Shown: positions 1-45,188 of the stretch, piece by piece
Numbering within the stretch: the first letter of the stretch is position 1
Layout: each line of letters begins with the position of its first letter
Virus record (IMG/VR): IMGVR_UViG_3300011432_000023
Span: 1 to 45,188 of that record
Strand: one strand, 5' to 3'
DNA: 45,188 nt
Source of the DNA: a virus
Notes under the pieces: generated by a model
Database searches by the model: none
Told to the model about the DNA's origin: nothing
What the model saw: the letters and a program-made list of their open reading frames with translations, nothing else
Made by a program: the position numbers and the translations under genes

Positions 1-825
1 CACGCCAGTCATCTGTGAGATGCCGCGAGGGATGCGCGCCTTCATGCCGGCCACGAAGCCGGTGCCGCCCTCAACGCCGAGATCCGATGCAAGCTTGTCG
101 AGCCCGTGGATACCGGCTTGCAACTCGCCGAGCCGGATCACCGTGCTGTCGTTCATCGGCCGAGCCTTCGTCGCACGCTCACCGACTGCGGCGGTGTTGG
201 GCGAGATACCCATCGGCCGCGTGCGGATCAGGTTGCCCGACGCCTTGTCGTACTCCTCGACGCGGTCCCCGAGATTCATCTGGTACGTCTCGCGCTGCGG
301 GGCACGGGCCTCACCCATCGCCTTCGCGGTAGCGATGGCCTTCTCCGTGTCGATGGCCTTCTCGCGTCCGTACTTCTCCAGGCTGCGAGCCGTCAACTCC
401 TGAAGCGTCTCGGGCTGCAACTCCATCGCCTCGACGCCGAGGCCGGGAGCCGCCGGCACCTGCACGGGAGCATGCGGCTGCTCACCCGTGAGTAGGGAGC
501 CGTCCTCGGTCGGTCCGGACAGCTCGACAGACTTACCTTTTCGGCCCTGGCGCATCATGTACGCCTTCTCCGCGGCGTCGAGCTGGGCCCGCTCTGTGTC
601 CAGCTCGATGCGTCGGATCTGACGCTGCTCGTCACGATCTTCGCGCTCGTTCTGACGCTTCCGCTGCTCGCGGCTTTCGCGGGCAATCTCCAGCGCCTCC
701 TGTTGCTTCTTGATGTCCAGTGCTTCCTTCAACATCTCCAGCGAGTTCGTGCCGGGGAGGATGGCCGAGCCGGGCGTAGCTCGAATCTCTGGGTCACGCC
801 GCAGGTTGGGAACTCGAAGAGCCAT
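1..825 (-). CDS. Coiled-coil internal virion-like protein (N-terminal 275 residues, runs off the window)
   Basis: The reading frame is open from an ATG at 825 (Shine-Dalgarno AAGGA just upstream) to base 1 with no stop. Residues about 28-95 are very rich in Lys, Arg, Glu and Gln and look like a long coiled coil. Residues about 150-190 are again charged and helical, and the end is Gly-rich. It is the last gene of the tail and internal-protein run, 11 bases downstream of another internal-virion-like gene, so a pilot, ejection or injection-associated role is inferred from position only. If the window is circular it continues in frame into 45188-45009 and would total 334 residues. No enzyme motif was recognised. 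Confidence 0.8.
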   Translation of the reverse strand, partial: MALRVPNLRRDPEIRATPGSAILPGTNSLEMLKEALDIKKQQEALEIARESREQRKRQNEREDRDEQRQIRRIELDTERAQLDAAEKAYMMRQGRKGKSVELSGPTEDGSLLTGEQPHAPVQVPAAPGLGVEAMELQPETLQELTARSLEKYGREKAIDTEKAIATAKAMGEARAPQRETYQMNLGDRVEEYDKASGNLIRTRPMGISPNTAAVGERATKARPMNDSTVIRLGELQAGIHGLDKLASDLGVEGGTGFVAGMKARIPRGISQMTGV

Positions 826-836
826 GTGATTCCTTT

Positions 837-1751
837 TTACAGGGGACGGCCGAGAAGGTGCGAGATATCAGGCATACGCACGCCGGGGCGCCCCATGGCC
901 TGATAGGTCTGCATCATGTCGCCGCCCGAGTTGAAGAGCCCACTCAGCAGCCCTGTGCCGCGGCCCGCCTTGTTCTGCATACCCGGCTTCGCGGCCATGT
1001 GATCCATTTCGTACTGAAGTCGGAACATATCCGCAGGGTTAAGCCCGCCTTCCTGGAAAGAGCTGGAGTCACTGGACGATCCGCCGCGCGTACGCGAGCT
1101 GGACTGACCCTGCGTCTCCGTGCCCTTGCCGAAGGACTCGATGAGGCCTTGGAGCATGCCGAGATCCTGCCCCTGATTCGCGCGCACCCTGTCGGGCACT
1201 TGGCTGAGCAGATCCGAAATCGTGGCACCGCGCTGACCCTCAAGGGCCGCACTCGCCGCACCGGCGGAGGGGCCGAAGCCGCCCATCGCCGCCGCCCGGT
1301 TCTCGACGGACGCGCCGATGTTCTTGAACGTGCGATTGGCGTTCCGTACTGCCTGCGCCTCCATGCGACCAGCGTCGGAGCCAGTGCGGAGACGCCCCTC
1401 GATCGAGCCCTTGAGCAGCCCTTCGAGTCCCTTGTACTCTCCGGTCACGAACGGATTCGACTTCTGATAGAAGTTCGAGTCCGTGTTAGAGAACATGTTC
1501 GAAGAGCCCTGGCTGCGCATTACCGGGTTCGCAGCCCCCGGCCCCTGGCCCTGCATGAACTGGCCAATGGTGCTCGTCGGGTCGAACTTGCCGGCTAGGT
1601 TGCCGTAGCCCATACCCTGCCAGTCAGACACAGCGTTCTTGTACGCCGCGTCCTCTTGCTTCTGTTTGGACTTGCCCCCGAAGAAGGAGCCGATGCCCTT
1701 CAAAAGAGAAGGGCCGATGGCTCCGGCGGCGGCGAGGAGAGGGAAAGGCAT
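837..1751 (-). CDS. Probable internal virion / DNA-ejection (pilot-like) protein
   Basis: 304 residues, ATG with an AAGGAG Shine-Dalgarno. The N-terminus is a short Ala/Gly/Leu-rich hydrophobic segment (residues about 3-25) followed by a Lys/Gln-rich stretch. The rest is low-complexity Gly/Ser/Gln/Asn sequence, with a Ser-rich tract near residues 215-235. This build (hydrophobic start, Gly-rich and Gln-rich body) is common among internal and ejection proteins of short-tailed phages. It lies between the nozzle gene and another coiled-coil virion-like gene, which fits. The family assignment is inferred from composition and position, not from a signature motif. Confidence 0.65.
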   Translation of the reverse strand: MPFPLLAAAGAIGPSLLKGIGSFFGGKSKQKQEDAAYKNAVSDWQGMGYGNLAGKFDPTSTIGQFMQGQGPGAANPVMRSQGSSNMFSNTDSNFYQKSNPFVTGEYKGLEGLLKGSIEGRLRTGSDAGRMEAQAVRNANRTFKNIGASVENRAAAMGGFGPSAGAASAALEGQRGATISDLLSQVPDRVRANQGQDLGMLQGLIESFGKGTETQGQSSSRTRGGSSSDSSSFQEGGLNPADMFRLQYEMDHMAAKPGMQNKAGRGTGLLSGLFNSGGDMMQTYQAMGRPGVRMPDISHLLGRPL

Positions 1752-1765
1752 GATGTGATGACTCC

Positions 1766-1990
1766 TTACGGGGTTTCCATGGATTCAGTAACGATTAGCT
1801 TGCCAACAGTCAGCACACGTAGGTGCATCTCCTGCGGCTTCTTCGGCGGCTCGGCAGCGCGCAGCTCGCGAACTTCAGCCTGGAGCCTGTTCACAAGGGC
1901 AATTGCGCTGTCTAGAGTTTTCCACACCCGCTCAAACGCACGACGCACGTCCATGTCGGCACCGCTCGGGATGTATCGCTCAGAGTTCAC
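1766..1990 (-). CDS. Small protein of unknown function in the tail gene cluster
   Basis: 74 residues. The start is taken as GTG at 1990, which overlaps the TGA stop of the nozzle gene (GTGA arrangement) and has an AGGAG Shine-Dalgarno 8 bases upstream. A longer frame reaches 2086 but would sit inside the upstream gene without a ribosome site. The middle (residues about 15-45) is an amphipathic helix rich in Arg, Glu, Leu and Val, and a Pro/Lys-rich hinge follows. It could be a small virion or assembly protein; nothing in the sequence decides. Confidence 0.7.
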   Translation of the reverse strand: MNSERYIPSGADMDVRRAFERVWKTLDSAIALVNRLQAEVRELRAAEPPKKPQEMHLRVLTVGKLIVTESMETP

Positions 1991-4900
1991 GCGGACATCT
2001 CCTGACCTTGCGGAGTGTCTGCGCCCTGGAGCGGGAACACCTTGACGGGCTGTGAGCCCTTTTGGTTCCCGGTAGGTGACACCCACATACGCACGTTGTA
2101 CATCTCAAAGCCCGGGTCATCCGCGCCAATCGCGTCTGTGCTCTGAATCAGGAACCGGGCGCGCTTGCCGAAGGAACCACGAGGAAGCGGGACGCGATAC
2201 ACAGTATTAACACCTGCGGTGACTGTCACCGGCTGCGCCGTGCCGGCCACGCCGTCGAAATAGGGCGTCACCGTCAGGTTGTTCGCCGCGAGACAGCTCA
2301 GCTCCAGCTCATAGATGTGGACGAGATCCCCGCCGCGACTCGCCTGTACGTAGCCGGTGTCGAGCGCTACCGCGTGCTGCGGGCGGCTGCGGAAGCTGAT
2401 ATTGAAGTGCCGGAGCGCGAGGGCGTAGGATGAGCCGATGAGCCGCACCTGCGCGAGACGAAATGAGCCGAAGCTCGTGATGTCGTTGCGGAACACCTGG
2501 AGTCCTGTCGTGTTCGCCGTGAACTCGACATCCGTCGTCCCATCTTCCTTAAACACCTGCACCGTGCAGTCTTCGGAGCCCGTGTCGATGCCAAGCTGTA
2601 TGTCATAGGCATCCTTGAAAATAGCGGGAGCCGAGGCGTCAGCGAAGCGCGTCCACAGCTCGTACTCGATGTTTTCCCCGTTGTCCTGCGTGCCCTGGTC
2701 GAGCAGGTACACTTCGCCACCTGTGGTGCCGGCGAGTACGCCGCCAGTCGGCTCACGGTGCAGCGCGGAGATTGTGTACGGATACAAGTAGCGGTGCCAG
2801 CGCTTCGTCACGAACGAGTAGCGGTACAGCTTGTCGCTCGTCGTGGTGTCCACGCCTTCGGGAGCGAGGAAGTAGAGGCTTCGGTTGTCCACGACGAATT
2901 GGAAGTCACCCGTTGCCGTGTTTAGTGGCGCGACACCGTGCCGCGTCTTCCCGCGGAAGAGAGGCTCGATGTCATCGAAGGGGAAAAAGGTGACGGTGTC
3001 GCCGTTCATCGCCATGAGCCCGTCTGCGGAACGGTAAATCACATCGTTACCCTCAACCCACACTCCGCGATCCACGGGAGGGTGCGGGTTGTGCATCGGG
3101 CGCGCGGCGAAGTTCACGGTCCCATCCGGATTCTCGTCTCCGTCCCCGGTGACACGGAACACGTCGCGCTTCGTCCCCACGTAGAGGCCGGAAGGCGTCT
3201 GCGCGAGCCAGAGCGGATCGGGTCCGATGTCACGCGTCTGGTATACGCTGAACGTGCCGTGCGCGTTGCGCTTGCTGAAGTAGAGGTAGCCCTCACTCGT
3301 CAGTACGGCCATGCGGTACTCGAATGGCCCGGCGATGTCGATGATACCGACAGGCACTTCGACGAGCCCGCGGATGAGCGTGATGTTCTGCTCCAGCGCG
3401 TCCACTTCGGACGAGAGGATGTCCGCCACCATATCCCCGCCAGGCGTGGTCGGGTAGCCGAAGTCGTGCGAGATGAAGCGGGACCGCTCCGCTGCCGTGT
3501 CCAGGTCGCTCCCGCTCCCGCCGCCTGATGTGTACTCGTCCAGGCGCATCGAGGAGTTGTTAGGGTCGACGCCGAGCACGGCGACGCGGTACCAGTCGTC
3601 GAGCTGGCCCCCATTCAAGTACACCCAAAACTGATTCGTGAGCGAAGCTCGGTTCTGAATCGCCGTCTCCGAGATCGTGACCTGCAAGCCCTGCTGGTAC
3701 GCTTCGACGGGGTCACTCGCCTCAGAAGGCGGCGACTGCACTTCGATTCGGCCATCCGTGGCCGCGAAGACTTCCTGGACGCGCACCCGGTACGTGCCCG
3801 TGTAGGCTCGGAAACCGGCGGCGAACCAGTTGATGCTGTCGAAACGAAACTCCTGAGAACTGCCCGAAGTCATGTGGACAACGACGCGGACAGCACGGAC
3901 GGTGCTCCAGTTGCGGCCCTCCGTCGAGCCGTTGCGCTTGAACTGGTTGCGCATCACGGCGAGATGCGTCCAGGCGGGCGACGCGGAGACGGCGAGCCTA
4001 GGCAGGCTCACGAGGGGCAGCCGGTCAGGCCGGCCCAGGCGGTGCGCGTTACGCACAGCGCGATCAGCCTCACCCTTCTGGAGAAGTGGGACCACTTCGG
4101 CCGGCGAGGGCACGTCGTCGTGGCCCTGATCGACAAGCCGGGCTTCAACCGCGGGGCTCGACGCGGGCTGACTCCCGCTGTAGTTCGCCACGTCGAAATC
4201 GAAATAGTAGTAATCCGACTGGAACGCGTCGGCGGCGGTGCCGAGGCCGAACATGATCTGAATCATCTTCACGCGCTCGGGCGCAGCGCTGTACACCTTG
4301 AAGTCAACCAAATCCTCAGCGCTCTCCTCGTTCCCGCCGAGCGTCGAATAGTTCTGATCCGACGCGAAGGTGCGCGTGGCCGAACCGCGATCTGTGGCGA
4401 GGATCTTCACGGCCTGGAGCGAGCAGGTGCCGCCCGTGCCCGCAACGGTGATGTTCGCCACGTCGTCCATCGTGAAGGTCGTTGAGCCGGTGACGGTGAC
4501 GGTGTGCGCCCCGTCAAGAGCGGGTGTACTGCCCGTGTGTCCGTCGATCCAGACGACATCGCCCGTTTGGAAGCCGTGCGCGGTAGCCGTGGTTACGGCC
4601 TCGGTCGAAGTCGAGGAGGACGTGATGACGATGCCATCGCCGCCCATGACGAAGGAGAGAGTGCCCTCCGTCGCCGCGAACGGGGTGCTCTCCGCCGCAG
4701 TGCAGCGCGAGATGACTTCTGTCGAAGCCGCGATGGTGCTCAGCTCGGGCCGAGTATTCGGCTTCGGGATGAACCAGTCGTATACCGTGGTGCCGTCCGT
4801 CGCCTTCCGCGTGTTACTGCGGGCAGCGAAAGCCCAGCGCGCGCTCTTACCCAGCGCGATGCGGCCGGTGCCGTTGAAAGTGCTGATGCTGACGCCGTCC

Positions 4901-5151
4901 TGATAGAGCTGATTCTCAGCCGCAACGAAGCGCTTCGTGCCGCCGGTCAGGACGGCAGTCAGGATGTTGTTCACTTCGTCTGTGTCGCCGAGTGCGGACT
5001 GTATGAGTTCCGACCCGGCGCGCAGCGTGACACTGCCCATCTCGTCCAGCGTCAGATTGTCCGCGCGGAGGAGGGCACCGGCCGGAGCCCCGATGGCGTC
5101 AGCCCTCGGAATCCAGCTCGAAGCACCCTCCTCGGCGAAGAGGTTAGGCAT
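1987..5151 (-). CDS. Large tail nozzle / tail hub-like virion protein
   Basis: 1054 residues. The start resembles podoviral nozzle (T7 gp12 or P22 gp10-like) proteins: a short leader, then a 'DNL...GSVTLRAG' type segment near residues 30-45. From about residue 580 to 830 the chain is a run of short beta blades with repeated Gly-Leu-Tyr, Tyr-Phe and Gly-Glu-Val-Tyr turns, as expected of a beta-propeller. The C-terminal 200 residues look like a beta-sandwich. It sits immediately downstream of the FN3-containing protein and the adaptor genes and upstream of the internal proteins, the usual place for the nozzle. Family placement rests on architecture and synteny. Confidence 0.7.
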   Translation of the reverse strand: MPNLFAEEGASSWIPRADAIGAPAGALLRADNLTLDEMGSVTLRAGSELIQSALGDTDEVNNILTAVLTGGTKRFVAAENQLYQDGVSISTFNGTGRIALGKSARWAFAARSNTRKATDGTTVYDWFIPKPNTRPELSTIAASTEVISRCTAAESTPFAATEGTLSFVMGGDGIVITSSSTSTEAVTTATAHGFQTGDVVWIDGHTGSTPALDGAHTVTVTGSTTFTMDDVANITVAGTGGTCSLQAVKILATDRGSATRTFASDQNYSTLGGNEESAEDLVDFKVYSAAPERVKMIQIMFGLGTAADAFQSDYYYFDFDVANYSGSQPASSPAVEARLVDQGHDDVPSPAEVVPLLQKGEADRAVRNAHRLGRPDRLPLVSLPRLAVSASPAWTHLAVMRNQFKRNGSTEGRNWSTVRAVRVVVHMTSGSSQEFRFDSINWFAAGFRAYTGTYRVRVQEVFAATDGRIEVQSPPSEASDPVEAYQQGLQVTISETAIQNRASLTNQFWVYLNGGQLDDWYRVAVLGVDPNNSSMRLDEYTSGGGSGSDLDTAAERSRFISHDFGYPTTPGGDMVADILSSEVDALEQNITLIRGLVEVPVGIIDIAGPFEYRMAVLTSEGYLYFSKRNAHGTFSVYQTRDIGPDPLWLAQTPSGLYVGTKRDVFRVTGDGDENPDGTVNFAARPMHNPHPPVDRGVWVEGNDVIYRSADGLMAMNGDTVTFFPFDDIEPLFRGKTRHGVAPLNTATGDFQFVVDNRSLYFLAPEGVDTTTSDKLYRYSFVTKRWHRYLYPYTISALHREPTGGVLAGTTGGEVYLLDQGTQDNGENIEYELWTRFADASAPAIFKDAYDIQLGIDTGSEDCTVQVFKEDGTTDVEFTANTTGLQVFRNDITSFGSFRLAQVRLIGSSYALALRHFNISFRSRPQHAVALDTGYVQASRGGDLVHIYELELSCLAANNLTVTPYFDGVAGTAQPVTVTAGVNTVYRVPLPRGSFGKRARFLIQSTDAIGADDPGFEMYNVRMWVSPTGNQKGSQPVKVFPLQGADTPQGQEMSA

Positions 5152-7037
5152 TAGGAGAACTCACCCTGTTCCTGTGTGGTGCCGTTGTCGCTCACGGAGC
5201 GAGCGGCGAGCGTCGTCGAAGCATCGTCGCGGTACACCGTCTGTGTGGTAGCCGTCTGTATGTTGCGGTTGAAGCGACGCCGTTTAAACCACTGCATCAG
5301 CTTGCGGAAGGTGGAGCCGTCGCCAGCCTGCTCCAGCACCGTGGTAGGCTCGGGGCCTTCGAGCTGGTCCCACACGCCCTGTGCCCCGGCGACCACCGTG
5401 TAGGTCGCGCCGGTCGGAGTCGTCGCCCAAGCGGTGACGGTCGCGACCTTCGCCGCGCTGTAGTCCTGGATAACCCGGGCTTGTCCTGCTCCCGTGCCGC
5501 TCGTGACGATGAGCGTGCAGTTGTTGTAGTAGTCGGCGGTCGCGGCGGCGTTCGTGCCCAGCGTCGCCGACGTGCCGGAAGCCGCGGCGAACGTGCCCTC
5601 ATCAAGCACCTGGGGATAGCTGCTCCGCAGCCCGCGCCCGGTGCCGTGGGGGGTCAGTGTCACCGCGTCGTCGTTGGCGGCGTAGGCAGCGGCGTTGATG
5701 ATCTGCTTGCCCAGCTGCTGCGAAGTCCGCACACGAATGAGCACGTCCCGGGCCGCGTTGCCTGAGTCCGTGATCCACACGTAGGTGTTCTCGGCCGTCA
5801 GCTCGGCAGCAGTGAGCGTGATCGTGTAGAAAGCCGTGGAGCCGATCCGGGTCGGGGCGTTCGTAGCGTTAGCCGCGGCTCCCCCGTCCTTCGTGACCTG
5901 ACATTCCGCAGCGCTCCAAGGAGCCGCCGCGCTCAGGAACTTGTCCGAGCTGGAAGCGGCCGGCGAAGCAGCCAAGAATACAAAAGCCTTCTGCACGCCG
6001 TAGACGGCGTCGAAGTCGAAGATCAGCAAGTGGTCCTCCAGAGCGGCTTCGGCCGCGGGGTCTGAAGCGGTCGTGAATGAGAGCGTGGAGCCGGAATTAC
6101 CGTCAGTTAGCCCCGGGTATGGGAAGTCCACGAAGGCGCGGAAGTAGTAGAGTGTGCTAGACGTGAGAAAGCCCGCCCCCAGGCTCGCGCTGACGGCCTG
6201 ATCTCCGTCTCCTGAGAACTCCTGGAGAGAAGTGACGTTGTCCCAGTTGCCCTGTACAGAGCCTGCGTCGTTGTCACCGTAGCCGAAGCGCACGATACAG
6301 GTGATGCCGTTCGGATCGATAGTCGCATTCAGCGTCGCCGACGTTGAGCCCACGCTCGACGCCGCCGCGGTGGTGACTTGGGGCTCGTCGGCCGCCGTCG
6401 TGAACTCGACTATGCTGCCCGTCAGCGTCGTCTCATTCACCGTGGTGCGCGTGACGACGAATCGATACTCATAGGTCGTTTCGGGGTCGAGCCCGGTCAG
6501 GGTCGCAGTCGCCGTCGTTTCCGCGTAGCCACTAGTAGCGTAGCCAGAGGCAGTGTCGTCGGTCCAGATCGTTTCCCCGTCTTCCCGATGCTGGAACTTC
6601 GCCGTGACGGTGGAGTCCGCCGTATTGGGGAAGAAATCGCAGGTGAGGATCGCGCCATCGGCCGTGATCGTGCCTGCTGCCGGAGTGTCAGCAGTCGCGG
6701 TAACGGCGCGGGTCTTGACGCCTAGCGTGGAGCCATAGACGGTGTTTCCCGTGCCGTACTGATGATGAACAGCGCGGAAGACGTGGTCCTCGTCGGACGC
6801 CCGGGTGAGCGCGGCGCTGATCGGGAACGGTCCGCCGCCTTCCGGGATCAGCTCGCCGTACTGTGTCGTGTTCTCGCCGACAGCGGCATACCCATAGTCA
6901 AACCAGCCGTACTTTGTCACGCCGAACTTGTGCGGGTTCGTCGCCGAGCACTGGCCGTTGAGCGTCAGCCCGGACGTGTGTGCCCCTTGATCGACGGTGC
7001 CGTGCGCGTAGCCGAGCGTATCGCAGGAGAGAGCCAT
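5151..7037 (-). CDS. FN3/Ig-like domain virion protein (tail-associated)
   Basis: 628 residues, ATG with a GGAGGG Shine-Dalgarno; its start overlaps the region of the previous stop. Residues about 115-215 and 220-325 each read as a fibronectin type III or Ig-like domain, with 'LTGLDPETTYEYRF' and 'YYFRAF' motifs typical of FN3 strand F. The second half holds Ala/Thr-rich beta segments, including a 'TSGTGAGQARVI' motif common in phage structural proteins, and a basic Arg-rich patch near residue 585. It is probably exposed on the virion and may bind carbohydrate or cell surface. It lies between the adaptors and the nozzle. Confidence 0.65.
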   Translation of the reverse strand: MALSCDTLGYAHGTVDQGAHTSGLTLNGQCSATNPHKFGVTKYGWFDYGYAAVGENTTQYGELIPEGGGPFPISAALTRASDEDHVFRAVHHQYGTGNTVYGSTLGVKTRAVTATADTPAAGTITADGAILTCDFFPNTADSTVTAKFQHREDGETIWTDDTASGYATSGYAETTATATLTGLDPETTYEYRFVVTRTTVNETTLTGSIVEFTTAADEPQVTTAAASSVGSTSATLNATIDPNGITCIVRFGYGDNDAGSVQGNWDNVTSLQEFSGDGDQAVSASLGAGFLTSSTLYYFRAFVDFPYPGLTDGNSGSTLSFTTASDPAAEAALEDHLLIFDFDAVYGVQKAFVFLAASPAASSSDKFLSAAAPWSAAECQVTKDGGAAANATNAPTRIGSTAFYTITLTAAELTAENTYVWITDSGNAARDVLIRVRTSQQLGKQIINAAAYAANDDAVTLTPHGTGRGLRSSYPQVLDEGTFAAASGTSATLGTNAAATADYYNNCTLIVTSGTGAGQARVIQDYSAAKVATVTAWATTPTGATYTVVAGAQGVWDQLEGPEPTTVLEQAGDGSTFRKLMQWFKRRRFNRNIQTATTQTVYRDDASTTLAARSVSDNGTTQEQGEFS

Positions 7038-7760
7038 TTAGCGGACCCTCCGCCCATACTGCCAGGGGAGTTGCACCGTGGGCCGCTTGCCGGCGAGGCC
7101 CGCGGAGCCGCCCATCACGATGTCTTTCCGCGTGAGCCGGCTCATGCGCGTCTTCGCCCGCGACATCATCGAGCTGTACCGCCCGGAGTAGTGCGTAGCC
7201 AGGGCCTTATCCTGCCCAGCGCCCTCCGACGCGTATGCACGAGCCACAACCTTCAGCTCCACGGCGTCATCCGCCCACAGCGGGAAGTTGTCATCGTAGT
7301 CCGTGGAGTCCTCCAGCTTCGTGGGCAGGATGAAGCGCTCCAGCGTGAAGTGGTCGGCAGTCTCGGAAGGCAGGTTCACCTTGTAGAGCGTATTGCCCTC
7401 GATCCCGTAGGCGAACACATTGCCCTCGACCTCGTTCCAGATTCGGTTGTCTCGGATGATCCGCTCCATGCTCAGGTGCGGGATCATCCGATTCTTCCAC
7501 TCGCAGCGCGTGACGGCCGCGGTATCCTCGGGGAGCGGATACGCCGACTGCCCCTCGTAGTCCTTGATGTACGTGTACGCCTCGTTGGCAAGAGTCGAGT
7601 CCGTGCGCTCGAAGAGGATCTGTGTCTCAGCAGCAAATTCGTCGCGGGCCTGATTGAGCCAGCTCGTGAGCCGAGCATCGGACCAGCCAAGGCGTGAGTC
7701 GGAATTCGGGTCTACTAGTTTCGTGCGAATCCGGGTCAAGTGAGAGGAGAGCGTCCTCAA
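7038..7760 (-). CDS. Head-tail adaptor-like protein 2
   Basis: 240 residues. The start is TTG at 7760, overlapping the TGA of the upstream gene (TTGA). The N-terminus has the pattern of phage adaptor proteins: helical 'WSDARLTSWLNQARDEFAAET' segment, then a 'YPLPEDTAAV' beta turn and a bundle of helices ending in a basic tail. The same overall plan is seen in the neighbouring 7757-8401 product, so the two may be diverged paralogues serving successive rings below the portal, as gp11-type adaptors do. A virion role is well supported by position; the exact ring is not. Confidence 0.65.
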   Translation of the reverse strand: MRTLSSHLTRIRTKLVDPNSDSRLGWSDARLTSWLNQARDEFAAETQILFERTDSTLANEAYTYIKDYEGQSAYPLPEDTAAVTRCEWKNRMIPHLSMERIIRDNRIWNEVEGNVFAYGIEGNTLYKVNLPSETADHFTLERFILPTKLEDSTDYDDNFPLWADDAVELKVVARAYASEGAGQDKALATHYSGRYSSMMSRAKTRMSRLTRKDIVMGGSAGLAGKRPTVQLPWQYGRRVR

Positions 7761-8401
7761 AGCGAACCACCAAGCACCGGCACGCGGGACGTGCTGTGGC
7801 CAAGGTAGCCGAGAAGCCGGACTTCTTCTCGTAGATACTCGTTATAGTGCTCCATCGCACCTGTGACATCCTTCTCTTGAAGGAGTAACTCGTAGAGTGC
7901 ATACTCGACAAGCGCACGGTGAAACTGTCGGGGAAACAGCGGCTCCTCCCCGTCCCCCAAGAGATCCGGCGGGAGCGCGGACACGTAGAACTGCCAAGCG
8001 GCGAGCGCCGTCGTGCTAGGTTGCGGGAACGACTGGAGAACATTGTAGCCGCGAAGCACGAGAATTTCCGGCTGCCCGCTCACGTTCGTCCACTCGCGAT
8101 AGCTGAAATCCATGAACTGCGGAGTCTCGAAGCGCATCCACCACTCCGTCACGCCGTTCTTCACGCGCGTGATGCCAAGCACCCCGTTGTCGTCAATGTT
8201 GGGTACGACAACCTGCAATACGCCGCTCTCCATGTCCACCGGGCGCGGCTCGCTGCTCACGTAGAACTCCGTGGCCTCAGCGAGACAGCGATAGCCATTG
8301 TTGATGGCGTCGCGGACGTAGGAGCGCAGATGGAAGACAGGCGTAGTCACGTCCTCTTCCAACTCTTGCAGCACCTGATTCTGGAGTTCCTGAAAGGTCA
8401 C
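7757..8401 (-). CDS. Head-tail adaptor-like protein 1
   Basis: 214 residues, ATG overlapping the TGA of the glycosyltransferase-like gene (ATGA). The order of elements is N-terminal helices ('YVRDAINNGYRCLAEAT'), a central beta region with Pro-Asn-Ile-Asp-Asp, and a C-terminal helical segment ('ALYELLLQEKDVTGAMEHYN') resembling phage adaptor or connector proteins. It is directly upstream of a second adaptor-like gene with a 4-base overlap, which makes translational coupling likely. Function is inferred from helix pattern and position. Confidence 0.65.
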   Translation of the reverse strand: MTFQELQNQVLQELEEDVTTPVFHLRSYVRDAINNGYRCLAEATEFYVSSEPRPVDMESGVLQVVVPNIDDNGVLGITRVKNGVTEWWMRFETPQFMDFSYREWTNVSGQPEILVLRGYNVLQSFPQPSTTALAAWQFYVSALPPDLLGDGEEPLFPRQFHRALVEYALYELLLQEKDVTGAMEHYNEYLREEVRLLGYLGHSTSRVPVLGGSL

Positions 8402-9081
8402 AGCGGCTTCCCTGTTACCGCTTCATGCGCGGCGAGCGCCTTCACGTAGTGCTCATGTCCTATCACCGGGCGGTCGCCCAAGTGTCCGACGGTGACGCCG
8501 GTGTGAATGTAGGGCTGGAAGCCCGCACCCTGCGCCTTCAAGCAGAAGTCGAGATCCTCACCGACGCCGAAGCGGCCCCAAAACTCGAAGTGCGGCGTCG
8601 GCATACTCAGGAGTAGCTTCTTACTCGTGAACGCGGTGCCGAAGCCGAAGCAGTCCACCGGATAGAGGAGATTGCCCGCCGGCCACTCTCGGTAGCTGTG
8701 CATACCCTTCGGCCCAGGCCGGCCAACCTTGCATATGCTGCAATTCTCGCCCAAGCACCACTGTCCGAACATCGGCAGATGCAAGCCCTTGCGCTGGTAG
8801 TAGATGCAGGACACGAGATCCTGGCCGGCGGAAGCCAGCTTCAGGTACGCGTCCGGCTCAGGCACCATGTCCGAGTCGCTCCAGAGGACGCCGTCGCAGT
8901 CCTCTTGCAGCACAGTCGCCACGACGGAGTTCCGCGCATCGGAGAAGAAGGCACCGTCCGGGCTCTCGTCGCCCCCCCACTGCACACCGTGATTTGACGC
9001 GGTCATCATGGCGGCACGAATCGCCCGAGCGGACTGCGGATCGACGGGGCCGTAGGTCGGGACGGCGAGGAGTAGCTTCAC
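8398..9081 (-). CDS. GT-A fold glycosyltransferase-like protein
   Basis: 227 residues from GTG at 9081; an in-frame TTG at 9090 is the alternative, and neither has a good ribosome site. The first strand 'LLLAVPTYGP' and the Asp-Ser-Asp triad at residues 69-71 in a 'GVLWSDSDM' context match the nucleotide-sugar and metal-binding DXD motif of GT-A (GT2-like) glycosyltransferases. The C-terminal half has Cys-rich 'CSICKVGRPG' and a 'FGVGEDLDFCLKA' segment like the acceptor-side ED motif of such enzymes. It sits inside the virion operon, so it may decorate a virion or host-surface component. The substrate is unknown. Confidence 0.75.
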   Translation of the reverse strand: MKLLLAVPTYGPVDPQSARAIRAAMMTASNHGVQWGGDESPDGAFFSDARNSVVATVLQEDCDGVLWSDSDMVPEPDAYLKLASAGQDLVSCIYYQRKGLHLPMFGQWCLGENCSICKVGRPGPKGMHSYREWPAGNLLYPVDCFGFGTAFTSKKLLLSMPTPHFEFWGRFGVGEDLDFCLKAQGAGFQPYIHTGVTVGHLGDRPVIGHEHYVKALAAHEAVTGKPL

Positions 9082-9083
9082 GC

Positions 9084-9102
9084 TTGACAACCGTGGTACA
9101 CT
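9084..9102 (+). promoter_or_regulatory. Extended -10 promoter with abnormally close TTGACA
   Basis: TTGACA (9084-9089) is followed after only 7 bases by TGG-TACACT (-10 at 9097-9102, extended by TG). The predicted start of transcription, about 7 bases on, falls at or next to the ATG at 9109. The same 7-base spacing recurs at 23620-23638. Confidence 0.5.
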
Positions 9103-9108
9103 GGAGAC

Positions 9109-9279
9109 ATGAATGGATTTGAGAAAGCGCTTGAGGATGTCGTACTCTGGCCCGTATACGCCATGTTCATCGCGGGCTGGCTTGCCGGGGCTGGGGCCGT
9201 GTATGTCATTGGTGAACGGATAGTTACCTGCGAGCTGAAGCCGTGGCTCCGTAGCCGCCGCGACCGGCCAGCGTCTTAG
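9109..9279 (+). CDS. Small single-TM protein encoded against the late operon
   Basis: 56 residues, ATG to TAG. One hydrophobic segment at residues about 13-35 (Val, Trp, Ala, Gly-rich) is flanked by an acidic-amphipathic N-terminus and a basic Arg-rich C-terminus, so a membrane protein with its C-terminus in the cytoplasm is likely. It is the only plus-strand gene in the left 20 kb. It has its own promoter immediately upstream and apparently no 5' leader. Its last 56 bases overlap the 3' end of the convergent gene 9224-9706. A small phage membrane protein for exclusion, lysis control or host modification are all possible; none is shown. Confidence 0.55.
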   Translation: MNGFEKALEDVVLWPVYAMFIAGWLAGAGAVYVIGERIVTCELKPWLRSRRDRPAS

Positions 9280-9706
9280 CCAGCAGGTCCGCCAGCGTCG
9301 ATCCGCCGAGGCTTGCCCCGGCCACGGTAGACACGCCGGCCGGAGCGGGTCCGCCCATCAATTCCGCGATCCCGGCATCCTGCCCCTGCCGGTTGCTCGC
9401 CACATCCGCCCAATCGAAGCCGCCGCTCTGGAAGAAGGGCTTCCCGGCGAGCTTTTGGAGCGAGCCCGCGAAAGCCTCGTTGCCCAGGCCGAGCAGATCC
9501 ACCACGTTCGCGGCCATGTGTGGCGGCAGCACCTTGCCCGCCAGCTTCGTCAGGTTCTTGCTCGTGTTGACGTGCGCGTCCGCGTTCTCGTCCATCATGC
9601 CGCCCGCGGTCTGCCCGCCGACGACATCCGCGAACTCGGCGAGCTTCCCGCGCATTTTCGTGTACGGGTCGCGCACGCCCTTCTGGAGAAGATCAGCGAG
9701 CGTCAT
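9224..9706 (-). CDS. Unrecognised Gly/Ala-rich protein of the late operon
   Basis: 160 residues, ATG at 9706, overlapping the previous small gene by 14 bases. The N-terminal half is helical and charged ('ADLLQKGVRDPYTKMRGKL'). The C-terminal half is rich in Gly, Ala and Ser with a repeat of the 'LADLL' motif (residues 3-7 and near 139-143). It has no signal peptide and no convincing membrane segment. Its location between lysis-type genes and virion genes suggests a small structural or assembly factor. Confidence 0.6.
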   Translation of the reverse strand: MTLADLLQKGVRDPYTKMRGKLAEFADVVGGQTAGGMMDENADAHVNTSKNLTKLAGKVLPPHMAANVVDLLGLGNEAFAGSLQKLAGKPFFQSGGFDWADVASNRQGQDAGIAELMGGPAPAGVSTVAGASLGGSTLADLLAKTLAGRGGYGATASARR

Positions 9707-9812
9707 CGCCGAGGCCCAACGTGAGAGGCTGCTTCTTCGCCTGACGCTCGGCCCACAACTGCAACACGACGGGAGCGGCCCTCTTCACGACCTGCCAAAC
9801 CTTCAACCACAT
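9693..9812 (-). CDS. 39-residue amphipathic peptide
   Basis: ATG at 9812 overlaps the TAA of the upstream membrane-protein gene (TAATG). The product has a Trp/Val/Leu-rich amphipathic helix with Lys and Arg on one side (residues 1-28) and an acidic end. Tight overlap on both sides supports translation. Its place next to a multi-TM protein suggests a membrane-linked, possibly lysis-related, role. Confidence 0.45.
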   Translation of the reverse strand: MWLKVWQVVKRAAPVVLQLWAERQAKKQPLTLGLGDDAR

Positions 9813-10195
9813 TACGCAGACTCGCCTTTCTTGCCCTCGTAGTCTGAGGAGCACACATCGCCCCGCTGCCAGAAGAAGTGTCCGAAGAGGACGCCCACCG
9901 CGGCACACACCCACGTGGACATGAAACCCCACGCCAACATCACGCCGATTGCGAAGCCGAAGCCCATTGGCACGAGAGGCCGTCTGTTCAGCCGCCAGAT
10001 GGACTCACTGATTGTGTCCTGCGGATGTTCATTGATGAGCGTGTAGACTTCGTAGAGCAGCACGCCCAGCGTGGCGATGAATATGGGCCGCGGCAGCACC
10101 GCGTACATGAACCAAACGAGGCCGAGCAGCATCACACCGGCGACGACTCCGGTAGACAGAGACTTCCCGCTAGGCAGCTTCACAGGAAGCTTCAC
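9812..10195 (-). CDS. Multi-TM membrane protein, candidate holin or lysis accessory
   Basis: 127 residues from GTG at 10195, with a GGAGG ribosome site; the GTGA overlaps the upstream stop. Hydrophobic segments at about residues 16-35, 37-54, 76-90 and 92-110 predict three to four membrane spans, and the ends are charged. It lies in the same run as an M15 endolysin and an XhlA-like protein, so a holin or membrane accessory role in lysis is reasonable. No family motif was recognised, and the XhlA-like gene competes for the holin role. Confidence 0.6.
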   Translation of the reverse strand: MKLPVKLPSGKSLSTGVVAGVMLLGLVWFMYAVLPRPIFIATLGVLLYEVYTLINEHPQDTISESIWRLNRRPLVPMGFGFAIGVMLAWGFMSTWVCAAVGVLFGHFFWQRGDVCSSDYEGKKGESA

Positions 10196-11163
10196 GGAAC
10201 CTCCAAATCGACACAGGACGCGGGTACCTTCTCGCTACACACGCGCAGAAGGCCGCGCCCCTCGACCTTGCAGAAGTACGGATTGCCCTTGAAGCCGGGC
10301 CAGATTTCCAGGTTGCGATTCGTTCCGCGGATCACTTCCCACTGCGGCGTACCGATCAGCGGCTCAGCGCACGCCGCACCATCTTCACCGCCGTCCACGC
10401 CAAGATCGCACCAGCGACGGCCACACAGACCAGCAGGGGTGCCGTCTTCCTTGACACCGTAGTAGTACTCGAACGTGACATCAGCATACCTCGAAGCATC
10501 GATACGGATGCGGGCTTTCGCCCGGAGCCGCTGCGGGTCTGGTGCCAGGCGGCATACTGGAGCCGGAGCCGGCGTAGGGGCCGGCGTCGCGGCCAGAATC
10601 ACCGTGTCGCCCGCATATGCGTTCGCCGCGTCCCACACCTTGCCGCGAGCGTGGTTGATGATGTGATAACCCTCGCCCCGGCCGGCCTCGTTGACGATCT
10701 GCAACTCGTGCGAGCCCATGGCCCAGGCGCAGTAGCCCTTGCTCACCAGTTCAGCGACGACGAGGCGATAGAACAGCGCAGCGTTGGCCGAGCCCTGCGT
10801 GGCCCAATCGGCGATCAGATCGTCCACGAACAACTCAGGCCAGTCAGCGCGCACAACGCCTACAGCCGCGTCCACGGCTTCCGCTCGGGTGGCCGCTACT
10901 CTACCAAGCCCAGGTCCCCAGGAGGGGGTGACACACGCAGCCGGCAGGGGCGGCGGCGGTGTCGGGGACGGGGTGGGAGTGGGCACAGGAGTCGGAGGTA
11001 CCGTGGGCGCGGGTGTAGGGGTTGGATCTTGCGGACCGTAGTTGTACCAGAGCCCGCCGACGCACACCCAGCCCGGGCCGGGGTTCGGCGTGCTGCACGG
11101 CTTCGTGACGATCGCGCAGTCGATAAGGAGGAGCGAAAGGACGACGGCGAGCAATTTCTTCAT
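10192..11163 (-). CDS. Exported Pro/Thr-rich lipoprotein-like protein
   Basis: 323 residues. A Lys-Lys start and hydrophobic leader (residues 4-15) end in 'LIDC', a lipobox-like site with an unusual Asp before the Cys. Residues about 47-75 are an almost pure Pro/Thr/Val linker. The remainder is a Cys-containing globular part, with a second short Pro/Ala linker near residue 190. The gene overlaps the endolysin gene by 4 bases (ATGA). A cell-envelope or lysis role (for example spanin-like) is possible. The Pro-Thr linkers match those of the 32505-33299 product. Confidence 0.65.
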   Translation of the reverse strand: MKKLLAVVLSLLLIDCAIVTKPCSTPNPGPGWVCVGGLWYNYGPQDPTPTPAPTVPPTPVPTPTPSPTPPPPLPAACVTPSWGPGLGRVAATRAEAVDAAVGVVRADWPELFVDDLIADWATQGSANAALFYRLVVAELVSKGYCAWAMGSHELQIVNEAGRGEGYHIINHARGKVWDAANAYAGDTVILAATPAPTPAPAPVCRLAPDPQRLRAKARIRIDASRYADVTFEYYYGVKEDGTPAGLCGRRWCDLGVDGGEDGAACAEPLIGTPQWEVIRGTNRNLEIWPGFKGNPYFCKVEGRGLLRVCSEKVPASCVDLEVP

Positions 11164-11456
11164 TTGGGGTCGAACTCCACGTGGATGTGTTCGTTGTCCT
11201 TACCCTCAGCTTCGAGGATCACATCGAAGTCGGAGCCGAGCACCGTCTTGAGCCGCTGCAAAGTGCCCTTCTTGTCGAACATGCCCTTGCTGCGGATGTC
11301 GAGGGCCAGTCCGTCGTAGTGCTTCGACGCCCGCATATGTGTGCCGTCAACCCCGCTCGTGATGACGACGAAGGGGAGCAGCTCGCGTATGCACTGGAGC
11401 ATCCATGCGGGGGCGAAGTTCGCGTGAAGCCGGGCACTGGACTTGAGAGAGATCAC
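11160..11456 (-). CDS. Endolysin, M15-type D,D/L,D-carboxypeptidase fold
   Basis: 98 residues from GTG at 11456, which overlaps the holin-like stop as GTGA; an in-frame GTG at 11468 is an alternative. Zinc-site residues of the M15/VanY family are visible: His46 and Asp53 in 'SKHYDGLALD', and Glu89, His90 and His92 in 'EHIHVEF'. The family cleaves peptide crosslinks of peptidoglycan. At about 100 residues it is a minimal catalytic domain without a wall-binding module. There is no signal peptide, so release through the neighbouring holin-like protein is expected. Confidence 0.85.
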   Translation of the reverse strand: MISLKSSARLHANFAPAWMLQCIRELLPFVVITSGVDGTHMRASKHYDGLALDIRSKGMFDKKGTLQRLKTVLGSDFDVILEAEGKDNEHIHVEFDPK

Positions 11457-11629
11457 TTCGACACCCACGCGCTGATGATGCCGATAATGGCCGCACCCAT
11501 AAGCCCGAAGCCGGCGCTAATGAGGCGTTCCTGAACCGTGAGCCTCACTACGCGCACGGTGAGATCGTCCACCTTCATCTCCAGCCTATCGAGCCTGTTG
11601 ACGATCATGTCTAGGACCTTGTCCTCCAT
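11453..11629 (-). CDS. XhlA-like holin / lysis protein
   Basis: 58 residues, ATG overlapping the upstream TGA (TGATG) and overlapping the endolysin start by 4 bases. Residues 1-35 form a charged heptad-like coiled coil (Met, Val, Leu at spaced positions). Residues about 37-56 are a single Gly/Ala/Ile membrane span, and the end is Trp-Val-Ser-Lys. This is the plan of the XhlA holin family, which acts with an endolysin to disrupt the cytoplasmic membrane. Adjacent placement to the M15 gene supports the call. Confidence 0.75.
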   Translation of the reverse strand: MEDKVLDMIVNRLDRLEMKVDDLTVRVVRLTVQERLISAGFGLMGAAIIGIISAWVSK

Positions 11630-11862
11630 CACGCGGCCTGCTGAATTCGGACCTTGCCGGTCCAGTACGCCCAGTACAGCCGCCAGACGCGGGGGAGCAG
11701 AAGCTCCGCCCAGGTCACGTCCGCGGGCTTGTAGCTGGTACTGCCACAGGGGCAGACGTCTCCCGTCTTCACCATCTTCAGCTCATGAAGCACGGTGAAC
11801 ACGCGAGAGCAAATGCGACAACGGTAGAAAGGAAATCGGTTTGCGTAGTCAAGAATGATCAC
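11629..11862 (-). CDS. Zinc-ribbon protein at the head of the lysis block
   Basis: 77 residues. The start is taken as GTG at 11862: a GGGAGG site lies 7 bases upstream and the promoter predicts transcription from about 11878. The in-frame GTG at 11877 would have no leader. 'CRIC' near residues 15-18 and 'CPCG' near 38-41 form a CxxC...CxC ribbon. The C-terminal half is rich in Trp, Tyr and Leu and may contact membrane. It is the first gene after a promoter carrying a perfect inverted repeat, so a regulatory role for the lysis block is possible. Confidence 0.65.
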   Translation of the reverse strand: MIILDYANRFPFYRCRICSRVFTVLHELKMVKTGDVCPCGSTSYKPADVTWAELLLPRVWRLYWAYWTGKVRIQQAA

Positions 11863-11884
11863 AGCCGCGCCTCCCACTGCAAGA

Positions 11885-11914
11885 AGTATACCACAGGTGG
11901 CACGCCTTTGTCAA
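11885..11914 (-). promoter_or_regulatory. Sigma70-type late promoter for the lysis block
   Basis: On the minus strand TTGACA (11914-11909) is followed after 18 bases by TATACT (11890-11885), with an extended TGTGG before the -10. Transcription would start near 11878. Confidence 0.75.
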
Positions 11915-11934
11915 GCAAAAAGCGTGCCACCTGT
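11893..11934. repeat. Perfect 13-bp inverted repeat centred on the -35 box
   Basis: Arms ACAGGTGGCACGC (11893-11905) and GCGTGCCACCTGT (11922-11934) are exact reverse complements separated by 16 bases that contain the -35 hexamer. It may be an operator for a repressor, or a hairpin that ends or stabilises the capsid transcript arriving from 11947. No U-tract follows on either strand. Confidence 0.85.
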
Positions 11935-11946
11935 ATGTTGTTGGCT

Positions 11947-12384
11947 TTACAGGGCGCGAATGAACACCTTCTTGGTCACGGCCGTGGTGACGGTCGTGCC
12001 AGCGACGGTTTCGAGCAGGTACGCGGCGTGAACGACTCCGCCGGTCGGGGCGGTGATGTCCGCGACAAGGTGAACGACGGAGGCCGCGGTCTTAAGCGAG
12101 CTGCCCGCAGGCATCGTCACGTTCGTGGTGCCGTTGATGATCTTCGTGGCGCTGTGGTAGCCGTAGGTCTGAACGCGGAAGTAGCCCGTGTCCTCGGGCG
12201 CATCGAGAGAGACGCCAACGAACAGGCCGAGGGTCGCCGCAGCGGCGAGGGTCACTCGGTTGCCGTCCGGGGAGGCAACGTCGAGCACGACGGAGTCACC
12301 GGCCGCGAAAGCGGCGCCGCGGACGTTCTTGAAAACGCCGAAAGCCCACTCTTTGCGATCCCGGTTAAGCGATGGGAACTGCAT
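11947..12384 (-). CDS. Capsid decoration / head-stabilising protein (DUF2190-like)
   Basis: 145 residues, Ala/Val/Thr/Gly-rich and predicted all-beta. It opens with 'MQFPSL' and has 'AAGDSVVLDV' and 'LGLFVGVSLDAPEDTGYFRVQTYG' segments resembling the small DUF2190-type beta proteins encoded next to major capsid genes. It is the gene directly downstream of the major capsid gene, about 95 bases away, the usual place for a decoration or cement protein. Confidence 0.7.
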   Translation of the reverse strand: MQFPSLNRDRKEWAFGVFKNVRGAAFAAGDSVVLDVASPDGNRVTLAAAATLGLFVGVSLDAPEDTGYFRVQTYGYHSATKIINGTTNVTMPAGSSLKTAASVVHLVADITAPTGGVVHAAYLLETVAGTTVTTAVTKKVFIRAL

Positions 12385-12420
12385 ATTCGTAGTACCTGAA
12401 AGGCTGCTGAGGGAGTGCCC

Positions 12421-12464
12421 CGGCCGGCGCAGCGATACCGGCCGAGGCGAGAGCCTGCTGGCTC
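12421..12464 (-). other. Two hairpins in the gap after the capsid gene
   Basis: The transcript read on the minus strand contains GAGCC/GGCTC (12451-12464, 4-base loop) and then CGGCCGG/CCGGCCG (12421-12444, 10-base loop). There is no U-tract, so this is more likely an RNA-processing or stability element between the capsid and decoration genes than a terminator. Confidence 0.55.
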
Positions 12465-12478
12465 AGTGTGAGCGCAGG

Positions 12479-13543
12479 TTACGAAGAGGCGTCGTTCTTC
12501 AGTCCGCCCGTGACGCCGTTCTTCCGGCGGTTGTCCGTGAAGGACACGCCCTGCCAGAGAATCAAGTTCGTCTTGGCGTCCTGATCGGTCGGCTTCTGGA
12601 AGCCCTGGGGCTCGAAGTCGGCCTCACCGTCGTACTTGATGCCGAGGGTCTTGGTGTTCAGCGAGTACAGGGTGCTCTTCGCACCGCTCGCCACGGTCAC
12701 GGTGTTCGTGTACGCGTCGGGCACGAACTCGTCCCACACGACGGGCTTCCCGCGGAGCGTGAAGTTATCGAAGGGGATATCCGCGGTCTTGATCGAAGTG
12801 TTCTGGTAGAACGACGCCAGAGCGCGCTCGATCAGCTCGTAGCCGAGCTGGTCGGCGACGTGCAGGTCGGGTCCGCCACCGGGGCCCTTGCCGCAGTTGT
12901 TGATCTGGTTGCGGAGGGCGTTGAGGATGGTCGCGTAGGTCGTGAGAGCCGACGCGTCCTTCACCTGGTTGCGCCAGAACGAGTAGGTGCTCTGGTTGAT
13001 GTTGCCGATGCTGTCCGACGTGGCGTTGTCGTAACGCACGAGCGAGGGGAGCGGCTCGATGAAGACGGAGCCGTTCGCCGGGGACACGTACTGATCGTAC
13101 AGGTTCCCGCCGTTGACGCCGTTGCCCTGGAGGAAGGCGCGGCCGAACTTGTCCTCGATGCCGAGGACGGCCTGCTTCGTCTTGGCCTTCAGGAGATTGA
13201 GGATGCGCTTGTCGCCCTTGTTCTTGCGCTCTTCGATACCGGAGATCGTGACGGATCCGGCCATCTGGCCCCACTCGTAGAAGGCGCTCGTGATGCCGTC
13301 CACGGGGGTAGTGTCGAGCACGTCGTAGCCGGCGTAGGAATCCGCCCGGCCCAGCTCGTGCATGAGGGGGATCTGCACGCGGTCGCCGCCGCCGTCTTCC
13401 TCATACAGCTTGTTCTTCTTCATGATGTAGTACAGGAGGACGTTGTTGGTGGAGATCTGATCCTTCAGCTCACGCTTGATGTTGAAAAGCGTGGTCGAGA
13501 GTACGGCGTCGTACGACAGAGTCAGGGAGGAGGGAACGGCCAT
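12479..13543 (-). CDS. Major capsid protein (HK97-like fold expected)
   Basis: 354 residues. The N-terminal helix region ('FNIKRELKDQISTNNVLLYYI') is followed by a loop with Glu-Asp-Gly-Gly-Gly-Asp and a long helix ('ILNLLKAKTKQAVLGIEDKF'). A 'GKPVVWDE' strand and 'TLYSLNTKTLGIKYDGE' lie near residues 270-300, features seen in podoviral capsid proteins of this size. The gene lies between scaffold and decoration genes in the standard head order, with an AAAGGA ribosome site. No maturation protease gene was found nearby. Confidence 0.85.
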   Translation of the reverse strand: MAVPSSLTLSYDAVLSTTLFNIKRELKDQISTNNVLLYYIMKKNKLYEEDGGGDRVQIPLMHELGRADSYAGYDVLDTTPVDGITSAFYEWGQMAGSVTISGIEERKNKGDKRILNLLKAKTKQAVLGIEDKFGRAFLQGNGVNGGNLYDQYVSPANGSVFIEPLPSLVRYDNATSDSIGNINQSTYSFWRNQVKDASALTTYATILNALRNQINNCGKGPGGGPDLHVADQLGYELIERALASFYQNTSIKTADIPFDNFTLRGKPVVWDEFVPDAYTNTVTVASGAKSTLYSLNTKTLGIKYDGEADFEPQGFQKPTDQDAKTNLILWQGVSFTDNRRKNGVTGGLKNDASS

Positions 13544-13557
13544 TGGAGACTATCCTT

Positions 13558-14460
13558 TCAGTACTTGTAGCGCTGGCCCCGCTTCGCCGCCTCGAACGCG
13601 CGATCCATCGCGCTGTTCAGGTCTGCGGCGGGCGGCGGGGTTGCAGAAAAGTTCCCTTTCGGGGTCGCACGTGGGCCGGCGCTTGTGGCGGCAGCTCGTG
13701 CAGAGTCGATCATGCGGTCACTGGTGGCCCGCGCGTCCTTCGCGCGGTTCGCCCGAGCGGTGGCGAGTTCGTAGAGATCGTCGAGACGTTCGAGAGTCCA
13801 CACGCCATCCTTCGGCGTGTAGTTCCCGGCGAGCTGCATCATGATGGGCTGAAACTTCTCGTAGTCCGGATGCTTCGCCTTGAACGCCTGAAGCGTCGCC
13901 GCGCTCTCGCGCTGAACGCTCTCACGCTTCACCGTCTCCAGCATCTCCTGCACCGGAGTGAGGGCAGACTTGGTGTGCGTGCTCAACATCTCCTGAAGGA
14001 TCGGAAAGAGCTGCTGTGTGATGCCCTCACCGAACACTGACCTCAGCTTCTCCGCGGTCGCTGCCGTCGGGTCCGCCTGAGCCACTTCCTTCGCCTCGGC
14101 TATCGAGAGCCCGAGTTCCTTCGCCATCTGCCGCACAGCCGCGCCCGGGTCCGATTGAATAGCGCGCAGGAGGTTGAGTCCACCCTCCAGCTCTTTCCGC
14201 TCGGCGGCGAGAGACTGGGTTTTCCGGGTGTACGCTCCCTGCATCGCCTTGCGAACCGCGGCGGGGTCGCCGGCAGCAACCAACTGATCGAACTCTTCCT
14301 GAGAGAAGAACTCGCCTTCGGCAGCGGATGCGTCGTCAGCGGTAGGGTCTGCCTGTCCCTGGTCCGCCCCATCCTGCGCTTGCGTGTCGTCACCGGCGGT
14401 CGTGTCGAGTGCCTGTTCGGCTTGCTCGAACGACTCGTCGATGACCGTCTCCAACGCCAT
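13558..14460 (-). CDS. Capsid scaffolding protein
   Basis: 300 residues from ATG at 14460 (AAGGAG Shine-Dalgarno). The frame stays open to 14532, but those codons have no ribosome site. The first 60 residues are strongly acidic and Ala/Gln/Asp-rich. The middle is helical and charged with predicted coiled coil (residues about 85-190), and the C-terminus is basic ('RGQRYKY'). An acidic start with a basic helical end is typical of scaffolding proteins, which interact with capsid subunits through the basic tail. It directly precedes the capsid gene. Confidence 0.8.
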   Translation of the reverse strand: MALETVIDESFEQAEQALDTTAGDDTQAQDGADQGQADPTADDASAAEGEFFSQEEFDQLVAAGDPAAVRKAMQGAYTRKTQSLAAERKELEGGLNLLRAIQSDPGAAVRQMAKELGLSIAEAKEVAQADPTAATAEKLRSVFGEGITQQLFPILQEMLSTHTKSALTPVQEMLETVKRESVQRESAATLQAFKAKHPDYEKFQPIMMQLAGNYTPKDGVWTLERLDDLYELATARANRAKDARATSDRMIDSARAAATSAGPRATPKGNFSATPPPAADLNSAMDRAFEAAKRGQRYKY

Positions 14461-14518
14461 CTTCACGTCTCCTTCAGCCGGCGCATTTCCTCGGCGAGAT
14501 GCCGAGCAGGCCGGAAAC

Positions 14519-15262
14519 TTAGAAATGACCACCCATGAGCAGCTCTTCGATCTTCCGGTTCATCATCGGGTGACGAACCTGAGGAGCTGATGCGGGGTCA
14601 ACGAGTGTCTGTAGTCCGGGGGGTGCAGCGGGAAGCAGCGGCGCAGCAGCGGGCTGAGGCCGAAGGCCCATGCCCGGTAGCACACCGTTCCCTTGAGGAG
14701 CAGCCGCGGGAGCCGCACCGCCACCGGCGGCACTTCCCCATCCGCCGGCACCGCCCCACATCAGCCCGCCTCCCTTGAGGAGCCGCGCGGCCCCGCCCAC
14801 GCCCTGCGTGCGCGAGTCGCCCGTCACCTTGAATTCCTTCGCCCGGGCGCCGGCTTCCGGCGTGCCCAGGTTGAACATGTCCGAGACGCGACCCCACACG
14901 CCCGAGCTGACGAGATCAGCCAAGCCCTCAGGGGCCGCGGGGGCACCGATGCCGCCGCCGGCCGGGCTACCGATCCCCCCACCACCCCCGCCGCCACCGG
15001 CCCGCGGGTCGCTCGCGCTGATGCAGCCATTTAAGCCGTGTGCTGTCATGCCGTCCGGACAGTTGTCCGGCTGCTCAACGCACGCGCCCCCGGAGCCCTC
15101 CTTGCGCGAGCGGTACGGCATCTCCGGCGGGCACCCCGAGTCCAGGTGCTTCCGATCCGCGGCGCTCTGCTCCTTTGCCTGTTCGGCCGTGCGTATGCCG
15201 AGGCGAACGTCCTCTGCTTCCCTCTCGGCCAGCTCCCTCTCGGCCTTGCCGTAATCAGGCAT
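14519..15262 (-). CDS. Gly/Pro/Ala-rich virion-associated protein
   Basis: 247 residues. The N-terminal 40 residues are charged and helical. Four Cys occur between residues 44 and 80. A poly-Gly run and many Gly-Ala-Pro repeats fill the rest, and the C-terminus ends in a short helix ('MNRKIEELLMGG'). The stop at 14519 precedes the scaffold start by about 60 bases. The middle is low-complexity and probably disordered. Position between zinc-finger genes and scaffold suggests a head-assembly protein; the function is unknown. Confidence 0.6.
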   Translation of the reverse strand: MPDYGKAERELAEREAEDVRLGIRTAEQAKEQSAADRKHLDSGCPPEMPYRSRKEGSGGACVEQPDNCPDGMTAHGLNGCISASDPRAGGGGGGGGIGSPAGGGIGAPAAPEGLADLVSSGVWGRVSDMFNLGTPEAGARAKEFKVTGDSRTQGVGGAARLLKGGGLMWGGAGGWGSAAGGGAAPAAAPQGNGVLPGMGLRPQPAAAPLLPAAPPGLQTLVDPASAPQVRHPMMNRKIEELLMGGHF

Positions 15263-15461
15263 TCGTTACCTCAGGCCCGCAACAAGGTTGCAGGGGTGTT
15301 CTAGCGAAGAGGGCTCGCAGAGCTTCCTTGCCGGCGGCGATGCCGCGGAGCAACGAGCTGCTCCTGCAAGGGCTGCAAAGCCAATGGCCACAGCGATCGC
15401 AAAAGCGAATGTCATCGGTGTACGTGCAGATGTGACAGCGTCCACGAAGCTCTTCGTACAT
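15255..15461 (-). CDS. Small multi-Cys zinc-finger (RING/B-box-like) protein
   Basis: 68 residues. Cys are spaced C-x2-C, then nine residues, C-x2-C, four residues with a His, C-x2-C (residues about 9-32), which gives enough ligands for two zinc ions in a RING-like or treble-clef arrangement. It overlaps the following gene by 8 bases. The ribosome site is weak. It may act as a small regulatory adaptor. Confidence 0.6.
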   Translation of the reverse strand: MYEELRGRCHICTYTDDIRFCDRCGHWLCSPCRSSSLLRGIAAGKEALRALFARTPLQPCCGPEVTNA

Positions 15462-15478
15462 CCGGCGAAAAAAAGGGG

Positions 15479-15775
15479 TTAGTACTCTGTAATGTTCGAG
15501 TTACGGGGCTTCTGAAACTCGCAGTTTCGCTCTTTCAGGAGCTTTTCGTGCTGCCTGAACGAAGTCACGGCCGGGTTGCCCTCCAGCCGCTCGTCGTAGA
15601 AGTACACCCGGTCCGTCCCGATGGCCGTGAACGTCGGCCGGCCGTGCCCCCCGCTGCAGAAGGGCCAGGAGCCGACGAAGAGCGGTACGCCGCACGAAGG
15701 GCAGGGCTCCGACGCGGTGGAGTCTGGGCTCACTGATTCCGCCGGCCCTGCCTGATGCGCGTTTTCGCTCTTCAT
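15479..15775 (-). CDS. Zinc-ribbon protein with an apparently leaderless start
   Basis: 98 residues. 'CPSCG' near residues 25-29 and a later Cys near 40 form a ribbon in the N-terminal half. The C-terminus is basic and helical. The ATG at 15775 lies only 9 bases below the last base of a consensus -10 box, so the mRNA would begin at or within 1-3 bases of the start codon and there is no room for a Shine-Dalgarno. It is the first gene after the portal. Confidence 0.65.
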   Translation of the reverse strand: MKSENAHQAGPAESVSPDSTASEPCPSCGVPLFVGSWPFCSGGHGRPTFTAIGTDRVYFYDERLEGNPAVTSFRQHEKLLKERNCEFQKPRNSNITEY

Positions 15776-15783
15776 CTAGACGC

Positions 15784-15812
15784 ATTATACCACAATATGC
15801 AGTGGTTGTCAA
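15784..15812 (-). promoter_or_regulatory. Consensus sigma70 promoter for the capsid block
   Basis: On the minus strand TTGACA (15812-15807), 17 bases, TATAAT (15789-15784), with an extended TGTGG. An imperfect inverted repeat (15790-15803 with 15819-15836) flanks the -35, echoing the 11.9-kb promoter. Confidence 0.85.
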
Positions 15813-15876
15813 GCGAAAACTGCGTATTCGTTGTGGCCGATTCACTGGCCGGTGTTACTGTCGTCGACTCAAGGAC

Positions 15877-17796
15877 TTACGGGGCGGTTGGCGCGGCCAT
15901 CTGGCCGGTTATCGCATTCGCCTGCTGCTCGGCGCTCGGTGGACCGCTAGGGCCTTCTCCGCCCGGCCCGGGTCCACCCTGAGGCGGGCCACCCGGAGCC
16001 ACGCCCATGCTCATCGCCACCTGCTGCATAATCTGGCCGGTGAGTACACCAATCATCGCCTGCTTGATGTCGTTCAGGTCGCGGTTGGAGCGGAGCCCGT
16101 AGAATTGCAGCGTGCGCCGCAACATCGTGTCGCTGGATGCGAGCACCTGCATGAGCTGCGGATTGCTGAAGAGAGAGAGCACCTGATTCCACTGCTCGCG
16201 GCGTCGGTCCTCGCTGTCCGGGGCGATGGACTCGATGTCGATTTCGACACCAAAATCCATGTCTCCGATTTCCTTCGCCTGCACGAGCTGCCACGTCTGC
16301 GCGACAGCCATCGACTCCTCCATTGCGGTTGGCGAGGAGGGGTCCACCTGCGTCTTGATCACGAAATCAAGGGACAGCCGGTCGCGCGCCGTCTTCAGGA
16401 TGAGCCAGACGATGCGGGACAGCCAGCCGGCCACGATCTCTCGCGCGAACGTCTCGCGGTGCTTCATGTTCGTGTCGATGATTGACGCCTGGGTCGCGGT
16501 GTCGCTCTCAGCCACACCCTGCGCTTCCCCGCCGATGCCGAGTATGCGAGAGAAATCCGCTTGCGACTGCGGCACGGCCTGCATCGCCGCGGAACCGAGC
16601 TGCGCATCCTCAATCGGACGGAGAGCACCGGCCACGTTCTCGATGACAACCTGCCCGTCGATAGGCGGGCCGGTCAGCTTGTCGATCTCGACCGCCTCCA
16701 TCCCACCGGCTCGCATCGCGTAGCGTCGGACGAAGCGGCGACGGTGCGACTTCATCATGTTCCGCGCTTCGTTCATTTCGAGCTGCGGGCTCACGCCGCC
16801 CGCGAGCCAAGGCATCGGCAACGCGGAGTCGAGTAGCTCGTGGAACTTCAGCATAGCAAGCGGTAGGTACTCGAACGGCTCGTTTTCGAGCAGGAAGTAG
16901 CATCCGTCCTCACGGAAGACGTGCCGCATCTTCGTGCGTAGATCCCAAAAGCGCCAAACCTTGTGCATCCCCATCTTCGCGGCGTCCTCGTCATCCTCGT
17001 CACCGTTCGAGACTCGGCTCTCCGGGTGCTGGTAGTCGCCGCCGGGCTTGATCTCGTCGAGTGCCTCGGGGTTATAGAACGCGTTCCTCTTCAAGTCCGA
17101 AGGCCACGCCCAGTCGTAATAGGCTACCCAGTCGTTCCGGTGCAGGAGGTTGTGCGACACTGCCGGGAAGCGGAAGTGCTTCGCCGGGATGCGCTTGACG
17201 AAGAGCAGCTCGCTCTCGATGATCGTCGCTGGCTGGAGCACGGGGCCGTTCTCGTCCGTCAGCGCCCCACCCTTCTCGTCGAGCGCGGGCTTGCCTACGT
17301 TCGGATTCTCGATCGGGTTCGCGCTGTAGCCGACTTCCACGACACCGAATCGGTAAAGCGACTCCTTCGTCGCAAGCAGTGTCTCCTCGCGAAACGCCGT
17401 GTCAGGGTCGTGGATGAAGTGGTTCGCGATCTCCTCAATGAGCTTCGCACGGTCATCGAGGTTCGCGCCCAAGTCGTCCGCACGGCCCGGCCGCATCGAG
17501 ACATGGACGCGGGGTCGCTGGTACATCAGCTGTGGGAGGCGCACTTCGACCGCGGGGAAGAACTGGTTCAGGATGTAGTAGTCGTCACCCTGATCGCCCG
17601 ACTCTTGCTGCCCGGCGTAGAACTCCTCCAGCGTGTCGCAGTTGAACTTCTCCTCCCAATCCGCGTGCGTCTGCCCGGAGTCGGTGAGGCGCTTCACCAA
17701 CTGCTTGAGGCGCTTCTTCTGCGCTTCCTGGTCGTCGGTGGCCTCAAGTGGGGCCTCCTCCTGCTGCGGTTCGGGGGTTTCCTGCTCGTAAGCCAT
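15877..17796 (-). CDS. Portal protein
   Basis: 639 residues from ATG at 17796 (GGAG 6 bases upstream; it follows the terminase stop by 2 bases). An in-frame GTG at 17814 is less likely. The N-terminus is acidic and Gln-rich. A 'DDYYILNQFFPAVEVRLPQL' segment, long helices around residues 330-460, and a Pro/Gly-rich tail fit podoviral portal proteins of roughly this length. It is immediately downstream of the large terminase. The portal forms the ring through which DNA is packaged and ejected. Confidence 0.85.
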   Translation of the reverse strand: MAYEQETPEPQQEEAPLEATDDQEAQKKRLKQLVKRLTDSGQTHADWEEKFNCDTLEEFYAGQQESGDQGDDYYILNQFFPAVEVRLPQLMYQRPRVHVSMRPGRADDLGANLDDRAKLIEEIANHFIHDPDTAFREETLLATKESLYRFGVVEVGYSANPIENPNVGKPALDEKGGALTDENGPVLQPATIIESELLFVKRIPAKHFRFPAVSHNLLHRNDWVAYYDWAWPSDLKRNAFYNPEALDEIKPGGDYQHPESRVSNGDEDDEDAAKMGMHKVWRFWDLRTKMRHVFREDGCYFLLENEPFEYLPLAMLKFHELLDSALPMPWLAGGVSPQLEMNEARNMMKSHRRRFVRRYAMRAGGMEAVEIDKLTGPPIDGQVVIENVAGALRPIEDAQLGSAAMQAVPQSQADFSRILGIGGEAQGVAESDTATQASIIDTNMKHRETFAREIVAGWLSRIVWLILKTARDRLSLDFVIKTQVDPSSPTAMEESMAVAQTWQLVQAKEIGDMDFGVEIDIESIAPDSEDRRREQWNQVLSLFSNPQLMQVLASSDTMLRRTLQFYGLRSNRDLNDIKQAMIGVLTGQIMQQVAMSMGVAPGGPPQGGPGPGGEGPSGPPSAEQQANAITGQMAAPTAP

Positions 17797-17798
17797 GC

Positions 17799-19457
17799 TT
17801 ATCTCCGTGCCCACTGCCGGGCGAGGGAATCGAGGCGCGCCCGACGAGCGAGCTGCTTGTGCAGACCACCCTTCCGGGCCGCGACCATTGCTGCCTTGAC
17901 GGCGTTGAACGACCCGGCGGGCGCCTGCTTTGAAACTTCGATGAATCCGGGCGCGCGAGAGGCGATGAAGTAGCGGAGCGTATCGTAGGCATGGTCCGGA
18001 ATCGTGTCTACGCGCTCCTCACTGAAAATCGGCTTTCCCAGGTGAGTGCCGACCTTTTCTCGACGCTGTGCGTTCGTCTGGAGGCTCAGATTTTCGACTC
18101 CGAGCGGATATCGATCGGTTTTGCGGATGAAGTAGAGCCGCGGAGCGCCTAATTTGCCCGTTACAGGGTGTTTCCGGTTCGGGTCGATGCGCAGATACTC
18201 GTTGATGCGGTTCCGAGTGCCCATTTCGTCGTTGTCGGCCTTCTCCCAAAAGATCGCGGTGCGCTTGTCGCCCATACTCACGTCCGCGTACTCGTCCGCG
18301 ACACTCCACAGGTCGCCTTTGTGCTGCTCCTTGCGGAAAATCGAGGGGTCAGCGAGCTGGCGCATGTAGGATTCGGGCCGCTCGGTGAACACACCGCTCA
18401 ACTGCGCGATGGCATGCCTGTGCGTGCTGATGGAGGGCAGCGCGGCGTAGTACTCGCGGTACGCGAACACGTTCCCGAACTTGTCCACCGCCCACCAGAC
18501 ACAGCACGTTGGAGCAGTGTCGCCGTGGTCAAAGGTCCGATGTAGAGTGCATTCGCTAAGGAGCTGTTGAACGAAGCCGGGATCTCCGTCGAGGATCGAG
18601 AGCTGGCTGATTTCATGGATTTGACCTTCGGGAATCCCCCACTCCCCGCGCCGATAGCGCTTCTGGAAGCTCTCGTCCTGCGTCATGAGCTGCTTGAGCG
18701 CAGCTTTCGCAAGGAACTTGTTCGAGTCGGACGACATCGTGATCATCCGGTAGCCCTGCTCCTTGTAGGAAGGTAGCGGCTCAGCCGTGTTCGGGTCGAG
18801 GCCAGGGCTCCGGTCGTGATCGGGGCTCTCCGGATGGAAGCGTCGGTAGATCCAGTGCAGCTCGTTGTCCGGGTTGCACGCGATGATCATGAACGGTGGC
18901 ACTGAAACGCGCCCGTCTTCGCCCGTACACTCCTCCGTGAGCCACTTCGGGATCTTCGCCTGATCCCACCGGCCGAGACGCGAGGAAAGCAAGTCGAAAA
19001 CTTCCTCGCTCAGCTCCTCAGCTTGGTCGAGAAACACCCCGTTGATCTCCAGCCCGCGGATGACAGTCGCTACTTCCGGGTCATCGAAATAGAGCCAGTA
19101 GATTTCCGACCCGTTGTTCAGCCGTAGGATCTTCTCAGTATCGGCGCGGCGTCCGAAGGGGTGGTACGCCGCCGGTGGACAGAGCTTGAAGAACGTTTGC
19201 ATTGTCGTCTTCTGCAACTCGGTCCAGCGACGCCGGCCAATCACCCATCGAGAGCCGGGAAAGACATCCGCCAGCCACAAGATTTTCAGACACCCGACGA
19301 AGGACTTCGCGGAGCCAAAGCCGCCGGAAAGACACAGGGGCGTGGGACCCCATTCAAAGCCCTCCTTCTGCTGCGGAGAAGCCCAAGCGAGCTGAGTTGT
19401 TTTCGTGACTGGAGCGAGCTGTGTCGCCGAGCGGATCGATTTGTAATTTGAGGGCAA
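17799..19457 (-). CDS. terL: Terminase large subunit (DNA-packaging ATPase/nuclease)
   Basis: 552 residues from TTG at 19457. A Walker A-like 'GGFGSAKS' is at residues 45-52, and the Walker B 'VFLDQAEE' with catalytic Glu is at 141-148. The C-terminal nuclease half begins near 'RTFDHGDTAPTCCVWWA', where Asp supplies a metal ligand of the RNase H-like fold. Length and order are typical. It packages DNA into the prohead through the portal. The non-ATG start follows the upstream stop by one base and lacks a clear ribosome site. Confidence 0.9.
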   Translation of the reverse strand: MPSNYKSIRSATQLAPVTKTTQLAWASPQQKEGFEWGPTPLCLSGGFGSAKSFVGCLKILWLADVFPGSRWVIGRRRWTELQKTTMQTFFKLCPPAAYHPFGRRADTEKILRLNNGSEIYWLYFDDPEVATVIRGLEINGVFLDQAEELSEEVFDLLSSRLGRWDQAKIPKWLTEECTGEDGRVSVPPFMIIACNPDNELHWIYRRFHPESPDHDRSPGLDPNTAEPLPSYKEQGYRMITMSSDSNKFLAKAALKQLMTQDESFQKRYRRGEWGIPEGQIHEISQLSILDGDPGFVQQLLSECTLHRTFDHGDTAPTCCVWWAVDKFGNVFAYREYYAALPSISTHRHAIAQLSGVFTERPESYMRQLADPSIFRKEQHKGDLWSVADEYADVSMGDKRTAIFWEKADNDEMGTRNRINEYLRIDPNRKHPVTGKLGAPRLYFIRKTDRYPLGVENLSLQTNAQRREKVGTHLGKPIFSEERVDTIPDHAYDTLRYFIASRAPGFIEVSKQAPAGSFNAVKAAMVAARKGGLHKQLARRARLDSLARQWARR

Positions 19458-19458
19458 A

Positions 19459-19674
19459 TCAGTGTGCGCGTGGGAGGTGGTCCAGATGCGACTTCACGAC
19501 GTTGAGCACCTGCTCCTGTGTCACATCTCCCATGGTCCACAGCACGACTGCGATCCGGAGACACGCCTCGGCAGCGACCGTCCCTGTCTTCCCCCTCATC
19601 AAGTCGACCATGTCGGCGGCCAGCTCAGAAATCTCATCCTCTTGCGCGTCGCTGAGTCTCCCCACTTCGCTCAT
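19459..19674 (-). CDS. Small helical protein between the terminase subunits
   Basis: 71 residues, ATG overlapping the upstream TGA (ATGA). It is predicted all-helical with an acidic N-terminus and a conserved-looking 'EACLRIAVVLWTMGDVTQEQVLNVV' helix pair. It has no known motif. Its position between the two terminase genes suggests an accessory packaging factor. Confidence 0.6.
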   Translation of the reverse strand: MSEVGRLSDAQEDEISELAADMVDLMRGKTGTVAAEACLRIAVVLWTMGDVTQEQVLNVVKSHLDHLPRAH

Positions 19675-20147
19675 AGCTTCCTCACAGGAACGCGCGTGCC
19701 CTTGGGCAGCGCGAAAATTGGCACGAGTGCGGGCGGCTGGTTGGATGTCGCGCTCACCTGACTGATCTCGTCGGCCATCTCGATAGCTCGCAGGCTGATT
19801 GCCGGGTTGGCGTTCTTGGCGAGCAGGGCCAATCGCTCGGCCCGGGCCTGGACGCTCAGGTTCTTGATGAGGTGGGCGCGGTAGAGTTCCCGCTCCTTCC
19901 CCTGCTTCTCCACATCACTGGGCTTCATGCCCTCGGCGTCCCGGATCTCGGCGACCTGCTGCCGAGCGACCCCTGTCGTCTCCTCGATTGCGGTTAGGGA
20001 CTGGCCCTCGGCGAGCATCAAGACGATCAGGTCGCGCAGGCCCTCGTCGAACCGCGGGCGACGCGCCGGCACGTCGGCCGGCTCCCCGTCGTCGCTGGGG
20101 TCAATCGGTGCTTCGTACGGCGGCTCGTCTGGATCTGGTGCCAACAC
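19671..20147 (-). CDS. Terminase small subunit-like, helix-turn-helix protein
   Basis: 158 residues from GTG at 20147 with an AAGGAG ribosome site. After a Pro/Asp-rich N-terminus, residues about 35-70 form a helix-turn-helix ('GQSLTAIEETTGVARQQVAEI'). A long helix ('AHLIKNLSVQARAERLALLA') follows, then a short C-terminal beta tail. This matches DNA-recognising small terminase subunits. It is the first gene of the late arm, 39 bases below its promoter. Confidence 0.7.
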   Translation of the reverse strand: MLAPDPDEPPYEAPIDPSDDGEPADVPARRPRFDEGLRDLIVLMLAEGQSLTAIEETTGVARQQVAEIRDAEGMKPSDVEKQGKERELYRAHLIKNLSVQARAERLALLAKNANPAISLRAIEMADEISQVSATSNQPPALVPIFALPKGTRVPVRKL

Positions 20148-20185
20148 CCCTTCTCCTTTCTATCCTCATCCCCTGACAACGTCCG

Positions 20186-20214
20186 ATTATACCACAGAAG
20201 AATGCGAATGTCAA
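20186..20214 (-). promoter_or_regulatory. Consensus sigma70 promoter of the late (packaging) operon
   Basis: On the minus strand TTGACA (20214-20209), 17 bases, TATAAT (20191-20186), with an extended TGTGG. The spacer begins with the shared motif CATTCGC. Transcription would start near 20179, giving a leader of about 32 bases before the GTG at 20147. Confidence 0.85.
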
Positions 20215-20233
20215 GCAGAAAATGCATTAATAG

Positions 20234-20276
20234 AAAAATACCCCGAGCGCCCGGCGGGCGCGAGGCCGCTTCGGGG
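20234..20276 (-). terminator. Rho-independent terminator insulating the late promoter
   Basis: On the minus strand CCCCGA (20276-20271) pairs with TCGGGG (20246-20241) around an inner GCGCCC/GGGCGC hairpin, followed by TATTTTTC. It stops minus-strand transcripts coming from the 20.3-20.8 kb region just before the late promoter. Confidence 0.65.
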
Positions 20277-20782
20277 TGGGCCCCCCCCAGGGCGAGGCCC
20301 GGGGTAGGACGGCTCCAGCGGGCACGGGGCCCGGGGTGAGAGCTGGGCCGAGGCAGATGCGGCCCGGTTGGCCCGGCAAGTGTTAACTTCTTGCCTATCA
20401 ACAATATAAAAGGACCCCCGTCCGGGGTAGGGAGGCTCCTGCGGGTCAAGGCTCCCCCGTCCCCTCCCCCCGGGGGGCCCCATTCGGCCTCCCGTCCCCC
20501 CTATCCCCTTGCCGCTCAATCACTTGCGTATGCACAGTGCTTGCGACCCATGCGAGGTCGTAATCACAAATCCGACGGCGAAGCCCTACGAGGCGAGTCC
20601 TGTAGACGCTCTACAGGAGGGTGGGCTAACGCCTTGCCTATCAATAGCATAGGCGGACGCTGCGTACGCAGAGGGCCAAGCGTATGCGCGTAAGCATAGG
20701 CGTATGCAGGGGATAAGGCATAGGGCATAGGGCGAGGGCAAAGGCCGCGGGAGAGAACAGGCGAATCATACGCATTTGCCTG
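20277..20782. other. Divergent non-coding region, candidate replication origin
   Basis: There is no convincing gene in this stretch of about 500 bases. It holds very GC-rich tracts (20275-20340 and 20406-20500), an 8-bp hairpin CCTGTAGA/TCTACAGG (20599-20617), a 12-bp palindrome CTGCGTACGCAG (20660-20671), three copies of GCGTATGC (20526, 20680, 20700) and one long direct repeat described separately. It lies between two divergent promoters. An origin or control region is inferred from repeats and position. Confidence 0.5.
20385..20646 (+). repeat. Direct repeat pair TAAC-nn-CTTGCCTATCAAYA
   Basis: One copy is at 20385-20403 and one at 20628-20646, identical at all but a few bases over about 19 bases and 243 bases apart. 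Both are non-coding. They may bind a phage replication or regulatory protein. Confidence 0.7.
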
Positions 20783-20811
20783 TTGACACCGGGGGGCATA
20801 TGGCCTATTCT
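20783..20811 (+). promoter_or_regulatory. Early promoter
   Basis: TTGACA (20783-20788), 17 bases, TATTCT (20806-20811). Transcription would start near 20818, ahead of the GGAGGAG site at 20834 and the ATG at 20843. Unlike the other phage promoters it has no extended TG. Confidence 0.7.
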
Positions 20812-20842
20812 CCATATGCGCATCGACGCGCGAGGAGGAGAG

Positions 20843-21931
20843 ATGGCCTACAACGGCAAGACACAGAAGACGCGGCAGGGGAAGTGCATACCCTGCGGCG
20901 GGGAAATCAAATGGATACGGGTCGACGGTCGCTGGACGCTGTTCGACAAGGACGCGACCACAAAGCACGTATGCGCGCCGAAGCCCGGGCCCGAGCCGGA
21001 GGCGAAGCCGGAGCCCGCGCCGGAAGCGCCGGAGACGCCAGAACCACAGCTGGACAAAAGGCAGGTGAAAGCACGGTGGCTTGACGACGACAACCTTGCC
21101 GGCCACATTGCGGATATCGATACAAAGCTAGGACTTCTCCAGCAGGACGTGGACGGGCTCAAGAATCACAGCGGCGGAGAGTACCGCTTTAACGCGCTCC
21201 CACCTGTGGGCAAGATCGTCAAGGCTGATGGACATTCGATGATGCCCGAACTTCTGCGGGCACTCGCGGCAGACCAGCCTGCAATGCTCTTCGGTGAGCC
21301 CGGTACGGGCAAGAGCGAGGCTGTACGCGTTGCGGCTCGTGCGCTTGGCCAGCCGTGCACCGAGATAACCCTCGGACCCGCGGACACGCCGTCACGCATC
21401 ATCGGGTACCGCAATCCCACGACAGACAACTACGTCGAAACGGACTTCATCAAGGGGTGGCGCGAGGGGCACGTGTTGCTGATCGACGAAGTGTGTATCG
21501 CAGCACCTGCAGTCCTAACGATCCTCAATCCGGCTTTCGGTGGTGACGGCTCCACGTTCTCAACTCCCGGTGGGATGCTCCCACGACACCCGAATACACG
21601 GCTCGTGATTGCGGACAACACGAACGGGCTTGGGCAGGCCGCTTCCTACCCGACGCGTCGAGCACTCGACATCTCCTTCCGCGCCCGGTTCATCTTCCTC
21701 GAATGGTCCGAAGACAAAGCGCTTACGAAGGCCATCACAGAGCAGATACTTCGCGACCGTGCAGAGGAAGCCGTCACGTTGATTAACGAGTTCCGGACCG
21801 CGCAAAAGCAGGACGAGAACATGATCCCGCGCACCGTCACGCTGCGCATGCTGTACGCCGCGGCGCGACTCATGGCGTGCGATCCGAGACTCAACCCGAC
21901 AACGGCTGTGAAGAAAGCGGCCACGCGATGA
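20843..21931 (+). CDS. MoxR/CobS-like AAA+ ATPase with N-terminal zinc finger
   Basis: 362 residues. The start is the ATG at 20843 with GGAGGAG upstream; the open frame extends back to 20783, but that part is promoter. 'CIPC' (15-18) and a later Cys44 suggest a small zinc site. A Pro/Glu-rich linker (45-70) and a short coiled coil follow. The AAA+ core has Walker A 'GEPGTGKS' at 151-158 and Walker B 'LLIDE' at 212-216, then a sensor-like 'ADNTNG' and an Arg-rich segment. MoxR/CobS ATPases remodel proteins with a vWA partner, and the next gene looks like one. Confidence 0.8.
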   Translation: MAYNGKTQKTRQGKCIPCGGEIKWIRVDGRWTLFDKDATTKHVCAPKPGPEPEAKPEPAPEAPETPEPQLDKRQVKARWLDDDNLAGHIADIDTKLGLLQQDVDGLKNHSGGEYRFNALPPVGKIVKADGHSMMPELLRALAADQPAMLFGEPGTGKSEAVRVAARALGQPCTEITLGPADTPSRIIGYRNPTTDNYVETDFIKGWREGHVLLIDEVCIAAPAVLTILNPAFGGDGSTFSTPGGMLPRHPNTRLVIADNTNGLGQAASYPTRRALDISFRARFIFLEWSEDKALTKAITEQILRDRAEEAVTLINEFRTAQKQDENMIPRTVTLRMLYAAARLMACDPRLNPTTAVKKAATR

Positions 21932-22761
21932 TCACGACACATAAAATTGGGTACGGCTCGACTGTACTTTACCGCGCGACCGCGTCGGAAGCACTTAGGC
22001 ACGCGGTAGAGCAGCCACATAATCACAATATTGGCTATAGTTCACGAACGCATGCGCCGAGTATGGCGTGGGACGAGAATCGCGGATTCGACGGCGCGGT
22101 TAAGGACGCCATGGAGGGTGTCGAAATCAGCCACGACGAACAAATCGTGGTTGAGGCGCTCATTCGCAGACAACGAGAACTCCAGCAAGCCGAAGACTAC
22201 CAATACATCGCGGACCCGGCCCTGGCTGTAGACATAGATCCTGTGCTGGCCTTGCAGGGAGACCCCGATTGTTGGGTTGGCATGGCCCCGTCCGATGTTG
22301 CTACGACGCGTGCGCAGGCTCAAGGTGTCGTCGTGGTCGCCCTACACAACTGGGATTGGATGGTACCTGCGACCACGATCCGGCGTGCGGGCTTCAATGC
22401 GTTCGCACTCTGGCGCGGGCTCGTCTCGCTCGGCATACCCGCCCAGCTGTACGTAGGTCGTGCTACGAGGCATGGCGGCCGATACAACATGCTGTCTCTT
22501 GTCGATCTGACAGGGCTATCACTGCCCGTGATAGCTGCACATCTCAGTCCCGCATGGTTCCGCCGCATCCACTTCGGTATCCAGGAACACGTCGAGGGAC
22601 GAACAGGGATGCCGGTCGCAGCAACCACGTCCTACGGCTCACAGTACTCCCCCGAACAGGCATCCAACATGCTCAGCGCGCTCGGGATTCCGCGCTCGAT
22701 CGTGATGAATGATTCGGGTTACTGTCTTGAGCAGAGACTTCGGAAGGCCCTATGTCAGTAA
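21928..22761 (+). CDS. vWA-like partner protein of the AAA+ ATPase, without a MIDAS motif
   Basis: 277 residues, ATG overlapping the ATPase stop (ATGA). The C-terminal half alternates strands and helices as in a von Willebrand A domain: strand 'GVVVVAL', helix 'AFALWRGLVSLG', strand 'AQLYVG', strand 'LSLVDLTG', strand 'RRIHFGI'. The metal-binding Asp-x-Ser-x-Ser of the first loop is absent. The N-terminal half is helical and acidic. AAA+/vWA pairs with degenerate MIDAS sites occur in phages. The assignment is by fold pattern and gene order. Confidence 0.6.
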   Translation: MITTHKIGYGSTVLYRATASEALRHAVEQPHNHNIGYSSRTHAPSMAWDENRGFDGAVKDAMEGVEISHDEQIVVEALIRRQRELQQAEDYQYIADPALAVDIDPVLALQGDPDCWVGMAPSDVATTRAQAQGVVVVALHNWDWMVPATTIRRAGFNAFALWRGLVSLGIPAQLYVGRATRHGGRYNMLSLVDLTGLSLPVIAAHLSPAWFRRIHFGIQEHVEGRTGMPVAATTSYGSQYSPEQASNMLSALGIPRSIVMNDSGYCLEQRLRKALCQ

Positions 22762-23609
22762 TAATCGGAACGGCGAAAGTCGTTTACGGGCCCAGGATTC
22801 AGAGCAAAGACACGGGCTTCATGCGCGCGGACGGCACCGTATTGATGTGCAAATCTGCAATGACGCCGCTTGTGACCGCACGCCGCGTCCGCGCGACGTA
22901 CTGTCCGCCTGAGCTTGGGCTTAGAACTATGCCAACGCGCGTATCGAACGGTATCGCGCAAACGGCTGATCCCACTTTCACCGCTATCGCTCACCACGCG
23001 AACATTCCCGGGGACACCCCGCTAGATTTTGCATCATGGTGCGCGCAGATATTCGCGCCAGACGACGGCAAAGAACACGCCTATCACGCGGTGATGACAG
23101 TAGACGGTGACGTCTATCTCATCGAAACGGGCGTGGGCAGCGTGTGCGCGGTAGTACCGGACTGGACACAGCTACTGATCGCCGAGCCCGACGTCACAAA
23201 ATGGGAGTGGGTTCTGTCCATGCATACACATCCGGGAGGCACGGCGCCTTCGCAGCAGGACAAGTACGGCGCGTGGGCACAAGACGAAGACATGACCGCA
23301 TGCGGATTTACCGGCATGTCTCAATACGCGACGCTCAACATGTCATCTCGCGCAGCTGAACCTTACGACCCCGAACAACCGCCACAAGGTACGGGCGACA
23401 TAATCGCGATCCTTCCTCTCGACATGCCGAAGGACATGCTTGACAAGCTGATCAAAGCGCTAGGCGGGGAGAACGGGGGCGAAGACGAGAACCCCGAGGG
23501 CGAGGGCGAGGATTACCAGGATGAACACGGGGGCAAGCCCGACCCCGACGAGGCAAAGAACCAAGACGACAAGCGGCACGAGAGCCCGGACGGGTTCGCC
23601 TTCGACTAA
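22752..23609 (+). CDS. JAB/JAMM-domain protein with acidic tail
   Basis: 285 residues; it starts 10 bases inside the previous gene. His158, His160, Ser167 and Asp170 lie in 'HTHPGGTAPSQQD', the HxH...S-x2-D zinc signature of JAMM peptidases. The His-to-Ser spacing is one residue shorter than the usual seven. The N-terminus contains an all-beta region. The last 60 residues are very acidic (Glu/Asp/Gly) and probably disordered. JAMM enzymes remove ubiquitin-like tags or cleave short peptides; the target here is unknown. Third member of an AAA+/vWA/JAB module. Confidence 0.7.
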   Translation: MSVIIGTAKVVYGPRIQSKDTGFMRADGTVLMCKSAMTPLVTARRVRATYCPPELGLRTMPTRVSNGIAQTADPTFTAIAHHANIPGDTPLDFASWCAQIFAPDDGKEHAYHAVMTVDGDVYLIETGVGSVCAVVPDWTQLLIAEPDVTKWEWVLSMHTHPGGTAPSQQDKYGAWAQDEDMTACGFTGMSQYATLNMSSRAAEPYDPEQPPQGTGDIIAILPLDMPKDMLDKLIKALGGENGGEDENPEGEGEDYQDEHGGKPDPDEAKNQDDKRHESPDGFAFD

Positions 23610-23619
23610 GCGAATGCGC

Positions 23620-23638
23620 TTGACACGCGTGCTATACT
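23620..23638 (+). promoter_or_regulatory. Extended -10 promoter with close TTGACA
   Basis: TTGACA (23620-23625), 7 bases, TGC-TATACT (-10 at 23633-23638). The spacing matches the promoter at 9084. GCGAATG sits at 23610, where a normal -35 would lie. Transcription would start near 23645. Confidence 0.5.
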
Positions 23639-23651
23639 AGAATAGGAGACA

Positions 23652-24308
23652 ATGCGAATGGCGAAACTGGCCGATCTACCCACCGCGCAGCGATTCAAGC
23701 TCGATCACATCATCGGCATGTTGTTATCGAAGACCGTAGACGACGCTGGCGTCTGCACTCGGGCCTACGTGCGCATCTGGGACACGAACGATCGCGTAAT
23801 GGTGCGCATCGAAGGCCGCGAGTTTCCCGGGATGAGGAAAAGGGACGTCGATTGGAGCCCGGGCACGAGCGTCGAGCCCATCTCCATCGTCGAGTTCCAG
23901 TCGATCAGTCAGCGCCGGCCCCCGGACCTTGGCGTGATCCCGCGTATTGAGGTACCCGACGAGCCCGCACCCACGGACGAACTTGCCCCGGAACGCATAC
24001 GACGCGAAGACGTTGAACTCGTTGTAGTGGAAGAGGTTACGGTCACGCCCGCGGTGCGCAAGCCCAAGAAGATCCGGCCCGCCCCGAAGCTCGTGTCCTC
24101 CGCGCCGCATACGAGTGTGATCGAGAAGACGATAGCGCAGGGCCGGATCTGTATCTGCGGTTGCGGGGAAGTTGTCGAAAAGACGCTCAAGCGCGGGCAC
24201 TACATGCGCCTACGCAATTGGGCCGACGACCTACGCCGCGGGAAACTTCAGCAGTCCGACATACCGAAGGGTGCGCTCATGCACATGCTCGAAAAGGGGA
24301 TGATCTAA
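23652..24308 (+). CDS. Unrecognised early protein with C-terminal Cys cluster
   Basis: 218 residues. The ATG at 23652 lies 3 bases from AGGAG; the in-frame ATG at 23658 has better spacing (9) and may be the true start. The N-terminal half is an alpha/beta domain. A Pro/Lys/Arg-rich linker runs from about residue 100 to 155. The C-terminal 'RICICGCGE' (about 173-181) and a basic helix suggest a small metal-binding, possibly nucleic-acid-binding, module. It has its own promoter downstream of the AAA+/JAB genes. Confidence 0.65.
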   Translation: MRMAKLADLPTAQRFKLDHIIGMLLSKTVDDAGVCTRAYVRIWDTNDRVMVRIEGREFPGMRKRDVDWSPGTSVEPISIVEFQSISQRRPPDLGVIPRIEVPDEPAPTDELAPERIRREDVELVVVEEVTVTPAVRKPKKIRPAPKLVSSAPHTSVIEKTIAQGRICICGCGEVVEKTLKRGHYMRLRNWADDLRRGKLQQSDIPKGALMHMLEKGMI

Positions 24309-24490
24309 TGCGCTACTACGTATACGAAGTGCTTATCTACGTTCTGTCCATAGCTGCGATGGCTTCAGGCGTGAGTTTCATCATGGCCGTGATATCCGGG
24401 CGCGCATGGTGGGCCATGCTCTCTGCGCTCGCGTCGCTGCTGATCGCCTTTGCCATTCTGGAAGCAGACCAGAGAGCGAGCTTCTCGTGA
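24308..24490 (+). CDS. Small two-TM membrane protein
   Basis: 60 residues, ATG overlapping the upstream TAA (TAATG). Two hydrophobic segments (about residues 6-29 and 33-50) are separated by 'SGRAWW'. It directly precedes and overlaps a wall-active protein gene (GTGA), so a holin-like or membrane-anchor role for that product is possible. Confidence 0.6.
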   Translation: MRYYVYEVLIYVLSIAAMASGVSFIMAVISGRAWWAMLSALASLLIAFAILEADQRASFS

Positions 24491-24762
24491 CGTGGTTGTT
24501 GACATGGTACTGCGCGTGTCTTCTCTGCTGCGGGAAGACAGACGGTATCACCGCAGCGGGCACACGCGCGAAGGCTAACTGGACGATCGCGTGCCCCCGC
24601 TCTCTCCCGCTCGGGACGCTGCTGGAAATCGACGGCGAGTGGCGCATGTGCCTCGATAGAGGGGGCGCCATACGAGGCAAACGGCTGGACGTGTTCGTCA
24701 ACTCGCACAAAGAAGCGCTGAAGCTCGGCACACGACGCGCGGTAGTGGAGGTGGTGCGATGA
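24487..24762 (+). CDS. 3D-domain (MltA-like) cell-wall protein
   Basis: 91 residues from GTG at 24487 (GTGA overlap). A short hydrophobic Cys-rich leader (residues 1-15) precedes a 3D domain. The pattern 'PLGTLLEIDG', 'CLDRGGAIRGKRLDVFVNSH' and the ending 'ALKLG..RAVVEVV' matches the 3D fold of lytic transglycosylase-like proteins. Two of the three signature Asp are present (LDRGG and RLDVF). The first, usually in 'DP..IPLG', is replaced by Cys ('ACPRSLPLG'). A peptidoglycan role is likely but catalytic competence is doubtful. Confidence 0.75.
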   Translation: MTWLLTWYCACLLCCGKTDGITAAGTRAKANWTIACPRSLPLGTLLEIDGEWRMCLDRGGAIRGKRLDVFVNSHKEALKLGTRRAVVEVVR

Positions 24763-24980
24763 CTCACTGCCCTTCAGGACGCGGATTGAGGCGGACACGC
24801 TGCGCCGATTGCCGGCGCGCTGCGGCCCGTGTCCGCATGCGTAGGCTTCGTGCGCGCGGTGGATCGGCTAAGTGCGCAACGCTCGTGCGGTGGGGTCCGA
24901 GAGCGGAAGCGGAGTCGGCTCACCGCCCTTGCCACATGTGCGGCCGACCCCCTGTCTTCGATCAAGTGTGCTGTGCATGA
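24759..24980 (+). CDS. Small basic zinc-ribbon protein
   Basis: 73 residues, ATG overlapping the upstream TGA (ATGA), and its own TGA overlaps the helicase start. 'CADC' near residues 15-18 and 'CHMCG' near 58-62 with a later Cys pair form a ribbon. The stretch between is Arg/Ala-rich and helical, suitable for DNA or RNA binding. Confidence 0.55.
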   Translation: MTHCPSGRGLRRTRCADCRRAAARVRMRRLRARGGSAKCATLVRWGPRAEAESAHRPCHMCGRPPVFDQVCCA

Positions 24981-26521
24981 CACCACGTTCGCTTGGCCTA
25001 GCGTTCGACGACTGGCGACCGAAGCAACTCGACGCCGTGTTTGAGATTGCCTCGCACATGCCCGGGCTCGTCGCGCACTCGGGGCCGACAGGATCCGGGA
25101 AGAGCCTCACTGCGCTCGGCGCGGCAACCCTGCGCGGTGGCCGCTTCGCCTACCTTACTGCGACGAAGGGCTTGCAGGATCAGATACGAGCGGACTTCCC
25201 TCACGTCGTGGACATGCGCGGGCAAGCAAACTACCTGTGCGACCTTGAGAAGCCCGCAAAGGTCACGAGTGATCAGGCGGTATGTCGCTTCGGTGTGCAG
25301 TGCGCGCTTAAAGGCTCTGGCTGTGCGTACTTCGCCGCGTACCGCAACGCATCAGCTAACAGCATGACGACGAACTACGCGTGCTGGCTAAATGCATACG
25401 AGCATGGCCTAGGATTCGGAGCGTTCGACACGCTCATCCTTGATGAAGCACATGCGGTGCCTGAAGAGCTGTCGCGCTTCTACACTGCGGAAATTCCCGA
25501 CTGGGCGTTCGCCGCATACTTGACCCGCGAAGCTGGCGTACAGCTACGAGCCGGCGAGCTGGGTCGGAGCCTTCGCCCCGCGCTTGAAGAGACGAGCCGG
25601 GTGCTCAAGCAAAAGCAAGTCGATACGCTTGCAGAAATGACGAAGCGTGGCCGGCAGCGCAGCATACTGCGCCGCTTGAAGGAGATAGACTCTCTCCTCA
25701 ACACCGTGGCCCGCATGGCCGTCATATGCGTCGATCCTCAGAATTGGGTGCTGCAACCCGGGACTGCATACGAGCCTCTCCGCATTGTGCCCGTGCGGCC
25801 CTCGGCGCAGGCTCTCCTGCGGAACATTCCGGGTGTGCTGCTCTCCTCCGCGACACTCACACAGAAGACGCTCGACCTAATCGGCCTGGGGGCCGTGCAC
25901 TGGACAAGCGCTGTGCCCGCATACGATCGAAAGCAGCGGCCAATCTACCTGATCCCTACTGCGAAGATGCGCTACGGGATGCCCGAGTCAGAGCGCGCGG
26001 TGCTCTTCACGCGACTCGATCAGGCTATACAAGCGCGGAAGGCTCTCAAAGGTGTCATTCACACAGGCAGCTACACGCTTGCGAAAGAGATCGCCGAGCG
26101 CAGCAAGCACCGAGCGTACTTCATCACACATGAGCGGGCAAACGCCGCAGCTCGCATACGACAGTTCAAAGACATGAAGGGGCCAGCCATACTCGTAAGT
26201 CCCGCAGTCACAACAGGTTGGAACTTTCCCGGCAAGGAGTGCGAATGGCAGATCATCGCGAAAGTGTCCTGGCCGAACCCGAACGATCCGGTGATTGCCG
26301 CGCGCACGAAGCTCGACGCGAACTATCCGGGCCACCTCGCGATGCAATCCCTCGTGCAAGCATGCGGACGCGGCAACCGCTTGCCCACGGATTACTGCGA
26401 GACGCTCGTGTTCGATGACACCGCCGAGCGACTGCTGCGACGATTCCGCGGATACGCGCCGGACTGGTTCCACGAAGCAGTTGAACGTCGCGCGGCTCTG
26501 CCCGCGCCGAGGAGGAGGTAA
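24977..26521 (+). CDS. DinG/XPD-like superfamily 2 helicase with Fe-S cysteines
   Basis: 514 residues from ATG at 24977 (ATGA overlap). Walker A 'GPTGSGKS' is at 36-43 and 'DEAH' at 156-159. 'LLSSATL' (motif III-like) lies near residue 290, and 'QACGRGNR' (motif VI) near the C-terminus. Four Cys (88, 103, 109, 116) between motifs I and II are placed as in the 4Fe-4S domain of XPD/DinG helicases, which unwind DNA 5' to 3'. A role in phage replication or recombination is expected. Confidence 0.85.
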   Translation: MTPRSLGLAFDDWRPKQLDAVFEIASHMPGLVAHSGPTGSGKSLTALGAATLRGGRFAYLTATKGLQDQIRADFPHVVDMRGQANYLCDLEKPAKVTSDQAVCRFGVQCALKGSGCAYFAAYRNASANSMTTNYACWLNAYEHGLGFGAFDTLILDEAHAVPEELSRFYTAEIPDWAFAAYLTREAGVQLRAGELGRSLRPALEETSRVLKQKQVDTLAEMTKRGRQRSILRRLKEIDSLLNTVARMAVICVDPQNWVLQPGTAYEPLRIVPVRPSAQALLRNIPGVLLSSATLTQKTLDLIGLGAVHWTSAVPAYDRKQRPIYLIPTAKMRYGMPESERAVLFTRLDQAIQARKALKGVIHTGSYTLAKEIAERSKHRAYFITHERANAAARIRQFKDMKGPAILVSPAVTTGWNFPGKECEWQIIAKVSWPNPNDPVIAARTKLDANYPGHLAMQSLVQACGRGNRLPTDYCETLVFDDTAERLLRRFRGYAPDWFHEAVERRAALPAPRRR

Positions 26522-26603
26522 GCCCGTGGTCTACTACGACGCCTGGACCGGCATGATGGTCCCGGAGGAGTGGGAGCGAGACAGACTACGTAAAGGAGAG
26601 CAA

Positions 26604-27131
26604 ATGAGGGAGTACGATAAGACGGAGCGGACGATACGGACGATGTTGTACACTGCCGTCATCGCGACCCTCATCGCGCTGCTGATCAGTTGCGCGTCCC
26701 CCACTGCGGCCGAGGAGTACGAAACGCTGTCCCCCTCGGGACAGTTCGCGTTGCGTGACGGGGACTGGGGGCTGCCTACCAACGAGCAGCGCATCTTCGC
26801 GGACTCTCGCTGGCTTGAAGTCCAGGAGTGTGTCGGCTTGAAGCACACACCGTCTCGCTTCCCTGTCATCCTCCGGAAAAACCTGGGGGGGCCCCTCATC
26901 GCCTACTTCGCCTCCGGGGGCATCTACGTCGGTGGCCTCTACCACCCGCGCACATCGATCGAAGTGCTCGGCGATCTTGAATTCAAACAGTCGTGGAAGC
27001 ACGAGATGATGCACCTGCTGCTTGACGTGAAGACGGGCGACCCTGACGTGAAGCATACGCGCGGCGGGCTTGTCGAGTATGCGCCGGGACACTCGCAGGG
27101 GGCGGACTGGCTTCGGTGCTCAGCATGGTGA
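26604..27131 (+). CDS. Lipoprotein with HEXXH metallopeptidase motif
   Basis: 175 residues from ATG at 26604, with AAAGGAG upstream. An in-frame GTG at 26526, also with a good ribosome site, would add 26 residues. A basic start and hydrophobic segment lead to the lipobox 'LISC', so a lipid-anchored envelope protein is expected. Near residue 132 'KHEMMHLLLD' gives the zinc-protease motif HExxH, and further His follow at about 145 and 156 as possible third ligands. It follows the helicase gene after an 82-base gap holding the alternative start. Confidence 0.65.
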   Translation: MREYDKTERTIRTMLYTAVIATLIALLISCASPTAAEEYETLSPSGQFALRDGDWGLPTNEQRIFADSRWLEVQECVGLKHTPSRFPVILRKNLGGPLIAYFASGGIYVGGLYHPRTSIEVLGDLEFKQSWKHEMMHLLLDVKTGDPDVKHTRGGLVEYAPGHSQGADWLRCSAW

Positions 27132-27634
27132 AGACCATCGCTGCTGCACTCTGTTTCTCGCTGATTGCGGCTCAGGCAATCGGCTCGAAGCGCGATCCGT
27201 ACGAAGTGACGGTGTACCCGCGCATGGGCCTGCCGCCGCTCGGCGATCAGGTGCAGAACTACCACATCACGCTTCGCCTGAACGAGCCACTTACGGAAGC
27301 GAACTACTGCATCGGCGTCGAAGTGACGTGGCCGGACGGCACGCGCTCATCGCATGTGCAGGACTGCCCGCCCTTCGCCGAGTACATCGCGCAGGTGAGA
27401 CGCTACACGGAATGCCGCGAGCAGGTCATCGTCTGCCCGAAGGACTACACCGTATGCGAGTTCGACTGTCCCGCGCCCTTCGATCTACAGCGCGAGTGGA
27501 CGTTCGATACGAGGCGTATGAGGCACGCCTACGGCCCGGGACGTCACACGGTCTTCGTGAAGTTTCTACTGCCGGGCGGCAGAACGATGCTGCGCTCAGC
27601 GGACTGGCATGTTGCAGGTGAGGAGGAACGATGA
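27125..27634 (+). CDS. Secreted/periplasmic protein of unknown function
   Basis: 169 residues from ATG at 27125 (overlaps the lipoprotein stop; GTG at 27128 is also possible). The leader 'MVKTIAAALCFSLIAAQA' is a classical signal peptide. The mature part is predicted beta-rich with an Ig-like pattern and seven Cys between about residues 57 and 122, which could form disulphides. Tight coupling to the HEXXH lipoprotein suggests that both work outside the cytoplasm. Confidence 0.6.
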   Translation: MVKTIAAALCFSLIAAQAIGSKRDPYEVTVYPRMGLPPLGDQVQNYHITLRLNEPLTEANYCIGVEVTWPDGTRSSHVQDCPPFAEYIAQVRRYTECREQVIVCPKDYTVCEFDCPAPFDLQREWTFDTRRMRHAYGPGRHTVFVKFLLPGGRTMLRSADWHVAGEEER

Positions 27635-28203
27635 TCGACTTTCAAGAGATTGAAGCTAGCTACTCTCCGGCGGGATCGCTCGGCCAACGCTGCATCGAGA
27701 TCTTCGGCCACGCGGTGAACGGCGTAAGACGGCTGAATGTCGGCTGTGGCGGACAGAAGTTCCCCGGCTGGATCAACGCCGACAAGGAGCTGCCATGGCT
27801 CATCGCGGAGGGCCGGGAGCAAGAACCGGATGTGCTGTGGGACATGGACTACTACCACGAGATACCACTTCCCCTTGAGTCCTTTGACGTGATACTCGCC
27901 TCGCATGTGCTGGAGCACGTCGCCGATCCTGTCGCCGTCGTCTTCCGGCTGCACACGTTACTGAAGCCGGGCGGGCGCCTTCTCGTGCTCGTGCCGAACG
28001 CTTGGTCCGACGTGGGCCTCTGTAACCCCTTCCACCGCAACTACTTCTCCATGCACTCGTTCGTCTACTACCGCAAGAGCACGTATGACCAGCCGGGAAC
28101 GCCAGGCTATCACGCGAACGAGGGGCGCCCGATCGCGGACTGGGCGAGCGTCCAGGTGGCGATGGTGGACGAGTACGAGATCGCCGCGGTGTTAACGAAA
28201 TGA
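27631..28203 (+). CDS. Class I SAM-dependent methyltransferase 1
   Basis: 190 residues, ATG with GAGGAGG upstream, overlapping the previous TGA. SAM motif I 'LNVGCGG' is at about residues 32-38, an Asp-rich strand 'DVLWDMD' at about 68-74, 'FDVILASHVLEHV' at about 86-98, and 'LLKPGGRLLV' at about 110-119. This is the Methyltransf_11 layout. Substrate unknown. It is followed by a second methyltransferase and a radical SAM gene in one overlapping unit. Confidence 0.85.
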   Translation: MIDFQEIEASYSPAGSLGQRCIEIFGHAVNGVRRLNVGCGGQKFPGWINADKELPWLIAEGREQEPDVLWDMDYYHEIPLPLESFDVILASHVLEHVADPVAVVFRLHTLLKPGGRLLVLVPNAWSDVGLCNPFHRNYFSMHSFVYYRKSTYDQPGTPGYHANEGRPIADWASVQVAMVDEYEIAAVLTK

Positions 28204-28733
28204 GCGAACTCCTGATCGGTGCCGGCTCTTGTCGTGAGAAACTGATCGGCGTTCGCGACGGGCTCGTCTACATCTACCCGAGCGAGAACATGCCGCCGTG
28301 GCTACGCCTCACCACACTCGACAACAACGCCGACCACGCTCCGGATGTGCTCGCCGATCTGCGCGAGGCGCTCCCCTTCTCCGATGAGTGCTTCGACGAA
28401 ATCCACGCCTACGAAGTGCTGGAGCATGTCGGGCAGCAGGGCGACTACATCGAGTTCTTCCGACTCTTCGGCGAGCTATGGCGCATACTCAAGCCGGGCG
28501 GACTCCTCCTCGCGAAGTGCCCGAGCTGGCGGGGCATGTGGGCCTGGGGCGACCCCTCGCATACGCGGGTGATCTCGTCGGGCACACTGACCTTCCTCGA
28601 CCAGCGTGAGTACGAGAAGCAGGTGGGCAAGACTCCGATGAGCGACTTTCGTGGTATCTGGAAACGCTCATTCGAGACGATGTTCACGCAGGAAGATGGA
28701 GACACGCACTACTTCATTCTGAGGAAAGCATGA
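28200..28733 (+). CDS. Class I SAM-dependent methyltransferase 2 (divergent)
   Basis: 177 residues, ATG overlapping the previous TGA. A motif I variant 'LIGAGSCREK' lies at the N-terminus, then 'FDEIHAYEVLEHV' near residue 64 and 'ILKPGGLLLAKCPSW' near 97. The build parallels the upstream gene but is shorter at the N-terminus and diverged, so the two may act on different substrates or as a heteromer. Confidence 0.8.
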   Translation: MSELLIGAGSCREKLIGVRDGLVYIYPSENMPPWLRLTTLDNNADHAPDVLADLREALPFSDECFDEIHAYEVLEHVGQQGDYIEFFRLFGELWRILKPGGLLLAKCPSWRGMWAWGDPSHTRVISSGTLTFLDQREYEKQVGKTPMSDFRGIWKRSFETMFTQEDGDTHYFILRKA

Positions 28734-29572
28734 TTCAGCTTCAGCTCGAAACCATCGGCGGCATATGCAACGCCGCGTGCCACTTCTGCCTCCTGCAAGA
28801 TCGCAAGTACTACGCGAACCAGGGCGTGCCCACGGGCACGATGAGCATGGACCTGTACCGCAAGATCATCGACGAGGCGGTGGGCATACCTGAGATTTCA
28901 CGGCTGACGCTCACGGGGTTGAGTGAGACGCTCCTCGACAATCAGCTTGAGGAGCGGATCGCATACGCGCGCCAAAAGCAGGCATCGTCTGCAGCGTACG
29001 CCTCCATCTGGCCCATCGACATCTACACGAACGGGCTTGCGCTCCGTCCTGATCGCTTCGACTCGCTCAAGGCAGCGGGGCTGACCGGTCTCAGCGTGTC
29101 ACTCAACGCCGTGCGACCCGAGCAGCACACCGCCATCATGGGAATTAGGGCTTACGAACACATATGCCGAAATATCGACTACGCCATCATCACGGGTGGC
29201 GTACACGTCGAAGTGAAGGCCGTGGTGAACGGGGACGCCTTCACGACGAAGGACGCGGAGCAGTTCAACTCTCGCTGGCATCCGTATGCTGTGTGTGTCC
29301 ATGAGGGCAATTGGGCCGGGGACAACCGCACCTTGCGGGCCTTCGACCCGAAGGAGCCCTGCCACCGTGCCATCGGCCAGCTTTACGTGACCTGGGAGGG
29401 CCGGGTGGGCATGTGCTGCTTCGACCCGCTCGCCAAAGCGAACTTTGGAGACCTCCGCACGCAGAGCATCAAAGAGGTGTACAATGCGCAGAGGTACGCG
29501 GACTTCCGCCAGGACCACGCGGAGGGCCGGGCTGACGCGCACGCCGTATGCGCCAAATGCACGCGTATCTGA
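28730..29572 (+). CDS. Radical SAM protein with SPASM-like C-terminus
   Basis: 280 residues, ATG overlapping the previous TGA. Cys13, Cys17 and Cys20 form the CxxxCxxC motif that binds the radical SAM 4Fe-4S cluster. The (beta/alpha) barrel follows, with 'LTLTGLSE' as the SAM-contact Gly motif. The last 75 residues contain 'PCHRAIGQLYVTWEGRVGMCC' and a final C-x2-C, the Cys pattern of a SPASM domain with auxiliary clusters. Such enzymes modify peptides or small molecules. Confidence 0.85.
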   Translation: MIQLQLETIGGICNAACHFCLLQDRKYYANQGVPTGTMSMDLYRKIIDEAVGIPEISRLTLTGLSETLLDNQLEERIAYARQKQASSAAYASIWPIDIYTNGLALRPDRFDSLKAAGLTGLSVSLNAVRPEQHTAIMGIRAYEHICRNIDYAIITGGVHVEVKAVVNGDAFTTKDAEQFNSRWHPYAVCVHEGNWAGDNRTLRAFDPKEPCHRAIGQLYVTWEGRVGMCCFDPLAKANFGDLRTQSIKEVYNAQRYADFRQDHAEGRADAHAVCAKCTRI

Positions 29573-29585
29573 GGAGGGTAGAGTC

Positions 29586-29693
29586 ATGCTTGAGCTGATC
29601 ATGTTCCTTGTCACCATGGCCGTCCTACACATCTGGGGCTGGAAGGGGGCCCTCATCGCTGCATGGTGCGCAGCGCTCATTCTGCGGGACTGA
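29586..29693 (+). CDS. Very small hydrophobic membrane protein
   Basis: 35 residues, ATG with GAGGAGG upstream. Almost the whole chain is hydrophobic (Met, Leu, Ile, Trp, Ala) with a short break at 'WGWKGA'. It is the last gene before a strong terminator. Confidence 0.5.
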   Translation: MLELIMFLVTMAVLHIWGWKGALIAAWCAALILRD

Positions 29694-29700
29694 CGTACCG

Positions 29701-29727
29701 GCCCCCCTCCCCGGGGGGCTTTTTTTT
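29701..29727 (+). terminator. Strong rho-independent terminator ending the first early block
   Basis: GCCCCCC (29701-29707) pairs with GGGGGGC (29713-29719) across a 5-base loop, followed by eight T. Confidence 0.9.
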
Positions 29728-29745
29728 GTCTAACGCACTTTCCTC

Positions 29746-29774
29746 TTGACGCATTCGCATTTCCGTGTTACAAT
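29746..29774 (+). promoter_or_regulatory. Promoter of the structured RNA / replication block
   Basis: TTGACG (29746-29751), 17 bases, TG-T-TACAAT (-10 at 29769-29774). The spacer begins with the shared CATTCGC motif. Transcription would start near 29781. Confidence 0.75.
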
Positions 29775-29780
29775 GGTTGC

Positions 29781-29990
29781 GTGAGGTGGGGACAACCCCC
29801 ATCTGTCACGGGGTTTCACCGGGTTACTTGTGACCTTGCTCCTGTCCATACGGTAAGAGGCGGGCAGCATGCAGCTTCGGGTTGGCGGTTCTTCCTCTTA
29901 CCGGAGGACGGACAAGCACAACCCGTCTTGCATTCTGCAGTCGGCTAACGAGTAGCAATTAGTGGGGAGTGGGGGAGCTACAACCGATAT
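29781..29990 (+). ncRNA. Structured leader or independent non-coding RNA
   Basis: There is no open frame. Three nested structures are visible: a 7-bp hairpin closed by GTGA/TCAC (29781-29809); a long imperfect hairpin with a perfect 10-bp stem CGGTAAGAGG/CCTCTTACCG (29851-29860 with 29894-29903), extended outward to CTTG/CAAG (29835-29838 with 29913-29916); and TCGG/CCGA plus GTAGC/GCTAC (29941-29987). No terminator separates it from the next gene. It matches no RNA family I can name. Confidence 0.6.
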
Positions 29991-30038
29991 GGAAACGCGG
30001 AACATGACACCACAAAATAGCGTTAGGTGCGATTTCGC

Positions 30039-30068
30039 TTGACTTTGCGAATGCACATGTGGTACACT
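30039..30068 (+). promoter_or_regulatory. Promoter immediately upstream of 30110
   Basis: TTGACT (30039-30044), 18 bases, TGTGG-TACACT (-10 at 30063-30068). Imperfect inverted arms GTGCGATTTCGC (30027-30038) and GCGAATGCAC (30047-30056) bracket the -35. A short GAGCG/CGCTC hairpin lies in the leader. Confidence 0.8.
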
Positions 30069-30109
30069 GTACCTATCATGAGCGCTGGACGCTCAGAGGA
30101 GGAAAGTAG

Positions 30110-30841
30110 ATGTCGCTCTTCAATCCTAAGAACGCGCGCGTCGGCGGCAAGCTCGTGGACAACGTCGATGCCGATGTGACGTTCGAGACGGTGCTGTACG
30201 ACTATAACGGGACCGTCGCGGTTCCCGTCCCCGCGATTCACCTGCACGGCGTCGTCACTGCCTCGCAGGATGAGTCGCTCCACGCCATCGGCTCGGAGTT
30301 CGACGAGTACTACTCCGCGGGCAAGGCCGAGGAGTTCGCGCCCACCGGGAAGTACTTCACGATCCGCAAGGAAGGCGCCCGCCTGTCCGATCAGAGCAAG
30401 GCCATGGCCTTGTTCGTCGCGCTGCAGAACTCGGGAATCCCCGAGGAGACGTTTGACGCTGAGGACGTGACCCTGTTCAACGGCAACTACAGCTTGACCC
30501 GCAAGCGGGAGACGCGGGAGTTCAAGAACAGGGCCGGGCAGAAGGAGACGAAGGAGTCGTCCATCCTGCTTCCTACCGCCGTCAACGAAGGCGTCAAGAA
30601 GGTGAAGAACAACGCGAAGGCGTACAACGGTGCGGCCAAGGACCGTGCCACTTCGATCGTGTCCGCGATCATCGCCGAGAAGGGCGTTGTCCCTTCCAGC
30701 CAGTTGGGCGCGATGGTCTTCAATAAGGTGTCGAAGGACAAGGACGCCCAGGCCATCGTCAAGGCGGCTATCGATCAGTCGTTCCTGGCCGCGGGCCCCT
30801 GGCAGTTCGAGAACGGAGTGCTTTCGTCGACGAACACGTAA
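30110..30841 (+). CDS. Conserved-looking early protein, possible ssDNA-binding or replication accessory
   Basis: 243 residues, ATG with GGAGG upstream. The first 90 residues look like a beta-barrel-rich domain, then a Lys/Arg/Glu-rich middle (about 125-145) and a helical C-terminus. It is the first gene after two promoters and likely highly expressed. The plan (beta domain then charged helices) would suit a DNA-binding protein, and no other SSB candidate is seen in this replication block. That function is a guess. Confidence 0.7.
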   Translation: MSLFNPKNARVGGKLVDNVDADVTFETVLYDYNGTVAVPVPAIHLHGVVTASQDESLHAIGSEFDEYYSAGKAEEFAPTGKYFTIRKEGARLSDQSKAMALFVALQNSGIPEETFDAEDVTLFNGNYSLTRKRETREFKNRAGQKETKESSILLPTAVNEGVKKVKNNAKAYNGAAKDRATSIVSAIIAEKGVVPSSQLGAMVFNKVSKDKDAQAIVKAAIDQSFLAAGPWQFENGVLSSTNT

Positions 30842-30843
30842 CA

Positions 30844-30900
30844 GGCCGAAACGGCGGGTGTAACCGCCGTCCGCGTGTTAGGCACGTGCTGAAGAGGGCC
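30844..30900 (+). ncRNA. Type II hammerhead ribozyme 1
   Basis: Order: GGCC (30844-30847), GAAA (30848-30851), stem III CGGCGG/CCGCCG (30852-30857 with 30864-30869), cleavage triplet GUC ending at C30871, stem I CGCGTG/CACGTG (30872-30877 with 30883-30888), core CTGAAGA (30889-30895), and GGGCC (30896-30900) closing stem II with one bulged G. All invariant hammerhead residues are present (CUGANGA, GAAA with A-U closing stem III, and an H at the cleavage site). The open end is stem II. It starts 2 bases after the upstream stop and ends 2 bases before the ATG at 30903. Confidence 0.9.
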
Positions 30901-30902
30901 AA

Positions 30903-31178
30903 ATGTTGAAGTCGATGAAAACGCTGTGGTTGAAAGCTCTCCGTAGCGGAAAGTACAAACAGGGAACGGGGACCTTGGAAACCACAGACGGTAAATACTG
31001 CTGTCTCGGAGTCCTCACGAAGATCGACGGGGGAGAGTGTGAGCACCACCACTACCTTGACCCGGATAGAGCAAAACGATTGCGTCTGCCGGGGCAAGTA
31101 CAGCAAGACCTTGCTCAGATGAATGACAGGCGAGTCTCGTTCAGGGCGATCGCCAACTACATCAAGAAGAACCTGTGA
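30903..31178 (+). CDS. Small phage protein of the 'W-LRSGKYKQG...CCLGVL' type
   Basis: 91 residues. The combination 'LRSGKYKQGTGTLET' and 'GKYCCLGVL' followed by a helical C-terminus ('FRAIANYIKKNL') is one I recognise from small phage proteins of unknown function. A Cys-Cys pair and a His cluster ('CEHHHY') could bind metal. The ATG is 2 bases beyond a hammerhead ribozyme whose core supplies the ribosome site. Confidence 0.75.
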   Translation: MLKSMKTLWLKALRSGKYKQGTGTLETTDGKYCCLGVLTKIDGGECEHHHYLDPDRAKRLRLPGQVQQDLAQMNDRRVSFRAIANYIKKNL

Positions 31179-31630
31179 AGACGCTTAAGCCCGTAGAGAA
31201 ACGAATCGAGTGGTTTGGTGTGCGTATAGAAGCCCTACGTGAACGTGCTGAAGCCGCCGAGGCCGAAGTGGGGCGGCTCCGAGCCAAGAACGTTGATCTG
31301 GGGGGTGGGCAAGGCTTCAGCGATCTGCTTGCCGACTACAACGACAGGCTCAACGACATCAAGGCTCTCCGGGCCAAGCTCGCGGCGGCACCGGAGGACC
31401 TGACGCGAAACGACGCCTACGAGCTTCAGGGCATCCTCCGAACGCTCACACCCTCCGGCACGGCCCTGAAGACTTCGGCGCGAGAGCTTGTGCGTAAGTG
31501 GGAGGAGCAGAATGCAAAGCTCGCGCTCGCGGACAAGGTCGTAGCGGCTGTGTGGAACAGCAAGGCGTGCGTGCGGCTGAAGTCTATCCGCGCCGCACTC
31601 GATGCCTACCGAAAGGGCGATGCAAAATGA
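31175..31630 (+). CDS. Coiled-coil protein
   Basis: 151 residues from GTG at 31175 (GTGA overlap). Heptad-like Arg/Glu/Ala/Leu helices span residues about 10-40 and 55-130, separated by a Gly-rich turn. There is no enzymatic motif. It shares its general composition with the next gene, and both lie in the segment bracketed by the ribozymes. Confidence 0.65.
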   Translation: MKTLKPVEKRIEWFGVRIEALRERAEAAEAEVGRLRAKNVDLGGGQGFSDLLADYNDRLNDIKALRAKLAAAPEDLTRNDAYELQGILRTLTPSGTALKTSARELVRKWEEQNAKLALADKVVAAVWNSKACVRLKSIRAALDAYRKGDAK

Positions 31631-32118
31631 GCAGCAGCAAACCGACACCGCAGGACATCGAGCGGGCGTGGAAGTACCTCAGCGGGCGCATCTGCGGCAC
31701 ACACGTTCATGGGAGCATTGAAGGGCTCGCCACCGAGTTCGCCGCTGTCAGGGAGGAGACGCAGCGGGAGCGGGATGTCTGGTGGGGCAAGACTCTCTGC
31801 CCCGATGTCTCTCCCGTGCAGCTTGATCCCGAAGTACACCGGGAGGCCGCCATCGCTACCGCCGAGTGCAACGAAGCCCGCGTCCGCCAGCTTGAGACCG
31901 ACCTGGAGAATGCGCGAGAAGACCTCGCCATCATGCAAGCCGACCTTGAGCGAACCCAAAACGCCGAGGCCGAGGTGGAGCGGCTGCGCGCTGTCGTGGA
32001 TGATCGGGATCTCAGAATCGTCTCGGCGAGGGGCCGGATCTGCGAAGCCGAAGCCGACCTCGCGGCCCTGAAGGAGCGGAACGAACGGTTGGTGGAAGTG
32101 GCGGCAGAAGACGCGTAG
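31627..32118 (+). CDS. Coiled-coil protein, last gene before the second ribozyme
   Basis: 163 residues from ATG at 31627 (ATGA overlap). Residues about 75-160 form a long continuous coiled coil rich in Glu, Arg, Leu and Ala. The N-terminus holds a small domain with a Cys and a Trp pair. The final G of its TAG stop codon is the first base of the second hammerhead ribozyme, so gene and ribozyme overlap by one base. Confidence 0.65.
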   Translation: MSSSKPTPQDIERAWKYLSGRICGTHVHGSIEGLATEFAAVREETQRERDVWWGKTLCPDVSPVQLDPEVHREAAIATAECNEARVRQLETDLENAREDLAIMQADLERTQNAEAEVERLRAVVDDRDLRIVSARGRICEAEADLAALKERNERLVEVAAEDA

Positions 32119-32177
32119 GCCGAAACGGCGGGGGTTTACCCCTGCTGTCCGCGAGTCAGGCTCGCGCTGAGGAGGCC
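32118..32177 (+). ncRNA. Type II hammerhead ribozyme 2
   Basis: GGCC (32118-32121), GAAA (32122-32125), 9-bp stem III (32126-32134 with 32139-32147, TTTA loop), GUC ending at C32149, stem I CGCGAG/CTCGCG (32150-32155 with 32161-32166, loop TCAGG), core CTGAGGA (32167-32173), GGCC (32174-32177). Stem II is a perfect 4-bp GGCC/GGCC helix. Compared with copy 1, stem I changes T-A to A-T and G-T to G-C, and the loop keeps TYAGG. The ATG of the next gene is at 32180. Confidence 0.93.
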
Positions 32178-32179
32178 AG

Positions 32180-32308
32180 ATGGCGAAGGCGGAGAAGGGT
32201 AACGCGGGCAAGTGTTACGACCACGCATATCGCGGCCCCCGTTTCGACAAGCCGATCGTGCTACGGGACGCCTCAGGCAAGCCGCTCTACACGGCGGACA
32301 AGAAGTGA
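32180..32308 (+). CDS. 42-residue basic protein downstream of ribozyme 2
   Basis: ATG to TGA, Lys/Gly/Arg/Tyr-rich with one Cys ('GKCYDHAYRGPRFDKP'). Its Shine-Dalgarno AGGAGG (32170-32175) is part of the ribozyme core and stem II. The TGA overlaps the next GTG. Confidence 0.6.
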   Translation: MAKAEKGNAGKCYDHAYRGPRFDKPIVLRDASGKPLYTADKK

Positions 32309-32493
32309 GCCGCAACCGCGTCGGAGCGGACACGGTCGAGTACCACATGTATCCGGACAGCCACTTGTTCTCGACGCACGAAACGCGGGAGCGCGCACGG
32401 CGCTGCCCCATGTGCCAGAACTGCGTGGCCGTCGCCCACGACGCCGCTATCCAAGAGGACGCGAACCGCTGCGGCGCGTTCTCCATCCTGTGA
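32305..32493 (+). CDS. Small Cys/His-rich protein
   Basis: 62 residues from GTG at 32305 (GTGA overlap). 'CPMCQNC' near residues 34-40 plus several His before and after, and a later Cys, form a probable zinc site. Several similar small zinc proteins occur in this genome. Function unknown. Confidence 0.6.
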   Translation: MSRNRVGADTVEYHMYPDSHLFSTHETRERARRCPMCQNCVAVAHDAAIQEDANRCGAFSIL

Positions 32494-32504
32494 TCGGAGG
32501 AGAA

Positions 32505-33299
32505 GTGAAGAAAGCCGTACTCGTTGCGCTGCTCTGCGGAGCGTGTGCTCAGGACTTGAACGTACTGCCTACCACGCCCGAGGCGACGCCTGTGCCCGTG
32601 AGCACGCCGGCCCCTGCGACGCCGCCGCCGGCAGAGGGCGGCTCGGATACGCCGTCGTACTACGGCGGCATCCGGCAGGACAACTCCGGGTGGGTCGTGA
32701 ACAACACGGACCGGGTGCAGACCGTGAGCCTCTGCTCCTACAACGCGACCGGGCCGCAGCAGCTCGTGGACTCGCATACGCAGGACGCGGCTCGGGGGAT
32801 TCAGGCCGACTTCCGCGCCCTGGCCGTCCCGGCTGCGTCGTGCGGGAAGACGACGCGCGTGCAGATCGACCTCGTCCCCGGCACATGCCGCGCGGACGGG
32901 CTCTATGGGAACTCTGCGATCAAGTACCGGGTGTATTTCCTGCCCGGGCCGGCGTGCCCAGTGCCGACGCCTACGCCGAGCCCGACACCCACCCCTTCCT
33001 GCGACCAACAGAATCCGCCTAGCTTCAAGCTAGGGGCTTTGTCCTGGGACGGGCGTGGGCCGGTGTCGGGTGCTGCGGCGGTGAGCAACGCGGGCACCTG
33101 GAAGCTCATTCTGCGGGCGACGAATCCCGGCAACTTCCAGAAGGCCGTGGACACGAAGACCGTCTACTGCGGGAAGTCCGCGACGCTCCTCGTGTCGTAT
33201 CCCTGGGCCGGGCACTCCTCGGAAGACTGGCGTCTCGAACTCTACCGGGACGGCTCACTCGTCGCCACGAGCCCTGTCGTCAAGAACCCGGTCAACTGA
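32505..33299 (+). CDS. Exported Pro/Thr-rich lipoprotein-like protein 2
   Basis: 264 residues from GTG at 32505, GGAGGAG upstream. The leader 'MKKAVLVALLCGAC' is lipoprotein-like. A Pro/Thr/Ala linker covers residues about 22-45, and a second Pro-Thr-Pro-Ser linker near 150-165 separates two beta-rich domains, each with Cys. The plan matches the 10192-11163 product of the late arm, yet this gene is in the early arm. It probably acts at the cell surface, perhaps in host modification. Confidence 0.65.
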   Translation: MKKAVLVALLCGACAQDLNVLPTTPEATPVPVSTPAPATPPPAEGGSDTPSYYGGIRQDNSGWVVNNTDRVQTVSLCSYNATGPQQLVDSHTQDAARGIQADFRALAVPAASCGKTTRVQIDLVPGTCRADGLYGNSAIKYRVYFLPGPACPVPTPTPSPTPTPSCDQQNPPSFKLGALSWDGRGPVSGAAAVSNAGTWKLILRATNPGNFQKAVDTKTVYCGKSATLLVSYPWAGHSSEDWRLELYRDGSLVATSPVVKNPVN

Positions 33300-33925
33300 T
33301 GAAGATCGAAGCCGTCCCTTTCACGCTGTCGCCCGAGGATCTGATCCCTGACCAAATCCTCTATCCGCCGCAGCCACGAAGAGTCGACTTGCCACACCTT
33401 TCGCCGATCCTACGGGACTTGGAACGGGTCACGGGTCGAGCGAAGAGATACGGCGACGATTTGACCCCTGAGGACCGGAATCGTCGCCGTGCGTATTTCG
33501 AGATGGGCTTCGCGTGGGAGATGTGCATGGAGGCTGCGTTCAAGATGCGGCAGATGCACGGCTTCAGCGCGAGCATGATCCGGCAACCAGAGATCGAGCA
33601 CAAGGGCATCCTCAGCACGGGCGACCTGCTCGACACCGAGGACTGGCGTTACGTCGAGTTGAAGTTCACGACGCGCAGTTCCCGTCACGTCGAGGAACTC
33701 GAAGAGAACTTCTGGGTGTGGTTCCAACAGATGCGGTGGAATTGCGCCGCGTGGCAGACGAACAAGGCCGCGCTCTTCGTGCTCTTCGGTTGCGGTAACT
33801 ACAAGCCACCGACGCCGGACGCACGGGGTTGGAGGATCGAATTCAGCGACGGGGAGATCGCGGACACAGAAACGATGGTCACGAATCACAGGGACCGCAT
33901 GTCCCGGGAGGGGAGATTGCGATGA
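33299..33925 (+). CDS. PD-(D/E)XK nuclease (RecB/Cas4-like exonuclease)
   Basis: 208 residues, ATG overlapping the upstream TGA (TGATG). 'GDLLD' near residue 108 and 'YVELKFTT' near 118-125 form the D...ExK catalytic motif. An upstream Glu (about 75) and a Gln/Trp-rich helix after it follow the RecB-family plan. There is no Cys cluster, so it is not an Fe-S Cas4. It probably acts in recombination with the Sak4-like ATPase. Confidence 0.75.
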   Translation: MKIEAVPFTLSPEDLIPDQILYPPQPRRVDLPHLSPILRDLERVTGRAKRYGDDLTPEDRNRRRAYFEMGFAWEMCMEAAFKMRQMHGFSASMIRQPEIEHKGILSTGDLLDTEDWRYVELKFTTRSSRHVEELEENFWVWFQQMRWNCAAWQTNKAALFVLFGCGNYKPPTPDARGWRIEFSDGEIADTETMVTNHRDRMSREGRLR

Positions 33926-34344
33926 GGGTTTCATTCGAGGGTGAGCTGGACGACGTTTTCAAGATGGTTTGTGAGGCTTACTACGAGGCTAAGGGGGATA
34001 TGTTTTCTCAAGCGGACGGTTACTCGGGGCCGATCGATGTGCCGGCCGGTGATCAGGGCGGCGTCAAGTTTGGGCCGCAAGGTTCCGTGATCGTCAATGG
34101 CCTTCTCAGGGACGTGGCACAGCCCGTCATTGGCGAAATCGAGGGCGACGAGCCTGAGGAACTACTCACGGCTATCGCCGGCTTCCTGTGCCGACTCAGC
34201 CAAGCGACGGGGCGAAGTATCGATGATGTTGAAGTCGCGCTGGATAAGGACAAAACGCGCTTCGAGCTGGTCGTTGTCTTGGGTGAGGGCTTCAACACCG
34301 ACATTGCCGACGCGATCACGTCTGATCTGCTGGAAGTTGTATGA
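33922..34344 (+). CDS. Unrecognised acidic protein
   Basis: 140 residues, ATG overlapping the upstream TGA (ATGA). Acidic, alpha/beta, with a Gly-rich central part (about 35-55) and a C-terminal strand 'FELVVVLGEGF'. It lies in the recombination block between the nuclease and a small helical protein. No motif recognised. Confidence 0.65.
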   Translation: MRVSFEGELDDVFKMVCEAYYEAKGDMFSQADGYSGPIDVPAGDQGGVKFGPQGSVIVNGLLRDVAQPVIGEIEGDEPEELLTAIAGFLCRLSQATGRSIDDVEVALDKDKTRFELVVVLGEGFNTDIADAITSDLLEVV

Positions 34345-34550
34345 CAAGCATTTTCGGGACGGTCAGCAGCGTCCGCGCACGGTTGCAGTCGCGTCGTGGC
34401 CTTTCGAAGCGAGAACTCTATCGGCTCGTGCAGGACGTGCTCATGCGTGAGCAGATTGCGCTGAAGCGGCTAGCGGGCGCTATGAAGCGGCTGGAAGAGC
34501 TGGAACCGCCCACCACGGCGGCGGATCCGGTACAGGAGGTTGAGGGATGA
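34341..34550 (+). CDS. Small basic helical protein
   Basis: 69 residues, ATGA overlaps at both ends. Arg/Leu-rich helices with a heptad-like pattern (residues about 20-52) and an acidic tail. Could bind nucleic acid or a partner protein. Confidence 0.55.
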   Translation: MTSIFGTVSSVRARLQSRRGLSKRELYRLVQDVLMREQIALKRLAGAMKRLEELEPPTTAADPVQEVEG

Positions 34551-34723
34551 AGAAGAAGCAGATGTTTGGGATTCGGTGCTCTGACGGGAGCCGCTGTTTT
34601 CGCTTCACACTGTTCCGCAGCCGCGAGACGGCGAAAGCCCGACTTGCTGCGGCGAAAAAGCGAGCGTTGAAGTCGCCCTGTCCGAAAGAGTTCGAGGGAC
34701 ACCGCGTGGTGATCGCTCAATGA
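34547..34723 (+). CDS. 58-residue Lys/Arg-rich protein
   Basis: ATG overlaps the upstream TGA, and its own TGA overlaps the Sak4-like start. Strongly basic, with three Cys and an Ala/Lys helix (about 28-42). A small nucleic-acid-binding protein is plausible. Confidence 0.55.
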   Translation: MKKKQMFGIRCSDGSRCFRFTLFRSRETAKARLAAAKKRALKSPCPKEFEGHRVVIAQ

Positions 34724-35460
34724 GCACGCCCGCGGCGAACCTCGGCTTCGAGCGGCCTCGGCGCACGCGTCAGCGTCGTCAGTGTTGGCTCGGGGCCGGC
34801 AAGACGAAGACGGGCAAGACGCGCTTCGGCCTGACATTCCCTGGGCCGATCGCCGTCCTCAGCTTCGACCGGGCCATCGAGGACGTGCTCCACGAAGTGC
34901 CCGGAGCCGACGTAGTCGTGAAGGACTTCACGCGCTCCTTCAAGCTCGGCGAGCCTATGACGCAAGCGCAGGCACAAGCGGTCGAGGCCGAGTTTGCGAA
35001 GGCGTACCTCGGCGCTCTGGAGCACAAGGACATCCGCACCGTGATGATCGACAAGGGCACAACCTTGTGGGAGATCATGCGCTACGCCGAGTGGGGCAAG
35101 ATCGACCACGTCAAGGCGCACCATTACGTAGGCGTGAACTCGCGTATGCGCCGCTACCTCCTCGCCTTTCAGGACTCCACGAAGAACGTCTATATCGTGG
35201 ACGACGTGAAAGAGGAGTGGGACGACAACGGCAAGCCGACTGGTCAATTCAAGCGTGAGGGCTTCAAGCATACGCCGGGTCTCGTGCAGGTCTGCGCGAG
35301 CTTTGAGCGAGTAGAGAAGGGCAAGGACTTCTTCATGACTCTCGAAGAGTGCGCGCTCAACTCGTCGCTCATCGGCTGGAAGTTCGAGGGGCCAGAGATC
35401 GATTTCCGCCAAATCGCCGGTATGGTCATGACGGATAGCGTTGCAGAGGACTGGAAATGA
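34720..35460 (+). CDS. Sak4-like RecA-fold ATPase (AAA_24), single-strand annealing recombinase
   Basis: 246 residues, ATGA overlap. The P-loop 'GKTKTGKT' is at residues 27-34, a strand 'IAVLSFD' follows, and Walker B 'TVMIDKGT' is near residue 108. Then come 'MRRYLLAF' and 'KNVYIVDDV', as in the short RecA-core ATPases of the Sak4 family that promote annealing with an SSB. It is flanked by nuclease genes, which fits recombination-dependent replication. Confidence 0.75.
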   Translation: MSTPAANLGFERPRRTRQRRQCWLGAGKTKTGKTRFGLTFPGPIAVLSFDRAIEDVLHEVPGADVVVKDFTRSFKLGEPMTQAQAQAVEAEFAKAYLGALEHKDIRTVMIDKGTTLWEIMRYAEWGKIDHVKAHHYVGVNSRMRRYLLAFQDSTKNVYIVDDVKEEWDDNGKPTGQFKREGFKHTPGLVQVCASFERVEKGKDFFMTLEECALNSSLIGWKFEGPEIDFRQIAGMVMTDSVAEDWK

Positions 35461-35630
35461 GTAAAGGTTATCGGCTCTACATGCACTCTCGTGTCCCGCT
35501 CGGCCTTACGTCGCGAATCTCGTTCGGCTTTCACTCACAGTTCCTTGACGCTTTCGATAGAGCCACAAGATTCCGCGAAATCATTGCTGTCGGCACCGAG
35601 GAGGGCGCTATGTGCGTCCATGTCCGATGA
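35457..35630 (+). CDS. 57-residue protein of unknown function
   Basis: ATG overlaps the Sak4-like TGA and its TGA overlaps the next ATG. Basic, aromatic-rich ('GYRLYMHSR', 'FGFHSQFLDAF'). No motif. Confidence 0.5.
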   Translation: MSKGYRLYMHSRVPLGLTSRISFGFHSQFLDAFDRATRFREIIAVGTEEGAMCVHVR

Positions 35631-36214
35631 CACAGTATCACCACGGAGTGAATCTCGCGTGCGAAATCAAGCTGACCGGGGTGACGCCGCACGGGAGGGC
35701 GTTCGTGTGGAACCACAAGGATCCGAATTGCCCGTACCACCACGCTGTGCTCACGGGTACGTCATCTGCTCCACCGATGAATGGACAGGTTTTCGCGTAC
35801 GGAGTGAACACGGCGGAAGTCGAATCTTCGAGCGTGTCTACGCCCCTGTCTGCTCCGAGTGTCCGCCAGTTCGAGACGGGGGCGACGCGGGACGCTGATA
35901 CGGGAAAGCTGGCGTACGAGGGCTTTCTCGATCCGCTCGTACTGAAGCGTTACGCACAGTTCATGCATCGGCACCGGACACAGTCGGACGGCACACTGCG
36001 CGACCCCGACAACTGGCAGAGAGGCATCCCTCTTGATGTGTATGCCGACTCCGGTATACGCCACGTCTTCGAGTGGTGGCTCGTACACCGAGGGAACCCG
36101 ATGCCACCGGCCGGGCCGCGCGATCCGAAGGACCTGCCGGACATTCTCTGCGCCGTAATGTTCAACGCTATGGGCTATCTGCACGAACTCTTGAAGGAGA
36201 AAGCGAATGGGTGA
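35627..36214 (+). CDS. dATP/dGTP diphosphohydrolase N-terminal-like domain protein (tentative)
   Basis: 195 residues from ATG at 35627 (ATGA overlap). The N-terminal 80 residues are beta-rich with Cys/His. From about residue 85 'RQFETGATRDADTGKLAYEGF' is followed by 'YAQFMHRHR', 'DPDNWQRG', 'RHVFEWWLVHRG' and 'DLPDILCAVMFNAMGYL', the pattern of the DUF5664/dGTP_diPhyd_N family of phage nucleotide hydrolases. In 2-aminoadenine phages a member (MazZ) makes dGMP/dAMP, but no purZ-like gene is visible here. Confidence 0.6.
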   Translation: MTQYHHGVNLACEIKLTGVTPHGRAFVWNHKDPNCPYHHAVLTGTSSAPPMNGQVFAYGVNTAEVESSSVSTPLSAPSVRQFETGATRDADTGKLAYEGFLDPLVLKRYAQFMHRHRTQSDGTLRDPDNWQRGIPLDVYADSGIRHVFEWWLVHRGNPMPPAGPRDPKDLPDILCAVMFNAMGYLHELLKEKANG

Positions 36215-36446
36215 GGCGCTCAGGGATCGCGACCGCCAGATGCTCGGCGTATTAGACGCCGCGCTCGATAAGCTGGAGAGTGACTTCGAGGACGCCCCTC
36301 AGGCCACTATTCTCGAACAGGTTGAGCGGCTCGTCGCGCAGGCTAAGCTCGCGTATTGGTCCGCGGCGTCCCCTCGCGCACAGTTCGCCGAGGACCTCGA
36401 TCGCCTCCTTGCCATGGCGTACTCGCTGCGGAGGGAGATCCTGTGA
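36207..36446 (+). CDS. Small all-helical protein
   Basis: 79 residues, overlapping the upstream gene by 8 bases. Leu/Ala/Glu/Arg-rich helices with no loops of note, and an acidic N-terminal part. Function unknown. Confidence 0.6.
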   Translation: MGEALRDRDRQMLGVLDAALDKLESDFEDAPQATILEQVERLVAQAKLAYWSAASPRAQFAEDLDRLLAMAYSLRREIL

Positions 36447-36649
36447 TCAAGGTTCGACACAAGGATCAACAGTGGATGGTAGATGAAAACGCGGGCTTCC
36501 CCGGCGCGACTCTCTGCGTGCTGATGGATCTTCGCGACGAACTGAAGCGGCTTAACGCAGTCTTCGCTTGCCACAACACACAGGAAATCCCCGACATCCT
36601 ACGCCGCATCTCTTGCAACACTGCGCGCAAGACGAAGCGGAGGAAGTAG
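36443..36649 (+). CDS. Small phage protein of the 'LRDELKRLN...NT' type
   Basis: 68 residues from GTG at 36443 (GTGA overlap). 'LMDLRDELKRLNAVFACHN' then 'IPDILRRISCNT' and a Lys/Arg tail resemble a small protein seen in many phages with no known role. The basic tail could contact nucleic acid. Confidence 0.65.
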   Translation: MIKVRHKDQQWMVDENAGFPGATLCVLMDLRDELKRLNAVFACHNTQEIPDILRRISCNTARKTKRRK

Positions 36650-36759
36650 TGGAGATCCTCGGCACCGTCGTCGGGCTCATCCTCGTCTTCGCAGTCGGGA
36701 TCATGGTTGGACACGCGCTCGGGTCGTGCGGGTCATGCTCTTCATCGACCCGCGGGTAG
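36649..36759 (+). CDS. Very small single-TM protein
   Basis: 36 residues from GTG at 36649, overlapping the upstream TAG by one base. A membrane span covers residues about 4-22 (Val, Leu, Ile, Gly). The tail has two Cys and a Ser run. It overlaps the nuclease gene by 34 bases. Confidence 0.45.
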   Translation: MEILGTVVGLILVFAVGIMVGHALGSCGSCSSSTRG

Positions 36760-37454
36760 GCGGCTCCGCGCAGGAGCGAGAAGCGTCGCTCAAGCGCTGG
36801 ATCGCGGGGACCGGGGGTGAGCAGCGAACGCTCCCCTTCGGAGACTTCGCTATCGACGGTTTCGCGCCCGGCGGGCGTCCGACGCTCGTCGGCATCGAGT
36901 TCAAGACGGTGAGTGACTTGCTCTCGTCCCTGGACACGGGCCGTTTCGCCGGGCATCAAGTACCGGGCTTGGTGTCCAGCTACGAGTACCGATACCTGCT
37001 CGTGGAGGGAAGCCTCCAGCTCTCCACGAGCGGGCGCGTCAACGTCTATCGCGGGGGTTGGGCTGAGACGGGCTGGATGCATCAGGCGCTCCTCGGCCTG
37101 CTCGATGACATCTGCACGCAAGCCGGCATCTCCGTCCTGCGTAGCGCGAACCGTGAGGAGTCGTACAGCGTGCTCAAAGCCGTGGCTGCCGTGTGGTCGA
37201 AGCCGTGGGAGGAGCGGACGGGGCTCAATGTTATCTACACGCCCCCGCCTCCGCTCTTCCTTCCACGTCCTTCGCAGGCTACGGAGTTCGCGAATCGACT
37301 CCCGGGCTTCGGGTGGTCGCGGGCACGGGCGGCGGCGAAGCACTTCGGTAACGGGCTGGAGATGGCGTCGGCGACAGAGAAGGACTGGCGGGAAGTTGAG
37401 GGGGTCGGCAAAACACTGGCGAAGGCCGCTTTCGCCGCTTGGAGGGAGAAGTAG
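36726..37454 (+). CDS. ERCC4-type (XPF/MUS81-like) structure-specific nuclease
   Basis: 242 residues from GTG at 36726; ATG at 36735 is equally possible. An early 'LFIDPR' Asp and 'GIEFKTVSDLLSSL' (about 57-70) correspond to the ERCC4 active-site region, where the usual Glu-Arg-Lys is Glu-Phe-Lys. The C-terminal 55 residues ('LPGFGWSRARAAAKHFG', 'VEGVGKTLAKAAFAAW') are tandem helix-hairpin-helix motifs. The family cuts branched DNA such as flaps and forks, which fits the recombination block. Confidence 0.75.
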   Translation: MRVMLFIDPRVGGSAQEREASLKRWIAGTGGEQRTLPFGDFAIDGFAPGGRPTLVGIEFKTVSDLLSSLDTGRFAGHQVPGLVSSYEYRYLLVEGSLQLSTSGRVNVYRGGWAETGWMHQALLGLLDDICTQAGISVLRSANREESYSVLKAVAAVWSKPWEERTGLNVIYTPPPPLFLPRPSQATEFANRLPGFGWSRARAAAKHFGNGLEMASATEKDWREVEGVGKTLAKAAFAAWREK

Positions 37455-37459
37455 GGGCC

Positions 37460-37681
37460 ATGAAGGAACTATCGACAGACGACTCTGGACACATCGAGGG
37501 CGACGGTAGTCGCATTCGCCCCGCGCAGTGGGCCGACGATGCGCCGAAGCGCTTCCGCAAGCCGCGGAAGGAGCGGCCCGAAGCGAAGTGTACCAACCCG
37601 CGGACGGGCTTCGAGCGGGCGAAGCACGAGCCCGACAAGGACAACCGCTGCATCTTTTGCTCGAAAAGAGCAGTGGCGTAG
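37460..37681 (+). CDS. Small basic protein with CxxC
   Basis: 73 residues, ATG at 37460 just after the nuclease stop. A charged N-terminus, an Arg/Lys/Pro-rich centre and 'CIFC' near the C-terminus with an earlier Cys suggest a small zinc-binding, nucleic-acid-contacting protein. Confidence 0.55.
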   Translation: MKELSTDDSGHIEGDGSRIRPAQWADDAPKRFRKPRKERPEAKCTNPRTGFERAKHEPDKDNRCIFCSKRAVA

Positions 37682-37836
37682 TGGACTGTCAGGTGTGCGG
37701 ATTCCCTACTGATTATTCCTTCGTCTGCGGCCTTCACGACGTAACGTTGGAGTGCATATGGGAGTACATCTGCTTCGACTGCTGGCTGTGGGCTGACAAC
37801 CTTGACACATGGGGGCGAAGTGCACACGAGGATTGA
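37681..37836 (+). CDS. Small multi-Cys zinc-finger-like protein
   Basis: 51 residues from GTG at 37681, overlapping the upstream TAG by one base. 'CQVCG', Cys16, Cys25, and 'CFDC' give six Cys plus a His, enough for one or two zinc ions. It overlaps the DNA polymerase start by up to 35 bases, so it is probably coupled to it. Confidence 0.6.
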   Translation: MDCQVCGFPTDYSFVCGLHDVTLECIWEYICFDCWLWADNLDTWGRSAHED

Positions 37837-40348
37837 GGGTGAGGGGCCGCGACCGTGCTCCGTGATGTGGGTGGGCGAGGCCCCTACGCCTGCGGAGAAG
37901 ATGAGCGGGCGCGTGTGGCAAGGCAAGGCGGGGACGCTGCTCTCGCGCGTGATGGATGCTGCGGACTTGTTCCGTCCCGACCAGTACATCACGAATCTGC
38001 GGAAGACGTTCGTGCAGGAGGGTGAGGACATTTTCACGGAACTCGACGAGTTCGGGCTCGAAGTCGCGTGCGTCAAGCCGAGCGTCATCGTCGCCATGGG
38101 CCGCAACGTCTCGCGTTACTTCCTCGGCGACGTGGACATGGAGGCCGTACACGGCAACCCGTACAAGCAGACGATTGCTATCGGCCAATCGGGTACGCTT
38201 TGGACAGGCACCGTGATCCCCATTTACAGTCCGGCGGCGGGGTTGTACGACGCTTCGCTCCTCGGCGCAGTGCTCAGCGATGTCCGTCGGGTGGCTGCGG
38301 TGATAGCAGGGGATGAGGCCCCGAGACTGCTGCGGCAAGATGTGGTGAAGGAGTACCGTTGGGGTTTCGACTCCCGCTGCCTCTGCTACCAAAAGGAATC
38401 CGTGATCGGGCTCGACACTGAGGGCTGGCAGGATGCGCCTTGGTGCCTTTCCTACTCCTGGGCCAAGGGGCAGGCTGCGGTGATCCGTGCGAATGATGAC
38501 TCTCAGCTATACCTGTTTCGTAAGTGGCTGCCCGGCGTCAAGCAGGTTTGGCTTCACAACTCGCTGCACGACCTGGGTGTGCTCAAGGCCATGGGTATCA
38601 CGCTACGTGACGACCAGATTCAAGACACGATGCAGCTCGCATACTGCATCCAGTCTGAGCCACAGGGGCTCAAGGCCCTCGCGCTAAGGCATCTCGGCCG
38701 GCATATGCAGAACTACCACGATCTGACTTTCCCCTTCGACCAGCTCGGTGCGGCCACCTACCTGCGGAAGATAGCTGCGGGGAACTGGCCAAAGCCGGAG
38801 CCCTATTTTGATGAGGAAGAACAGAAGGTGAAGAAGCCGCGCAAGCTGCAGTCGCGCGCCGCAGAGCTGCTGAAAAAGTATGACGCGGGTGGGCTGGAGA
38901 AGTCGTTGCGGGACACTTGGGCTGACATCCCCGCACATGTGCGGGCAGTCGTTGAGGAGGCTGCCAAGGAGCAGGGTGATCTTGGCTCCATGCCGCCCTT
39001 CTCGCTCAGCGATTGCCCGAAGGATAAGGTGCTCGACTACGCCGCCGAGGACGCGGACGTGACCTTACAGCTCGCAGGGCCGCTCGCCGCGATGGCTGTG
39101 GGTCGGAAGGTGTCCGACGTGTACGAGATCGACCGTCAGTGTATACCGATCCTTCAGCGTATGCAGGAAGTAGGCATGCGGGCGGACCCTGCACACTTCC
39201 GCAGGCTGACGGAGACGTTCACGAACAAGATGGCCGGGAAGCGGTTGGAGATCGCTTCGTATAACAAGGGCGAGGACGTGAATCCGTCCTCCAGTGACCA
39301 AGTCGCCACTCTGCTGTACGACCGGCTCCGGCTTCCTGTGCTGAAGCTGACGCCGGGCCGCAAGCCCTCGACTGAAGACAAAGTGCTCGAAGCCTTGCGC
39401 GAGAAACATCCGGTGCCCGGGCTCATCTGCGACTACCGGGAGTATGCCAACCTTCGCAACAACTTCTCTTCTAAGCTGGCCGGCATGGTACGTCCTGATG
39501 GCCGGGTGAGCGGGCGTATCCGGGGGACGCGAGTGCCTTCGGGCCGCATTGCGATGAGTGAGCCGAACCTGCTCGGTATCCCGACGCGCACCGCGGAAGG
39601 CGTACTGATCCGCAACGGCTTTCCCGCACCGCCGGGCCGCGTGTTGGCTTCGTGCGACCTTGACCAAATCGAAATGCGTGTGATGGCAAGTCTCAGCGGC
39701 GACGCGCTGCTCAAGGGCCATTTCCGTGATGGTCGCGACGTGCATGTGCAGACGGGCGCCCGCATCTTCGGCGTGTCGCTCGAAGAGGCGAAGCAGAAGA
39801 AGTACCGCGACCCGGCGAAGACGACTGGCTACGGCATCCTTTTCGGCATCTCTGGACAGGGGCTGGATGAGCAATTCCGCAAGCTAGGCATTACGGGCGT
39901 GCGCGGTCAAGACATGATCGACGGATGGTTGGGGATGTACAAGGGCGTCCACAGGTTCATCAAGGAGACGCACCGTCAAGCCGCGATGAGTGGATACATC
40001 CGGGACGAGAGCGGGCGGATCCGCGACTTGCCCGGCGCCCTTATCGGCGACCTGCACCAACTCTCCGAGGCTCGGCGCTTCGCTGTCTCTCAACGTATCC
40101 AGGGGACCGCGGCGCACATCTTGAAGCGCGCACAGCTCCGTGTGTGGGAGTGGATTCAGGGGTGTCCGTTCGCAGATTTGCTGCTACAGATCCATGATGA
40201 ACTCCTCTTCGAGTGCGAAGAGGGGCAGGAGGAGTTGCTCAAGACGTTGGTGCTCGAAGCAATGACCGCGGACTCGGGCGTACTCCTCTCCGTGCCCATC
40301 ACCGCCAAGATGGGCTTCGGTAAGACCTGGGGCGCTCTCAAGGACTGA
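37802..40348 (+). CDS. Family A DNA polymerase with N-terminal UDG-like domain
   Basis: 848 residues from TTG at 37802; GTG at 37820 may be the true start. Residues about 24-165 look like a family 4/5 uracil-DNA glycosylase fold: 'VGEAPTPAEKMSGRVWQGKAGTLL' spans motif 1, 'ITNLRKTF' follows, and 'YSPAAGL' (142-148) stands where the HPA motif lies; the Fe-S Cys are missing. A DEDD 3'-5' exonuclease follows (Asp205, Glu207 and later 'HNSLHD', 'YAAEDADV'). The polymerase has motif A 'CDLDQIEMR' (about 617-625), motif B with Lys near 673 and Tyr at the O-helix position (as in T7, E. coli has Phe), and motif C 'HDE' near 798. Confidence 0.9.
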   Translation: MTHGGEVHTRIEGEGPRPCSVMWVGEAPTPAEKMSGRVWQGKAGTLLSRVMDAADLFRPDQYITNLRKTFVQEGEDIFTELDEFGLEVACVKPSVIVAMGRNVSRYFLGDVDMEAVHGNPYKQTIAIGQSGTLWTGTVIPIYSPAAGLYDASLLGAVLSDVRRVAAVIAGDEAPRLLRQDVVKEYRWGFDSRCLCYQKESVIGLDTEGWQDAPWCLSYSWAKGQAAVIRANDDSQLYLFRKWLPGVKQVWLHNSLHDLGVLKAMGITLRDDQIQDTMQLAYCIQSEPQGLKALALRHLGRHMQNYHDLTFPFDQLGAATYLRKIAAGNWPKPEPYFDEEEQKVKKPRKLQSRAAELLKKYDAGGLEKSLRDTWADIPAHVRAVVEEAAKEQGDLGSMPPFSLSDCPKDKVLDYAAEDADVTLQLAGPLAAMAVGRKVSDVYEIDRQCIPILQRMQEVGMRADPAHFRRLTETFTNKMAGKRLEIASYNKGEDVNPSSSDQVATLLYDRLRLPVLKLTPGRKPSTEDKVLEALREKHPVPGLICDYREYANLRNNFSSKLAGMVRPDGRVSGRIRGTRVPSGRIAMSEPNLLGIPTRTAEGVLIRNGFPAPPGRVLASCDLDQIEMRVMASLSGDALLKGHFRDGRDVHVQTGARIFGVSLEEAKQKKYRDPAKTTGYGILFGISGQGLDEQFRKLGITGVRGQDMIDGWLGMYKGVHRFIKETHRQAAMSGYIRDESGRIRDLPGALIGDLHQLSEARRFAVSQRIQGTAAHILKRAQLRVWEWIQGCPFADLLLQIHDELLFECEEGQEELLKTLVLEAMTADSGVLLSVPITAKMGFGKTWGALKD

Positions 40349-40349
40349 A

Positions 40350-41111
40350 ATGCCCAAGCCTAAGATTCTCTTCCTCGACATCGAGACAGCCCCCGATCTC
40401 GGTTACGTGTGGACCCTCTACCAGACGAACGTGATCGAGGTGAAGGAGCCCTGGTACATCCTCTCCTATGCCGCGAAGTGGAAGGGCGAGAAGGCGTTCG
40501 TGCGCGGCCTGAACGACTGGGCGGACTACGGGCTCGACATGAGTAACGACCACCACCTAATGAGGGAGTTGTGGCTCCTGCTCGACAAAGCGGACATTGT
40601 CGTCGCGCACAACGGGATGGACTTCGATTTGAAGAAGATCAACGCGCGATTCATCGTACACGGCATGAAGCCGCCCTCGCCCTACGTCATCGTGGACACG
40701 AAGCGTGAGGCGAAGAAGGTGGCGCGGTTCTCCTCGAATCGCCTCGACTCCCTGTGCGATCAGCTCGACATCGGGCGCAAGCTGCGGCATCAGGGGTTCT
40801 CGATGTGGCTCGGCTGCATGGCTGGTGACGCGGCTTGCTGGAAGACGATGAAGCGGTACAACCTGCACGACATCAAGCTGCTCGAAGGTCTGTACAACGA
40901 GCTGGCACCATGGATGCGCCAGCCGAACGGCGCGATGTGGGGGAGGAACTGCACGAACCCTGCGTGCAGCTCGAAGCGGAAGATGCACTCGGACGGCATA
41001 CGCCGGAACAAGTCGCGGGCATACCGCCGTCTCGTGTGTATGGACTGCGGAGCGCGAGCGCAGGGGACGTTTTCCTTGCCGAGCCCGCGGGCGGATCGTG
41101 TTCCCGCGTAA
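40350..41111 (+). CDS. DEDD 3'-5' exonuclease with C-terminal zinc ribbon
   Basis: 253 residues, ATG one base after the polymerase stop. Asp10 and Glu12 ('FLDIETAP') are exonuclease motif I, 'HNGMDFDLKK' is motif II, and 'YNLHDIKLLE' is motif III. The C-terminal 55 residues hold a basic Cys ribbon ('CTNPAC', 'CMDCG'). Because the polymerase has its own intact exonuclease domain, this is a second, free-standing DnaQ/RNase H-like nuclease. Confidence 0.8.
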   Translation: MPKPKILFLDIETAPDLGYVWTLYQTNVIEVKEPWYILSYAAKWKGEKAFVRGLNDWADYGLDMSNDHHLMRELWLLLDKADIVVAHNGMDFDLKKINARFIVHGMKPPSPYVIVDTKREAKKVARFSSNRLDSLCDQLDIGRKLRHQGFSMWLGCMAGDAACWKTMKRYNLHDIKLLEGLYNELAPWMRQPNGAMWGRNCTNPACSSKRKMHSDGIRRNKSRAYRRLVCMDCGARAQGTFSLPSPRADRVPA

Positions 41112-41205
41112 CTTTTGGCAGAAGGTCGAACGCCGTGGCCCCGGTGACTGCTGGCCCTTCACCAAGGTCTTGCCGGTCATCAGCTTAGGAGGACTATGCG
41201 GCTGA
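41098..41205 (+). pseudogene. Remnant of an HNH endonuclease N-terminus
   Basis: GTG at 41098 opens a 35-residue frame whose 'NFWQKVERRGPGDCWPFT' is the standard start of phage HNH endonucleases. The His-Asn-His core is absent and the frame stops after 35 codons, inside the integrase gene. It overlaps the exonuclease end and the integrase start. Confidence 0.6.
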
Positions 41206-42014
41206 GTGACTTCGCCCCCGATTTCCTGCTTTTCTGTCAGACTCGCGTGACGCGGGCGACACTCGCAGACTACCGCCGCTGCCTGCGCGACTACATCGAG
41301 CCGCAGCTCGGCGAGAAGCCACTGCACACGATCACGAGCGGGGACATGCTGACCCTCCAGGGGCGACTCGCACATATGCCGGCCAGATCGAACCGCGTGT
41401 GCATGGTCGCCATGCGGCTGATGCGGATCGCTCAGCTCTATGGCCACAAGGTCCAGGCTGAGCGGCCACCGATGCTCCGCGAGCGGCGACGCTCCCGCTA
41501 CCTGACGAGGGAGGAAGCCACGCGGCTCATGCATACGCTGGACAAGAAGCCCTCGGTGTGCGGACTCATCATCCGCATACTTCTGTTGACGGGCTGCCGC
41601 CGGAGCGAGATCCTGGCCCTCCTCTGGTCAGAGGTAGACTTCTCGCGGAAGTGCTTCGAGCTATCGAAGGGGAAAACCGGCGCAAGGACCGTGCCGGTGA
41701 GTGGGGAGGTACTGCATATGCTGGCCGCACTGCCGAGGGCCAGCGAGTACGTGTTCGCCGGGCGGCGGGGCCACCTGAAGACGTTTCAGCGCTATTGGGA
41801 GCGCACTCGCCGGGAGGCGGGTCTACAGGACTTTCACTTGCACGACTTGCGGCACTCGTTCGCCAGCTTCGCTATCACGAACGGGGTGCCGCTTGCCGTC
41901 GTGGGGCACGTGCTCGGACACAAGAGCCCGGGCACCACTGCGCGCTACGCTCACGTCCACGATGAGGCTGCGCAGAGTGCAGTGGAGCGGGTGAGCAGCT
42001 TACTTCGCGCGTAG
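41196..42014 (+). CDS. int: Tyrosine recombinase (integrase)
   Basis: 272 residues, ATG with a strong TTAGGAGG site. The N-terminal SAM-like DNA-binding domain covers residues about 1-90. The catalytic set is complete: Arg135 ('TGCRRSE'), Lys160 ('KGKTG'), His216 and Arg219 ('HDLRH'), His242 and nucleophile Tyr251 ('ARYAHV'). It is the last plus-strand gene and overlaps the convergent gene by 15 bases. It implies integration into a host replicon or dimer resolution. No attachment site could be picked out by eye. Confidence 0.9.
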   Translation: MRLSDFAPDFLLFCQTRVTRATLADYRRCLRDYIEPQLGEKPLHTITSGDMLTLQGRLAHMPARSNRVCMVAMRLMRIAQLYGHKVQAERPPMLRERRRSRYLTREEATRLMHTLDKKPSVCGLIIRILLLTGCRRSEILALLWSEVDFSRKCFELSKGKTGARTVPVSGEVLHMLAALPRASEYVFAGRRGHLKTFQRYWERTRREAGLQDFHLHDLRHSFASFAITNGVPLAVVGHVLGHKSPGTTARYAHVHDEAAQSAVERVSSLLRA

Positions 42015-42236
42015 CTTCAGAGAGCGTACGAGGGCGAACGCCTGCTCCAGAGAGGGGACGGGATGACCGTCCACGGTGTACTGCTCTCCGCTGCGGGCAA
42101 AGCTGCGGCCGAGAGTTGTGAACTCCTTGTCGCAGAGAGCCTCGTCGTCCGTCCAGTCAGACAGGAGAACCTGGGCGGCGGTCGGAGCCGGGGACTCCTG
42201 CGCCGGGCGCTTGAAGAGCTTGGAGAGCCAGCTCAC
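42000..42236 (-). CDS. Small acidic protein at the end of the fibre block
   Basis: 78 residues from GTG at 42236 (GTGA overlap). The N-terminal 'WLSKLFKRP' is amphipathic and basic; the rest is acidic and helical. It ends 15 bases inside the integrase gene on the other strand. A longer frame to 42614 would overlap two other genes and is rejected. Confidence 0.55.
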   Translation of the reverse strand: MSWLSKLFKRPAQESPAPTAAQVLLSDWTDDEALCDKEFTTLGRSFARSGEQYTVDGHPVPSLEQAFALVRSLKLRAK

Positions 42237-42502
42237 GGAATGCTCGTCCCCAGTAAAGCGTCCACCTGATCCTTGAGTGACTGGCTCGCCGCGGTGAACT
42301 TGTCCGCGCGATCCTTGTTCACGAAGCCCTGTACCTGTGCCTTGGCGTCGTCGAGAGCCTGGTTGAAGAGGCCGTTGACGAGCTGCGTTAGGTTGATAGC
42401 CGGCTGTCCTGCGGCGACTCGCCGAGGGTTCACCCAAAAGTTGAGAGCGAAGGTTAGCTGTGCGTCTTCCGCCGCGCTCGTCGTGATTGTGTACTGAGCC
42501 AT
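42233..42502 (-). CDS. Small protein, fibre-block, unknown function
   Basis: 89 residues, ATG with AGGAGG upstream, just below the fibre gene. 'MAQYTITTSAAEDAQLTFAL' begins with a short beta strand; the remainder is helical with Gln, Ala and Asp. It resembles small phage proteins encoded near fibres or lysis genes, but I cannot name the family. Confidence 0.65.
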   Translation of the reverse strand: MAQYTITTSAAEDAQLTFALNFWVNPRRVAAGQPAINLTQLVNGLFNQALDDAKAQVQGFVNKDRADKFTAASQSLKDQVDALLGTSIP

Positions 42503-42510
42503 ACTCCTCC

Positions 42511-43518
42511 TTATTTGAACTGCGCGTAGATATTGCCGAACGCCGGATCAAGGACGCCGTCCCCGCCTGACCCGTCAAGTGTGATAAACACGTCAGCCTT
42601 AGCCCCTGCCGCAAGGTCGATCCAACTAGTCACAAGCATTGCATTCGTGGTGTTGACAGCAACTTCGACAGAAGAAGTGCCGATCTGGAGCCAGTTACCT
42701 ACTGTCGTATCGAATGCCGTTCGATAGCGAAGCCGAACAATGGACGATGCAGCCCCCGCTGTCGTGGCTTTGTGGACGACTAGACGGCACTGGGTGTAGT
42801 TTGTGAGATCTAACTTGTTTGTGAACTTGTGACTATTGGCAAAGAACGTTACTGCGGCGGGCATGTTAGACCATGCCGTGAGAGTAGAGTCCGCAACCAT
42901 ACACACGATTAGCTGACTGACACCGCCAGTAGCATTCAGGGTCGTTCCGCTCATGCTGAGGTTTGTGCCCAGCACGACCTCTTCAGGATCCCCTGCACCC
43001 CCCGCTGAACCTCTCCCTATCAGCCTCGAAGCAGCCGAGACATCTTGCAGCTTCGCGTAAGTAACAGCGCCGGCTTCAATCGACGCAGTAGCTACACGGT
43101 CCGATCCAATATTTCCCGAACCGTCCAAGCCTGCATACCCGCTATTTGCGTCTTTCTCAGATTCTCGCTGGTAGCCAGTATGCGGATCTGCAGCTCCGGC
43201 GTGGGTAGCCACCGCCCCAAGCGCTTCGTATGACGCGTCGTGGTTATGCCCCGAAGCGGACTTACCATTGAGAGCCGACTGCAGGTCCGTTTGATCCGAC
43301 AACGTCCCCGAAATCGCTCCCCACCCCACCCCGCCTACTGACGGCGCAGCCCACTGCCCGTCGGCTCGGAGAAATGTAGATGTGCCCCCCGTACTGGTAG
43401 GAACTGATCCTGAATTGGATCCGGCGAACTGGTTTATCTCCTGAGACGCGTCAACTTCGTCACTGAACACGTATAGCTCTTTCGAGCCGTCGTCTTTGCG
43501 CCGAATGTAGGAAGGCAT
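42511..43518 (-). CDS. Tail fibre protein
   Basis: 335 residues. Short repeats of fibre type: 'FLRADGQWAAP', 'ISGTLSDQTDLQSALNGK', 'HNHDASY', and 'GLDGSGNIGSDRV', as in phage fibre shafts. A C-terminal beta-sandwich-like domain of about 130 residues could bind receptor. It lies in the fibre block below another fibre gene, overlapping it by one base. Confidence 0.8.
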   Translation of the reverse strand: MPSYIRRKDDGSKELYVFSDEVDASQEINQFAGSNSGSVPTSTGGTSTFLRADGQWAAPSVGGVGWGAISGTLSDQTDLQSALNGKSASGHNHDASYEALGAVATHAGAADPHTGYQRESEKDANSGYAGLDGSGNIGSDRVATASIEAGAVTYAKLQDVSAASRLIGRGSAGGAGDPEEVVLGTNLSMSGTTLNATGGVSQLIVCMVADSTLTAWSNMPAAVTFFANSHKFTNKLDLTNYTQCRLVVHKATTAGAASSIVRLRYRTAFDTTVGNWLQIGTSSVEVAVNTTNAMLVTSWIDLAAGAKADVFITLDGSGGDGVLDPAFGNIYAQFK

Positions 43519-44606
43519 TAGAGAAGCACCACCTCTCCCGGACCGTTGTAGGTCACGAGGTAATCAATGTGCGCAGCGTTCGAGGCGATGTTGCTGTCGA
43601 TGTTGAAAGCCAGCTTGAAGACGTTGGCGGTGGCCACGTCCGCCGTGATCTGGTAGGTGAGAGTCTCGCCCGCGGTAGCGATGAGTACGGAGTCGTCAAC
43701 TGTCTCATCCGCGGCGGAGATCGTCGCCGTCACCGTGCCGCCGATGTTCAGGAACACGAAGCGCAACTTGCCGGCGCGCACCGCATAGTCTGTGCCGTCC
43801 GTGACGTGGATCTTGTAGTCGATTTCGCCACCGCCTGACTGTGTGGTCACGGTCGTGATCTGGAAAACATTCTCCGCACCCCCAGCCTCAGTGAGCGTCT
43901 TACTCCGGCGGCTCGTGATTGCGTTGGCCTGCAATGCGGTGTACTGAGTCGTGCTCGCATTCTTCGAGTGAACGATGAGTCCGGGGCTGTCGAGTGCAGC
44001 AGTGCCCCCCGGGCCGTTGTTCATGTCGCTTCCGCCGTCCGCAACCTCGTAGATGTTGAGAGCGTTGGAACTTGCGCCGAGAAGAAGAACCGCGCTGTCC
44101 GGCGTGGGTGTCGTGAGCGGGAAGTAGAACCGAGCGTAGGCGGCCGTGTTGTCGTCACCGAACCACTGGTTCGATGGAATACCGACACCGGAAGCCCCAT
44201 TGAGCTGCAGATAGCCAGTGCCTACACCAACAACTCCGGCTCCACCGGTGTGCGCCAGGCTCACCCACTGTGTAGTGCTCTGCGCCGCACTGTGAACGAA
44301 GAGTGTCGGGTGCGTCTGCTGCCCGTGGGCGAAGTCGAAGCTCTCATCACCCGCTTCACACAGAACCATGGCTCGGGACGTGGTTCCGAGGGCCACAAGC
44401 AGCGTGTCCACCGTCTGCACGGTGCTCCATCGCTCGTTAGCGAACGCGGATGTAGTGCCCCCGAAGCTGAGCAAATCGTCAGCCGCGAGCGTGCGCACGT
44501 TCTCCACCGTCAGGCGCCGGTTTGTGCCCGTGCGGGCGACAGGGATGATGTCCGCCGCCAGAGCTGGCGCGCCGTCTGTGAGATCAGAAATCTTCGTGTC
44601 GGCCAC
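43518..44606 (-). CDS. Tail fibre / spike-associated protein
   Basis: 362 residues from GTG at 44606 with GGAG upstream. The opening 'ADTKISDLTDGAPALAADIIPVARTGTNRRLTVENV' is a module I recognise from N-termini of phage fibre and tail proteins. The body is Gly/Ser/Thr/Val-rich beta sequence ('THPTLFVHSA', 'PGLIVHSK' repeated). It is likely part of the adsorption apparatus. Confidence 0.75.
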   Translation of the reverse strand: MADTKISDLTDGAPALAADIIPVARTGTNRRLTVENVRTLAADDLLSFGGTTSAFANERWSTVQTVDTLLVALGTTSRAMVLCEAGDESFDFAHGQQTHPTLFVHSAAQSTTQWVSLAHTGGAGVVGVGTGYLQLNGASGVGIPSNQWFGDDNTAAYARFYFPLTTPTPDSAVLLLGASSNALNIYEVADGGSDMNNGPGGTAALDSPGLIVHSKNASTTQYTALQANAITSRRSKTLTEAGGAENVFQITTVTTQSGGGEIDYKIHVTDGTDYAVRAGKLRFVFLNIGGTVTATISAADETVDDSVLIATAGETLTYQITADVATANVFKLAFNIDSNIASNAAHIDYLVTYNGPGEVVLL

Positions 44607-44609
44607 CGC

Positions 44610-44768
44610 TTACTCCAGTCCGATGAATGTAGTGCCGTCTTCGAGAAGGATGCCGAACAGGTCGTCTTCGAGGAGGAGGACATCAGACGCGCCACCTGGG
44701 CCGACTGGACCTGCGACGCGGTTGAGCAGCTTGAGCGAGATGCCCCCGCCTCCGCCGAGGATGATCAA
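44610..44768 (-). CDS. Short Gly-rich fibre-associated protein
   Basis: 52 residues from TTG at 44768, which overlaps the upstream TGA (TTGA). It has a poly-Gly start, 'GPVGPGG' and duplicated 'LLEDDLFG' / 'LLEDGTTF' segments. Coupling on both sides supports translation; there is no clear ribosome site. It may be a tail tip or linker protein, or a leftover of a longer fibre. Confidence 0.5.
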   Translation of the reverse strand: MIILGGGGGISLKLLNRVAGPVGPGGASDVLLLEDDLFGILLEDGTTFIGLE

Positions 44769-45019
44769 AAGAGCCCCCAAATGTCGGTAGCCGTAGTGCC
44801 CGTCGAGTGGATGCGCCGAGGCCGAGTCGGATGATAGCCCGCGATCATCGTCGTCACCGTGCGCGTGTCGCCGGCTGCGTCCACAAAGCGTATCGCACCG
44901 GCTGTGCCGATATAGATCGAGCGCGGCATCGGGTCGAGATCCGTGCTGTCATTCGGAGTGATGGGCACCCAGTAGTTCGCCGGCTCTCCGTGTCCGTCGT
45001 GCGTTCGATCAACGGCCAT
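44765..45019 (-). CDS. Small virion protein (spike/decoration-like)
   Basis: 84 residues from ATG at 45019. The pattern 'IYIGTAGAIRFVDAAGDTRTVT' and the ending 'TGTTATDIWGL' match small beta proteins found next to fibre or tail genes in many phages. A longer frame extends upstream to 45115 but overlaps the previous gene without a ribosome site. Confidence 0.65.
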   Translation of the reverse strand: MAVDRTHDGHGEPANYWVPITPNDSTDLDPMPRSIYIGTAGAIRFVDAAGDTRTVTTMIAGYHPTRPRRIHSTGTTATDIWGLF

Positions 45020-45188
45020 TTTTTCTTCCCTGCTCTTCGACCGTGTAGACGAGTGCCGCGCGGTCGAGGATATCCGCGGCTTCCTTCGTAGATCCTGCGT
45101 TAATGGCCTTTGCAAGCTTGCGCTTTACTGCGCCGGAGAGCGTGTTCCAGAACGCCGACTTACTGATCGCGATGGCAGTCGCTGCGCC
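45009..45188 (-). CDS. C-terminal end of the protein that starts at 825 (if circular)
   Basis: 59 residues, open to the right edge, TGA at 45009-45011. Ala/Lys-rich helices ('AVKRKLAKAINAG', 'AADILDRAALVY'). The reading frame at 45188 is in phase with the frame that leaves at base 1 (GTG at 3-1, then GGC at 45188), so the two pieces can form one gene across the ends. Confidence 0.65.
   Translation of the reverse strand, partial: GAATAIAISKSAFWNTLSGAVKRKLAKAINAGSTKEAADILDRAALVYTVEEQGRKNGR

Follow-up and report, generated by a model that had tools for sequence, protein, structure and literature searches.

What two short RNA elements do between the genes of an uncultivated virus of microbes, and whether they are genuine ribozymes at all, was the question raised by this locus. 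The window, by which we mean the whole stretch of DNA that was analysed, is an IMG/VR virus record of 45,188 bases, and in it the original prediction had placed two type II hammerhead ribozymes. Their parts were located by direct reading of both copies, and the cleavage sites were placed from the motif, as follows.

30843-30901, + strand: hammerhead copy 1 (type II), whole motif, from sequence, structural scan and the relatives' covariance model
30848-30851, + strand: GAAA of copy 1
30870 and 30871, + strand: U30870 and C30871 of copy 1
30871-30872, + strand: predicted cleavage site of copy 1, 3' of C30871 (GUC)
30872-30888, + strand: stem I hairpin of copy 1
30896-30900, + strand: stem II 5' strand of copy 1, GGGCC
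32117-32178, + strand: hammerhead copy 2 (type II), whole motif, from sequence, structural scan and the relatives' covariance model
32122-32125, + strand: GAAA of copy 2
32148 and 32149, + strand: U32148 and C32149 of copy 2
32149-32150, + strand: predicted cleavage site of copy 2, 3' of C32149 (GUC)
32150-32166, + strand: stem I hairpin of copy 2
32174-32177, + strand: stem II 5' strand of copy 2, GGCC

With a slash at the predicted cut, copy 1 reads A30843-GGCC-GAAA-CGGCGG-GUGUAA-CCGCCG-UC(30871) / CGCGUG-UUAGG-CACGUG-CUGAAGA(30889-30895)-GGGCC, and copy 2 reads A32117-GGCC-GAAA-CGGCGGGGG-UUUA-CCCCUGCUG-UC(32149) / CGCGAG-UCAGG-CUCGCG-CUGAGGA(32167-32173)-GGCC. As had been claimed, the invariant residues CUGANGA and GAAA are intact in both copies, the A15.1-U16.1 pair closing stem III is present in each of them (A30851-U30870 and A32125-U32148), the NUH triplet is GUC in both, and the linear order is that of the type II permutation, with stems I and III as hairpins and stem II open. 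The differences described between the copies were also found on direct reading, in such a way that stem I changes a U-A pair to A-U and a G-U pair to G-C, stem III goes from 6 bp with a 6-nt loop in copy 1 to 9 bp with a 4-nt loop in copy 2, and loop I is UYAGG in both. Stem II had been overlooked; it consists of two pairs and a bulge caused by an extra G in copy 1, and of four pairs in copy 2, and the bulged G may slow copy 1. A structural scan of both strands detected only these two motifs in the window, and none was found in 400 strands simulated with a second-order Markov model of it. When the window was compared with a contig 99.7% identical to it (L122), the changes fell in loop III, in stem I (G-U to G-C) and in one mismatch of stem III, and the core was unchanged.

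The assignment to the type II class was then examined with Rfam, as the prediction itself had proposed. Copy 1 scored below the cutoff (26.5 bits with an E value of 0.012 over 2 kb, against a gathering cutoff of 37 for RF02276 Hammerhead_II, which is a search convention and not a property of the ribozyme), and copy 2 gave no match; at gathering scores nothing was found in the whole window, nor in an Rfam family search of its own record. Because this support was sub-threshold, relatives were searched among 2.9 million viral contigs, with a pattern in which the core and a GGCC stem II were fixed and the loops and stems I and III were left free. At least 120 stretches were obtained in this way, and stems I and III both form in 114 of the 142 relatives chosen solely for the sequence of their core and stem II, against approximately none after shuffling of the gaps. 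A covariance model was built from 55 aligned viral relatives, with the window and its near-twin excluded and the rows filtered by structure. In this structure-filtered alignment 99.9% of the pair cells are paired, with 249 double changes, and the covariation score is 0.729, against 0.15 when shuffled and at most 0.16 when slid; stem II is little tested by covariation because it is mostly invariant. The model returned both copies of the window, copy 2 with 57.9 bits (E 9.6e-14) and copy 1 with 56.8 bits (E 1.9e-13), the next match in the window being at 12.7 bits. These scores, from a model independent of the window, settle the type II identity despite the sub-threshold Rfam result.

The same model detected 11 tandem copies on one strand of another contig (IMGVR_UViG_3300038412_000035, L008) within about 5 kb (about 2,575-7,559), and three of its members exceed the Rfam Hammerhead_II cutoff, which is passed by 3 of the 30 model hits in 11 loci. 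By sequence, the copies of the window are part of a subfamily of phage type II hammerheads whose members mostly score below the Rfam cutoff. The interpretation as type II hammerheads is therefore upheld by sequence, structure, permutation and comparative covariation, with self-cleavage as its predicted consequence. Other searches were less productive: copy 2, when compared with phages by BLAST, yielded weak matches only, the one inspected being a microvirus hairpin without CUGANGA. Among the 118 stretches found when bacterial genomes were scanned for cores with G at N7 (the N of CUGANGA), only 7 had the structure. Many of the bacterial matches (e.g. L268, L277 and L297) correspond to a single 58-nt alphaproteobacterial coding sequence that recurs and ends in CTGAGGAGGCATCTTTGAC; it is not a ribozyme and looks like the frameshift region of prfB (release factor 2).

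The relatives also revealed features of the subfamily outside the core. Stem I typically has 5 variable pairs closed by GUNANGC in the relatives listed, the U of loop I is conserved in 146 of 146 of them, and an A stands immediately 5' of stem II in 169 of the 175 listed relatives with at least 4 stem II pairs. Contacts between loops are known in hammerheads, and by analogy the loop I U and the A beside stem II are candidates for a tertiary contact. We considered at this point whether the motif could be decayed or a decoy, its hairpins being kept as mRNA-end hairpins or as DNA elements without cleavage. The copies are under the Rfam cutoff, their activity is a prediction, and 4 of 18 consensus-matching RNAs did not cleave in the 2011 study (PMC3088659), as such a reading would have it; against it, none of the unpaired catalytic residues is altered in either copy or in the near-twin, and neither the conserved U nor the conserved A is needed for a hairpin function alone, so that we regard it as very unlikely. 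The published type II consensus includes a pseudoknot between loop I and the 3' tail in the majority, not all, of the motifs (PMC3088659). Such a pairing is hinted by the window copies (UUAGG/CCAAA and UCAGG/CCAGA), but no loop I-tail pair rose above shuffles in the 146 listed relatives, and one contig (L123) shares the tail of copy 2 but differs in the loop.

Both ribozymes are on the + strand, inside a long rightward run of genes that includes a helicase, a family-A DNA polymerase, an exonuclease and an integrase. The genes to which the text refers are the following.

24872-26521, rightward run: helicase
30110-30841, + strand: gene upstream of copy 1, 243 aa, with its UAA stop 1 base from copy 1
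30903-31178, + strand: first gene after copy 1, 91 aa, PHROG 18067, AUG at 30903
31175-31630, + strand: second gene of the bracketed block, 151 aa
31627-32118, + strand: third gene of the bracketed block, 163 aa, with its UAG stop (32116-32118) overlapping the first bases of copy 2
32180-32308, + strand: short predicted ORF of 42 codons, beginning 6 nt past the copy 2 core
37802-40348, + strand: family-A DNA polymerase (Pfam DNA_pol_A, residues 466-844)
40350-41111, rightward run: exonuclease

The label of "replication block" given to this region was roughly right, in that helicase, polymerase and exonuclease are in the same run, but the genes adjoining the ribozymes have no assigned function. 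Relatives of the 243-aa upstream protein were sought and found in the near-twin contig only, and the right half of the window had no match among cultured phages by megablast. The AUG at 30903 is supported as a start because the aligned homolog in Bradyrhizobium phage ppBjS10J-1 starts at the same Met. Two further observations concern the same run: close to its N-terminus the DNA polymerase has a second match, to the uracil-DNA glycosylase superfamily (Pfam UDG, residues 13-150), and a protein with Radical SAM and SPASM domains (28730-29572, + strand) is encoded immediately 3' of two predicted methyltransferase genes (27631-28203 and 28200-28733).

The position of the ribozymes with respect to these genes had escaped the first reading. 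Both copies occupy the entire intergenic space, in such a way that the 5' edge of copy 1 is 1 base from the UAA of the 243-aa gene and the UAG of the third bracketed gene runs into copy 2, and an AUG is found 7 nt after the core of copy 1 and 6 nt after that of copy 2. A similar placement was detected among the relatives listed, where a long upstream frame ends at most 45 nt from GAAA in 202 of 228 cases, with a median of 7 nt before GAAA. A UAG stop built with the first bases of the ribozyme itself, as at 32116-32118 in the window, is in frame in 46 of the 60 UAGGCC cases among the listed relatives.

We consider it likely that genuine type II hammerheads process the polycistronic message of this phage at gene boundaries, with the released core serving as a ribosome-binding site. 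Each element would fold during transcription and cut after GUC, leaving the upstream message with the stem III hairpin and a 2',3'-cyclic phosphate at its 3' end, and the downstream message with a 5'-OH; the latter would open with the stem I hairpin and then present the freed core CUGA(A/G)GAGG, which would be the ribosome-binding site for the AUG located 6-7 nt downstream. As the copies bracket exactly three genes, the two cuts together would excise a 1,278-nt three-gene mRNA (30872-32149) with a hairpin at each end. Cleavage, the chemistry of the ends, the binding of ribosomes to the core and the effect on expression are what we infer from motif and position. Prophage hammerheads flank single genes or short blocks and were suggested to cut transcripts into gene- or operon-length mRNAs, three tandem sets of them cleaving in vitro and one in E. 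coli (PMC3088659), and the three-gene block between our copies agrees with that suggestion.

An excised RNA could instead have its ends rejoined, giving a circular or spliced phage RNA, an outcome that we take as most improbable. The 5' end of the 30872-32149 RNA would carry stem I, CUGAAGA and GGGCC, and its 3' end GGCC, GAAA, stem III and UC; these halves could pair through stem II into a self-ligating hybrid hammerhead, or an RtcB-type ligase could join them. Two copies that resemble each other, point the same way and have compatible GGCC/GGCC stems would allow it, and many relatives have a tail that could capture the 5' portion of the downstream product, although the window copies do not. 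Perreault et al., on the other hand, sought spliced or circular hammerhead products and found none (PMC3088659), and the coding content of the fragment suits an ordinary mRNA.

The tail just mentioned, NUCAG, follows stem II immediately and is complementary to CUGAN of the core (L004, L006, L010, L017, L018 and about 45 others among L001-L120). In 50 of the 126 members listed in the main sample its N is complementary to N7, and both positions covary, with 34 cases of C7/GUCAG and 16 of U7/AUCAG and no crossing between them (p 2e-13), a non-complementary base being present in 2 further tails. After cleavage the freed CUGAN could base-pair with this tail, so that the core would be masked and rejoining made harder.

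Coming back to the processing of the message with the core released in front of the next gene, the ribosome-binding role proposed for it was analyzed through the identity of N7. Two sequences of the window are of relevance here.

30892-30898, + strand: AAGAGGG, ribosome-binding-like sequence in the core and stem II of copy 1, before AUG 30903
32170-32175, + strand: AGGAGG, perfect Shine-Dalgarno sequence in the catalytic core and stem II of copy 2, before AUG 32180

The perfect AGGAGG, which the first reading had overlooked, is contained in CUGAGGAGG, and arises when CUGANGA followed by GG has G at N7. In the window, then, an AGGAGG-like sequence stands at the usual spacing from two AUGs, that at 30903, supported by its homolog, and that at 32180, which opens the predicted 42-codon frame. 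N7 is A in copy 1 and G in copy 2, whereas it is C or U in 129 of the 137 members listed in the main sample and G in 4 of them. Among the relatives listed, a frame of at least 40 codons begins with an AUG at +5 to +9 in 8 of 25 members with G at N7 versus 4 of 163 with C or U (p about 1e-5). A stricter count of start-adjacent members gave 8 of 28 versus at most 8 of 159 (p 5e-4), the latter being an upper bound, as its numerator comes from exhaustive searches for AUG at +6/+7 and its denominator from the matches listed. The AUG-adjacent members with real frames are 8 with G, 8 with C or U and 1 with A. This link with G comprises 8 loci, some of them possibly related, and the p values carry no correction for kinship; the AUG-adjacent members with C or U speak against it, as does the weak GAGG that CUGAUGAGG also provides. 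The enrichment near starts supports, without proving, a selection of G at N7 in the ribosome-binding site.

The AGGAGG could also be incidental to real transcript-processing hammerheads, the proximity to the start coming from tight gene packing alone while N7 drifts. Phage genes are indeed densely packed, N7 is the sole free position of the core, and members with C or U adjoining an AUG exist; yet G, so rare at N7, is present in about half of the AUG-adjacent members with a real frame, and all 8 AUGs after G open frames of at least 38 codons, versus 8 of 18 after C or U (p 0.0095). We consider this explanation unlikely.

Predicted folding was also used to follow the accessibility of the ribosome site, and no consistent gain was detected on cleavage, with a mean unpaired value of 0.53 before and 0.56 after, while that of the AUG went from 0.49 to 0.63. 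That cleavage switches translation on is therefore unsupported by folding alone. Within the processing that we favour, a further step can be put forward tentatively, as a possibility that falls short of being probable: the catalytic core itself would be the ribosome-binding site, folding and ribosomes would compete for CUGAGGAGG, so that initiation and self-cleavage would control each other, and N7 would be selected as G for the ribosome site or as a tail-paired C or U for trapping the product across the members of one family. The ribosome-binding sequence in the core, standing before the next start, suggests a link between the cutting and the reading of the message. The placement from stop to start codon, the bracketing of three genes, the ribosome site within the core and the core-complementary tail of the relatives make mRNA processing and translation control directly addressable in simple reporter constructs. 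At its current cutoff, Rfam leaves most members of a large phage subfamily undetected.

In order to place these elements among known systems, we compared them with other self-cleaving RNAs found close to genes. The glmS ribozyme shares with them the trait of being a self-cleaving RNA in a bacterial 5' leader, but has an unrelated fold and requires a metabolite cofactor. The HHphage hammerhead of haloviruses HF1/HF2 is also close upstream of a phage gene start, 13 nt from the start codon of a helicase, with the 5' end of the transcript within three nucleotides of the cleavage site, but it belongs to an archaeal virus and is a structural and core variant of the hammerhead (PMC3088659). A ribosome site in the core coupled to a gene start, or a core-complementary tail, was not found described in the open-access papers searched, and the words Shine-Dalgarno, ribosome and translation are absent from the main text of PMC3088659. 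The closest system is the published type II hammerhead (RF02276; Perreault et al. 2011, PMC3088659), which shares the CUGANGA/GAAA core, the A-U pair of stem III, GUC, the open stem II and the hairpin stems I and III, as well as its location at phage or prophage gene boundaries with several copies around short gene blocks. The window copies differ from it in being sub-threshold in Rfam, in their GGCC stem II, their fixed GUNANGC loop I and the lack of support for the pseudoknot, and in having the start codon 6-7 nt past the core, with AGGAGG inside the core of copy 2. The type II hammerhead class is real and known since 2011, and the window contains a gene-start-coupled variant of it.
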